From the NCBI GenBank assembly GCA_016176295.1, contig JACOXN010000010.1, positions 1 through 50,833 on the forward strand: a stretch of DNA of 50,833 nt, written 5' to 3'. Shown here one piece after another: positions 1 through 50,833 of the stretch. The stretch is from Candidatus Giovannonibacteria bacterium. Lineage in GTDB: Bacteria; Patescibacteriota; Minisyncoccia; UBA11713; 2-01-FULL-45-33. A program made the position numbers and the translations under genes. The notes under the pieces are model-generated. The model saw nothing but the letters and a program-made list of their open reading frames with translations. It was not told where the DNA came from and did no database searches. How positions within the stretch are numbered: position 1 is the stretch's first letter; every line of letters begins with the position of its first letter.

Positions 1-96
1 TGGGATTATGTGGCTTTGCGCAAGGCGCAAAGCCACCAAGCCGAGGGGCGAAGCCCCGAGGCAATTCTCTCTGAAAAACGCGGAAGTATTGTTATG

Positions 97-134
97 TGGA
101 CCTGGGGAGAATCGAACTCCCGTCTGCCGGATGT
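97..134 (-). pseudogene. tRNA-Ala-like 3' half (fragment)
   Basis: Minus ACATCCGGCAGACGGGAGTTCGATTCTCCCCAGGTCCA closely matches the 3' half of the adjacent tRNA-Ala (anticodon stem to discriminator) but has no adjacent 5' half. Confidence 0.75.
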
Positions 135-148
135 TCCGATAGCAAAGG

Positions 149-219
149 TGGACCCGGGGAGAATCGAACTCCCATCTTCCGGATGCAAACCGGAAGCTCT
201 GCCATTAAGCTACGGGCCC
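149..219 (-). tRNA. tRNA-Ala (anticodon UGC)
   Basis: Minus strand GGGCCCG-TA-...-CCGG TTTGCAT CCGG-...-GGGAG TTCGATT CTCCC-CGGGTCC-A. The 7-bp acceptor includes G3:U70 (alanine identity); loop TTTGCAT gives anticodon TGC. CCA is not fully encoded. Confidence 0.93.
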
Positions 220-334
220 ACCTTTTCTATCGAGAATCCTCGATTTCTTATTTAAATTATAATGTAAATCGGGACAAACCGTTTACCAAGCCGACGTTAC
301 AGTCGGCTCTCCGACTTCATTATTTGTGACAATA

Positions 335-360
335 GTTCGTCGGAGCTGAACTACAGGCCC
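335..360 (-). pseudogene. tRNA-like 5' half (fragment)
   Basis: Minus GGGCCTGTAGTTCAGCTCCGACGAAC resembles a tRNA 5' acceptor plus D-arm. GGGCCTG is perfectly complementary to CAGGTCC of the 97-134 fragment, with a G3:U70 pair. Confidence 0.5.
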
Positions 361-457
361 AAAGCCCTGTCGGATGACGGGGCATATAAGAATCACCCTA
401 TCATAAATGACAGGGTGATTCTAGTTTCAAGTTCTTAAAAACTTGAATCCTTTTGCC

Positions 458-877
458 TTATTTAACCGTGATGGAACCTGTTGTAGACGGATCCAAGTGA
501 TTGTGGATCGGGCAGGTTTCCGCCTGGCTGAAAACAAAAGAGAAAGCGTCTCCTTTGTCCAAAGCCTTTTTCGGGTCAAGACCCGGGCAAGCTGTGTGAA
601 CCGGATGCGGTCCGGAAGCCGGCCAAAAAGCTTTTGTGCCGACATTCACGAACTTAATCGAGTCTCCGACGTTCAACGTAACGTCTTTGGGCAAAAAACC
701 AGTTTCGCCCACGTTAACGACGACTTCCTTAGCCGCCGTTGTCGGAACTCCGGTTTGCGTTCCTGTAGGAGTCGGAAGCGGTGTGCTTCCCGTCTCCGTT
801 GCTGGGGAAGAGTAGAAATACCACACTCCCAAGCCGGCCAATAATATTATCACCACTACGACTATTAATGTTTTCAT
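458..877 (-). CDS. Membrane-anchored cupredoxin-like protein
   Basis: N-terminal TM/signal, Thr/Pro linker, then VVVNVGETGFLPKDVTLNVGDSIKFVNVG...HTACPG...CPIHNH, a cupredoxin-like pattern. Confidence 0.75.
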   Translation of the reverse strand: MKTLIVVVVIILLAGLGVWYFYSSPATETGSTPLPTPTGTQTGVPTTAAKEVVVNVGETGFLPKDVTLNVGDSIKFVNVGTKAFWPASGPHPVHTACPGLDPKKALDKGDAFSFVFSQAETCPIHNHLDPSTTGSITVK

Positions 878-998
878 ATGTTACAGTTTAACATACTATT
901 TAAAATAGTGCAAGTATTTTAAAGTATTTTGGGCATATTTTCATGAGGGTTCCTTACGACTCTTTTATTTTTACCCGTCCGCGGGTAGAATGTAAAGT

Positions 999-2276
999 AT
1001 GCTGGATATTAAATTCATACGGGAAAACAGGGACCTGGTCAAAGAAGCCGCAAGAAAGAAAAAGATCAAGCTAGACCTTGACCGGCTTATGGCGCTGGAC
1101 GAAAAAAGAAGAAAGCTGATTGCCGAGACCGATGAACTGCGAAAATTGCACCGCGAGTCTTCCGCAGAAACCGCAAGAACCGGGGGGCTGGAAGGCATAG
1201 AAAAAGATAAAATAATAATCAAACTCCGCGAAGAAAAAGACAAAATATCCCATAAAGAATTTGAACTTAACGCCGTGGAATCAGAATTCGATGAAATGAT
1301 GCTTCTTATTCCCAACATTCCGGATCTTTCTGTTCCGGATGGGGAGTCTGATGCGGAAAATTTGGAAATACGCACATGGGGGGAGCCGAAGCCGCTGAAT
1401 GCCATAGGTGGCAAAGACTATCTTACACTGATGAAAGAGCATGACATGGTTGATCTTGAAAGAGGAGCCAAGGTTTCCGGTTTTCGCGGTTATTTCTTAA
1501 AAAATGATGCGGTAGTTTTGACCATGGCGCTTTGGCATTTTACTTTAGATGAGCTTTCAAAAAGAGGCTTTGACCTTTTCGCGGCGCCCTCCCTCGTCCG
1601 CGAGGAAAATATGGTTGGAACTGGATGGTTTCCTCAGTCAAAAAACGACGTATACAAAACACAGGATGATCTTTATCTTTCGGGGACCGCCGAGGTGGCA
1701 ATGATGGGTTACCATGCCGGAGAAGTTCTTGAAGAAAAAGACCTGCCCAGGAAATATGCCGCATTTTCTCCGTGCTTCAGACGCGAGGCGGGAAGTTATG
1801 GTAAAGACGAAAAGGGGCTCTACCGCGTGCACGAATTTTATAAAGTAGAGCAGATCATCCTTTGCAAATCCGACCACCAGGAATCGGTTAAATGGCATGA
1901 GGAGCTGACAAAAAATTCCGAGGAAATCATGCAGGCGCTCCGTATTCCTTATCATGTGGTGCTGAATTGCGGGGGAGACCTTGGGTTGGGGCAGGTAAAA
2001 AAATACGATATCGAGGGCTGGATACCTTCGGAGAACAAATACCGCGAAACCCACTCCGCTTCTTACTTTCACGATTTCCAGGCGCGTAGGTTGGGAATAA
2101 AATACCGCGACGCCGAAGGAAAGATGCGTTTCGTGCATTCTTTAAACAACACTGCGATTGCCACTCCTCGTTTTCTTGAGTCATTCATCGAGAACAATCA
2201 GAATCACGATGGCTCAATTAATATCCCCGAGCCGCTTCAAAAGTTCTTCGGAGCCGCAAAAATTGAAAAAAAATAA
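999..2276 (+). CDS. serS: Serine--tRNA ligase
   Basis: Full-length 425 aa; N-terminal coiled coil MLDIKFIRENRDLVKEA, class II motifs (FSPCFRREAGSYGKDEKGLYRVHEFYKVEQ). Confidence 0.96.
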   Translation: MLDIKFIRENRDLVKEAARKKKIKLDLDRLMALDEKRRKLIAETDELRKLHRESSAETARTGGLEGIEKDKIIIKLREEKDKISHKEFELNAVESEFDEMMLLIPNIPDLSVPDGESDAENLEIRTWGEPKPLNAIGGKDYLTLMKEHDMVDLERGAKVSGFRGYFLKNDAVVLTMALWHFTLDELSKRGFDLFAAPSLVREENMVGTGWFPQSKNDVYKTQDDLYLSGTAEVAMMGYHAGEVLEEKDLPRKYAAFSPCFRREAGSYGKDEKGLYRVHEFYKVEQIILCKSDHQESVKWHEELTKNSEEIMQALRIPYHVVLNCGGDLGLGQVKKYDIEGWIPSENKYRETHSASYFHDFQARRLGIKYRDAEGKMRFVHSLNNTAIATPRFLESFIENNQNHDGSINIPEPLQKFFGAAKIEKK

Positions 2277-2281
2277 GCCGT

Positions 2282-3226
2282 TCAATGACGGCTTTTGCAG
2301 ATATATAATCGTGTTTCCGTCTCAGCAATTTTAAAGACTGCTATCGGTTTTTGTTTGCTCCCGCCTACTCGCGGGCTTCCTCCTGTTGTGGAACCTCCAC
2401 CCCAGTGATGCGGATGTCTGTCCTCTTTTTTATCACAAGCCCGCAGAATATTCGGAACCGGAAAGGGTATGCACTCGGAAACTCTGCCGAAGCTGTAGGT
2501 GTAATTTCCGTCATCTCTTTTCCGTACGGAGATAAAGGCCTTGATGCCGTCAGCAAGAGCGCCTTGCCTTCCATATGGCCCAATTTCTTCTATCATTGCC
2601 CAGCCGGTGCCGGAAAAGATTACCTTGTACCTGATATCCAAGGTAAGCCGCCGCTGCTCTCCCACGATGAATTTGAGAATTCGGTGCTCTACGTCCGCAA
2701 GAATACTTTCAAAAGCTCCGGAATTCCTCGAATCTAGACCGCCAGCCAATCTAAATCTTCTGTATGGCTCAAAAACCCAGGCTACTTCCTGGAGAATTGG
2801 CATATCTACCGGGAACGGATATAGACCCGACATCGTGTCCTGTTTGTCCACAATATCAACAAGCTTATTAAGCCGGGGGTTGATCACTGATTCCGCGAGA
2901 TGCGGATATTTTAGCTCTGTGGCAGATGTGCTTACGTCTTCATCGCAGTCGTTCATATACACGACTGCACGCGGGCCGTTTTCATCCCGGAACGTTTTAA
3001 AAAGACCGGCCTGAATAAGTATATGCACTTGAGCGCAGGTAGCACGCGTCTCCAGCCGGGATACCTTTTCATGATGGTTAAAGTTTGCCGCGGGAAGAGA
3101 GGGGTCCATTTTTGGCCCGTCAGCCACAAAACCGTCCAGGGCAATCGAATACCTACCATATTTCTTTAGAAAAACTTTCCAGCTTAAAGGCACTATTTCC
3201 GGAAGCATGCGGAATTCTATTGTCAT
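2282..3226 (-). CDS. Uncharacterised protein with DHH/DHHA1-reminiscent motifs
   Basis: 314 aa; motifs DGPKMDP..PAANFNHHEKVSRLETRATC, NDCDED, VDKQD and C-terminal HPHHWGGGSTTGGSPRVGGSK; AGGAAA-type SD upstream. Confidence 0.6.
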   Translation of the reverse strand: MTIEFRMLPEIVPLSWKVFLKKYGRYSIALDGFVADGPKMDPSLPAANFNHHEKVSRLETRATCAQVHILIQAGLFKTFRDENGPRAVVYMNDCDEDVSTSATELKYPHLAESVINPRLNKLVDIVDKQDTMSGLYPFPVDMPILQEVAWVFEPYRRFRLAGGLDSRNSGAFESILADVEHRILKFIVGEQRRLTLDIRYKVIFSGTGWAMIEEIGPYGRQGALADGIKAFISVRKRDDGNYTYSFGRVSECIPFPVPNILRACDKKEDRHPHHWGGGSTTGGSPRVGGSKQKPIAVFKIAETETRLYICKSRH

Positions 3227-3349
3227 AATTTTCCTTTCGTTCCTGATTTATTTTACAGCAAATATAGTAAAAAGTCAATATATTCGGGTAATGTTTATGA
3301 AATAGTATGTTTTCTAAACTAATATCAAATCTAGTGCTAAGATTAATAA

Positions 3350-4123
3350 ATGGATCTTGGAAAATATCGCGGGAAAAGGCGCAAAAATAAATTCATTAAA
3401 AAAACGGTTCTGGCCCTTTTTACAGTTATTTTATCGGCGGGAGGCATTATCGGACTTTTTTGGATACCGTATTTCCGTATTTCAGCCATTGAAACATCGG
3501 GTCCCGGAGAGTCTGACGCGATAAAAACGGCGTTGCAGCCGCTTTTTGACGGCAGAATATATTCCGTGCTGCCGCAAGATAATTTTTTCCTTTTTAAATC
3601 GCCGCGGGCCCTTCAGACTTTAAATGAAAAAGAGCTGGGTGTGGCGCAGGTCTCAAAAAAATTCCCGCACACTTTGAGCGTAAAATTTTTTGAGGAGTCG
3701 CCCTGGCTTCTCTGGTGCTTCGAAAACAGCTGTTTCTACGTAAATAATAAAGGTGAAATATACGAGCGGGCTCCGCAGTTTTCCGAAAGCCCTCTCCCGA
3801 GGCTTTCGATATCGGCGGGGCCTTCCTTAAAAATAGGAAATAAAATCGCCGATGAAAGCGTTATTTCGTTTCTGCATGTCGTTATGGACGGCTTCACGGG
3901 CCTCGGCATATCCCAGGAAAATATAGAACTTGTTATAAAAGAAAAAGAGGTGAAATTCTTCACCCGGGAATCATGGTATTTATATACTGATTTCACTCTG
4001 GATCCGGAGAGAACATTTGAAGACTTTAGACTGCTTCTTTCGGAAAAAATTAAAGAAAAGCGGGCTGATCTTGAGTACGTTGATATGCGATTTAAGGATA
4101 AGGCGTTCTATAAATTCAAATGA
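3350..4123 (+). CDS. ftsQ: FtsQ-like POTRA cell-division protein
   Basis: Basic N-terminus, single TM, POTRA-like FRISAIETSGPGESD..., position 5' of gtrA/dnaX. Confidence 0.7.
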   Translation: MDLGKYRGKRRKNKFIKKTVLALFTVILSAGGIIGLFWIPYFRISAIETSGPGESDAIKTALQPLFDGRIYSVLPQDNFFLFKSPRALQTLNEKELGVAQVSKKFPHTLSVKFFEESPWLLWCFENSCFYVNNKGEIYERAPQFSESPLPRLSISAGPSLKIGNKIADESVISFLHVVMDGFTGLGISQENIELVIKEKEVKFFTRESWYLYTDFTLDPERTFEDFRLLLSEKIKEKRADLEYVDMRFKDKAFYKFK

Positions 4124-4548
4124 TTATTTTCAGGCAGTTTTCAAAATATTTTATAGTGGGCGCAAGCTCCGCCGTCATAGATTTTTTTATGCTCAATATC
4201 TTAAGCTATTTTACGGGTATTACTGTTGGAATATCACTTGGATGGATCAACGCTCCGGGAGCATTTCTCGGCATGCTAAACGCGTATTATTGGAACAGCC
4301 GCTGGGTGTTTAAAGCCGGCGAAGGCGAGAAAAAAAAGGGTGGGCACCGCGAATTTTTACTTTTCGCCGCCGTGGTTACGGCGGGGTTTTTCATCAACAG
4401 TTTTGCGCTTGTTTTTTTTACGACGTACTTTTCACGCCCTTCGGACATCCATCCGGCGCTTTGGCTTAATATTGCAAAGGCCCTCGCCACAGGGATTGTC
4501 GTCATCTGGAATTTCACAGGGTATAAATTTTTGGTTTTTAAAAAGTAA
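4120..4548 (+). CDS. GtrA family membrane protein
   Basis: FRQFSKYFIVGASSAVIDFFMLNIL ... NFTGYKFLVFKK; 4 TM segments; ATGA overlap with the upstream CDS. Confidence 0.88.
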   Translation: MIIFRQFSKYFIVGASSAVIDFFMLNILSYFTGITVGISLGWINAPGAFLGMLNAYYWNSRWVFKAGEGEKKKGGHREFLLFAAVVTAGFFINSFALVFFTTYFSRPSDIHPALWLNIAKALATGIVVIWNFTGYKFLVFKK

Positions 4549-4605
4549 CAAAAAAATAATAATTTTTTATTATTTTTTTGTTAATAACTGTGCTATAAAT
4601 AACCT

Positions 4606-5637
4606 ATGGCAAATCAGGTTTTTTACAGGAAATACAGGCCGAAAAAATTCGAAGAAGTGGTCGGTCAGGATAATACGGTGAGGGTTCTGAAAAACGCGGT
4701 CTTAAAAAAACGGCTTGCGCACGCTTATCTTTTCTCAGGCCCCCGCGGCACCGGAAAAACCACCATCGCCCGGATACTTGCCAGGGAAGTCGGCTGCGAA
4801 GAAGAAGATATCAATGAAATAGACGCGGCTTCTTCAAGAGGAATCGATGAGGCCAGGGCATTAAGGGAAGCTGTGAGATTTTTGCCGCTCCGCTCACCCT
4901 ATAAAATTTATATAATCGACGAAGTGCACATGCTCACTAAGGAAGCTTTCAACGCTCTTTTGAAAACCCTGGAAGAGCCCCCCGCGCACGCAATTTTTGT
5001 GCTCGCCACTACCGAACTAGAAAAAGTCCCCGACACTATAGTTTCCCGCACCCAGCATTTTGAGTTCAAAAAAATAGCCGTGCCTGAAATGTCCAGGGAA
5101 TTGGGAAGGATAGCAAAAAACGAAAAATTCGAAGCGGACGACGCCGCCTTGAAGCTTCTTTCATTTTTTGCAGACGGCTCGCTCCGAGACGCGGAAAATC
5201 TTCTTTACCAGGTTTCCAGCATGGGCGCAAAGCGCATAACGGAGGAGGACGTGCGGCTTATGCTCGGAGCTCCGGAAGAGGAAATGGTGAACTCTATAAT
5301 ATCCGCCGCTTTGGAACACCGTACGGCAGAAGCGCTGGAAAATTTGGACAAAGTTCTTGAAGCGGGCGCCGACCCCGTCTTGTTGAATAAGCTTGTCTTA
5401 CGGATAGCGCGGGCCGCTTATTTTTTGGCGCTCGATAAAAGCACGGAAAAAATGCTTGCCGCTGAGTTCTCAAAAGACGAACTGAATTTTTTCGGTAAAC
5501 TTTCGTCATCCGGCGTAAAGCAATTGGAGAATGCCGTTCGGGAGCTGCTCTCCTCTTACCATATTCGAGCCGACGATTTTTTCCCGCAATTGCCGCTAGA
5601 ATTGGCTTTGATAAAAATTGCTACATCTCAAGTATAA
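4606..5637 (+). CDS. dnaX: DNA polymerase III subunit gamma/tau (short form)
   Basis: YRKYRPKKFEEVVGQ, GPRGTGKTTIARILA, IYIIDEVHMLTKEAFNALLKTLEEPP; only 343 aa. Confidence 0.94.
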   Translation: MANQVFYRKYRPKKFEEVVGQDNTVRVLKNAVLKKRLAHAYLFSGPRGTGKTTIARILAREVGCEEEDINEIDAASSRGIDEARALREAVRFLPLRSPYKIYIIDEVHMLTKEAFNALLKTLEEPPAHAIFVLATTELEKVPDTIVSRTQHFEFKKIAVPEMSRELGRIAKNEKFEADDAALKLLSFFADGSLRDAENLLYQVSSMGAKRITEEDVRLMLGAPEEEMVNSIISAALEHRTAEALENLDKVLEAGADPVLLNKLVLRIARAAYFLALDKSTEKMLAAEFSKDELNFFGKLSSSGVKQLENAVRELLSSYHIRADDFFPQLPLELALIKIATSQV

Positions 5638-5649
5638 TGCTAAAATAAA

Positions 5650-6269
5650 TTGATGTTTAAGCTAAAAATAATCTTGTTGTTTTTATGTATCGGAGCTCTT
5701 TCGTTTGCCGGGTTTCACTATTTGCCAAAAATATATTCCTTTCTCCCCGCTGCGACCTATGATAACAGCAGCGACAATGATACGCTCAAAGATAAGGAAA
5801 AAAAAGAGAAAAAAATAAAAAAGCTCCAAAAAAAGATATAATAAGCATCCAGACGCAATATGGTTTTGAACACTCTGGTAAATTAGACTCCGCAATCCTG
5901 GAGCAAATCGAAATATTTTCCCTGTCGGAAACGAATCCGCTAGTAGCTGATGAAGAAAGCACCCATAGTTGCTTCATTTCCCCTTTTTCCCAAACCATTC
6001 CGCTTTTAACCTCCGCAAGATTCAGAGTAAATTTAGCGCCCACGTCGGCCGGCATGCCGTTTAGGCTGGCCTCCGGCATATTGCCGCCCGGAGTGAATAT
6101 CTCTTATAGCGCCAGAAGCGGTGTTGCGCCGCAGGCTGTAGACGTAGATCTGGCATCAACGCCGGAAACTCAAACAGGGTCTTTCAGTCTTATGATTGTT
6201 TATATGGAAGATCAGCCGTCGGGAGCTACGCTTAAAAATTTTTGTCAGCTAAATTTAATTATTGAATAA
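5650..6269 (+). CDS. Membrane-anchored hypothetical protein, two reading frames joined by a -1 shift (programmed frameshift, indel or assembly error)
   Basis: Frame 1 ORF 5650-5841 (TM + Lys-rich) stops just after two A_AAA_AAG heptamers; the -1 frame is open from there to 6269 (APKKDIISIQTQYGFEHSGK...LIIE). Confidence 0.5.
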
Positions 6270-6270
6270 T

Positions 6271-7500
6271 ATGAACTTTTTTAGATCTTTTCGGGCGGCG
6301 TTAACTATTGGCGGTTCTGTTATACTTTTTAGCGTTTTACCCTTAAACAGCGCTTCAGCCGCTTTAAGCCAAGTCGGATATCGCTGGTTTAGTTACGCCA
6401 ATTCAACGGATGTCGGGCCGCCTTTAGCCAGACAAAACTTCCCGGCTACGGAAATCTTTTCCAGAATGCCTGCAAGGCTGCGAATGCTTTTAAAAACCGA
6501 TGTTAATGCTCCTTTGAATTCTCTTAATCTAAAACTCCAATTTGCAGAGCGTTCAGGAACATGCGATACCGCTTTTTCGGGTGAAAATTATGCAGATGTG
6601 GATAAAAATTCCGGTTTCATCCGTTTTTCCGATAATCCGCGGCCGAGCGATGGATTGCCACTGATAGCCAATCCGAGAGATCCGGTCAATGGCGCGGATA
6701 CCATACAAAACCAAAGTTATGAGGAAGAAAATAATTTTTTAAATGCTCAGTCGAGGATTGGTCCGGCTCAAATCGGTAAATGGGATTTTTCATTGGTAAA
6801 TGCCTTTGCTCCGTCTGGCAACACTTATTGTTTTCGGGTCGTTAACTCAGATAATTCACTTATCAGCTCTTACGTAGAGATACCGGAGCTCGAGACTTCG
6901 GGAGATAATGAGGGGGGAGAACGCGTTGGAGGAACGCCTGAAAATTTTTTCGCTCCCACTGCCCGCGGCGGCCTGCTTAGCCAATGGACCAGTCCTTTGA
7001 ACGCTATGCGATCTGACGATCAATATACTACAGCCGCTCTAACCCTTCTCGGCCAAGACTATGCTTTTTTCGGATTTTCCGTTCCGGTGGGAAACGAGAT
7101 AACAGGCATAGAGGTTAAGATAGAATCATCGTCCATTTTGGCTTTGAGTTCCATTGACGTTCAGCTTTCACCTGATGCCGGTACGATTTTTACCTCCGCA
7201 AAAAATACCGGCAATCTTACGACGTCGGATATCGAGTACACGCTGGGGGGGCCGGAAGACAATTGGGGCCGGACGTGGTCGGCCGAAGAATTTTCCGACG
7301 CCAATTTTCTTTTGCGGGTTTCGAGTGTTTTGGGAACTGCTGATACCTTGAAGCTTGACCGTATAATAGTGCGAGTTCATAATCAGGCTGTTGGCGGATC
7401 TGGAGGTGGCGGTGGAAGGGCGTTTCCGCCGGAGACTTACCGCGAAATATTTTTTGGTTTTTGGAAGAGACTAATTTCGATATTTATACAAATCCGATAG
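6271..7500 (+). CDS. Secreted/surface hypothetical protein
   Basis: Signal peptide (SVILFSVLPLNSASA), beta-rich sequence, Gly-rich C-terminal stretch followed by an aromatic hydrophobic tail. The ORF track starts at 6262; ATG 6271 is equally plausible. Confidence 0.7.
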   Translation: MNFFRSFRAALTIGGSVILFSVLPLNSASAALSQVGYRWFSYANSTDVGPPLARQNFPATEIFSRMPARLRMLLKTDVNAPLNSLNLKLQFAERSGTCDTAFSGENYADVDKNSGFIRFSDNPRPSDGLPLIANPRDPVNGADTIQNQSYEEENNFLNAQSRIGPAQIGKWDFSLVNAFAPSGNTYCFRVVNSDNSLISSYVEIPELETSGDNEGGERVGGTPENFFAPTARGGLLSQWTSPLNAMRSDDQYTTAALTLLGQDYAFFGFSVPVGNEITGIEVKIESSSILALSSIDVQLSPDAGTIFTSAKNTGNLTTSDIEYTLGGPEDNWGRTWSAEEFSDANFLLRVSSVLGTADTLKLDRIIVRVHNQAVGGSGGGGGRAFPPETYREIFFGFWKRLISIFIQIR

Positions 7501-7551
7501 TTGGATTCATCGTATCTTAATTGGCTTGGTTCAGTATTGGGACAAGCCGTT

Positions 7552-8097
7552 ATGAAAATTCCACAAGATTTGCCGCAATTCGCGGACAAAAAAACACTTT
7601 TTATCGTAACGAGCGGACAAGCCGGCCTATTATTTGAATTATTCTCGGGAAAACTGGCAAAAATAGCTGAATTTAAAGAAGACCCGGTAGTCTACTCCGA
7701 CAGAGAGGGCTTTTTCATGCGTTCCGGACACGGCATGGTCATGAGCACGGGCTCAGTATATGAATCAAAGAAATTCATGGCGGAGAACCGTTTCCTGAAA
7801 ATGCTGCACAAGGAAGTAAAACGCGCCATGGAAAAGGGGAATTACGAAGACGTGTATTTGTTCGCCTCGCCACACCGCATGAAAGCCACAAAAGCGGCGT
7901 TGCCGAGAGTCGCCGAAAAAGCCATAAAGGCGCTTTTTCGCGGCAATTATATCCACACGAATCCGCTCAACCTTGTTGAAAAGATCGGTGAATTAAAGAC
8001 ACGCTTGCCGGAAGATGAAATAGAAATGCTGACGCGCGAAGACGCAAAAAAAATCCTGGACGAAAGCAAACAAGCGCGGGACGTAATGGGGAAGTGA
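7552..8097 (+). CDS. Host-attachment/baeRF-like protein
   Basis: ENRFLKMLHKEVKRAMEKGNYEDVYLFASPHRMKATKAALP..VAEKAIKALFRGNYIHTNPLNLVEKI resembles the 'protein required for attachment to host cells' family. ORF extends to TTG 7501; ATG at 7552. Confidence 0.55.
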   Translation: MKIPQDLPQFADKKTLFIVTSGQAGLLFELFSGKLAKIAEFKEDPVVYSDREGFFMRSGHGMVMSTGSVYESKKFMAENRFLKMLHKEVKRAMEKGNYEDVYLFASPHRMKATKAALPRVAEKAIKALFRGNYIHTNPLNLVEKIGELKTRLPEDEIEMLTREDAKKILDESKQARDVMGK

Positions 8098-8098
8098 G

Positions 8099-11000
8099 TT
8101 ATTCCGAAATTATCTTCACAAGCTGTTCTCCGGTGATGGGCTTTACAACGAAGTTGTCGAACCCGGCTTTCAGCGCTTTCTCGCGCGATTCATCGCCGAA
8201 TCCGGAGAGCGCGATCAATTTGGCCTTTTTTAAGCGTTCGTCTTTTCGCAGTATTTTCACAAGATCATATCCGCTCATTTCCGGCATTGCGATATCAATA
8301 AACATTATTTCCGGAACTTCCTTCTGGGTAGCTTTGACTGCGGACGCGCCGTCGCTGAACGAAGACACGTCTTGGCCGAGCGCTCCTAAAAGCTTGCCGA
8401 ATACATCCGCGAGCGTTTTATTGTCGTCCACAATGAATATCTTTTTTCTTTTTAATTTTGTTTTTTCCAAGGTCGCGCTGCGGAAGACCGCGCCCGAATC
8501 ATTCTCCCGTCCACGTATCGGAAGCCTCAAAATAAATTCGCTGCCTTTATTCTTTCCCGCGCTCGAGGCAGTCAGTGTTCCTCCATGAAGCTCGGCCAGG
8601 GTTTTTGACAGCATAAGCCCCACTCCCAATCCGCCTTTAAAATTGCTGAACTGCTGATTGGCCTGGGCAAACAGATCAAATATCAGAGGCATTGTTTCTT
8701 CTGAAATGCCGATGCCTGAATCTTTGACCTTAAGCTCTATATTCTGCTTATGCTGGCTGATGGTAACTGAAATATTTCCTCCAGATTTGGTGTATTTAGC
8801 GGCGTTATTTAAAAGATTAACAATGATCTGTTCTGTTCGCCACGGGTCCAAAAGCGTACGGAGCGGTATTTTCGGATACGTCACGCTCAGGTTTTGTTTT
8901 TCATTATCGATTAAGGGGCGCGAGGCCTCCAGCGCATGCTTGGCCACTTCGATAAAATCCGTCAATTCCAGTTGAAGCTCTATCTTGCCTCCGATGGCGC
9001 GGGCGGAATCCAAAAGCTGTTTTACGAGATCGTTCATCATTATGGTCTGATGGTCTATGATGCCCAGAAGATTTTTCAATTCCTTATCCTCCACCCCGTG
9101 AAGCTTGATGAGTTCAAGGGAATGAATGATGGGGGATAACGGATTTCTAAGCTCATGGCCCAAAAAAGACAAAAATTCGTCTTTGCGGTAGAGTTCTTTC
9201 TGGTTCTTTTCCAGATCGGTATTGCGGCTTAAGAGCTCCGTATTCAGGGTCATAAGTTCTTCGTTGGCAGATTGCAATTCTTCTTTCGTGGTTTCAAGCT
9301 CCTCATTCATGCTTTGCAGTTCTTCGTTCGTCGACATCAACTCTTCGTGGGCGGATTTCAGTTCTTCGTTGGAGCCGTCTCTGGACTCGATGACAGTCTG
9401 AAGCTGCTCGATTGTGTGCTCAAGCTCCTTCTGCAGGAGAAGTGATTCACGAGCACTAAAGCCGCTCTCCTTTCGGCCCTGAATTACTTTTTTCGCCGGC
9501 AGCGCCCGTGTCCTCTCCTTGAACAAGATCAAAAAATAGCCGGAGCTCCGCGAGCGTTTTCCAAGAGGCATTATTTCTATCTCAATTCCTAAATAATGGT
9601 CGGTTTTTTTGACGGAAGTGTTCTTTTTTTTGGTCTCCGCAAGAGCTTCCAAAATTTTCGGAAGCAGCTTTTTTTTCGCCATTTTGAGCAGGTCCAGAGT
9701 GGCGCGCCCTTGAGCGGGCTCAAGATAGCGGTTCGGCTCGCCCCTGAATTGCACGATGGTCAGATTATCGTTTATAATAAGCCCCGCGCCCGCTTTTTTT
9801 TTGAGATAGAGCCGGTCGGCCTCTTTTTCTATATCGATTTCGCGCTTAGGTTCAAGTGTTGCCATATTTGGATATTGTACGCCAGTTTCCCCGCTTATGC
9901 CAAGAAGCCTGATATGCGGCTGGTTTGGCGTATTTTTTTTCACGTATATTTTTAATTTTTTGTCCATTTGCCTGAAAAGATCCTGGAAATTCGAAGCCGT
10001 TTCGGCGCTTCCCAAAACAAGTATTCCGTCGGGTTTTAAAGCAAAATGGAATATGGGGAAAACTTTTTTTTGCAGATGTGAATCCAGATAAATCAGCACA
10101 TTCCTGCAGCTTACGATATCCAATTTCGAAAACGGGGTATCGGCTATCATATTGTGCCTCGCAAAGACGCACATTGCCCTTAGGCTTTTTGAGATCTGAT
10201 ATTTATCGGAGCCGGTCTTCAAGAAGAACTTCGACAGCCGCAAAGGAGAGACGCTTGACTGTATATTTTTTGAATAAATGCCGAGCCTCGCTTTTTTTAG
10301 AGCTTCTTCGCTTATATCCGTGCCGAATATCTGTATGGTCGGATGGCTGCCCTGCTCAGCGGCAAGCTCCGCCAATATTATGGCCAGCGAATAAACCTCT
10401 TCTCCCGTGCTGCACCCCGGTATCCAGATCCTGAGGGATTCGGGGTTCCCGCTCAGCAGCTTGGGAAATATTTTTTGTTTCAAATAGTCGAAGAATTCCG
10501 GGTCGCGGAAAAAATTCGTAACATTTATCAGAAGGTCCTGATAAAGTGTCGTTGCTTCGGCCGGATTTTTTTTGAGATATTCGGCGTATTTGTAATAGTT
10601 TGTAATGCGATTCAAAAGCATCCGGCGTTTTATCCGCCGCCTTATGGTCCCGGGCTTATAATACGTAAAATCGACCCCCCGAAAACCAAGCATCAGCGCG
10701 ATAATTTCGCTGAGACCGTCCTCATCTTTTTTTACGGCTCCTTCCTCCACCAGATAAATTATTTTTTTTGCTATCTCCGCCGGTGAAAGCACGTAGTCCG
10801 TGACTCCGGCCTCTTTTGCGCTGTCGGGCATGGTAGAAAACTCCGAGGAACTATCCTGGGCAAAGGTCAATCCTCCCGCCTGTCTGATGGCGCGCAATCC
10901 CTGGGTGCCATCGGTTCCCGAGCCGGAAAGAACCACACCGATGGCATTGCGCCCCGTTTGAACGGCGAGCGAATTAAAAAATTCATCTATCGGCAAATTA

Positions 11001-11320
11001 ACGCCGGCCCTTCTGGGCGCAAGTATCAGTTTATCTCCTTTTATCTCTATATTCTTATTGGGCGGGATAACATATATGCGGCGCGGCATGACCTTCTCCC
11101 CGTCAGCCGCCTCTTTCACCGCGAGGACAGTCTTGGAAGAAAGTATTTTTGCAAGGTCGCTTTTAGCCTTTGGCATAAGGTGCTGTACTACCACCACGGC
11201 CGCATTCAGGTTGGAGGGAAGATTGCTCAAAAACTCGCAGAATGCGGCAAGACCGCCGGCCGAGCCTCCGATGCCAATGACATAAAACAAGTCTTTGTGT
11301 GTATTACGCGTCACAAACAT
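8099..11320 (-). CDS. CheB-CheR hybrid sensor histidine kinase with receiver domain
   Basis: 1073 aa: CheB methylesterase (GIGGSAGGL, VVVQHL, SGSGTDGTQG), CheR methyltransferase (IWIPGCSTGEEVYSLA), long coiled coil, HisKA (FLGHELRNPLSPI), HATPase, REC (IFIVDDNKTLADVFGKLL). Confidence 0.93.
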   Translation of the reverse strand: MFVTRNTHKDLFYVIGIGGSAGGLAAFCEFLSNLPSNLNAAVVVVQHLMPKAKSDLAKILSSKTVLAVKEAADGEKVMPRRIYVIPPNKNIEIKGDKLILAPRRAGVNLPIDEFFNSLAVQTGRNAIGVVLSGSGTDGTQGLRAIRQAGGLTFAQDSSSEFSTMPDSAKEAGVTDYVLSPAEIAKKIIYLVEEGAVKKDEDGLSEIIALMLGFRGVDFTYYKPGTIRRRIKRRMLLNRITNYYKYAEYLKKNPAEATTLYQDLLINVTNFFRDPEFFDYLKQKIFPKLLSGNPESLRIWIPGCSTGEEVYSLAIILAELAAEQGSHPTIQIFGTDISEEALKKARLGIYSKNIQSSVSPLRLSKFFLKTGSDKYQISKSLRAMCVFARHNMIADTPFSKLDIVSCRNVLIYLDSHLQKKVFPIFHFALKPDGILVLGSAETASNFQDLFRQMDKKLKIYVKKNTPNQPHIRLLGISGETGVQYPNMATLEPKREIDIEKEADRLYLKKKAGAGLIINDNLTIVQFRGEPNRYLEPAQGRATLDLLKMAKKKLLPKILEALAETKKKNTSVKKTDHYLGIEIEIMPLGKRSRSSGYFLILFKERTRALPAKKVIQGRKESGFSARESLLLQKELEHTIEQLQTVIESRDGSNEELKSAHEELMSTNEELQSMNEELETTKEELQSANEELMTLNTELLSRNTDLEKNQKELYRKDEFLSFLGHELRNPLSPIIHSLELIKLHGVEDKELKNLLGIIDHQTIMMNDLVKQLLDSARAIGGKIELQLELTDFIEVAKHALEASRPLIDNEKQNLSVTYPKIPLRTLLDPWRTEQIIVNLLNNAAKYTKSGGNISVTISQHKQNIELKVKDSGIGISEETMPLIFDLFAQANQQFSNFKGGLGVGLMLSKTLAELHGGTLTASSAGKNKGSEFILRLPIRGRENDSGAVFRSATLEKTKLKRKKIFIVDDNKTLADVFGKLLGALGQDVSSFSDGASAVKATQKEVPEIMFIDIAMPEMSGYDLVKILRKDERLKKAKLIALSGFGDESREKALKAGFDNFVVKPITGEQLVKIISE

Positions 11321-11345
11321 ATATTATTCATTATATATGAAGAAT

Positions 11346-12593
11346 TTATTTTACTAATATTCCCAGGTCGAATAACGGGTCAGCCAGCTCTTTTTCCAAG
11401 CCCGTGATCTTTATGTTCATTTCAATAACTTTGCTTATCGCTCCCATTTCCTGCGTGCGATTGATAAGCGTGGCCCCGATGAGCTCGCCATCCTTTGAGA
11501 TAAGCCTGGCATAGGAATTGGCTTCTCTCGAACCCCGGCAGGTTATAGTCCGGCCAGCTTCCGGGCGGATGTCGCCCACGAAAGCGATAGAAATTCCAAA
11601 CCCACGCGTAGTATAAAAAGAAACCAGGCGGAAAGTTTCCTTTTCACCCGACATATTTAGCCCGGCTCTCCGCCCCTGCATCTGGGCATTCGCCCAATTG
11701 GCAAGCTGGATGCGTTCTCCCAGGATGAGGTCCTGAAATTCAGCGCAGTCGCCGGCCGTCCAGACGTCTGGCGCGGTCGTTTCCAGATATTCATTAGCCA
11801 ATATTCCCTTGTTAACTTTTATCCCTGCAGCCTCCACCCAGGAAAACGGACATTGCAGACCGATGCCCACTATAAGCATATCGCACGGGAGTTCCGAGCC
11901 GTCTTTTAAAATGACTTTTTCGACAGAATCTTTTCCGATGATATCCGAAACCTCGTTGCTTCTGATTATTTTTACGCCGCCTTTTTCCAGAGCGCCTTCT
12001 ATCATTTTCCCGGAAACATCATCCAGCAGTATCTGCCAGAAATACGGTTCACGCAAAACAAGCGTCACCTCGACTCCCGCGAGCCTTAGCATCTCGCACA
12101 TTTCAAACCCTATGAATCCACCTCCGATTACCACAGCCCGCTTCGCCGTTTTTACAGCCGAAATAACAGCTTTGGCATCTTCCAGTGTACGGAGATAAAA
12201 AACGCCCTCTTTCTCCGAGCCGGGCGCGCCAAAAAGCCTCACGCATCCGCCGATTGCAAGCAGAAGTTTTTCATATTTTAAAACCTCGTTATCCTGAAGC
12301 GTGACTTTTTTTTCGGCGGTGTTGAGATTCAGGGCGCGTTTCCCGGCGTAAAATTCGATATTGTTTTCCTTGTACCACGCCTCGGTCTTAAGCCAGACCT
12401 GTTCAAACGATATCTTCTCCAGGAAAAAATTAGGCTTTGAAAGCATTATTCTTGAATACAGCCTAAAAGGCTCCTCGGACACAATTGCAATGCTTCCGGC
12501 CGGGTCCTTTTTTCTGATGCTCTCGGCGGCAGTCGTTCCAGCGACCCCTCCCCCGATTATTAAATATTTTATTTCCAGGATTTTATCAGTCAT
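11346..12593 (-). CDS. NAD(P)/FAD-dependent oxidoreductase (rubredoxin/nitrite reductase-like)
   Basis: YLIIGGGVAGTTAAESIRKKDP, VVIGGGFIGFEMCEMLR, VWTAGDCAEF. Confidence 0.9.
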   Translation of the reverse strand: MTDKILEIKYLIIGGGVAGTTAAESIRKKDPAGSIAIVSEEPFRLYSRIMLSKPNFFLEKISFEQVWLKTEAWYKENNIEFYAGKRALNLNTAEKKVTLQDNEVLKYEKLLLAIGGCVRLFGAPGSEKEGVFYLRTLEDAKAVISAVKTAKRAVVIGGGFIGFEMCEMLRLAGVEVTLVLREPYFWQILLDDVSGKMIEGALEKGGVKIIRSNEVSDIIGKDSVEKVILKDGSELPCDMLIVGIGLQCPFSWVEAAGIKVNKGILANEYLETTAPDVWTAGDCAEFQDLILGERIQLANWANAQMQGRRAGLNMSGEKETFRLVSFYTTRGFGISIAFVGDIRPEAGRTITCRGSREANSYARLISKDGELIGATLINRTQEMGAISKVIEMNIKITGLEKELADPLFDLGILVK

Positions 12594-12703
12594 ATGTAAG
12601 ATTTTAAATTATAGCACGTCTTATATCCCAAAGGTCAGTATTATCAGTAATAATGCAAAAATCCGAAGAAAATTAGCAATTAATAGAGTTAAGCAATTAT
12701 TTC

Positions 12704-13510
12704 ATGAAAAAAATAATCTCATTAGGCTTACTAACTGTAATAGCGGCGACAGCCGGGGGTACGGTATTCGAGGCGAGAGCTCTTGCCGCGGAATCCGTCC
12801 TTTCGAGCGTTAGCATCACGCCCGCATCTGCGAGCATTGCCACCGGCGCTTCAACGCAGCTTACCGCTTGGCCTAAAGACCAGTTAAATGGGGCTTTTTC
12901 AGGTGCCACGACCACCTGGTCATCTTCGAATCCGTCCGTGGCGTTTGTTAATACGGGAGGCCTCGTAACCGGAGTCGCTCTGGGAACTACTACAATTACA
13001 GCCAGCACCGCTAGCGGCACGACTACCGTGAACGGCACGGCGCTGATAACGGTTATTGCTCCGCCACAGACACAGGCGCCCTTCCTTTCGAGCCTTCTGG
13101 TATTTCCAAGATCTGCAAAAGTTAAGCTTGGCGAACTGAGACAGTTGATAGCCCTGCCGCTGGACCAATTCGGAGTTTACTTTCCGGCCGCAATATCCTG
13201 GACGTCCGCAAGCACATCGGTAGCCACCGTAAGCTCAAACGGGCTTGTGACAGGACTTGCTAAAGGGAAAGCTTTGATAACAGCAAGCGCCCTCTCCGGG
13301 ACCACAACCGTATCCGGCACGGCGCTCATCAAGGTTAAAGCCACCTCGACCCCGGATTCGAACATAAGTTGTTACAACGGACACCGCTGGCATAACGGCA
13401 AGCACAAAGGAGATAAATTTTGCTCGGTAAAGGGGGATAAAGGCGAAAAATGGTGGAAAAAATTCATGCAAAAAAATGACAAGCATGACGGAGAGGATGA
13501 TGACGATTGA
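12704..13510 (+). CDS. Secreted protein with two BIG2 (Ig-like) domains and charged C-terminal tail
   Basis: SVSITPASASIATGASTQLTA..., second copy SLLVFPRSAKVKLGELRQLIA...; signal peptide; tail CYNGHRWHNGKHKGDKFC...KHDGEDDDD. Confidence 0.85.
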   Translation: MKKIISLGLLTVIAATAGGTVFEARALAAESVLSSVSITPASASIATGASTQLTAWPKDQLNGAFSGATTTWSSSNPSVAFVNTGGLVTGVALGTTTITASTASGTTTVNGTALITVIAPPQTQAPFLSSLLVFPRSAKVKLGELRQLIALPLDQFGVYFPAAISWTSASTSVATVSSNGLVTGLAKGKALITASALSGTTTVSGTALIKVKATSTPDSNISCYNGHRWHNGKHKGDKFCSVKGDKGEKWWKKFMQKNDKHDGEDDDD

Positions 13511-13566
13511 ACCGAAATAGATAATAAGTTAAAATAAGACAATAGGAAGTATTAATTATTATCAGC

Positions 13567-13607
13567 AAAAAAACACCCCAGCGACCATTGGGGGTGTTTT
13601 TTTATTT
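13567..13607. terminator. Bidirectional intrinsic terminator
   Basis: AAAAAAACACCCCagcgaccattgGGGGTGTTTTTTT between convergent genes. Confidence 0.85.
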
Positions 13608-13624
13608 AAAGAGTAAAATAAATA

Positions 13625-14209
13625 TTAGTAATTTACCAAGTGGCTTATCTTCGCGGAGGCTCGGAGAGATTCAATCAGCTTTGAAGCTTCCTGGTTGAAC
13701 TTTTGCGACTTGAGCTGGCTCTTTACCTGTTCTTTTACTTCGGCCTCTTTTCCTTTCTCGACCGGCACTTTGTTGTCCTTGATAAACTTCGCTACCTCTT
13801 CATCGGTTACCTGAGTCTTGTCGGCCAAAAGTTTTTCAAGCTTGATATTGGTCTTTATCTGCTCCCTCAGATCGCTCATGGTCACTCCCTCGGTTTTCAT
13901 GGCTTCCTCCAGGGTAGTACCCTGGGCTTTGAATCCCTTATCCACTTCGGCAATTTTGGCATCGATCTCTTCAGCGCTGACTGTTACGCCTTTGCCCGAA
14001 GCTTCATTTACTATGAGCTTCTTGTTGATAAGCGATTCTAGAGCTTGTTTTCCGGAATTCTTTTCCAGTTCTCTTATCACCGCGATGCGGCTGATGGGGG
14101 AGCCGTTGACCATGGCCGCCACAAAAGCGCTGCGGAAATAAAAGAGCAGGCCCGCCGCCACCACGACGATGGCGATAATAATCGTTGTTTTCTTGTTAAA
14201 TTTCATCAT
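13625..14209 (-). CDS. SurA N-terminal domain-containing protein (no PPIase domain)
   Basis: TM anchor, VNGSPISRIAVIRELEKNSGKQALESLINKKLIVNEA...; ends without a parvulin domain. Confidence 0.8.
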   Translation of the reverse strand: MMKFNKKTTIIIAIVVVAAGLLFYFRSAFVAAMVNGSPISRIAVIRELEKNSGKQALESLINKKLIVNEASGKGVTVSAEEIDAKIAEVDKGFKAQGTTLEEAMKTEGVTMSDLREQIKTNIKLEKLLADKTQVTDEEVAKFIKDNKVPVEKGKEAEVKEQVKSQLKSQKFNQEASKLIESLRASAKISHLVNY

Positions 14210-14230
14210 GTTTTTTACTATACACCAAAA

Positions 14231-14727
14231 TCAAAGAAGATAAAATATCAATGCCGCAAGGGCCGAAAGCATGGCCTGTGAAGAGACGCCGAAAAAATGC
14301 AGATGGTCCAGATATTTTTCCGTGTGTATCCAGACGTGAAAACGCTGAAGGGACGCCAGCGGCTCATGGGGAAATTTCCAATACGCAAATTGAAGCGCGT
14401 CGGGAAGAACGCCTCCCAGCACCCCGGCAAAAACAGATAAGAAAGGAACATGAAAACAAAATAAAAAATTTCTAGGGATAGAAATGCTCCCAGGCCGCCG
14501 TCCAGCGAAATTTTTAAGAGGTCATAAAAGAAAGGGCGGCTCCATACCATGTCTTTTTTCATCGGGTCATTCTTATCCTGCGTAAGCGAGCCTAAAGGAT
14601 AATGCCAGTGGGGAATCGCATCGAGCGCGAAATGTGAAATAAATCCGGCGGCAAAACCTGCCACGGGGTGCGCAGGGAAAAGGCCGGCGACTGCCGTTCC
14701 GACTATTGCATGTGTAAAAAGTACCAT
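14231..14727 (-). pseudogene. YdjM-like membrane protein, frame-disrupted
   Basis: N-terminal part (MVLFTHAIVGTAVAGLFPAHPVAGFAAGFISHFALDAIPHWHYP) in one frame. The natural-looking C-terminus (SVFAGVLGGVLPDALQFAYWKFPHEPLASLQRFHVWIHTEK) is in the -1 frame; junction near + 14429-14433 (A5 run). Confidence 0.65.
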
Positions 14728-14733
14728 AGAGTT

Positions 14734-14946
14734 TTATTTTCTGACGCAGGTACAGCTGTCTTCAGCCTCTCCACAGGTTTTGCATTTCACCCGGTATTTG
14801 CCTTTCCTGGGGCAATCCAGGCGGTGCAAGGGATTGAACGAGGGTTCGGTTTTATGGCATTCGGGGCATTTAAACCCATCAGCTTCGCCGCCGCAATGGC
14901 TGCAATGCTGGCTGGAAATCGTTGAATGTATCTTTTCGAAACTCAT
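14734..14946 (-). CDS. Small double zinc-ribbon-like protein
   Basis: MSFEKIHSTISSQHCSHCGGEADGFKCPECHKTEPSFNPLHRLDCPRKGKYRVKCKTCGEAEDSCTCVRK; repeated CxxC; start ATG 14946 supported by TATAAT 6 nt upstream. Confidence 0.75.
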   Translation of the reverse strand: MSFEKIHSTISSQHCSHCGGEADGFKCPECHKTEPSFNPLHRLDCPRKGKYRVKCKTCGEAEDSCTCVRK

Positions 14947-15001
14947 GGTTATATTATATCCGATGCGCGAATAAAAAAAAGTTTGAGGCTTGTCGTGCCG
15001 A

Positions 15002-16252
15002 TTAGCAATTGCTTCCGGCCACGTATCCGGTGGTCCAGCAAATTTGGAGGCTGTACCCGCCGGAGGGGCGGTTGATATTGAGCACATCGCCTACGAGATA
15101 AATGCCGGGGATTGCCCTAGACTCCATGGTTTTGAAATTCACTTCCGTAAGCGCCGCTCCGCCCGAGGAAACAACCGCTTTTTCTGCGGAGAGGCTTTTT
15201 ACATGGAGAAACACGGATTTTAAAAGGGCGATCAGTTTTTTTCTCTCTTCGGCTCTCACGCTGTGGTTGAAAGTTTCTCCCTCGATGCCGCAAAGCTTCA
15301 GAATGGCCGGCGCCAAAGCGGCGGGCACTATCGAGCCCAGTGTATTCTTTATTTTTTTATTGCTGTTTTCGATCAGCAGCTTCTGTATTTTTTCTTTCAA
15401 AGCCGCATTATCCAGTTTCGGAAAAAGGTCGAGCGCAATAATAACTTCGCCGTAGGGGAGAAGCTCGCCAACCTCGCGGCTCATGTTGAGCACAGTGGGG
15501 CCGCTCACGCCGAAATGCGTAAAAAGTATTTTGCCGTTTTGCGCGTCGTATTTTTTCCCGTTTTGCCAGACGGATAATTTGATATCTTTCAGGCTTACTC
15601 CGGCCAATTTTTTCGCCCAGTTATCCTTGATATTCAAAGGAACCAGCGCAAAATTATTCTCGACAACGCTCTGACCAAGGGCTTTAAGCCACGCAAATCC
15701 TTCTCCGGTCGAGCCGGTTTCCGGGTGCGACACTCCGCCTGTGGCCACAATGCAGGATTTGGCAGTTATCTGGGTTTTGTTCTTCAACTTTATACGAATG
15801 ACATTGAGCCTTTTGTCCTTGGTGATGCCGATTACCTCCGCACCCGTCTTTATTTCAACGCCACTATTTTTTAAATATTTTTCAAGCGTGTTCCACACGG
15901 ACCAGGCACGGTTGGAAACAGGAAACACGCGCCCCTCGGCTTCTTCCTTGGTCTCCAATCCGTGAGTGCGGAAAAAATCCAGCGTTTCTTTGACGCCGAA
16001 CTGCGAGAAAGCCGAAAAAAGGAATTGGCTTGAACCTTTGTACTTCGCAAGCATATCGCGGATATCCGGCCGATTGTTCGTAAGATTGCATCTGCCGCCT
16101 CCGGTGATCAAAAGTTTCTTCCCCAAACCCGGATTTTTTTCCAAAAGCAAAACTTTCTTACCAAGTTCTCCGGCGCGCCCGGCAGCCATCATTCCGGCCG
16201 GCCCTCCGCCCACCACCACTGCGTCCCAGATAATATCGGTTTCTTTTTTCAT
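15002..16252 (-). CDS. HI0933-family NAD(P)/FAD-dependent oxidoreductase
   Basis: [51 protein letters not shown] ... [28 protein letters not shown]-type motifs. Confidence 0.92.
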   Translation of the reverse strand: [416 protein letters not shown]

Positions 16253-16253
16253 G

Positions 16254-17726
16254 TTATTTTTCGAGATCCAGTATTTCATCAATGCGGATTTTCTGCACGA
16301 AATCCGGCACATGGCTCACCAATATCATCGCTCCCTCGTATTTGTCGAGTGCGGAAGCAATGACAGGCAGATGTCTGAAATTGATATGGTTTGTCGGTTC
16401 ATCCAGTATTAAAAGGCCCGGTTTTTGAAGCACCAGCCTTGCAAACGCAACGAGCCCTTTTTGACCTTCGGAAAGCCTTCCTATCTTCGTATAAATGAAA
16501 TCCGAGCTGATGAGAAACCCTGCAGCGCAGGCCCGAAGTTTTTCTTCTATTTTTTCTTCCATCACCTCCATCAGTGAATCATAGACCCGGTCCTCAAAAT
16601 TTAGCGTGGAAAAATCCTGCCGGTAGTACCCAACTTTTATTCCTTCGGAAATTACAGCCCCTTTGGATTTGTTGGAAGCTATCCTTTCCAAAAGCGTGCT
16701 CTTGCCGATTCCGTTGGGGCCGCGAAGCAGCAGATGGTCGCGCTTTTTTAAAATGATATTTGCTTTGTGCGAAACCGGTTTGTGGTCCCTTATAGTATTG
16801 TAGGAACTGATGCTTACAATTTCTCCCACAATGTCCGATTGATAGGGGATAACGAATGGCCTGATAGTCTTATCTTCCTGGCGTACATCAACCTGCGACT
16901 CCTCCATTTCTTCTATCTTTTCCCACATTTTCATGGCGACATTCCGCATTTTGCCGCCTTTTTGCGCGAAAAAGTTGGCTTTTTCCTTGTTTTCTTGTAT
17001 TTTTTTTGCAAGCTGGGCGTTCTTGGCGTTCTCTCTTTCGATCCGCGCCTCGATATCTTTCACCACATTAAAATAATTGCCCGAATATTGCTCTATTTTT
17101 TTCGTAAAAACGTCCAGATAAAATACGCCCTCCGTGAACGCGTTCAAAAAGTCCGCGTCGTGGGAGATAACTACGCAGGTTCCTTTAAGCTCCGTCAAAA
17201 ATTTCTTTAAATGTTCAATGCCGGCTTTATCTAGATTGTTAGTCGGTTCATCCAGCAAAAGGAGGTCGGGTTTTTGTATCAGCGCCGAAGCCAAAAGAAG
17301 CCTGGCCTGCTGGCCGCCGGAAAATGTTTTTACTATCTTTTCGTGCGGCGCGTGCAAATTAACTATTTCCAGCACTTCGTCGATCTTCGGATCAATGTTG
17401 TAGACTTTTGCTTGGCCTTCCGGAGCCTTGGCGAAGGAGGCGAAAAACTCACGGACGGAGAGGTCGAGCTCGCTCTGGGCCACCACCTGCTTCGCGGTCG
17501 CGATGGTCAGCCCCTGCCGAATGTTAACAAAACCGGATTCGGGTTTTAAAGCCCGGGTGATGAGCGAAAAAATTGTGCTTTTCCCCGCGCCGTTCTGGCC
17601 CATCAGGGCGAATTTTGAATTTTCACGCAAAGAAAAATCCGCCTCTTTCAGTATGGGGTGGTTGTGCCCGTATTCAAACGAGACCTCATCAAAACCCACG
17701 ATTACTTCTCCCTTGGACATGGACAC
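16254..17726 (-). CDS. ABC-F family ATP-binding protein
   Basis: Two ABC domains: GQNGAGKSTIFSL, FSGGQQARLLLASAL, LLLLDEPTNNLD; GPNGIGKSTLLERI, LSEGQKGLVAFARL, LLILDEPTNHI. Confidence 0.94.
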   Translation of the reverse strand: MSMSKGEVIVGFDEVSFEYGHNHPILKEADFSLRENSKFALMGQNGAGKSTIFSLITRALKPESGFVNIRQGLTIATAKQVVAQSELDLSVREFFASFAKAPEGQAKVYNIDPKIDEVLEIVNLHAPHEKIVKTFSGGQQARLLLASALIQKPDLLLLDEPTNNLDKAGIEHLKKFLTELKGTCVVISHDADFLNAFTEGVFYLDVFTKKIEQYSGNYFNVVKDIEARIERENAKNAQLAKKIQENKEKANFFAQKGGKMRNVAMKMWEKIEEMEESQVDVRQEDKTIRPFVIPYQSDIVGEIVSISSYNTIRDHKPVSHKANIILKKRDHLLLRGPNGIGKSTLLERIASNKSKGAVISEGIKVGYYRQDFSTLNFEDRVYDSLMEVMEEKIEEKLRACAAGFLISSDFIYTKIGRLSEGQKGLVAFARLVLQKPGLLILDEPTNHINFRHLPVIASALDKYEGAMILVSHVPDFVQKIRIDEILDLEK

Positions 17727-17749
17727 AAGTCTATCACTTTAAATTTTAA

Positions 17750-18037
17750 TTATCTCGTGAATGGAACCTGATTGATCTTCTCTAATAACTCAAGAGTCGC
17801 TTTTACCGAGGGGTTGCCGGTGTCAATGAGAATCAGTCTCGAACCATATTGTTTTACGAGCGGACTCAAAAATTCATCTCCCCATGAAGGCGAGAATGTA
17901 ATAACCCCGTCAAATTCTATTTCTAAATTTTCATTTTCAGCTAAGGCGGCGATTTGGCTCTGAAGCGCGGCAAAAGCTTCGCGTCCATTTTGACGGGAGA
18001 TAAGGGTTGTACCAAATTTTTTCAATTCTATTCTCAT
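17750..18037 (-). CDS. STAS-like domain protein (DUF4325-like)
   Basis: MRIELKKFGTTLISRQNGREAFAALQ...LEIEFDGVITFSPSWGDEFLSPLVKQYG; immediately downstream of the HTH/HATPase gene. Confidence 0.75.
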   Translation of the reverse strand: MRIELKKFGTTLISRQNGREAFAALQSQIAALAENENLEIEFDGVITFSPSWGDEFLSPLVKQYGSRLILIDTGNPSVKATLELLEKINQVPFTR

Positions 18038-18045
18038 ATATTTAG

Positions 18046-18768
18046 TTAAAATGTTATTAACGCAAGACATCCGCGAAACGGTTTTGGAGACGGTCTTATA
18101 TTTAACGCAGTACTTTCTTTTGCCAGTATTAATTCAGCGTTGCCTGTTTGGAATAAAAGACCTATTGGATTTTCAGCAGCAATCTTGCTGACAAATTTAA
18201 GTCCGTTCCCACGGTTTTCCGGCGACCGGCCCGAAATTATTTCCGTAAATGCCACTTTTAAAGCTTCTTCGTCCGAATTTAATCCGGGCTTCACGCGTTT
18301 TAATGTGGTAAAAATACCCAATCCTCTATCCGCCAATATTATTTTTTTCTTTTGCGCGTCATAGGCAAAAAATATACCGGGCGTATCCGGCCAATTTCCT
18401 AAATTATGATCGAAAGAATTGTTGCCAATCTCACCCGCTACTGCGACTACCAGCGTGAATATTGGAGCCAATTCTTTTTTTCCTTCAAGGATGCTTTGCA
18501 TTCGGATCAATCTGGTTTGAAATTCCGCGCTGTTTGAACAATAAAATGTCGCAGGGATTTCAATACTTTTTAAGACCCAATCTTTTGCCAATCCAAAAAG
18601 ATCATTTAGAAAAAGTTCTATTTGGATTCTATCATACAAACGGTAACCGGAGTCAGAAATCTTGGCGGGGTTCAATTTTCCGCTTTTATCCCAACGCCTA
18701 AGTGTATCTATTGAAACACCTAGTATTTCCGCGGCCTCGCTTATTGTTAAAAGGTCTTTTTCTGACAT
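18046..18768 (-). CDS. MerR-type HTH fused to GHKL/histidine-kinase-like ATPase domain
   Basis: LLTISEAAEILGVSIDTLRRWDKSGKLNPAKISDSGYRLYD (MerR/HTH_17); GEIGNNSFDHN (N box), LADRGLGI, ENRGNGLKFV (G boxes). Confidence 0.85.
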   Translation of the reverse strand: MSEKDLLTISEAAEILGVSIDTLRRWDKSGKLNPAKISDSGYRLYDRIQIELFLNDLFGLAKDWVLKSIEIPATFYCSNSAEFQTRLIRMQSILEGKKELAPIFTLVVAVAGEIGNNSFDHNLGNWPDTPGIFFAYDAQKKKIILADRGLGIFTTLKRVKPGLNSDEEALKVAFTEIISGRSPENRGNGLKFVSKIAAENPIGLLFQTGNAELILAKESTALNIRPSPKPFRGCLALITF

Positions 18769-18885
18769 ATTGGTTTAAATATAGCACACATATAAACACT
18801 ATGCAAATAACTCTAAACCCTATGCAGTCGACGGCTTCACTATATATCGGGTTTAACAAAAAAACGTCTTTTCCAAATAGAGTTT

Positions 18886-18959
18886 TGGCTGCGAAGCTTG
18901 GATTCGAACCAAGATACCCGCCTCCAAAGGGCGGTGTCCTACCATTAGACGACTCCGCA
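18886..18959 (-). tRNA. tRNA-Gln (anticodon UUG), CCA encoded
   Basis: Minus TGCGGAG...GCC CTTTGGA GGC...GGTTCGAATCC...CTTCGCA-G-CCA; loop CTTTGGA gives TTG. Confidence 0.93.
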
Positions 18960-19062
18960 ATATATTTATGTATACCAAAAAAATCCTGTAATTTCAATCG
19001 GAATAAACTATAAAAAATGGTAAAATAAATCACTTAACAAACATAGTCTTGGCTGGACATCC

Positions 19063-19314
19063 ATGTATTACGTTTATCTCTTACTTTGTAGGAACAAAAG
19101 CATCTATACCGGTATCACCACTGACCCGGAAAGGAGATTAAGCGAACACAAAAATAAAAAAGGCGGGCATTATACGAGCGCGCATGGAGCGGTGAAGATA
19201 TTGCATACGGAAGAATATCCGACGAGGAGTACTGCTCTAAAGCGCGAAGCCGAGATCAAAAGCTGGCGGCGGAAGAAAAAAATAGAATTGGCTTCATCAA
19301 TGACCTCTATTTGA
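19063..19314 (+). CDS. GIY-YIG nuclease superfamily protein
   Basis: MYYVYLLLCRNKSIYTGITTDPERRLSEHKNKKGGHYTSAHGAVKILHTEEYPTRSTALKREAEIKSW. Confidence 0.92.
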   Translation: MYYVYLLLCRNKSIYTGITTDPERRLSEHKNKKGGHYTSAHGAVKILHTEEYPTRSTALKREAEIKSWRRKKKIELASSMTSI

Positions 19315-20779
19315 GTACGCCCCACATGCCGGGGTCTTCTCCGCCGTCTATTTTAAAAACGGCGACTCCGCGCACGCCGAGAGACTTGGCAAGCTCGACT
19401 TTCTCCTGTATTGCGTTGGCATCGCTCCAGGAAAGATAGTTGAAAGGCCCTAAAATGGCCGCGGTTTGGCCCGAGTTTTCAGAAATAGAAGTTGAGGCAA
19501 TGCGCTGTTGCGCTTGCGTTGAATCCGCGCCCGTGGGAGCGGGTTCCAGAAGTTTTGCATCATATGTGAACGCTATTTCATGGGCACTGTTGCGCGCCGG
19601 AGCGATTCCCAATTTTGCCCCGATATCCGTGGCATACTTGGGATTGAACGGCCAAAGAAGTTTGTATTGATATTTGGAATTTGCAAGCGGTGTTACCTGA
19701 TACTCATATCCGTAAGTGGGTATGCCGATAATTAATTTGTTCCTGTCTATGGTCCGGGCGGCCAACATCACGAGCCCTTCCACCCATGCGGGGTCCGAGA
19801 CCGGCGCGTAAGGGGCGGCCCGCAGGCCGTTTAGGTAAATATCTATCGTGCCCTGGTCATAGGCCATTATTTCCACCCGGTCGCAGTATTTATTCAAGGC
19901 TATGTAGTCATTTGCATAATCAGTGGCATCCGGCGGTATTACGGCCCCGGGGCTGAAGCGGTGTTCCAAAGGCATCCGCGCCTCCACCGTGCAGTAGACC
20001 CATTTGCTGCCCATTCTCTGGTAAAGCCCTTTCAAAAAAGTTGAAAAGTAATTTATCGTCTCGCGGTTCTTTGCTTCAAAATCTATATCAATGCCGTCGA
20101 AGCCGTTTTCTTTTACCACTCTCGCAATCTCGTCTTCAAGAGCGATGCGCTTCCCGGTGTCGCTCAAAATTGCATGGATGGAGTCTCCGTTGCCCCACAT
20201 GACGGTCGGGACCACGCGAACCTTCGCGGCTTTTGCCGCGGCGATAAATGATTTCCACGGCTCTTCCGATAAACGCGCGGTATCGGCGAGAGTGCCGTCG
20301 CTTTTCATCGTGTAGCCGAAAGGCATCACGCTTTTTAACTGCGTTATATGGTTTAGCGCATCTTCCGTGCCGGTGGCGGCGCGCCAATAGGGGACCCATC
20401 CGGAAAATTCAAAAGATCCGGTCGCTGCCGGCGTCATTTTTTCAGAAAGAGTTGCGGGATTAGTCGGGAAACTGGCAGCCAATGCCATCGCGGCCTGGGT
20501 TTTTGGCCCGTAAACGCCGTAGCCCACCGCCCCGGCTTTGCAGACGATGTTTTGCGCGCATTGGAATTTTTTCAAAGCGGCTTCCGTGAGCGCCCCGAAA
20601 TAACCGGTATTTTTCCCGGCTTCAAGATGGCCGAGAGTGATAAGTTTTCCCTGCAGGGTTTTTACATCATTTCCGTAAACCCCAAGATAAAGCGACCGCG
20701 CGGCCGCAAAAGAGCTCACCGGGCTAATGATTCCAAGCAAGATAAAAATGAAGGCTACGGATGATACTCGAATTTTCAT
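19307..20779 (-). CDS. Secreted peptidoglycan-binding + GH18-type glycoside hydrolase
   Basis: Signal peptide, PG-binding (LYLGVYGNDVKTLQGKLITLGHL...GYFGALTEAALKKFQ), GH18 catalytic motif DGIDIDFE. ATG 20779 has TGTTATAAT 6 nt upstream. Confidence 0.88.
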   Translation of the reverse strand: MKIRVSSVAFIFILLGIISPVSSFAAARSLYLGVYGNDVKTLQGKLITLGHLEAGKNTGYFGALTEAALKKFQCAQNIVCKAGAVGYGVYGPKTQAAMALAASFPTNPATLSEKMTPAATGSFEFSGWVPYWRAATGTEDALNHITQLKSVMPFGYTMKSDGTLADTARLSEEPWKSFIAAAKAAKVRVVPTVMWGNGDSIHAILSDTGKRIALEDEIARVVKENGFDGIDIDFEAKNRETINYFSTFLKGLYQRMGSKWVYCTVEARMPLEHRFSPGAVIPPDATDYANDYIALNKYCDRVEIMAYDQGTIDIYLNGLRAAPYAPVSDPAWVEGLVMLAARTIDRNKLIIGIPTYGYEYQVTPLANSKYQYKLLWPFNPKYATDIGAKLGIAPARNSAHEIAFTYDAKLLEPAPTGADSTQAQQRIASTSISENSGQTAAILGPFNYLSWSDANAIQEKVELAKSLGVRGVAVFKIDGGEDPGMWGVLK

Positions 20780-20860
20780 GAGTTTATTATAACAGACTAA
20801 CATATCTATATAGACGTAAAGAAGAGTAAAATATTTCAAAGACTTTTTTGCACTCCGTAA

Positions 20861-20889
20861 TAAAAAAACTCCGGAGGGCGGAGTTTGTT
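20861..20889 (-). terminator. Intrinsic terminator
   Basis: Minus AACTCCGccctCCGGAGTTTTTTT following the 20888-21262 CDS. Confidence 0.7.
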
Positions 20890-21262
20890 ATTTTTTTTGG
20901 CGGCACGGATCGCAGAGCGTGGAAATCCAGCCCTGCTGGTTAGGTTTTCCGGGTGCTCCGCATGCTTCGCAAATCGTGAAGCTTATTGCTTCGGCTTCAT
21001 CAATAAGCTTAAAAACCGCTTCGGCCTTTTCAAGCTCGATACCTCCGGGGTAAAAGCGAAGTCCGCCGAATTTTTCTTTCACTTGCACAACCTCAAAGAC
21101 TTTTAGCTTCAGCGCCGACAGTTTTTCGCAAAGTTCTTTTATGAGCGGAAACCAGCCGTCCCCGCATTCGAATCCGAACGCCATCAGCGATTCGGTCAAT
21201 GGCTTTTTCGGCTGGAAGAAATTGAAATTATCTATCAAATATTTCGTATTTTGTTCATTCAT
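20888..21262 (-). CDS. Hypothetical protein with C-terminal Cys4 zinc-binding motif
   Basis: VKEKFGGLRFYPGG ... ICEACGAPGKPNQQGWISTLCDPCRQKK. Confidence 0.65.
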   Translation of the reverse strand: MNEQNTKYLIDNFNFFQPKKPLTESLMAFGFECGDGWFPLIKELCEKLSALKLKVFEVVQVKEKFGGLRFYPGGIELEKAEAVFKLIDEAEAISFTICEACGAPGKPNQQGWISTLCDPCRQKK

Positions 21263-21352
21263 GCATCACTCCTATTCTAGTTTTAATTTACATAATTATC
21301 CGTTTGGAATCAATTTATTGATAATGTTCCAGGAATCGCTACAATTAATATC

Positions 21353-21898
21353 ATGCCAATCTCAATAACCTATTTTGTGCACGGAACCACCACCGATAAC
21401 GAAAAAGGAGTTTCGTCCGGATGGGCGGAGAGCGAGCTTTCGGAGATGGGGAGGACGCAATCCGAAATGTTAAAGTATGAGGTGAGTGCAAAAAAATTCG
21501 ATGCGGTTTTTTCTTCCGATCTAAAGCGCGCGGTGGATGCCGCGAAGCTTACCTTTGGCGATCAGGCGCAGATACTTCCCGATAAGCGCCTCCGCGAATG
21601 CAATTACGGCAAATTCAACGCCCAGCTTTCAAGCATCGTGGAACCCATGCAGGAAAAATGCATAACCGAACCTTTTCCGGAAGGCGAGTCATACGAGGAT
21701 GTTAAAAAGCGCATAGCGGATTTTTTAGAATTTCTCAAAAAAAATTACGACGGGAAGAAAATAGCCATTGTCGCCCACAAAGCGCCCCAGCTTGCGCTCG
21801 ACGTACTGCTAAAAAACAAAACCTGGGAGCAGGCCTTCGCCGAGGACTGGCGCAAAACCAAAGCCTGGAAACCCGGCTGGGAGTATCAATTGCCGTAA
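21353..21898 (+). CDS. Histidine phosphatase superfamily protein (variant catalytic motif)
   Basis: ITYFVHGTTTDNEKGVSSGWAESELSEMGRTQ ... FSSDLKRAVDAAKLTFG ... IAIVAHKAPQLALD. Confidence 0.85.
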   Translation: MPISITYFVHGTTTDNEKGVSSGWAESELSEMGRTQSEMLKYEVSAKKFDAVFSSDLKRAVDAAKLTFGDQAQILPDKRLRECNYGKFNAQLSSIVEPMQEKCITEPFPEGESYEDVKKRIADFLEFLKKNYDGKKIAIVAHKAPQLALDVLLKNKTWEQAFAEDWRKTKAWKPGWEYQLP

Positions 21899-21906
21899 AC
21901 CTCAGG

Positions 21907-21939
21907 CTACCTTCTCTAATTCGCGCGAATGGTTGAATA
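21907..21939. repeat. 33-bp perfect direct repeat, copy 1 (contains palindrome ATTCGCGCGAAT)
   Basis: CTACCTTCTCTAATTCGCGCGAATGGTTGAATA, identical at 22234-22266. Confidence 0.95.
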
Positions 21940-21961
21940 ATTTTATGGCGTGTGCTAGTTT
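21933..21961 (+). promoter_or_regulatory. Promoter of ArsR gene
   Basis: TTGAAT (21933-21938), 17-nt spacer, TGc-TAGTTT (21956-21961), ATG at 21968. Confidence 0.65.
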
Positions 21962-21967
21962 TGGTAA

Positions 21968-22246
21968 ATGAAAAATCAAAAAGATCTTAGGCCGCTTGAA
22001 AAAACTTTGAAAGCTTTATCAAATAAGCGCCGACTGGGTATTTTATCTTTTTTAAAAAAATCCGGCGAAGCTTCAGTGGGAGATATCGCCGAAGACATTA
22101 ATCTCTCTTTCAAGGCTACATCCAAACATCTCGGCATCCTATTTTCCGCTGATATTGTCGAAAGAGCGCAAAGGAGCTTGCAAATGTTGTATTCGATCTC
22201 CGCAGATCAATCTGCCGCAGCCAAACAAATACTCTACCTTCTCTAA
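21968..22246 (+). CDS. ArsR-family HTH transcriptional regulator
   Basis: LEKTLKALSNKRRLGILSFLKKSGEASVGDIAEDINLSFKATSKHLGILFSADIVER. Confidence 0.9.
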   Translation: MKNQKDLRPLEKTLKALSNKRRLGILSFLKKSGEASVGDIAEDINLSFKATSKHLGILFSADIVERAQRSLQMLYSISADQSAAAKQILYLL

Positions 22247-22266
22247 TTCGCGCGAATGGTTGAATA
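22234..22266. repeat. 33-bp perfect direct repeat, copy 2
   Basis: Identical to 21907-21939; overlaps the last codons and stop of the ArsR gene. Confidence 0.95.
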
Positions 22267-22288
22267 GTTATTTAAGAATAGGTATAAT
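22260..22288 (+). promoter_or_regulatory. Sigma70-type promoter of ABC exporter
   Basis: TTGAAT (22260-22265), 17-nt spacer, TATAAT (22283-22288). Confidence 0.8.
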
Positions 22289-22304
22289 CAAAATGAAATA
22301 ACCC

Positions 22305-24173
22305 ATGCAAAACTCCAACGTAAAAACCTTCAATACTTCCGAAGGAAAGCCCGTGCGCGTCAGGAATATATTTAAGATATATATTTCAGAGATGCTGAAA
22401 TTCCCGTGGCTCGTAACTTTTCTGGTTGTGAGCACGATCGGCATGCAGATAGCGGACCTGGCGGCCCCGATTTATTTGAAAAGATTCTTCAACCTGCTCG
22501 CTGCCAACGATACTTCGCAGGCTCCGGAGCTTTTTTGGATCGTGGGCATAGTGGCGATAATTTCTTTTCTGGGATGGCTCGCGCGCCGCGTGCAGGCTTA
22601 CAGCAACATGAATATGGAGTCGAAAGTAATGGCAAATCTCTATTCGTCGGCTTTTTATTACATGCTCAAGCACTCCTACCGCTTTTTCATTTCCCGTTTC
22701 AGCGGAACTCTCACGAGGCGCGTAAGTAAATTTGCCGGCGCTTTCGAAATGATGGCCGACGCCATAATTCAACAGTTTCTACCTGCGGCGTTTTTTGCCG
22801 TCGGTGCGGTGACCGTGCTTTTTTTTAGAAACCACACCCTGGGTATAATTCTCGGAGTTTGGGCGGTAGTGTTCGTTATTTTCCAGATATATGTGGCAAA
22901 GCTCCGCAGACCCCTCCGCGCCGCGCGCGCCGAGGCCGATAGCCGAATGATCGGCTCTCTTTCGGATGCGATATCCAATCAAAATACCATTGCGCTTTTT
23001 TCGGGAAACGAATATGAACAAGGCCGTTTCCGCGAGACGGTCAACGTATGGCAGAAAGCGACGCTTCGCACCTGGAACGCTGATGAGCTCGTCTGGTCCG
23101 TTCTCGGCGTTCTGATGGTGGGAATAAATATCGGCCTGCTTTACGGCGCCGTGATTTTTTGGAGAAAAGGGCTTTTGATGGTCGGCGATTTCGTGCTTAT
23201 CCAAAGCTATTTACTCGGGCTCTTTGAACGCCTCATGAGCATCAACCGCGAGATAAGGCGATTTTACAACGCCTTCGCTGATGCCGCCGAAATGGTTGAA
23301 ATTCTTGAAGAGCCGCATGAAATAAAAAATGTTCCCGGCGCATTGCCGCTTGAAACATCCGGTTGTGAAATTGAATTCAAAAATGTCGATTTTTATTTTT
23401 ACCCCGGCCGCCCGTTATTGAACAAATTTAATCTGAAAATAAAGGGGGGAGAAAAGCTCGCATTGGTCGGGACTTCCGGCGCCGGGAAATCCACGGTCAC
23501 GAAGCTCCTTTTGCGCCTTTTCGACATCGCGGGCGGCGAGATATTGATCGACGGAGAGAACATCGCCAAGGTTGCGCAGGACAGTCTGCGTGAAGCCATT
23601 GCTTTCGTCCCGCAGGAGCCGATACTTTTCCACCGAACTCTTTTGGAGAACATCCGCTACGGCAAGAGAGAGGCGAGCGATGAAGAAGTGCTTGAGGCCG
23701 CAAAAAAAGCCCATTGCCATGAATTTATTGCCGAGCTCCCCGAGGGATACCAAACTTATGTGGGCGAGCGCGGAGTGAAGCTTTCGGGAGGAGAACGCCA
23801 GCGCGTCGCGATTGCGCGGGCAATTTTAAAAAATGCGCCGATCCTCGTGCTAGACGAAGCGACCTCCAGCCTGGACTCCGAATCCGAGGCTTTGATTCAG
23901 GACGCTTTGCACACTCTGATGGAGGGAAAAACCGTACTGGTGATAGCGCACCGCCTCTCAACCATCATGAAAATGGACCGCATTGTCGTCATCGAAAGCG
24001 GAAAAGTCGTGGCGGAGGGCACGCACCGAGAGCTCCTAAAGCAAGAAGGCGGACTTTACCAAAAGTTATGGAACATCCAGGCCGGAGGATTCCAAGAGGA
24101 GGATGAAGAGCCGGAGAAGCCGGCAGTAGAAGTCGAAACCGAGGAACTGGCGGAGCACCCGGAAGAAAAATAG
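22305..24173 (+). CDS. ABC transporter, fused permease/ATPase (multidrug exporter type)
   Basis: TM domain plus GTSGAGKSTVTKLLLRLF, LSGGERQRVAIARAILKNAPILVLDEATSSLDSESE. Confidence 0.95.
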   Translation: MQNSNVKTFNTSEGKPVRVRNIFKIYISEMLKFPWLVTFLVVSTIGMQIADLAAPIYLKRFFNLLAANDTSQAPELFWIVGIVAIISFLGWLARRVQAYSNMNMESKVMANLYSSAFYYMLKHSYRFFISRFSGTLTRRVSKFAGAFEMMADAIIQQFLPAAFFAVGAVTVLFFRNHTLGIILGVWAVVFVIFQIYVAKLRRPLRAARAEADSRMIGSLSDAISNQNTIALFSGNEYEQGRFRETVNVWQKATLRTWNADELVWSVLGVLMVGINIGLLYGAVIFWRKGLLMVGDFVLIQSYLLGLFERLMSINREIRRFYNAFADAAEMVEILEEPHEIKNVPGALPLETSGCEIEFKNVDFYFYPGRPLLNKFNLKIKGGEKLALVGTSGAGKSTVTKLLLRLFDIAGGEILIDGENIAKVAQDSLREAIAFVPQEPILFHRTLLENIRYGKREASDEEVLEAAKKAHCHEFIAELPEGYQTYVGERGVKLSGGERQRVAIARAILKNAPILVLDEATSSLDSESEALIQDALHTLMEGKTVLVIAHRLSTIMKMDRIVVIESGKVVAEGTHRELLKQEGGLYQKLWNIQAGGFQEEDEEPEKPAVEVETEELAEHPEEK

Positions 24174-24261
24174 ACCAAAACGTGTTAAGATGAATCTATG
24201 GAAGCAGCATACTTCATAATGCCGTGCTAGACTTGTTGCAGACCTGCAGGGAGGATAAATA

Positions 24262-24840
24262 ATGTTCATGGTTTTCACGGCTCTTACAATGCTCGGAGCG
24301 TGCTTTTATCTTTCGATCTTTGAATGGAGCTTCCATAAATTCGTAATGCACAGGCCGCTTTGGCGCTTTAATTACCCCTTCTTTTCGCATGCTCTGAAAC
24401 ACCACCGCATATTCAATGCAGATAGAAGCTATCATATGCAAAATGAAAGCGACAGGCGGACGATTCCCATGGCCTGGTGGAACGGACCGGCGCTTATCGC
24501 ACTAACTACATCTCCGGCTCTCCTCTTTAGCCTGGCGTTTGATACGTGGTGGTTAGCTTTGGGATTTTTTCTGGCCTCAGCGCTTTACTACTCCGCTTAC
24601 GAATATTTACACTGGTGCATGCACCTGCCGCACCGACGCATGGTCGAGCGTTCGGGACTTTTTTCCCGTTTAAACGGCCATCACCTGCTCCATCACCGAT
24701 GGATGGCGGCAAATTACAATGTCGTCTTCCCGTTTGCCGACCTGATATTCGGGACGCTGCTCACCCGCGCCAGATTTAAATTTAATCAGGCCGAAGGAGA
24801 ATCCGTTCCCAACGTCCAGCCGCTCGGTAAATACGCGTGA
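24262..24840 (+). CDS. Fatty acid hydroxylase/sterol desaturase superfamily membrane protein
   Basis: His clusters FHKFVMH, HALKHHRIF, HWCMHLPH, HHLLHHRW; GGGAGG SD upstream. Confidence 0.8.
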   Translation: MFMVFTALTMLGACFYLSIFEWSFHKFVMHRPLWRFNYPFFSHALKHHRIFNADRSYHMQNESDRRTIPMAWWNGPALIALTTSPALLFSLAFDTWWLALGFFLASALYYSAYEYLHWCMHLPHRRMVERSGLFSRLNGHHLLHHRWMAANYNVVFPFADLIFGTLLTRARFKFNQAEGESVPNVQPLGKYA

Positions 24841-24849
24841 AATAAAAAA

Positions 24850-24878
24850 CCTTCGCCTGCCGGCGGAGGATTTTTTTT
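24850..24878 (+). terminator. Intrinsic terminator
   Basis: CCTTCGCCtgccGGCGGAGGATTTTTTTT. Confidence 0.85.
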
Positions 24879-24894
24879 ATGATATAATATTTGG

Positions 24895-26049
24895 ATGAAA
24901 TTTAGGAAAATAATTCCGGCGCTTCTTTTTTTTCCGATCGTGATTTTTGCCCAGGATGCTGGCACGTCGGACCCTAAGCAGGCACCCGACCCTGTCGGCG
25001 GCAGCGTAATTGAAGCGCCTCCGGAGGCGGCTTCCGCGGCCGCACCGGCAGCCACGGGCAGTGCCGTTGGGACTCCGAGAGACCCCGGCTCTTTGCCGGA
25101 GGGCGCAAGCAACCCCGCTTCTCCCGGGCCGGCAGTTCCCTCCATAGTAAGGCCGACCACTCCAAGCGTCACGCCAACGGCCATACTTTCACCGACACCG
25201 TCAACAGCTTCAGACAATGAGACTCCGCCGGAAGAAAATAACCGGGTTCTTTACGGAATTTTAGGCACGATCGGCGCCCTGGCTTTAATTTTTGGCGCGA
25301 CTAATTTTTTGCGTAAGCGCACGCAAAAACAAAATAATCAAAAGAACGATGAAAACTGCGACAGCATCCGGGAACTTCTCCGAAAAAAACAAAAAGAACT
25401 TGTGGAGTCGGCTAAAAACTGGCCCAAAGACAAATTGAAAGCGGTCTTAAAGGAAAAGGCTCTCGGACTGCTTACGGACGAGCAGAAAAAAATGCTAAAA
25501 CAGGCGGAGGAAGCAAAAGAAAAATTCGATAAATTAAAGGCAGACGTCGAATTACTGCAGAATAAATTCGACCTCTGCATGCTAAAACTTCCTTCAAAAA
25601 ATGAGCTCATTTTCAAAAAAGCGGAGGCTACCGATGAGGACATAAAAAAATATTTGGAGGTGGAAAAAACCGCCATCGGCCAGAAAACTTACTCCGGTAT
25701 CTCCGACCCGGGCGAAGCGAAAAAAGAAATGCGGACAAATGAAGTATTTTTTATTTTTAAAAACGGCAAGCTGGCGGGCACTTGCCAATACGAATTAAAA
25801 ACTCCTGATTGCGCGTATTTAAGCGGAATTGTTATAATTCCAGATTTCCAGGGACAGGGGATTGCGAGGAAAGCGGCGGATTTCCGTCTGAAAAAATTGA
25901 AATACATGAAGCGCATTGAAGTCGCTACCCACCCGGATAACGCCAAAATGCTTCATATATATGTATCACTTGGCTTTAAAGTCGAATCACGGCGGGAAAA
26001 TTATTACGGCGACGGCGAGCCGAGGATGCTGCTTGTTCTCAGGAGATAA
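24895..26049 (+). CDS. Membrane-anchored protein: extracytoplasmic Pro/Thr-rich segment, TM, coiled coil, C-terminal GNAT acetyltransferase
   Basis: Signal MKFRKIIPALLFFPIVIFA, TM VLYGILGTIGALALIFGATNFL, coiled coil, GNAT core LSGIVIIPDFQGQGIARKAADF ... MLHIYVSLGFKV. Confidence 0.8.
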   Translation: MKFRKIIPALLFFPIVIFAQDAGTSDPKQAPDPVGGSVIEAPPEAASAAAPAATGSAVGTPRDPGSLPEGASNPASPGPAVPSIVRPTTPSVTPTAILSPTPSTASDNETPPEENNRVLYGILGTIGALALIFGATNFLRKRTQKQNNQKNDENCDSIRELLRKKQKELVESAKNWPKDKLKAVLKEKALGLLTDEQKKMLKQAEEAKEKFDKLKADVELLQNKFDLCMLKLPSKNELIFKKAEATDEDIKKYLEVEKTAIGQKTYSGISDPGEAKKEMRTNEVFFIFKNGKLAGTCQYELKTPDCAYLSGIVIIPDFQGQGIARKAADFRLKKLKYMKRIEVATHPDNAKMLHIYVSLGFKVESRRENYYGDGEPRMLLVLRR

Positions 26050-26080
26050 TTCACCTATTTTTATCCAGATTAAAAAATTG

Positions 26081-26110
26081 AAAAAAATACCGCCCTTTTT
26101 ACTGGACGGC
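26081..26110 (-). terminator. Intrinsic terminator of ncRNA
   Basis: Minus GCCGTCCagtaaaaaGGGCGGTATTTTTTT. Confidence 0.75.
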
Positions 26111-26358
26111 TTAAAATTGGTTGCGGTTCCTCCGCACATCCTTACGGCTATGCTTCGCGGGAACCGCATTGGCCCGCCTACCACAGCGGTTGTTTTACAG
26201 AGCACTCGACGAGGTAACCCTCGCGCCTTCTCTGCGCTGCCCGTAGCATCGGCGCATCCTTGAACCCGGCGGGTATAAAGATGCTTGGACCTTATCTGAC
26301 GGTCTGGGTTTCACCCTCTCGACAATTTTGGTTATATATTTGTCTTTCGGCAGGCTCT
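26081..26358 (-). ncRNA. Standalone structured non-coding RNA of unknown family
   Basis: Minus-strand promoter TTGAAT-17-TACTTT, dense nested hairpins, closing stem AAAATTG/CAATTTT, intrinsic terminator; no supported ORF. Confidence 0.6.
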
Positions 26359-26364
26359 GAAATT

Positions 26365-26393
26365 AAAGTATCACATTGACACCCGACATTCAA
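26365..26393 (-). promoter_or_regulatory. Promoter for structured ncRNA
   Basis: Minus TTGAAT (26393-26388), 17-nt spacer, TGA-TACTTT (-10 at 26370-26365). Confidence 0.5.
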
Positions 26394-26497
26394 ACCTACT
26401 GGACATACAAAATTTTATATGATATAGTTGGTTCTTACCGAGTTTAGAAACTAGTCGAGTTTTCCGAGTTGGGTAAATTTAATAGAAAAACAATCAT

Positions 26498-26698
26498 ATG
26501 CAAGGAACAATCAAGACTCTGACGGAGAAAGGATTCGGATTCATTGCCCGCGAAGGCGAGGCCAAGGATCTCTTCTTTCACTCCAAAGAATTGAAGGGAG
26601 TGACCTATGACGAATTGAAGGTTGGCGACATCGTCACCTTTGAGGTAATCCAGGCCGAGAAAGGCCCGGCCGCCGTCAACGTATCGCGCGTGTCATAA
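26498..26698 (+). CDS. Cold-shock domain protein
   Basis: MQGTIKTLTEKGFGFIAREGEAKDLFFHSKELKGVTYDELKVGDIVTFEVIQAEKGPAAVNVSRV. Confidence 0.96.
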   Translation: MQGTIKTLTEKGFGFIAREGEAKDLFFHSKELKGVTYDELKVGDIVTFEVIQAEKGPAAVNVSRVS

Positions 26699-26711
26699 TC
26701 GCGTCGAGTGA

Positions 26712-26742
26712 AAGCCGCCCCGCGGTTGCGGGGCGGCTTTTC
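26712..26742 (+). terminator. Intrinsic terminator
   Basis: AAGCCGCCCCGCggttGCGGGGCGGCTTTT. Confidence 0.9.
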
Positions 26743-26807
26743 ATTTGAAAAAAAATAATTGTAATAACTCACAATAATTTCACGGCAGTGCGCATATGCT
26801 GGGTTAT

Positions 26808-27035
26808 ATGTGCTACAATTGCGGATGCAAAATGCCGAACAACCTGCATGGTGTGCGGCAAAACATTATCAACTCAACTTTCAGAAAAGCCGCGAAATCC
26901 ATGAATATGTCTTTCGAGGACTCGCTAAAGAATATCCGCGACTTGATCGAAATCGAGCTTGCGGAGCATGAACACGGCGATGTACATGGACACTCGATCG
27001 ATCACGACCACGAACACGACCATTCACGCGGATAG
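26808..27035 (+). CDS. MCYNCGC-type small protein with His-rich tail
   Basis: MCYNCGCKMPNNLHG...AEHEHGDVHGHSIDHDHEHDHSRG; the ORF track starts at 26796, M at 26808 preferred. Confidence 0.75.
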   Translation: MCYNCGCKMPNNLHGVRQNIINSTFRKAAKSMNMSFEDSLKNIRDLIEIELAEHEHGDVHGHSIDHDHEHDHSRG

Positions 27036-27080
27036 CCGTATCCGTTCACCATCATTCAATGGGATGCTATAATTGGAGCA

Positions 27081-27515
27081 ATGAAAGGCATTATTGTTTT
27101 TTTTGACAGGCTTGAAGATAAGGTAAGGAATTTTCTCAGTCGTTTTCCGATATTTTACGCATTGGTGGGAGGCATAGGTGTCGTCCTTTTTTGGCGTGGC
27201 GTTTGGCATACGGCTGATTTTTTTACATACTACTTCCTTGCTTGGGTTGTGGAAGGTAAAACCGCGGTTGAGCCGATAATGGCGTACGACGGTCCGATAT
27301 CAATGGTCATCGGCATTATTATGCTGTTAATGACCGGTCTTTGGGTCTCGAATTTCATCGGAAGCGAGGTTATGATATCCGGCCTGCGGAGAGAAAAAAA
27401 GATAGCCGAAAAAAGCGAAAAGGAGATCCGCACGGAAGCCGAAGGGATAGCGGAAATAAAAAAGGAATTGGAGAACATAGAAAATAAATTGGATCGGGCC
27501 ATCATTAAAAAATAG
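27081..27515 (+). CDS. Hypothetical membrane protein
   Basis: Two TM segments plus C-terminal coiled coil; TGCTATAAT 7 nt upstream of ATG. Confidence 0.75.
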   Translation: MKGIIVFFDRLEDKVRNFLSRFPIFYALVGGIGVVLFWRGVWHTADFFTYYFLAWVVEGKTAVEPIMAYDGPISMVIGIIMLLMTGLWVSNFIGSEVMISGLRREKKIAEKSEKEIRTEAEGIAEIKKELENIENKLDRAIIKK

Positions 27516-27551
27516 TTGCTTTCCAGCCCGCAATGTGTTTGAATTAATATT

Positions 27552-27830
27552 ATGTCACATGAACAGCCGAACATAGGCAGCGAAAAACTGCCGTCCGAAG
27601 AGGTTAAGAAATTGATTAAGAAATACCCGCAAGTCAAGCTGGATGAAGGAAATCAGCATTTCATGGTCGAACACACTGATGAGAACGGAAACTGGAGAAG
27701 CACCGACATGATACCGACCTGGAAGGAAATACCCAGGGAGAAAGGAGAGGCCGTACCCATCGAAAAGGAAATAAGGGACGCGCTGGGACTGCCCGAAGAA
27801 ACCGTCAAGGAAAAAAAAGAAGCCGCCTAA
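27552..27830 (+). CDS. Hypothetical protein
   Basis: 92 aa acidic/Lys-rich ORF followed by a terminator-like hairpin GCCGCctaataGCGGCCTTTTTT. Confidence 0.65.
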   Translation: MSHEQPNIGSEKLPSEEVKKLIKKYPQVKLDEGNQHFMVEHTDENGNWRSTDMIPTWKEIPREKGEAVPIEKEIRDALGLPEETVKEKKEAA

Positions 27831-27906
27831 TAGCGGCCTTTTTTCTTTACGCTATTTGCATTTATTTGCGGTTGCTGCATGATTATTTTCAGACGGGAGA
27901 TTAAAA

Positions 27907-28314
27907 ATGCCTTACTGGGTACTGATTGTTTTTTCAGTAATTATATTGGCAATAGTCATGTACGCGCGTTTGGTTTATAAAGCAAGTTGGGCGCTTAACA
28001 TTTTACACGTAGATCTTTTGGATCTGGCCCGTGAAGACCTGGCGGGCCGGGAACGGTTGATCAGGAGGAACTATTTGGATCAATACGCTCTTGCAAAATA
28101 CCGAATCCGGAGATTCCTTAGGAATGCAAACAACACATCGGGCGAAGGCCTCCTTGAGGCCCAATCCTCAAAGTGGCGGGTCGAGGAAAATATTCTCACC
28201 ATCTGGAGTGGTTCCGACGAAATAAGAATTCCGATAAATGATGCTACGCTGGCGCTGGACCTCCAAAATATCCAGCAAGCCGAGAGGATATTGCGAGTCT
28301 ACATCAAGCTCTGA
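27907..28314 (+). CDS. Hypothetical membrane-anchored protein
   Basis: N-terminal TM WVLIVFSVIILAIVMYARLVY. Confidence 0.65.
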   Translation: MPYWVLIVFSVIILAIVMYARLVYKASWALNILHVDLLDLAREDLAGRERLIRRNYLDQYALAKYRIRRFLRNANNTSGEGLLEAQSSKWRVEENILTIWSGSDEIRIPINDATLALDLQNIQQAERILRVYIKL

Positions 28315-28391
28315 GATAGGGCTTTTTTTTATGAATTCCCGGCTTTCATCAATTGTTAATGACTGTTATACTAATATGAAAACGCTTATTA

Positions 28392-28979
28392 ATGAAAAAT
28401 AATTTTATGGATGAACCGAACAATGAACCTCAAATCACAACGGAACCCAAAGTTCCGAAACAAGTTCCAAAGGTCATATTCAAAACGAGGGTCAGAGATG
28501 AATCCGTTGCAGGAAATAATCCTTACCGCTGGCAGGATGTGACGACCGACGAAATATTCAAGGGAAAAAAAATTGTGCTGTTTTCTCTCCCCGGAGCGTT
28601 CACTCCGGTCTGCTCTTCCTCCCATCTTCCGGGGTATGAAGAAGCGTATGATGAATTCAAAAAGCTTGGTATAGACGAAGTTATCTGTCTTTCGGTAAAC
28701 GATGCATATGTAATGTTCCAGTGGGGGAAACACCAGAATGTAAAAAACGTAAAGCTCCTTCCGGATGGTTCCGGCCTGTTCACGGAAAAAATGGGCATGA
28801 TGGTAAGAAAAGACAACCTCGGCTTCGGTAAGCGCTCCTGGCGATACAGTATGTATGTGGAGGACGGCGAGATAAAAAAAATATTCATCGAACCCGGTTT
28901 TTCGCATGACTGCCCGGACGACCCGCTTGAAGTAAGCGACGCGAAGACAATGCTTCAATACCTCAAATCGCTTATATAA
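28392..28979 (+). CDS. Peroxiredoxin (Prx5/AhpC-TSA type)
   Basis: KIVLFSLPGAFTPVCSSSHLPGYEEAYDEFKKLGIDEVICLSVND. Confidence 0.92.
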   Translation: MKNNFMDEPNNEPQITTEPKVPKQVPKVIFKTRVRDESVAGNNPYRWQDVTTDEIFKGKKIVLFSLPGAFTPVCSSSHLPGYEEAYDEFKKLGIDEVICLSVNDAYVMFQWGKHQNVKNVKLLPDGSGLFTEKMGMMVRKDNLGFGKRSWRYSMYVEDGEIKKIFIEPGFSHDCPDDPLEVSDAKTMLQYLKSLI

Positions 28980-29033
28980 GGCGCGGAGCGGTGTTTACTG
29001 AAAAATAATAACTTATGCTATAATTAGTCCATT

Positions 29034-30083
29034 ATGGCAATAATAAATAAAAAAAGTTCAGGTTTTATCGCTTTTATAAGAAATTTTAATCCGACGCCCA
29101 TAAATATCGCGAAAGCCGTCGGGATAATCACCGGAGGTTTATTCGTTTTTGCGCTGGTCATTAGCCTTATCGGCTCGTTATCCAAACAGAACTTCGGAGT
29201 AACGGCACCTCTTTCCGTCTCAAGACAAAGCGTTGGAGGATTCGGCGGAAGTTCATACTCACCGTCTTATGACCAATCAGAATCATATCAAAAAGGCATA
29301 GCGCCTATTCCCCCCAGAGACAATTTTACCCCTGGAGCGGATGCAGAGGATTTTGAAGTGACTGAATACAACGCGGCCATAGAAACAAGGTCGCTCGACC
29401 GCACCTGCAAGTCCGTTTCGGAACTCAAGGCAAAAAGCTACGTCGTTTTCGAATCCGCCGACAGCTACGAGCACGGCTGTGACTACACTTTTAAAGTGGA
29501 ACACGCGCACGTCGCCGAAGTCTTGCAGCTCGTCAAGGACCTGGGGCCCAAAAACCTTTCGGAAAATACTTATACCATCAAGCGCCAGTTAGAGGATTAT
29601 TCCAAAGAGTCGGATATTTTGGAAAAGAAAAAGAACTCAATCGACGAAACTTTAAAGAACGCCATCGCCGCTTATGACAGCATCATAACTCTCGCAACAA
29701 ATACAAAGGATGTGGAAAGTTTGGCCCGAATCATAGAAAGCAAGATACAAATGATAGAGCGTCTCACCCAGGAGCGGATTTCGATCAACGAACAACTGGA
29801 TAGGATCAGACTGGCCAAGGCCGACCAGGAAGACCGGCTACTGTACACTTATTTCAGGGTCAACGTTTATGAAAATATTTTTGTTGACATTCAAGTTATC
29901 AAAGATTCCTGGAAAATTGCGATAAAAGATTTCTTGCGTGATATAAATCTTACCCTGCAGGGAGTAACTGTCGGTCTTCTTGCCATGCTTCTATTTCTTT
30001 TTCAGTATATTCTTTACCTTTTCATTCTACTGCTTGTGGCCAAATATGGCTGGCGCCTCGCTAAATACGTCTGGGAAATATGA
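29034..30083 (+). CDS. DUF4349 domain-containing membrane protein
   Basis: KESDILEKKKNSIDETLKNAIAAYDSIITLATNTKDVESLARIIESKIQMIERLTQERISINEQLDR; C-terminal TM. Confidence 0.8.
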   Translation: MAIINKKSSGFIAFIRNFNPTPINIAKAVGIITGGLFVFALVISLIGSLSKQNFGVTAPLSVSRQSVGGFGGSSYSPSYDQSESYQKGIAPIPPRDNFTPGADAEDFEVTEYNAAIETRSLDRTCKSVSELKAKSYVVFESADSYEHGCDYTFKVEHAHVAEVLQLVKDLGPKNLSENTYTIKRQLEDYSKESDILEKKKNSIDETLKNAIAAYDSIITLATNTKDVESLARIIESKIQMIERLTQERISINEQLDRIRLAKADQEDRLLYTYFRVNVYENIFVDIQVIKDSWKIAIKDFLRDINLTLQGVTVGLLAMLLFLFQYILYLFILLLVAKYGWRLAKYVWEI

Positions 30084-30367
30084 AAAATTCTGTATACATT
30101 TTGTTGGCAGTGGTAATAGTCGTCGTCGGAGGCTTTGTTATTTATCTGACACGTTCCGTTTCTCCCAACACCTCGGTGCCCAGACAGGCTGAGTTCGCGG
30201 AAAAAATAGTTTATACCACAGATGCCTCCGCGGACACCACACCGCTAAAAGCCGACTGTGCCTCCAGAAAAGGCGTATTCAACGAATGCGGCAATATCTG
30301 CGCTCCGGATGCCGAAATATGCGCCAGCGTATGCGCTTTCACCTGCGACCTGAAAAAAGTGGATTAG
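30080..30367 (+). CDS. Small Cys-rich membrane-anchored hypothetical protein
   Basis: TM plus CASRKGVFNECGNICAPDAEICASVCAFTC; ATGA overlap with the upstream CDS. Confidence 0.65.
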   Translation: MKNSVYILLAVVIVVVGGFVIYLTRSVSPNTSVPRQAEFAEKIVYTTDASADTTPLKADCASRKGVFNECGNICAPDAEICASVCAFTCDLKKVD

Positions 30368-30407
30368 GCGGGCAAATGAATATTAACATTATAATTAATA
30401 TAGTTTT

Positions 30408-33400
30408 ATGAGATGCAGAATACGTCTGATAATTGGACTTTCGTTCTTCTTTTTATTTATAGGCGGTTCTTTTGTTGTATTATCGCCGCACAGCAGAGCA
30501 GCCGCACCCACCAACGGTCTCGTGGGGTACTGGGCTCTCAATGAAGCTTCGGGCACCATAGCTGCCGATTCTTCCGGAAACGGCAGAACCGGAACCCTTA
30601 CCAACGGCCCAATTTGGATAGCAGGCCAGGTAGGCAACGCTCTCTCTTTTGACGGAGTAAACGATTACGTAACCATGGGAACCGCCCTGGATATTTCCGC
30701 TCTTCCTTTCACCCTTTCCGCATGGGTTAACCCGTCCAACTTCAACGATTATGGAACAATTATTGGAAAACGCACAACCTATAGCTCTGTCGGCATGCGC
30801 TTCAATTGGGATCTCTACCTTGGAACCGGCAGAGTTTTGTTTCAATCTCCAACGCAGGATTTTCTATTTTCATATAATCCTCCTTTAAATACTTGGACTC
30901 ATCTTTCTGTGGTGGCCAGATCCGGAGGAGTTGATTTGTATGTTAATGGCGCGCTTCAGCAAACCATGAGCGGAACCTTAACTCTCGGAACAGGATCAGG
31001 TGCGCAGTTGAGAATTGGAAATGCTCCGGACGGCCCTGATCAATTTGCCGGCAAGATCGATGAAGTTAGAATCTATAACCGCGCGCTTACTTCCACTGAA
31101 GTCCAGGATGTTTTCAATGCGGGAGGAATTATTCCTACTCCAACTCCGACACCAACACCGACTCCCACTATTGTACCTACTCCAACTCCAACCCCAGTTG
31201 CGACTCCAACACCCACGCCAATCCCGACCATCACACCAACCCCCACTCCAACACCTACACCGACTCCAACTCCCACTGTCAGCTCTACTATTAATATAGG
31301 AGAGATAAATATTCTCACCACACCTGATAGCGGCAACGGCAATCTCTTGGTAGCCCAGCAAACAACACTTTCTCAAACAGCTACAATACAAAGTCTATCT
31401 TTCTATGTAACAACCGCAGGCGGAAATCTACGCTTGGGTGTTTATGACGCAACAGGACCGGGAGGAGGACCCGGACAAAAAAAAGCTGAAACCAATTCAT
31501 TTACTCCTGTTGCCGGTTGGAACACCGCCAATGTTATCTCCCAAGTTTCCTTACCCGCAGGAACATACTGGCTCGCATATTTGCCAAGCAGCAGCATTTT
31601 AGGATTTAGAAATGATTTTAGCGGATCAGCCAAGTGGTATTCCTACACTTACGGAGTAATGCCTCAAACTTTCTCAACCGCACCATCGGGTGGAACATAT
31701 CACTGGTCATTCTATGCAACTTTGAATACGTCAGGCGTAACCCCGACTCCAACGCCGATTCCAACTCCAACTCCAACGATTACTCCGACACCAACACCTA
31801 CGCCTATACCGATTGGCACTCTCACCGGACTTGATTTTCCATCCAAAGGCAGTCCTTCTGTTCAATTTCGTTTTACCGGAGCTAATCTTAACAATTCCTG
31901 GCCCGCCACTTATATTTGGCGCATCAAGCCCCGCCAACAAACGGGCTACTACACAACCTTTTTCTGGGGCCATATGGCAGCGGGCTCCATGGCCGATTTC
32001 GAATACAATTATTATGGTGCGCACCCTTATCCTGTGGGTTCGAACTCAGGAACGACCCACAATTGGGAAGTTTCGATTGCTGGCCAAGATGTTATTACCG
32101 ACAAAAATGGATTCAATACAACTGTTGTTAAAGACCGTTGGTTTACGCAAGCACTCACTGCCGAGCGGATTGGAAATGACGTTAAAGTCACATTTTATTG
32201 GGATCTTGATGCCGGTACAAATCGCGTAATCGAAACTACTCAATTCGGACACGCTCTTGATTTTCCGCCGACAAATCCGGGACTTGTTTTTGGTGATGCG
32301 CCTTGGGCTCCCGGAAATGAAATGTTAAGCGGAATTTTCCGAGGGCTTCAGATATACTCCGGAAAACTTTCCCTGGCTGATATTCAAACTGAAGCCGCAA
32401 ACCAAATGATTAATACTCCTCAAACTGCTGCCGGTCAGGCGAATGTTTGGTATGTTAACCAGAATCCAACCCCTTCAGACATCTCTGATAAAAGTGGCAA
32501 AGCTCACAACCCTACGTGGTTTACAACTGCGCGTCCTACATTATATACAAGCGGCGTTACTCCCACACCGACACCAACTCCCACGCCGATTGTTTCAACA
32601 AAATTCATAGCAGGCGATAGGGTTCAAGTTATAAATGGAACTCTTAATGTCCGCTCAACTCCTTCAACTTCGGGAACTCTTCTTGGAGCTCATGCGATCG
32701 GAGATTTAGGAACAGTTGTCGGAGGACCTATCAATGTCGATGGATTTAACTGGTGGAATATAAATTACGATATCACCCCTGACGGATGGAGTGTTGAAGA
32801 TAATTTGCAGAAAGTTACCCCAACTCCCACTCCCACGCCCACTCCCACCCCAACTCCTACGCCAATCGGAGGAACTGCGCTTGGAAATCTCGCGGCCTCG
32901 ATGGCGCCGGGGACATGGGCGAAGCTCACGACGAACAACATTTCAGTGCCCTCCCAAGCATTTGAGGCAATATCTGGCGGCGGTAGGTCTGGAACTCCCG
33001 GCTACGATGGAAATATGGCGGCATGGAGCTCGAGGAAGAGGAAATTGATGATTCAGTCCACGTCTGATCCGCAGGTGCAATCGAATTGGAGTACAGACCT
33101 GATTATTTACGACGACGACTCGAACACGTGGAGTCTGGGACCCAACCCACATCCCGGCGTGAAGATTGGTTATCACGGCTATGATGGCTTGGCGTGGGAC
33201 GATACCAACGAGACACTTTATTATCGGCCTGGAGCGTATGCTTCGCCAACGATCTATCGTTATTCCGTAAATCAAGGTACATGGTCAACTCTCCCTTCTG
33301 CCACTGCAACAGGCGGGTGCTTTCAAATTGGCGTAGCGCTGACCTACCACACGACGATGGACGGAGGCAGCGTCCTTTGCTACGACGGTGAGCGTGGAAT

Positions 33401-36400
33401 TGTGCAATTCCGCGAATCCACGGGGACATGGAGTAATGTGTTGCCGGGAACACTTGTCTCCGGCACCGGGTCATATCACACATGCGCTGAATACAGTCCG
33501 AAAAAACAAGTTACCGTTTTTGGTTGCGGAGGTGGCACTGCGATGTACAAAATTGCAAACGATAAAACCGTGACTCGGCTGATAGATGCTCCTTCAAGTT
33601 TAAACTATGGTATTGTTAATCATGACATGGTAGTCAACCCAGTGAATGGCAATTTCATTGTTATTATTGGATACGCTGCCGGTAAGGGGCGCCTGTATGA
33701 ATTGAATCCTGACGGGGCGGGCACCTGGACGCTCCTGGACAACGATCTCACGACACCGGGAAAAATTTGCGAGACTTTCTACGATTCTTCTGCCGGGTGT
33801 TCTGGCGATTTCTATGGAGCTTCCGTGCCCACCTATAACGTTATAATGTACTGGAAATACAGAAGCCCCAGCACAGGCGAAGTTTGGCTTTACAAGCCAG
33901 CAGGAAGTATTACACCTATTCCGACCCCAACTCCCACTCCGACACCAACGCCTACCCCAACCCCAACTCCAGTTTCAACTAAATTTTCAATCAATGATCG
34001 CGTGCAAGTTTTTTCCGGTCCTTTGAATGTCAGAGACGCTGCCAATGGCAATCTCCTCGGCACGCAAGCCACGGGAAATCTAGGGACAGTTATCGGAGGC
34101 CCAATTAACGCGGGAAGCTTTAATTGGTGGAATATTAATTATGATGTTGCCCCTGATGGCTGGTCCGCTGAAGATTTTCTGGTCAAATACATTGCGCCAA
34201 CACCAACTCCTACTCCGACACCTGTCACTTCCGGAGGCACTGATTTCCAAACTAGATGTGCCGCGATAGGTGTCATTAAATGCATTGGGTTTGATCAAGC
34301 CTCGGATATTATCAACACACAATGGGGCGCGAACACCGGCATTGATACAAACGGAGCGAGTATACCAACACTCGACTTTAATTTGAAAGCATCAGGCAAT
34401 AGCTCGTTGAAATTTACCATTCCCTCAAACTCCCCAGCCAATACATCCGGCTCTTATTGGGCTAACTTTTCAACCGACCTCGCGACACAATTCGGGGGAG
34501 ATAGCGAATTTTATATCCAATGGAGACAACGTTTCTCGCCGGAATTTCTAACTACGGCATATCAGGGTGGGGGTGGATGGAAGCAAGCCATTATTGGAAC
34601 TGGAGATAAACCAGGATGTACCACAAGTAACTCAACAAATTGCTCTTCGTCGTGTACTGCCCTGGAAGTTGTAACTAACAATAACTACTACCGCGGATTC
34701 TCCCAGATGTATAATTCCTGCACAGGCTCCGCAACTCATGGTCCTTATGACGGGTTCGAAGAGCTCTTTGGAGGTTATGATTTCAAACTCCAGAATGCTA
34801 TGCCTTCTCCCTATTGTCTTTATTCAACAAGCCCGAGTTTTCCCGGTTGCTTTAAATACGCATCCAATGAATGGATGACATTCCAAGTGAAAATAAAAAC
34901 TGGCCCGCGCGTTGGTGATGAATTTAAAAACAGTTTTGTTGAGCTTTGGATTGCTCGGGAAGGACAACCTTCGCAGCTAGTCATAAATTGGGGCCCCTAC
35001 AATCTCACAGCAGGAACAGTTGGGGCCAACGACCAATTTGGAAAAGTTTGGTTGATGCCTTACAACACAGGCAAAGACCCTAGCCAATCCCATCCCACTG
35101 CCTACACTTGGTACGACGATTTGATAATTTCAAGAAATAAAATAGCCGATCCTGGCGGTACAGTTCCAGCGCCTTTGCCAACTCCAACTCCAACACCAAC
35201 TATCACTCCTACCCCGACTCCGACGCCTACATCTACACCCACTCCAACCCCCATCCCAACTCCTACTTCCGACGCCACTGCTCCTGTCATCTCTTCTGTT
35301 TCGGCTTCTTCGATCTCCCAATCCCAAGCCACTATCTCCTGGCTTACCAACGAGCTCTCCGATACACAAGTGGAATACGGAGTCACAACTTCTTATGGAA
35401 GCCAGACCGTATTGAATTCTTCTCTTGTAACCTCTCACTTCCAGACCCTTTCTTCTCTCTCAGTAGGCACAACTTACCACTACCGCGTAAAATCCAAAGA
35501 CTCGGCAGGCAACCTTGCCGTTTCTCTCGACAACACCTTCACTACCTCTCCCGCGCCCGACACCCAGGGGCCATCCGCAATTTCCAATTTACAGATCTCC
35601 AACCTGCAGACGAATTCATTCGTGCTCTCCTGGAACTCTCCCTCCGACCTTCCCAACGGGGGAGCGGCTGCCTCCTACGACCTCCGCTACGGAACCTCGC
35701 CCATCACCTCTGCTAACTTCTCTTCCGCTATCCAGGCAACGGGAGAACCGTCTCCATCTTCGCCGGGTTTTCCCCAGAGCTACACTTTGGCCAGCCTAAA
35801 TTCCGGCACCCTCTACTACGCCGCAGTCGTATCATCGGACTCGGCCGGCAATCTTTCGGCTCTCTCCAATGTGCCTTTCGCCACAACTCTAACCCCCGCT
35901 CCCACACCAACCCCGATTCCTACTCCTACACCAATACCTACTCCCACTCCCGACACCACAGCACCCATAATCTCTTCCGTCTCTTCCTCTTCCATTTTCC
36001 AATCCCAAGCCACCATCTCCTGGACTACCAACGAGTCCTCCGACACCCAGGTGGAATACGGGCTCACCACCGCATATGGCTCCCTTTCAGCGTTAAATAC
36101 CGCGCTCTCAACTTCTCATGCGGTATCTATATCATCGCTTGCTCCCAACACCACTTACCACTACCGCGTAAAATCCAAAGACGCTTCCGGAAACCTGGCA
36201 GTCTCCGGGGACAACATCTTCATCACCCTGACTGCCCCTGACACGACGGCTCCGGCTGCAATCGCTAATCTTTCCGCCTCGAACGTCACGGAAAACTCCG
36301 CCACTCTCACCTGGACTTCTACCGGAGACGACGGCAGCATAGGCACCGCGGCTTCATACGAAATACGCTATTCAACCGCGCCCATCACGTCTGCCAATTT

Positions 36401-38306
36401 TTCTTCAGCTGTCTTAGTTTTGAACCCGGCTTTGCCGCTGCCTGCCGGAAGCTCCCAGTCCCTGAACCTGGGTTCTCTTTCCTCCAACACCGCATACTAT
36501 GCCGCCATGAGAGTGACCGATGACGCAGGAAATGTTTCTCCCTTATCCAATGTTGCAAGCTTCACTACAACTTCGCCCGTTCCTCCCGCCGACACAACGC
36601 CGCCCTCCATATCCTCGGTCCAGGCGGCAAACATCACTGCCAACTCAGCCGCTGTAACATGGACCACCAACGAGCTGACCGACTCCCTGGTAAGATACGG
36701 CACATCGCAAACGAACCTCAGTCTTAATGCTTCAGCTTCCGACCTTACCACCTCGCATTCGATCGCCCTTTTAAATCTCCAGAGAAAGACCACTTACTAC
36801 TACCAGGTCTTTTCAAAAGACGCAGCCGGGAACCAGGCTATGTCCTCCATTTCTTCCTTCCGCACGTCAAGCAGCAAACCTCCCCAGGTCGGGAATCTGC
36901 AGGCAAAAGGCGGCTCGGTTATCCTTTCCTGGGCCGTACCATACAGCGACCCGTTCATTACCAAAATTGAAATATATCGGAGCACTTCCGGATATCCGGC
37001 CGCGGTCGCATCCGATCTCTTAGGCCCCATAAGCACGCTCAGCCAGGCTTCCTACACCGACACCGCAGTTTCCGCAGGAACCACTTATTATTACTCCGTC
37101 TTCACTGTTGATGACGAAGGCACGCGTTCCGACGCAGCCCAGGTTTCATACAGCGTTCCGGTTGCAACTAGCGCGCCGGTTCCTTCAACCGGTTCCTCCG
37201 GCCAATCGTCGGATACTACGGCTAGCCAAGGCGGCGGAGTCCCGACGCAGGGGTCGGGGTCCGTGGGTGGAGGCGGTACCGTTTCACTCTCCCAAGCCCA
37301 GGCTCCCGCCAATTTCCAGGCGAGGGGATCCAATAACCAAATCCTCCTTACTTGGTTCAACCCTGTCTCAGACCCCAACTTTGTAAGAGCAAGGATAATC
37401 CGCAAAGAGAATTCCGCCCCTACATCGGCCAATGACGGTGAAGTCATCTACGAAGGCACCGGCGAGGAATTCACCGACACCTCCCTTAGGTCCAATACCG
37501 CCTATTACTACGCCATCTTCGGCCTGAACCAGGCTTTGGCTCCCACGTCTTTGCTCCACGCCCAAGCCAAACTGGGAGAGAAGACCGAGGCGGAAATAGT
37601 AAAAGCCGTTGCCGAAGAAAGAAAGGAGAGAAAAATATTCCTTGCCTCCTCCTTGGCCAGTCTCGCAAATCCGCTTAAACTCGGAGACCAGGGCCGGGAT
37701 GTTATTGCCCTCCAAACCTTCCTCAATTTCATCGGCCTCCGCTCCGGAGACGCCACCGGCTTCTACGGAGTTCTTACCCAGGAAGCCGTCCAGAAATTCC
37801 AGGAGAAATACGACATAGTTTCGGGAGGAGTCCCGGAAAACACCGGTTACGGCTTTGTCGGCCCGCAGACTAAAGCCAAGATCAACCAGCTCATAGCCGC
37901 CCAGGGAAAGAAGATAACGACCGCCTTCAGTTATCGCTTTACCAAAGCTCTCCGGGCGGGCTCCGAAGACGAGGATGTGCGTCAGCTTCAAATCTTCCTT
38001 AACACTTTGGGATTCACCATATCTTCGGAAGGCTCAGGTTCTCCCGGGAACGAGACAAAATATTTCGGTTCACTCACCAAGCAGTCCCTGGCCCGCTTCC
38101 ATGAGTCCCAGATGCCCGAGGTCCCCAAGGAGGACAGGGGAACATTCGGCCCCAAGACCCGGGCCAAGCTGAACGAGCTTGCCGTAAATTCTTCCCAAGG
38201 AACTCTGCCCGCTCCGGCCTCTTCCGCTGCGGAAAAACAAGCACTCATCCAGCAGCTGCAAAAACAACTCGAGGCTTTGCAGAGGCAGTTTAATGCCTTG
38301 CATTGA
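30408..38306 (+). CDS. Giant secreted mosaic surface protein (LamG, PTPT linkers, SH3b x2, kelch-like and lyase-like regions, multiple FnIII, two PG-binding domains)
   Basis: 2632 aa; signal peptide; LamG (GLVGYWALNEASGTIAADSSGNG); VRSTPS...NWWNINYD x2; FnIII-like repeats (ATISWLTNELSDTQVEYG); C-terminal LKLGDQGRDVIALQTFLNFIGL and LRAGSEDEDVRQLQIFLNTLGF. Confidence 0.93.
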   Translation: MRCRIRLIIGLSFFFLFIGGSFVVLSPHSRAAAPTNGLVGYWALNEASGTIAADSSGNGRTGTLTNGPIWIAGQVGNALSFDGVNDYVTMGTALDISALPFTLSAWVNPSNFNDYGTIIGKRTTYSSVGMRFNWDLYLGTGRVLFQSPTQDFLFSYNPPLNTWTHLSVVARSGGVDLYVNGALQQTMSGTLTLGTGSGAQLRIGNAPDGPDQFAGKIDEVRIYNRALTSTEVQDVFNAGGIIPTPTPTPTPTPTIVPTPTPTPVATPTPTPIPTITPTPTPTPTPTPTPTVSSTINIGEINILTTPDSGNGNLLVAQQTTLSQTATIQSLSFYVTTAGGNLRLGVYDATGPGGGPGQKKAETNSFTPVAGWNTANVISQVSLPAGTYWLAYLPSSSILGFRNDFSGSAKWYSYTYGVMPQTFSTAPSGGTYHWSFYATLNTSGVTPTPTPIPTPTPTITPTPTPTPIPIGTLTGLDFPSKGSPSVQFRFTGANLNNSWPATYIWRIKPRQQTGYYTTFFWGHMAAGSMADFEYNYYGAHPYPVGSNSGTTHNWEVSIAGQDVITDKNGFNTTVVKDRWFTQALTAERIGNDVKVTFYWDLDAGTNRVIETTQFGHALDFPPTNPGLVFGDAPWAPGNEMLSGIFRGLQIYSGKLSLADIQTEAANQMINTPQTAAGQANVWYVNQNPTPSDISDKSGKAHNPTWFTTARPTLYTSGVTPTPTPTPTPIVSTKFIAGDRVQVINGTLNVRSTPSTSGTLLGAHAIGDLGTVVGGPINVDGFNWWNINYDITPDGWSVEDNLQKVTPTPTPTPTPTPTPTPIGGTALGNLAASMAPGTWAKLTTNNISVPSQAFEAISGGGRSGTPGYDGNMAAWSSRKRKLMIQSTSDPQVQSNWSTDLIIYDDDSNTWSLGPNPHPGVKIGYHGYDGLAWDDTNETLYYRPGAYASPTIYRYSVNQGTWSTLPSATATGGCFQIGVALTYHTTMDGGSVLCYDGERGIVQFRESTGTWSNVLPGTLVSGTGSYHTCAEYSPKKQVTVFGCGGGTAMYKIANDKTVTRLIDAPSSLNYGIVNHDMVVNPVNGNFIVIIGYAAGKGRLYELNPDGAGTWTLLDNDLTTPGKICETFYDSSAGCSGDFYGASVPTYNVIMYWKYRSPSTGEVWLYKPAGSITPIPTPTPTPTPTPTPTPTPVSTKFSINDRVQVFSGPLNVRDAANGNLLGTQATGNLGTVIGGPINAGSFNWWNINYDVAPDGWSAEDFLVKYIAPTPTPTPTPVTSGGTDFQTRCAAIGVIKCIGFDQASDIINTQWGANTGIDTNGASIPTLDFNLKASGNSSLKFTIPSNSPANTSGSYWANFSTDLATQFGGDSEFYIQWRQRFSPEFLTTAYQGGGGWKQAIIGTGDKPGCTTSNSTNCSSSCTALEVVTNNNYYRGFSQMYNSCTGSATHGPYDGFEELFGGYDFKLQNAMPSPYCLYSTSPSFPGCFKYASNEWMTFQVKIKTGPRVGDEFKNSFVELWIAREGQPSQLVINWGPYNLTAGTVGANDQFGKVWLMPYNTGKDPSQSHPTAYTWYDDLIISRNKIADPGGTVPAPLPTPTPTPTITPTPTPTPTSTPTPTPIPTPTSDATAPVISSVSASSISQSQATISWLTNELSDTQVEYGVTTSYGSQTVLNSSLVTSHFQTLSSLSVGTTYHYRVKSKDSAGNLAVSLDNTFTTSPAPDTQGPSAISNLQISNLQTNSFVLSWNSPSDLPNGGAAASYDLRYGTSPITSANFSSAIQATGEPSPSSPGFPQSYTLASLNSGTLYYAAVVSSDSAGNLSALSNVPFATTLTPAPTPTPIPTPTPIPTPTPDTTAPIISSVSSSSIFQSQATISWTTNESSDTQVEYGLTTAYGSLSALNTALSTSHAVSISSLAPNTTYHYRVKSKDASGNLAVSGDNIFITLTAPDTTAPAAIANLSASNVTENSATLTWTSTGDDGSIGTAASYEIRYSTAPITSANFSSAVLVLNPALPLPAGSSQSLNLGSLSSNTAYYAAMRVTDDAGNVSPLSNVASFTTTSPVPPADTTPPSISSVQAANITANSAAVTWTTNELTDSLVRYGTSQTNLSLNASASDLTTSHSIALLNLQRKTTYYYQVFSKDAAGNQAMSSISSFRTSSSKPPQVGNLQAKGGSVILSWAVPYSDPFITKIEIYRSTSGYPAAVASDLLGPISTLSQASYTDTAVSAGTTYYYSVFTVDDEGTRSDAAQVSYSVPVATSAPVPSTGSSGQSSDTTASQGGGVPTQGSGSVGGGGTVSLSQAQAPANFQARGSNNQILLTWFNPVSDPNFVRARIIRKENSAPTSANDGEVIYEGTGEEFTDTSLRSNTAYYYAIFGLNQALAPTSLLHAQAKLGEKTEAEIVKAVAEERKERKIFLASSLASLANPLKLGDQGRDVIALQTFLNFIGLRSGDATGFYGVLTQEAVQKFQEKYDIVSGGVPENTGYGFVGPQTKAKINQLIAAQGKKITTAFSYRFTKALRAGSEDEDVRQLQIFLNTLGFTISSEGSGSPGNETKYFGSLTKQSLARFHESQMPEVPKEDRGTFGPKTRAKLNELAVNSSQGTLPAPASSAAEKQALIQQLQKQLEALQRQFNALH
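31134..31278 (+). repeat. PTPT linker low-complexity repeat 1
   Basis: Imperfect CCNACN tandem repeat encoding (PT)n. Confidence 0.9.
31742..31812 (+). repeat. PTPT linker repeat 2
   Basis: Encodes TPTPTPIPTPTPTITPTPTPTPI. Confidence 0.85.
33913..33972 (+). repeat. PTPT linker repeat
   Basis: Encodes TPIPTPTPTPTPTPTPTPTPV. Confidence 0.85.
35174..35272 (+). repeat. PTPT linker repeat
   Basis: Encodes PTPTPTPTITPTPTPTPTSTPTPTPIPTPTS. Confidence 0.85.
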
Positions 38307-38386
38307 TTTTATTTCTACAAAACACTAAATTAGTGAGGGGCGTCTCATTAATACTATTTTCATTAAAGCTGTTCAATATATAGTGT

Positions 38387-38644
38387 ATGAATATACTATT
38401 GTGGGTAATTTTTGGAGGCCTTGCCGGCTGGGTAGGAAGCCTCATTGTAGGAGGTGATGCTCAGATGGGCATCTTCGCTAATATCGTCGTGGGAATAGTG
38501 GGTGCTCTTATTGGGGGCTGGATCGCCGACCAGACACCGTTCGGCGGGAAGCCCGGAGCGGAACGGCCCACGTCGTTTCTTAGTTTCGGGATCGCCGTAC
38601 TGGGTGCAGTGATACTACTCTTCGTTATCAATATGATTTTTTAA
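38387..38644 (+). CDS. GlsB/YeaQ/YmgE family membrane protein
   Basis: LLWVIFGGLAGWVGSLIVGGDAQMGIFANIVVGIVGALIGGWI. Confidence 0.9.
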   Translation: MNILLWVIFGGLAGWVGSLIVGGDAQMGIFANIVVGIVGALIGGWIADQTPFGGKPGAERPTSFLSFGIAVLGAVILLFVINMIF

Positions 38645-38735
38645 GAAATAACGCGAAAAAATAACACCCAGCTTGCCCGAAGCCGGTTCCTTGATTTTTC
38701 ATCAAAGTTAGTGTAATATGCAGTGGTGTCGGATT

Positions 38736-38757
38736 ACCGCCTAGTATAGGCGGTTTT
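38736..38757 (+). promoter_or_regulatory. Hairpin immediately upstream of ORF start
   Basis: ACCGCCTA-gta-TAGGCGGTTTT directly followed by ATG (38758). Confidence 0.6.
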
Positions 38758-39207
38758 ATGTTGAAATATAAGGGTTTTTACCAATTAAGCCTTAATTATA
38801 TGAATTTTCTAATACTGGCAGCTATTACCGCATTCGTCACATTCCAGCAGATAGCCCACGCCCCGGGTTTGCCCTCGGCAGAGGCTTCTGAGCCGGCCCC
38901 TAAGGTTATAAAGGCAGAAGTGCCCAAAACCGCTTCCGGAAAGATCAAATTACCGGAAATACTTGAAAAAATAGCGTTTTGCGAATCCGGAGGAAGGCAG
39001 GTGGACGACAAAGGCAGAGTTATCATCGGAGCCATTAACAAATCTGATATTGGCAAGTACCAGATAAACAAAGAATATTGGCTCGCGCTTGCCGAAGATT
39101 TGGGGCACGATATCTACACCGAAGAGGGGAACCTGGCTATGGCTCTCGTGCTTTATGAAAAGTACGGCACCGCTCCATGGAAATCGTCCGAAAAATGCTG
39201 GAAATAA
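38758..39207 (+). CDS. Secreted lysozyme/transglycosylase-like protein
   Basis: LPEILEKIAFCESGGRQVDDKGRVIIGAINKSDIGKYQINKEYW; N-terminal TM. The start may be the internal ATG (MNFLILAA). Confidence 0.7.
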   Translation: MLKYKGFYQLSLNYMNFLILAAITAFVTFQQIAHAPGLPSAEASEPAPKVIKAEVPKTASGKIKLPEILEKIAFCESGGRQVDDKGRVIIGAINKSDIGKYQINKEYWLALAEDLGHDIYTEEGNLAMALVLYEKYGTAPWKSSEKCWK

Positions 39208-39220
39208 TAAGTTTTAAAAA

Positions 39221-39252
39221 AACAATCCCGCGGACCGCGGGATTGTTTTTTG
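39221..39252 (+). terminator. Intrinsic terminator
   Basis: AACAATCCCGCGG-A-CCGCGGGATTGTTTTTTG. Confidence 0.92.
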
Positions 39253-39284
39253 TTTAGAGAAAAAAGTGTATACTCAGATAACTT

Positions 39285-40259
39285 ATGCTTATAGATGACG
39301 TAAAAATAAGAATTTCAGCCGGGCACGGAGGAAAAGGCAAAGTAGCCTTCAACACGGTTAAAATGAGCTTGGGCCCTACCGGGGCTTCGGGGGGAAGGGG
39401 CGGGAACGTTTACGCCGAAGGCGTGAGCGATCTTTCGGCTTTGGGCCAATTCCGGTTCAAAAAGGTTTTTGAGGCCGAGAGCGGCATGCCCGGCCAGGCG
39501 CAGTTCCGCGACGGCATTCACGGCAAAGATCTCGTATTAAAATTGCCGGTGGGAACCGTAATACACAATTTGACGTCTAATTCGGATACGGAAATCTCAA
39601 AGATAGGCGAAAAAATTCTTCTCGCGGAAGGAGGTTTCGGCGGGAAAGGTAATTATCATTTCCGTTCGCCCACCAACACCACTCCCAAAGAATTCCAGCC
39701 GGGCCTCCCCGGGGAGGAATTTGACCTCCATTTGGAATTGAAACTTATTGCCGACGTCGGATTTGTGGGATTGCCCAATGTAGGCAAATCCAGTCTTTTA
39801 AACGCTATTACCCGTGCCCAAAGCAAGGTCGCGAACTACCCGTTCACCACCCTTGAGCCCAATCTCGGAGTTTATTATGAGCTTATCCTCGCCGATATCC
39901 CCGGGCTTATTGAAGGATCATCGCAGGGCAAAGGGCTCGGTATAAAATTTCTAAAACATGTCGAGCGGACCGGTACGCTATTCCATTTTATTTCATCCGA
40001 ATCCGAAACCCCCGAAAAGGATTACCGGGTCATCCGCAATGAACTGGAAGAATACAATAAAGCTCTGCTAAAAAAAACTGAATATTTGTTCCTGACCAAA
40101 GCTGATCTTTTAACTCCGGCTGAAGTCAAAAAAAAGCTGGCTCTCCTCAGCAAAATATCGCCACAGGCGGTCGCCTTCTCAATTCATGATGAAGCCAGCC
40201 TAGGAAAAGTAAAGAAAATTCTAAACAAATTAAAAGATGACAAATTTATGTTAAAATAA
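39285..40259 (+). CDS. obgE: GTPase Obg
   Basis: MLIDDVKIRISAGHGGKGKVAF ... FVGLPNVGKSSLLNAIT, NYPFTTLEPNLGV, LADIPGLIEGSSQGKGLG. Confidence 0.96.
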   Translation: MLIDDVKIRISAGHGGKGKVAFNTVKMSLGPTGASGGRGGNVYAEGVSDLSALGQFRFKKVFEAESGMPGQAQFRDGIHGKDLVLKLPVGTVIHNLTSNSDTEISKIGEKILLAEGGFGGKGNYHFRSPTNTTPKEFQPGLPGEEFDLHLELKLIADVGFVGLPNVGKSSLLNAITRAQSKVANYPFTTLEPNLGVYYELILADIPGLIEGSSQGKGLGIKFLKHVERTGTLFHFISSESETPEKDYRVIRNELEEYNKALLKKTEYLFLTKADLLTPAEVKKKLALLSKISPQAVAFSIHDEASLGKVKKILNKLKDDKFMLK

Positions 40260-40263
40260 TTAC

Positions 40264-40836
40264 ATGTTTACGACAAAAAATTTGGTTATCGGAATGGGCG
40301 TGCTTATTTTAATTATGCTTGGGCTTCTTTTATTTGTTGACAGTGATATAAAAAAAGCCGAAAACGAACAGCATAAAGTATATTCCAATCCTAAGTACGG
40401 TATCTCTTTTGAATACCCCGACAATTATTTTCTTAAAGAGGGCGAGGCCGGTAATGGCGAGCGTTATCATTACAATATCACTCTGGTAGAAGATACACCC
40501 GGCAATCGCGAGATGCTGTCAGGCAAGGTGGCGGGTGAAGGTCCGACCGCGATAACAGTGGATATATTTCAGAATAATCTTGATAATTTGAGTGTTGAGC
40601 AGTGGATAAGGACGACCAGTTTCTCTAATTTCAAGCTTTCAGACGAAAAACTGGGCACAACTACGGTGGGCGGCAGCGCGGCGCTGTCTTACTCTTGGGA
40701 CGGATTATATCGAGGTGACAGTCTGATATTCGCCCATAAAGAAAATATTGTCATGCTTTCAGCCACTTATCTTACGGCGGAAGACGCCATACTCAGAGAT
40801 TTTTCCGGAATAGTTTCAACTTTCGAACTCAAATAA
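40264..40836 (+). CDS. Membrane-anchored hypothetical protein
   Basis: N-terminal TM, YSNPKYGISFEYPDNYFLKEGEAGNGERY. Confidence 0.7.
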   Translation: MFTTKNLVIGMGVLILIMLGLLLFVDSDIKKAENEQHKVYSNPKYGISFEYPDNYFLKEGEAGNGERYHYNITLVEDTPGNREMLSGKVAGEGPTAITVDIFQNNLDNLSVEQWIRTTSFSNFKLSDEKLGTTTVGGSAALSYSWDGLYRGDSLIFAHKENIVMLSATYLTAEDAILRDFSGIVSTFELK

Positions 40837-40924
40837 TATTCTCTGCGTGCGCCGGCTTTTCTTAATTTTAAAATCAATTCAACGCTAAAATAAGAAAATA
40901 AAATCTGTGGTACAATAATTATTA

Positions 40925-42637
40925 ATGGCCACGGGATTATTCACTGAATTTGGATTGATACTGATCATAGCGAGCTTCATGTCGCTTTTGATGCGCCTGC
41001 TTCGCCAGCCGCTCATCATCGGCCATATTCTCACGGGTTTGGTTGTGGGACCTTTAGTGTTGAATGTGCTTCATTCGGGAGAGATTTTTAAATTTTTCGG
41101 TGAAATAGGAATCGCTTTTCTGCTTTTTACGGTGGGTTTAAGCCTCAACCCCAGAATACTGAAAGACTACGGTAAGGTCGCGCTTATTTCCGGCATTGGA
41201 CAGGTTGTCATTACGTCGCTGACAGGTTTAGGAATTCTCCTCCTTTTGGGATTCAGCCTGGTTTCTTCGGTATATATATCCATTGCGCTCGCATTTTCCA
41301 GTACCATCATAATCTTGAAGCTCATTTCCGACAAAGGCGACCTTGAAAAACTCTATGCCAAGATCGCCATAGGCTTTTTACTGGTGCAGGATCTGATTGC
41401 AATAGTTCTGCTCTTTTCCATACCGATAATTTCAGTCAAATCCGGTTCTTTGGGAGACCTCACGCTCCTTTTGGGGCGCGCCGTCGGGTTCGCAATCATG
41501 GTTTTTCTTTTTTCGCGGTATGTTCTTGTCCGCCTTCACGCGTCCTTCGAACGTTCACCGGAATTTCTTTTTCTCGCTTCGGCAGCCTGGGGCCTGGGCA
41601 TTGCCCTTATTTTCAGAAAAATTGGAATGTCGATTGAGGCGGGAGCTTTGATTGCCGGTGTGGCGCTTTCGCTTCTGCCATCACGCGAAGAGATACATTC
41701 TAAATTTATCCCTATCCGTGATTTTTTTATAGTCATTTTCTTCGTCGTTTTGGGGGCAGAAATAGTGTTGGGTGACTGGCAGACCTTTTTATTCCCGGCC
41801 ATACTGCTTTCACTTATGGTTCTGATTTTAAATCCGGTCATTATGATGATGATTCTCGGCGTAATGGGGTACCGCCGGAAAACTAGCCTGCAGACTGGCT
41901 TTACAGTAGCGCAAATTAGCGAGTTCTCTCTGATTCTTGTCGCGCTCGGAGTCTCCCTCGGACACGTCACCAACGAAGAGCTTTCGATGGTGACGCTCAT
42001 TGGAATAATTACAATATTCGGCTCGTCTTATCTGGTCCTTTACTCAGATTGGTGGTACAGAATTCTCCGACCCTACATTAAAATATTCGAAAGAAAACAA
42101 CCCATTGAACGGCCGGAAGAAAATAAATCTTATGATTTCGTACTTATTGGCGGTTCACGCATCGGTTCCGATTTCATAGATATGTTCCGCAATAACGGTG
42201 GGAACCTGCTCGTAGTCGACCACGACCCGGAAGTTGTCTCGTGGCTGGAAACCGAAAGAATAGACTATGAACTTGGTGACGCCGGCGATATTGATTTTTT
42301 GGATTCATTGAAATTGAAGACTGCTAAACTGGTGGTTTCCACCGTACCGGATTTTGATGTCAATTTGCTTATTCTCGAAATGAGCCTTACGGAGGGGAGA
42401 GGACCCACGGTAATGGCCGTAGCGCATAGCATCTCAAACGCTCTTGGACTTTACGAAGCCGGCGCGAGTTATGTGATACTGCCGCATTTTTTGGGAGGAA
42501 AATATGCTTCCGATATCGCGCTTCAATTCGTAAAGGCTGCCAGGGACGTAAGCGAAATACGTGCGGAACACGTCCACGAGCTTGAACATCGGGCTCGCCG
42601 CGGGCACGAACACCCGGTAGTGGAACGCTACCGCTAA
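40925..42637 (+). CDS. CPA2/KefB-type cation:proton antiporter with TrkA-N domain
   Basis: GHILTGLVVGPLVL, FLLFTVGLSLNPRIL; C-terminal YDFVLIGGSRIGSDFIDMFRNNGGNLLVVDHDPE. Confidence 0.93.
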   Translation: MATGLFTEFGLILIIASFMSLLMRLLRQPLIIGHILTGLVVGPLVLNVLHSGEIFKFFGEIGIAFLLFTVGLSLNPRILKDYGKVALISGIGQVVITSLTGLGILLLLGFSLVSSVYISIALAFSSTIIILKLISDKGDLEKLYAKIAIGFLLVQDLIAIVLLFSIPIISVKSGSLGDLTLLLGRAVGFAIMVFLFSRYVLVRLHASFERSPEFLFLASAAWGLGIALIFRKIGMSIEAGALIAGVALSLLPSREEIHSKFIPIRDFFIVIFFVVLGAEIVLGDWQTFLFPAILLSLMVLILNPVIMMMILGVMGYRRKTSLQTGFTVAQISEFSLILVALGVSLGHVTNEELSMVTLIGIITIFGSSYLVLYSDWWYRILRPYIKIFERKQPIERPEENKSYDFVLIGGSRIGSDFIDMFRNNGGNLLVVDHDPEVVSWLETERIDYELGDAGDIDFLDSLKLKTAKLVVSTVPDFDVNLLILEMSLTEGRGPTVMAVAHSISNALGLYEAGASYVILPHFLGGKYASDIALQFVKAARDVSEIRAEHVHELEHRARRGHEHPVVERYR

Positions 42638-42713
42638 AAATTCATTAATATTCACTTGACTTTTTAAAAAATTGCGCTACACTTCTTTCATAAAACCATG
42701 GAGGAGGGCAGTA

Positions 42714-42917
42714 ATGTCTGAAGATAGGGAAGAAATGGTTAAGAACATCGACCGCCGGATAATTGCCGACTATATAGCGCGCGATCCGGTCGGACGAGGG
42801 CTTACGAAGGAGGCGCGGGAGGCCGCAATACTTCACGCGCTAAGCGTAAGGCCAAAAGAAATCGGCTACCCTGAAGCCGTGCAAATGGGTATCAAGCACG
42901 CGGCTTCAAATGTCTAA
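42714..42917 (+). CDS. Small hypothetical protein
   Basis: MSEDREEMVKNIDRRIIADYIARDPVGRGLTKEAREAAILHALSVRPKEIGYPEAV; canonical SD GGAGGAGG and TTGACT/TACACT promoter. Confidence 0.7.
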   Translation: MSEDREEMVKNIDRRIIADYIARDPVGRGLTKEAREAAILHALSVRPKEIGYPEAVQMGIKHAASNV

Positions 42918-42932
42918 AGCGATACCCGGTTC

Positions 42933-42957
42933 AAAGAGCTAATAGGCTCTTTTTTTG
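42933..42957 (+). terminator. Intrinsic terminator
   Basis: AAAGAGCtaataGGCTCTTTTTTTG. Confidence 0.75.
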
Positions 42958-42985
42958 TTTTACTTGACGTTAAATCCCAATTAAT

Positions 42986-43378
42986 TTATGTTTTTTTGAA
43001 ATCCAAAGCGCAGGAATTTATGCAGAATCTTTTGCCGGAGGGCTTCGGCCCGTCATAAAAAAGATGACCCAAATGCGAATCGCAATTAGAACAGACAACC
43101 TCTATCCTGTGCATTCCCGAAGCCTTGTCGTCGTGAAGTTCAACCGCATCATTGTGCAAGATATCAAAAAAACTCGGCCATCCCGTGCCGGAATCGAATT
43201 TCGCATCCGAGGAAAATATAGTAGCACCGCAGGCCCGGCAGTGGTATGTGCCGTCCTCGTGCGTATCCCAATACTTCCCGGTAAATGCCGGTTCAGTGCC
43301 TTTGCCTCTTAACACGCTATACTCTTCAGGAGAAAGCTCCTTCTTCCATTCCTCTTCGCTTTTATCCAGCTTTTCCAT
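42986..43378 (-). CDS. msrB: Peptide-methionine (R)-S-oxide reductase
   Basis: YSVLRGKGTEPAFTGKYWDTHEDGTYHCRACGATIFSSDAKFDSGTGWPSF ... RFCINSCALDF. Confidence 0.96.
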   Translation of the reverse strand: MEKLDKSEEEWKKELSPEEYSVLRGKGTEPAFTGKYWDTHEDGTYHCRACGATIFSSDAKFDSGTGWPSFFDILHNDAVELHDDKASGMHRIEVVCSNCDSHLGHLFYDGPKPSGKRFCINSCALDFKKT

Positions 43379-43421
43379 GCCTCATCTTATCATAATAGAG
43401 CTGAAATGGTATGGTTTGTAC

Positions 43422-44855
43422 ATGGACGGAGAAATAAAAAAAATCGTCTTCACTCCTTCGCTCTTTTACCATTATTCTATTTGTCCGCATTGGATTTGGA
43501 ACGATATTTACGGAGACCCGGAAAAAAAGAAAGAAATTTCGGAGTTCACTTCAAAAATTCTTGAAGAAGGGGTTCTGCACGAAGAAAAATATATCCAGGG
43601 ACTTGACGCAGTAAAAATCGAAACTAAAGACGTGGCCGAAGGTTTCAAAGAAACCTTGAAACATATGAAAAAAGGTGCCCCTCTTATTTATCAGGGGTCC
43701 ATACAGGCGGAGATCGACGGCGTCCAATTCCGCGGAAGGCCTGACCTTTTGGAAAAACACGACGGGAAGTCGCAATTCGGAAACTGGTTCTACGCGCCCG
43801 TTGACATTAAAAGCAGCCGTGAATTAAAACCGGAGCACCTTATGCAACTGGCTCTTTACGGAATGATATTGGAAAGAATTCAAAACTTTTTTCCGGAAGA
43901 AGTCTCTATCATTAACCGCGATTTTACGCATGTCAGGCACATATTGACCCTGCTTGACCGGGATAAGACCAAAAAAAAGATAAATGATATTTTAGCCGTC
44001 ATCCGAGGAGCCAAGCCGCCCCTCACATTGACAAGCGCCTGCCACAACAGCAATCCCTGGTGGGGGGAATGCTTAAAGGAAGCCGTAGAAAAAAATGATT
44101 TGGCGCTCATATATAACTTCAATTCAAAAGCTTTCGATGACCTCCGCGCAAACGGAATAAATACGGTTGCGGATCTCGCGCATGCCGACCTATCACTGCT
44201 CCCGAAAATCAGATTCGCCTCGCCCGAAGTGCTGGATAAAAAGAGGATGCAAGCAAAAGCCCTTATTGAAAAAAAAGTTATACGTCTTTCCAGCATTGAA
44301 ATGCCAGAGGCGCCGCTCAAAATATTCTTTGACATTGAGGGAGACCCTTTTCTTAATGTCGAGTATCTCTTCGGATTTTGGATAAGTGAAGCGGGGCGCG
44401 ACCCTTATTATAAATATTTTCTGGCCGAGAAACCTGAGGAGGAGGGAAAAATGTGGCAGGAATTCCTACTTTGGGTAAAAAACCTGCCCGAAAACTACAA
44501 AGTTTATCATTATCATCATTATGAAAGCGTAAAACTCAAACAGCTCGGCGAGAGATATTCGCGGATACCCGAGCTTCAAATTTTTGAAAATAGCATGTTT
44601 GACATGGCAAAAATGGTCATGGAATCGGTTATTTTTCCGGTCTATTTTTATTCCATTAAGGATATTGCCAAATATCTCGGTTTTTCCTGGAGACACGAAA
44701 AAGCCGGAGGAGCCCAAAGCATCCTTTGGTATGAAGAATGGCTCGAAAAAAAAGACAGGGGCGTTTTGGAGGATGTTATCAAATATAACGAAGATGATGT
44801 AAGAGCGACAGAATTCCTGTATGAGTGGCTGAAAAACCCGCAAAACAACAAATAA
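43422..44855 (+). CDS. TM0106-type RecB-like nuclease with RNase H-like exonuclease domain
   Basis: FTPSLFYHYSICPHWIWNDIYG ... GRPDLLEK ... PVDIKSS; IFFDIEGDP ... YNEDDVRATEFLYEWL. Confidence 0.85.
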   Translation: MDGEIKKIVFTPSLFYHYSICPHWIWNDIYGDPEKKKEISEFTSKILEEGVLHEEKYIQGLDAVKIETKDVAEGFKETLKHMKKGAPLIYQGSIQAEIDGVQFRGRPDLLEKHDGKSQFGNWFYAPVDIKSSRELKPEHLMQLALYGMILERIQNFFPEEVSIINRDFTHVRHILTLLDRDKTKKKINDILAVIRGAKPPLTLTSACHNSNPWWGECLKEAVEKNDLALIYNFNSKAFDDLRANGINTVADLAHADLSLLPKIRFASPEVLDKKRMQAKALIEKKVIRLSSIEMPEAPLKIFFDIEGDPFLNVEYLFGFWISEAGRDPYYKYFLAEKPEEEGKMWQEFLLWVKNLPENYKVYHYHHYESVKLKQLGERYSRIPELQIFENSMFDMAKMVMESVIFPVYFYSIKDIAKYLGFSWRHEKAGGAQSILWYEEWLEKKDRGVLEDVIKYNEDDVRATEFLYEWLKNPQNNK

Positions 44856-44871
44856 GTGCTACAATAAACCC

Positions 44872-46161
44872 ATGTGGTGGAAAGATGCGGTTTTTTACGA
44901 AACCTACGTGGATAAGTTCGCAGGCAATTTTAATCAATTCGCAAACCGCCTTGATTACCTAAAAAAATTAGGCATAGATTGCATACATATACTCCCTCAC
45001 TATCCGTCACCAATGATTGATGACGGCTACGACGTTTCCGATTACATGAACGTAAGGGAAGACCTCGGCACTCTGGAAAATTTTGATTTTTTTATCTCCG
45101 AGGCAAAAAGAATGGGCATAAGGATAATGATTGACCTCGTGCTCAACCACGTGTCGACCATTCATCCCTGGTTTCTTGAGGCAAAGAGCACAGCCACAAA
45201 CAAAAAAAGAAATTTCTTTCTTTGGAGCAAAACGGGAACCGAGTTCAAGGACGCAGAAAACCCCTTCATCGATTTAAAGCCGAGGAACTGGATATATGAT
45301 GAAACAACAGGCGAGTATTTTTTTTCGACTTTTTACCCCGAACAGGCGGATCTGAACTGGGATAATGCCGAAGTTTTTTCGGAAATGATGAAAGTCATCG
45401 ATTTTTGGGCTTCGCGCGGTGTAGACGGCTTCCGCCTCGACGCAGTTTCCCACCTCATAAAAAGAGAGGGGACGAATTCAAAATGTCTGCCGGAGACACA
45501 CAGGGTAATAAAAAACATCCGCGCTTATCTCGACCGCCGTTGGCCGAACCGCGCTCTTCTCGCGGAAGTGCATGAATCCATGGATAAGGTCAGGGAATTT
45601 TTCGGCAACGGGGATGAAGCGCATTTAGTTTATAATTTCCCCCTCGCTGAAAAAATATTCCTTTCGTTGCTAAGGAACGACCGCGAAGCAATTCTCCCTG
45701 TTTTGGAAGCATCCACCGGAATCCCCGCCAACTGCCAGTGGGCCACTTTTTTAAGGAACCACGACGAATTGTCGCTTGCCACATTGGATGAGCATGAATA
45801 TTACGAATTCATCCGTGCGTACGATCCGGAGGAAAAGAATATATTCGGAAGAGGTGTTTCCCTACGGGTAGCGGACCTTTGCTCCGGTGACAAAACGAAA
45901 ATTGTCAGCGCATTCCAAACGCTTTTTAACTGTTCAGGCTCTCCCATTATATATTACGGGGACGAGATTGGCATGAAAAATTTGCCGTTGTTGGAAGAAG
46001 CAGACAACAGAAGAGCGGGTAGGGGGCCTTTTGACTGGTCCTTGGCTTTAAAATGCGCCGCAGATCCGGATTCCGTACTGAGCAAAATATCAGAACTGGT
46101 CAAGACAAGGAAAACTATTCCGTCAAGACTTATCGAGGAAAAAGAGAAAATTTCGACATAA
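44872..46161 (+). CDS. GH13 alpha-amylase family enzyme (trehalose synthase-like)
   Basis: WWKDAVFYETYVDKFA, DLVLNHVS, GVDGFRLDAV, LLAEVHE, FLRNHDE. Confidence 0.9.
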   Translation: MWWKDAVFYETYVDKFAGNFNQFANRLDYLKKLGIDCIHILPHYPSPMIDDGYDVSDYMNVREDLGTLENFDFFISEAKRMGIRIMIDLVLNHVSTIHPWFLEAKSTATNKKRNFFLWSKTGTEFKDAENPFIDLKPRNWIYDETTGEYFFSTFYPEQADLNWDNAEVFSEMMKVIDFWASRGVDGFRLDAVSHLIKREGTNSKCLPETHRVIKNIRAYLDRRWPNRALLAEVHESMDKVREFFGNGDEAHLVYNFPLAEKIFLSLLRNDREAILPVLEASTGIPANCQWATFLRNHDELSLATLDEHEYYEFIRAYDPEEKNIFGRGVSLRVADLCSGDKTKIVSAFQTLFNCSGSPIIYYGDEIGMKNLPLLEEADNRRAGRGPFDWSLALKCAADPDSVLSKISELVKTRKTIPSRLIEEKEKIST

Positions 46162-46176
46162 ATATAATTTTACGTC

Positions 46177-47136
46177 ATGATCAACTACGAAAAAAAATTC
46201 AGGCGTCTTCTTGTTTTGGATGAGCTTTTTGACCTTACTCTTTACAGGGGAATTAAAAAATATGCAAAAAAAGAGACCGCGCGGATGCTTGAAGAACTAA
46301 TAGCGGTAGAGGAGGGACATCTCAAATTTTGGAAAGATTTTTTCAACGAGCATTCCTATAAAAGTTTGGGCCTTTTGCGCAGAATAAAATTACTGGCCTT
46401 AATATCTATTGCTCGGATATTCAAAGAACCGGGAATCTTTCTTATACTGGAAGCGATTGAAGTTTACGGAATTCAGAAATATCTCAAAGTCTGGGAAGTC
46501 TACAAAGATGATGAAGAATTAAAAAAAGCACTGGAAAATATTTTACGCGATGAGTTCAAGCACGAGGACGCCATATTATCACGCGTATCATCGCGCAAAA
46601 TGCATCCCGAAAGAATTCGCGACATTTTTCTCGGTTTCAACGACGGCTTGGTGGAAATACTCGGAGCCGTTAGCGGTTTTTTTGCGGCTTTTCATTCGGC
46701 TTCTTCGGTTTTAGTGGCCAGTTTTATGGTCGCGGTTGCGGGCGCCATTTCAATGGGAGCCGGCGCCTACGTAGCTCTTGGTTCAAGCAAGGAAGTCGAA
46801 GATGTGGAGATAAGAAAAAAAACATTTCTGGGAGAACAAATACCGGGCGGCATAAACCGGACCCGCCCTTTTTCATCATCATTAGTAGTCGGAATTTCAT
46901 ATTTCATCGGAGCAGTGGTGCCGATTATCCCTGTAATCGCCGGCGCCCAAACACTGCTCTTTCCGCTCATCGGAGCCGCTTTGATAGTTTCTGCCGCCTC
47001 TTTCGTCCTGGCTTTTCTTTCGGGCATGGAAACAAGGCGGCGGATAGTCGTTAATCTGGGAATTCTTGCATTTGCCGTTCTCTTCACTTATTTCATAGGC
47101 ATTTGGGCTAAAACTTTTTGGGGAGTAACTATCTGA
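46177..47136 (+). CDS. Ferritin-like domain fused to VIT1/CCC1-type transporter
   Basis: N-terminal four-helix region with ELIAVEEGHLKFWKDFF and DEFKHEDAI; C-terminal GFNDGLVEILGAVSGFFAA and SMGAGAYVALGSSKE. Confidence 0.85.
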   Translation: MINYEKKFRRLLVLDELFDLTLYRGIKKYAKKETARMLEELIAVEEGHLKFWKDFFNEHSYKSLGLLRRIKLLALISIARIFKEPGIFLILEAIEVYGIQKYLKVWEVYKDDEELKKALENILRDEFKHEDAILSRVSSRKMHPERIRDIFLGFNDGLVEILGAVSGFFAAFHSASSVLVASFMVAVAGAISMGAGAYVALGSSKEVEDVEIRKKTFLGEQIPGGINRTRPFSSSLVVGISYFIGAVVPIIPVIAGAQTLLFPLIGAALIVSAASFVLAFLSGMETRRRIVVNLGILAFAVLFTYFIGIWAKTFWGVTI

Positions 47137-47142
47137 ATATTC

Positions 47143-47724
47143 ATGCAAAATATCATTGATTTAATACTCGCTTACAAATATACAGCCATCTTTATTGGCC
47201 TGCTTACGGGAGGGGAGACCGTGCTTTTGCCTGCACTTTACATAGCGGTAACGAACGGCGCGCTGGATATAAAGCTGGTTGTCGCTATAAATATTCTGGC
47301 AACAGTCATATCGGATTCTTTTTGGTATATTCTCGGCAGATGGATAAATAAGGAAACTATCCTGTCCAGCCGGTTCTTTTCAAAAAAATTAAGCGGAGCG
47401 CGAGATTTCTCAGAATTCTTTGAGCGCCATAGCTTGTACGCGGTTTTTATTTCAAAATTCATATATGGAACCCGAATGATAACGCAGGTCTTGGCCGGCA
47501 TGCATAAAACCTCTTTCATAAAATATATGGCCGTGGATATCATGGGCATTTTATCACTTACCGGAGTGTTTCTCATCTTGATCGAATTTCTGCAGGTCAG
47601 CATCGGCATGATGCTCAAGCTGACATACGGCACGGAAATAATTTTTGGGATTTTTGTCATCATCGTATTAATTTTGCTTTCATTATTTAAGAGAATCATT
47701 AAAAAGAAATGGTTACAGCAATAA
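47143..47724 (+). CDS. DedA family membrane protein
   Basis: ILGRWINKETILSSRFFSKKLSGARDFSEFFERHSLYAVFISKFIYGTRMITQVLAGMHKTSFIKY. Confidence 0.88.
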   Translation: MQNIIDLILAYKYTAIFIGLLTGGETVLLPALYIAVTNGALDIKLVVAINILATVISDSFWYILGRWINKETILSSRFFSKKLSGARDFSEFFERHSLYAVFISKFIYGTRMITQVLAGMHKTSFIKYMAVDIMGILSLTGVFLILIEFLQVSIGMMLKLTYGTEIIFGIFVIIVLILLSLFKRIIKKKWLQQ

Positions 47725-48404
47725 TACCCGCGTATAATGAAGAAGAAACAGTCGGGGAAGTAATCGCTTCCCTAAAAAAAAGCTCTCTCATCGGCGAGAT
47801 AATCGTGGTGGATGACGGTTCCAGCGACGGCACTGCGCGGATTGCGAAAAATTCCGGCGTAAAAGTTATCATGCTTCCAAAAAACTGCGGCAAAGGCGTG
47901 GCCCTCGCGCACGGAGTGGAAAACTCAAAATTCAAGAATCTTTTCTTCGCCGACGCGGATGTTACCGGTTTCACCGCGGAAAAGCTTGACCAGATAATCA
48001 GGCCCGTGGATTCTGGAGAATGTGTAATGTACGTCGGTATTCTCGCGAGAAAAGTTATAATTTTAAATAAATATCTCCACTATTTTCCAATCTTAGGCGG
48101 CACACGCGCGCTTACCAAGACTCTATGGCTTTCCGTACCAGCAAAACACAAAAACGATTTTAAAACAGAGATCGCGCTGAATTACTATTCGCACAAATTC
48201 GCCGGCGGTCCTAAATTCGGCCTTGTTCCAGGCCTCACACACCATATCAAAGAGAAAAAATACGGGCTTCTTCTCGGCCTTATTTATAGGCTGAGTATGA
48301 TATTCGACATCCTCGCGATATCGCTGGAGCTCTACATTTTTCAGAAATTGAAAGAGGAAATTTATTCGACAAAAGGCTTGAGTTCCCAACGCAAAGCTAG
48401 GTAA
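47709..48404 (+). CDS. Family 2 glycosyltransferase
   Basis: VTAIIPAYNEEETVGEVIASLKKSSLIGEIIVVDDGSSDGTARIA. Confidence 0.93.
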   Translation: MVTAIIPAYNEEETVGEVIASLKKSSLIGEIIVVDDGSSDGTARIAKNSGVKVIMLPKNCGKGVALAHGVENSKFKNLFFADADVTGFTAEKLDQIIRPVDSGECVMYVGILARKVIILNKYLHYFPILGGTRALTKTLWLSVPAKHKNDFKTEIALNYYSHKFAGGPKFGLVPGLTHHIKEKKYGLLLGLIYRLSMIFDILAISLELYIFQKLKEEIYSTKGLSSQRKAR

Positions 48405-49177
48405 AAATTGTTCACTATCGGACTGATGGCCACCACTTCCGTGCCAAAAATATCTTCAACAACAGTGTGGGTTATACCGAGAACCTTCAATTCCTCGATC
48501 ATGGCGGCAAGATTCTCATCCGTTTTCGCTACATAGAAGCCCATCGGACGCTGACCAAAAAACCAGTCTCCCGTATCCGGCTCGAGATTTTGAGCATTTC
48601 CGCCGGCCATATCGAAAGCACAGACAATTATACCCATCGCCGCCTGGGTAATATAATGTGCTAGGTCCGCTCCGGCCGATCTTAAATCGGAGTTCCTCAT
48701 GGCGAAGCCCTTCCGCACCACTATCATCATCGGCTTTTCTTTTTTCATTTTCCATCTGCCCATGGTAATACCGGGTATTGCTATCCTAATCACCCCGACG
48801 ACGAGATTTTTTATAGGTGCCGGCTGAAATTCACTCGTCTCCGGAACCGCGGAGGCATAACTTAAAAGCATATCGCGAGCGTTTTCGGAGCCGGACATTT
48901 TTCCTTCCTCAAGCTCATTTATAAGCCACTCGGCTCTCCTCAAAGCCAAGTGCGCGTCGCCCGGCATAAGTATGTTCATGTCGCCTTTAAGCGCCGCTCC
49001 AATCTTTTCTCCTGATGTGAAATGCATCGGCCGAGACAAAATAAGCGCTTTCAAAGTTTCTTTAAAATCTACGTTCTTTTCAGCGTAAAAAATAAGTGAA
49101 AGGGCAAGTATTTCGCTGTGCTGCAGCGGCCGCTCAGCCGCTACTTCATTTTGCTGGCCGGTTTGTTTTGTTCTCAT
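48362..49177 (-). CDS. Hypothetical protein with C-terminal PTH2-like domain
   Basis: C-terminus MMIVVRKGFAMRNSDLRSAGADLAHYITQAAMG ... GFYVAKTDENLAAMIEELKVLGITHTVVEDIFGTEVVAISPI resembles peptidyl-tRNA hydrolase 2; ATG 49177 with TAGAAT 6 nt upstream. Confidence 0.6.
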   Translation of the reverse strand: MRTKQTGQQNEVAAERPLQHSEILALSLIFYAEKNVDFKETLKALILSRPMHFTSGEKIGAALKGDMNILMPGDAHLALRRAEWLINELEEGKMSGSENARDMLLSYASAVPETSEFQPAPIKNLVVGVIRIAIPGITMGRWKMKKEKPMMIVVRKGFAMRNSDLRSAGADLAHYITQAAMGIIVCAFDMAGGNAQNLEPDTGDWFFGQRPMGFYVAKTDENLAAMIEELKVLGITHTVVEDIFGTEVVAISPIVNNFYLALRWELKPFVE

Positions 49178-49222
49178 CAAGTCATTCTATTTGAACCCGA
49201 TAAAGTATTTATGAACCAGAAA

Positions 49223-49247
49223 TTGTCCTAAACTTAGTTTAGGACAA
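49223..49247. promoter_or_regulatory. Perfect 11-bp inverted repeat (possible operator)
   Basis: TTGTCCTAAAC-TTA-GTTTAGGACAA upstream of the 49177 gene promoter. Confidence 0.55.
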
Positions 49248-49277
49248 AAAAACCGCCCACTGAATTTAGTGAACGGC
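49246..49277 (-). terminator. Intrinsic terminator
   Basis: Minus GCCGTTCACTaaattcAGTGGGCGGTTTTTTT. Confidence 0.8.
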
Positions 49278-49417
49278 TTCAAGGTTTATCCGGCCTCTCC
49301 CATCTTCATCCCGCCCTGCACTGCATTAGCGAGACTCCGACTGGACAGGGCACCCTCTTCGTTGCGGCAGCTTCCCTCTAGAAGGGAAGCCGGCAACTCC
49401 GATAGGCGCGAGGCCGG
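49246..49417 (-). ncRNA. Structured RNA candidate (3'UTR-derived or independent small RNA)
   Basis: 8-bp closing stem CCGGCCTC/GAGGCCGG enclosing a 15-bp hairpin and a GCCCTG/CAGGGC hairpin, followed by a terminator. Confidence 0.5.
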
Positions 49418-49457
49418 AAGCTCTGAAAGAACAACTTTAAGTTTAAACAAAAGAACA

Positions 49458-50312
49458 CTAAGCCGCTTTTTTCGGCTTCCGCAATTGATTGCGGATATGG
49501 CGGCGGATATTTTTGTCGGGATACGATTCAAGCGGCGTGGCGAGCGGGCCTTCTTCAAAGGGGCTCTTTAGTATTTTGTATGGCACTATTTTGTCGCCGT
49601 CTTTCTTCAGCCCGGAGCCCAGAACCTCAAACTCGGCTTCATGCCGACCCGGAAACTCTGGTTCATTCTCTATGGCGTAGACAATTTTCGCTCCAGGAAT
49701 CCAGCCTTCGAGTTCCCGATTTCGAAGTTCCAATTCGCGGATCTTCACTTCGATATCGGTGTTCTTTTTCTTCCATATTGCTTCGTCCTCAGCTCTCGCT
49801 TTCTGATCGCGCAAATGCAGAAGGTACGCCGTTACCCCGGCAAGTAGAAGCGCGACTGCTAAAAACGCAATCACAATCAGGGAGAGTTCGTACTTCATCA
49901 TAAGCCGGGAAAAGTTTTTTTCCGTTTCGGCGAGCTGGGTTGAAGTTTCTGAATTTTTCTTCGACAGTTGCTTAATACGTTCGGTAAATCGCTTATCGTA
50001 TTCGCTTCTCGGCACGAACGGAAAGAAAAGTTCGTTCCCGGGAACTATGAATCGCGCCTGCTCTCGGGTGGTTTCATTGTCGGCTCCGAAGTTTTTTCTC
50101 AGCACCGCGCTTACGCATTTTTTAACGGTGCCGATTTTCGGCGGCAGAAGATGCTTTTTAAAAAGGTCGGCGCAGATTTGAGATATCATATCTCCTTTTT
50201 CTATCCGTAGATTTATCGAATCGGCTCTAGGCGACTGCACGTAGGCTGAAGCGTATCCGCCGTTGAGTACAGCAACCAAAACAAACACTGCAAAAAACGA
50301 AATGTATTTCAT
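49458..50312 (-). CDS. Secreted/membrane hypothetical protein with coiled coil
   Basis: Signal peptide; INLRIEKGDMISQICADLFKKHLLPPK; internal TM (LSLIVIAFLAVALLLAGVTAYLLHL); AAAGGAG SD. Confidence 0.75.
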   Translation of the reverse strand: MKYISFFAVFVLVAVLNGGYASAYVQSPRADSINLRIEKGDMISQICADLFKKHLLPPKIGTVKKCVSAVLRKNFGADNETTREQARFIVPGNELFFPFVPRSEYDKRFTERIKQLSKKNSETSTQLAETEKNFSRLMMKYELSLIVIAFLAVALLLAGVTAYLLHLRDQKARAEDEAIWKKKNTDIEVKIRELELRNRELEGWIPGAKIVYAIENEPEFPGRHEAEFEVLGSGLKKDGDKIVPYKILKSPFEEGPLATPLESYPDKNIRRHIRNQLRKPKKAA

Positions 50313-50322
50313 CTTTGCTCCT

Positions 50323-50833
50323 TTAATCCCAACCGTTCAGTTTAGGCGGGGGTGGAGGCACAACAGGGTCATTTGTAACCACCGGAGTTGGGATCGGATC
50401 TTTGGGATTCGCGGGAGGTAACGAGATCTTAGGTTTTGGCCTATAGTTCCTGACTCCCTGAATATTTCCGCCGTTGGCCGTGGCCTGCCCCCCTCCATTG
50501 GCAGTAGAGTTTCCGCCCAGTGCTTTCTGCTTCATTTTTTGCGACTGTTCCTGCTGTTCCTGCTGCTGCTGACTTTGGTTCTGATCGCTCGAAGCATTGC
50601 TGGCCGAAACTCCACTTATAGTCGTAGTTTCGTTGGTATTTATCCTCGTAGGTTTTGTCCTTCTCAACCTGTCAGCGGCTCCAACCTGGCCGCTGGCCTC
50701 GAATAGGGCGCCGACTGCGCCCACGGAAGCGGCTTCCACCAGTCCGGTGTATCCGGCAGAGTAATCTGCGTTCATGCTGCACTCGCCGTACACGGCCTTC
50801 CCGTCATTTTCTCCAATCTTTAGACATCGGTAC
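50323..50833 (-). CDS. Hypothetical protein, 5'-truncated by the window edge
   Basis: Frame stays open past the GTG at 50793 to the edge (YRCLKIGENDGKAVYGECSMNADYSAGYTG...); Gln/Asn-rich and Pro-rich C-terminus. Confidence 0.65.
   Translation of the reverse strand, partial: YRCLKIGENDGKAVYGECSMNADYSAGYTGLVEAASVGAVGALFEASGQVGAADRLRRTKPTRINTNETTTISGVSASNASSDQNQSQQQQEQQEQSQKMKQKALGGNSTANGGGQATANGGNIQGVRNYRPKPKISLPPANPKDPIPTPVVTNDPVVPPPPPKLNGWD

Follow-up and report, generated by a model that had tools for sequence, protein, structure and literature searches.

The window, the whole stretch of 50,833 nucleotides analysed here, contains a separate gene for an RNA that is almost certainly a homologue of domain II of bacterial 23S rRNA. 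In this miniature RNA the domain II derivative is reduced to a module closed by H36 (H36, H39, H40, H41 and H45) plus H46, and the helices are maintained by compensatory changes despite an identity of 59-71% to any 23S examined. The RNA is probably functional rather than debris and, with chances close to even, it may be a free decoy or storage RNA for ribosomal proteins, for bL20 and perhaps for bL21 and uL13. The source genome (G000; 828 kb, 85% complete) is that of the sole sampled species of its genus. The locus lies outside any rRNA gene or operon, between a converging gene for a GNAT-domain protein and a diverging gene for a cold-shock protein (csp), and the 16S gene is located on a different contig. 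The features of the predicted RNA are collected in Table 1.

Table 1. Predicted features of the miniature RNA and its flanks, in window positions.
Feature	Position	Strand	Basis or remark
Possible -35 element TTGAAT	26388..26393	-	4/6 to consensus; weak
Possible extended -10 element TGA-TACTTT	26365..26370	-	3/6 to consensus plus TGn; weak
Predicted RNA, ~276 nt, miniature 23S domain II	26083..26358	-	Fold z, RF02541 match
H36 5' strand GCCTGCC (E. coli 23S ~812-817), then GAAAG as in 23S	26349..26355	-	Pairs with 26178-26172
Junction, H37-H38 (A-site finger) missing	26344..26348	-	H36-H40 spacing
H39 GACAA..AUAA..UUGUC	26321..26344	-	Rfam LSU alignment; GACAA/TTGTC pair probability 0.93
H40 hairpin GGGTGAAACCC	26306..26316	-	Aligned with 23S GGGAAACAACCC
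H41	26241..26302	-	Contains near-invariant CCCAGACCGTCAGATAAGGTCC, on 5' side
H41 basal CCGT-AG/CT-ACGG	26302-26296 / 26246-26241	-	100% paired, 11 sequences
H41 distal GCATCTTT/AAGGATGC	26284-26277 / 26261-26254	-	
15 nt ATACCCGCCGGGTTC, 4-bp hairpin, replacing H42-H44 (GTPase-associated centre)	26262..26276	-	23S alignment
H45, base GCAGCG/CGCTGT, enlarged	26183..26240	-	23S alignment
H45 tip insertion, 46 nt, new arm CAGAG..CGAGG-GTTA-CCTCG..CTCTG	26189-26234	-	
H36 3' strand GGCGGGC, preceded by conserved GGTA(G)	26172..26178	-	Pairs with 5' strand
H46, conserved GAAG..GCCGTAAGG..GGAGG	26122..26168	-	7 pairs, 96% of cells paired
Intrinsic terminator, stem GCCGTCC/GGGCGGT then T7	26089..26110	-	Terminator scan

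The earlier note on this DNA had described a densely structured standalone RNA with a canonical terminator and no supported ORF, and this description was borne out. No curated ORF overlaps 26081-26393, a terminator scan recovers the stem at 26110-26089 together with its T-run, and the fold of 26083-26358 reaches -107.5 kcal/mol, while dinucleotide shuffles give -84.0 +/- 4.8 (z = -4.95), the shorter span 26083-26350 also being more stable than its shuffles (z = -4.12). Every helix that the note had listed is present in the sequence where it was placed. The 7-bp stem AAAATTG/CAATTTT, which had been taken to bracket the fold, does exist but is outcompeted in the full-length fold, where GCCTGCC/GGCGGGC (26355-26349/26178-26172) plus GACAA/TTGTC (26344-26340/26325-26321), corresponding to H36 and H39, are preferred. 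This stem served as the closing stem in our first covariance model of the miniature RNA; as the native closure it was rejected, and H36 and H39 probably close the fold instead. The proposed promoter, TTGAAT-17-TACTTT with a TGn extension, is visible by eye but agrees with the consensus at 7 of 12 positions and fails a promoter scan, and as promoter evidence these motifs are weak. The RNA start at ~26358 was deduced from the promoter position plus H36, and the start expected from the promoter coincides exactly with the beginning of the H36 strand.

The miniature RNA reaches the curated gathering cut-off of no family in an Rfam scan. When the scan was confined to 261 bases, RF02541 (LSU_rRNA_bacteria) matched 26113-26360 over model positions 971-1295 with 41.8 bits, which is sub-threshold since the gathering score is 50. 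In the earlier note, a confident match in Rfam to some known class was named as what would refute a new family; such a match was thereby obtained in part, with E = 1.2e-11 yet below the gathering score. RF02541 is absent at the gathering cut-off and from a scan of 701 bases, and the weak matches of the latter scan (E <= 5) to mir-7386 and a snoRNA were regarded as chance. A 23S-only profile, built from ten 23S genes of other classes after excision of the GTPase centre, the miniature RNA being left out, was searched with nhmmer against the whole source genome, where the miniature RNA is the sole significant match (E = 7.8e-13); a second match, inside ileS (L070), was attributed to chance. A single-sequence covariance model, run against 380 genomes of the phylum, found 16 places in 15 genomes, the miniature RNA itself included. 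The other 15 are all in genuine 23S genes, at domain II, several with E from 3.7e-10 to 1.6e-4. The best non-self match in a DNA search is 22/24 to a 23S gene, and the sole credible match corresponds to H40-H41 of 23S.

The likeness to a domain II segment that the earlier note had pointed out was thus the right lead, with homology confirmed, whereas its statement that the rest does not follow 23S does not hold, as the whole RNA follows 23S helix by helix once three indels are allowed. It had left the choice between a new family and a divergent known one: divergence stands, the RNA being a free-standing and rearranged descendant of 23S domain II and not one of unknown ancestry. With respect to LSU rRNA (RF02541), homology of both sequence and helices was found at a score under the gathering score, and H42-H44, the A-site finger H38 and a location in an rrn operon are all lacking. 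To file the miniature RNA as an LSU rRNA gene would be wrong, since it is without functional parts that define one.

Three other RNA classes were considered and rejected. RNase P RNA (RF00010) is encoded at G000:C4 and tmRNA (RF00023) on contig C2; the miniature RNA gives no match to the former, ARAGORN finds no tmRNA there, and the presence of both elsewhere agrees with the earlier note, which had found no signature of either. The miniature RNA does not match the SRP RNA model (RF00169) either, a test that says little specific to it since no match at E <= 1 was found in any of ten family genomes (G000 and G001-G009), though most control bacteria give one. In these genomes SRP RNA is either lost or very diverged.

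The order from 5' to 3' is the H36 5' strand, H39, H40, the 5' side of H41, the 15-nt replacement, the 3' side of H41 (CCGATGCTACGG), H45 with its extra arm, GGTA-GGCGGG with the H36 3' strand, H46 and the terminator. The transcript start CCTGCC-GAAAG corresponds to CTCCCC-GAAAG in E. coli. H36 and H40 are separated by 37 nt in the miniature RNA and by 160-164 nt in 23S, and the replacement at the tip of H41 stands in for H42-H44, which measure 119-137 nt in the aligned 23S genes. Removal of H37-38 and H42-44 is in register and leaves closed helices behind. Of the sites bound by bL20, the second, H25, is missing, and the enlarged H45 arm has a counterpart in none of ten aligned 23S genes. The RNA thus shares with 23S domain II the helices H36, H39, H40, H41, H45 and H46 and the stretches CCCAGACCG-CAG-UAAGGUCC, CCGA-GCU-CGG, GGUAG and GAAG/GGAGG, but differs in having its own gene and terminator outside rrn, in missing H37-H38 and H42-H44 and in the enlargement of H45.

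The degree of constraint on the helices was assessed by comparing the miniature RNA with 23S genes. The 35 pairs of H40, H41, H45 and H46 are paired in 95.7% of cells across the miniature RNA and ten 23S genes, 28 of them change on both sides, and their covariation score is 0.795 versus 0.231 for shuffled data and at most 0.148 with the partners slid. These counts were taken from alignment A4, which was fitted to the miniature-RNA model, MAFFT having misplaced H45; most weight is carried by the tests of H36 and basal H41, which are independent of the pairs in the fitted model. Basal H41, which is not in the alignment model, is fully paired in all 11 sequences and five of its six pairs changed on both sides. 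In H46 all seven pairs change on both sides across the sequences. H36 (CCTGCC/GGCGGG) keeps six of six pairs, two of which are changed on both sides relative to 17 23S genes: the second pair is C-G in the miniature RNA and U-A in all 17, E. coli among them, and the fourth is G-C in the miniature RNA and C-G or U-A in the 17.

These results bear on the alternative that the RNA is no longer functional, being either a 23S fragment transposed or duplicated from a different lineage or a pseudogene of long standing, with pairs inherited from a functional ancestor. Such an origin as debris is unlikely, though it would agree with the occurrence in one genome only, with the weak promoter and with the fact that H45 is a known 23S insertion site, at which the family 23S L154 carries a long insertion. 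It is difficult to reconcile with two large arms excised in register with closed helices, with the presence of a terminator and with an H36 in which every pair is kept by means of base pairs found in 0/17 23S genes. Furthermore, free drift from any sampled 23S would be expected to leave 8-11 of 17 well-aligned pairs intact, and all 17 are (P <= 5e-5); alone this is no proof of function, because pairs would equally be intact in an RNA copied recently from an unsampled 23S. No sampled 23S is closer to the miniature RNA than 71%, which also argues against debris.

Over three alignable pieces the identity is 65-71% to the 23S of other families and of E. coli. Two 23S genes from the family itself reach 59-60%, and these share 85% with each other. 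Since the own-family genes are the most distant, these identities make it unlikely that the RNA was copied recently from the organism's own 23S, and it may stem from an old duplication or from transfer from an unsampled lineage. Relatives were sought by blastn and none was found in the family (nine others), in the class (384 genomes), in phages or in plasmids. The miniature-RNA model likewise found no relative in the class and, in the phylum (380 genomes), only 23S genes. The csp-flanking loci of five relatives do not contain the miniature RNA, which is known from one incomplete genome and was seen in none of ~760 other sampled genomes of the phylum. Exact patterns of the 23S-like start gave zero matches in viral contigs, and their strict form zero in genome contigs; a looser form matched 46 genome stretches, about the chance expectation and scattered over unrelated bacteria. 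Patterns requiring that the GTPase centre be absent gave coding-region matches only, by chance. One IMG/VR match (L160, IMGVR_UViG_2775507074_000001) is an ordinary 23S and not a relative; it looks gammaproteobacterial, and the "viral" contig is probably a misclassified bacterial one.

The assembly contains a 16S gene, and the organism's own 23S was not found in it. One may ask on this ground if the miniature RNA could be one part of a split 23S and replace, in ribosomes, a domain that is missing from the main 23S, the more so as the family 23S L155 (G006:C26) is apparently without H45 and the 3' side of H41. This is very unlikely, as the RNA lacks both the A-site finger and the GTPase-associated centre, on which factor binding depends, and an ordinary domain II including the GTPase centre is found in the 23S genes of two relatives (G003 and G007).

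The A-site finger and the GTPase centre contact tRNA, 5S rRNA and translation factors. The H40/H41 junction is bound by bL20, and bL21 and uL13 make contacts nearby (PMC6962249, PMC2672003). In the miniature RNA this junction, the putative bL20 site, is conserved. Binding of bL20 in trans is proposed because the protein-binding body stays while the arms contacting tRNA, 5S rRNA and factors are gone, and because mimicry by leader mRNAs offers a precedent. We infer that the RNA is transcribed independently as a free molecule of ~276 nt that would act in trans, and that its retained body would bind free bL20, perhaps also bL21 and uL13, as a decoy or store. Bound protein would be taken from the free pool, by which the supply of ribosomal proteins for 50S assembly would be adjusted, in what would be a trans version of the rRNA mimicry known from bL20 leader mRNAs. 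An independent, trans-acting mini-domain II that forms an RNP with bL20 and its neighbours and controls either ribosomal-protein supply or 50S assembly is accordingly put forward as a tentative model, to which we give somewhat less than an even chance. Both rplT and a bL21 gene are present in the source genome. A tblastn search of this 85% complete assembly gave no uL13 gene, which, like the lack of H25, the weak promoter and the occurrence in a single species, counts against the proposal. A 23S-like leader was looked for at infC-rpmI-rplT and none was seen.

Mimicry of H40/H41 by bL20 leaders could also suggest that the RNA itself regulates in cis as a leader, in the manner of a bL20-type attenuator. 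Gene order largely refutes this, since the RNA ends at a terminator and the downstream gene is convergent; infC, rpmI and rplT, upstream of which such a leader would be placed, are on a different contig, no Rfam leader matches, and the probability of this alternative is close to nil. A role as decoy or scaffold for another partner, such as a 50S assembly factor, an H45-processing RNase or an rRNA-directed nuclease or toxin, is less remote, albeit improbable. The new H45 arm, without counterpart in the ten aligned 23S genes, would in that case supply the specificity, and intervening sequences in the 23S of other bacteria are cut by RNase III (PMC11270868). No gene for such a partner adjoins the miniature RNA. 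We know of no factor that requires exactly the H36-closed module.

To our knowledge, no trans-encoded rRNA mimic derived from rRNA itself has been reported earlier, and a literature search, the incomplete coverage of which makes it no proof, found no free-standing RNA or mimic derived from 23S domain II. Known rRNA mimicry resides in mRNA leaders, to which ribosomal proteins bind in cis. In other bacteria, bL20 controls its own operon by way of leader mRNAs that copy the H40/H41 junction (Guillier et al. 2002, 2005, as summarized in PMC6962249 and PMC10931766). The miniature RNA resembles them as an extraribosomal RNA presenting a bL20 site, putative in its case, but the leaders are short cis sites in mRNA (rpmI-rplT or infC), whereas the miniature RNA would act in trans, is descended from 23S and contains six 23S helices. 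In its proposed action it would be analogous to CsrB/C, GlmY and 6S RNA, free RNAs that occupy a protein; these sRNAs are, however, not descended from rRNA, and for the miniature RNA the binding is a proposal. Fragmented or IVS-containing 23S rRNAs likewise consist of 23S pieces and have insertions in H45, but they belong to one rRNA gene or together make up a full ribosome, while the miniature RNA is without essential arms. By mode of action it is rRNA mimicry, and by ancestry and architecture a new variant of it. If the proposal is true, rRNA domains can exit the ribosome and turn into regulators, and a natural, minimal, self-folding domain II would be at hand for assembly and structural work. 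Such fragments fall below the Rfam LSU cut-off and risk being taken for new RNA families, so that a systematic survey, outside rrn operons, of LSU and SSU pieces that score under the threshold would be worthwhile.

Some further observations were made on the rRNA genes of the family. The 16S gene of the source genome is interrupted by a group I intron. In L155 (G006:C26, contamination 4%), at ~1040-1400, the GTPase centre runs almost directly into H46, and the part that seems to be lacking corresponds to E. coli ~1112-1195; either the 23S is reduced in an unusual way or the contig is foreign or chimeric. The family 23S genes L154 (G007:C12), L157 (G003:C9), L158 (G004:C8) and L159 (G005:C12) are interrupted by insertions several hundred bases long, one example lying after E. 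coli ~1931, and the additional insertion in H45 of L154 is ~100 nt long.

The neighbouring genes show features of their own. The protein encoded at window 24895-26049 has, by eye, a signal peptide, a proline-rich stretch, a transmembrane segment and a coiled coil, with a GNAT acetyltransferase domain fused on at the C-terminus, an unusual, membrane-anchored architecture. In the csp 5' UTR (window 26430-26497; L026-L030) an element (A)GTCGAGTTT is kept in six of the six family genomes with csp and is a possible cold-shock leader motif. Elsewhere in the source genome, a stretch inserted into the isoleucyl-tRNA synthetase (L070:11859-15299, G000:C17) has a histidine-phosphatase-like motif, YIIMRHGQAENN.
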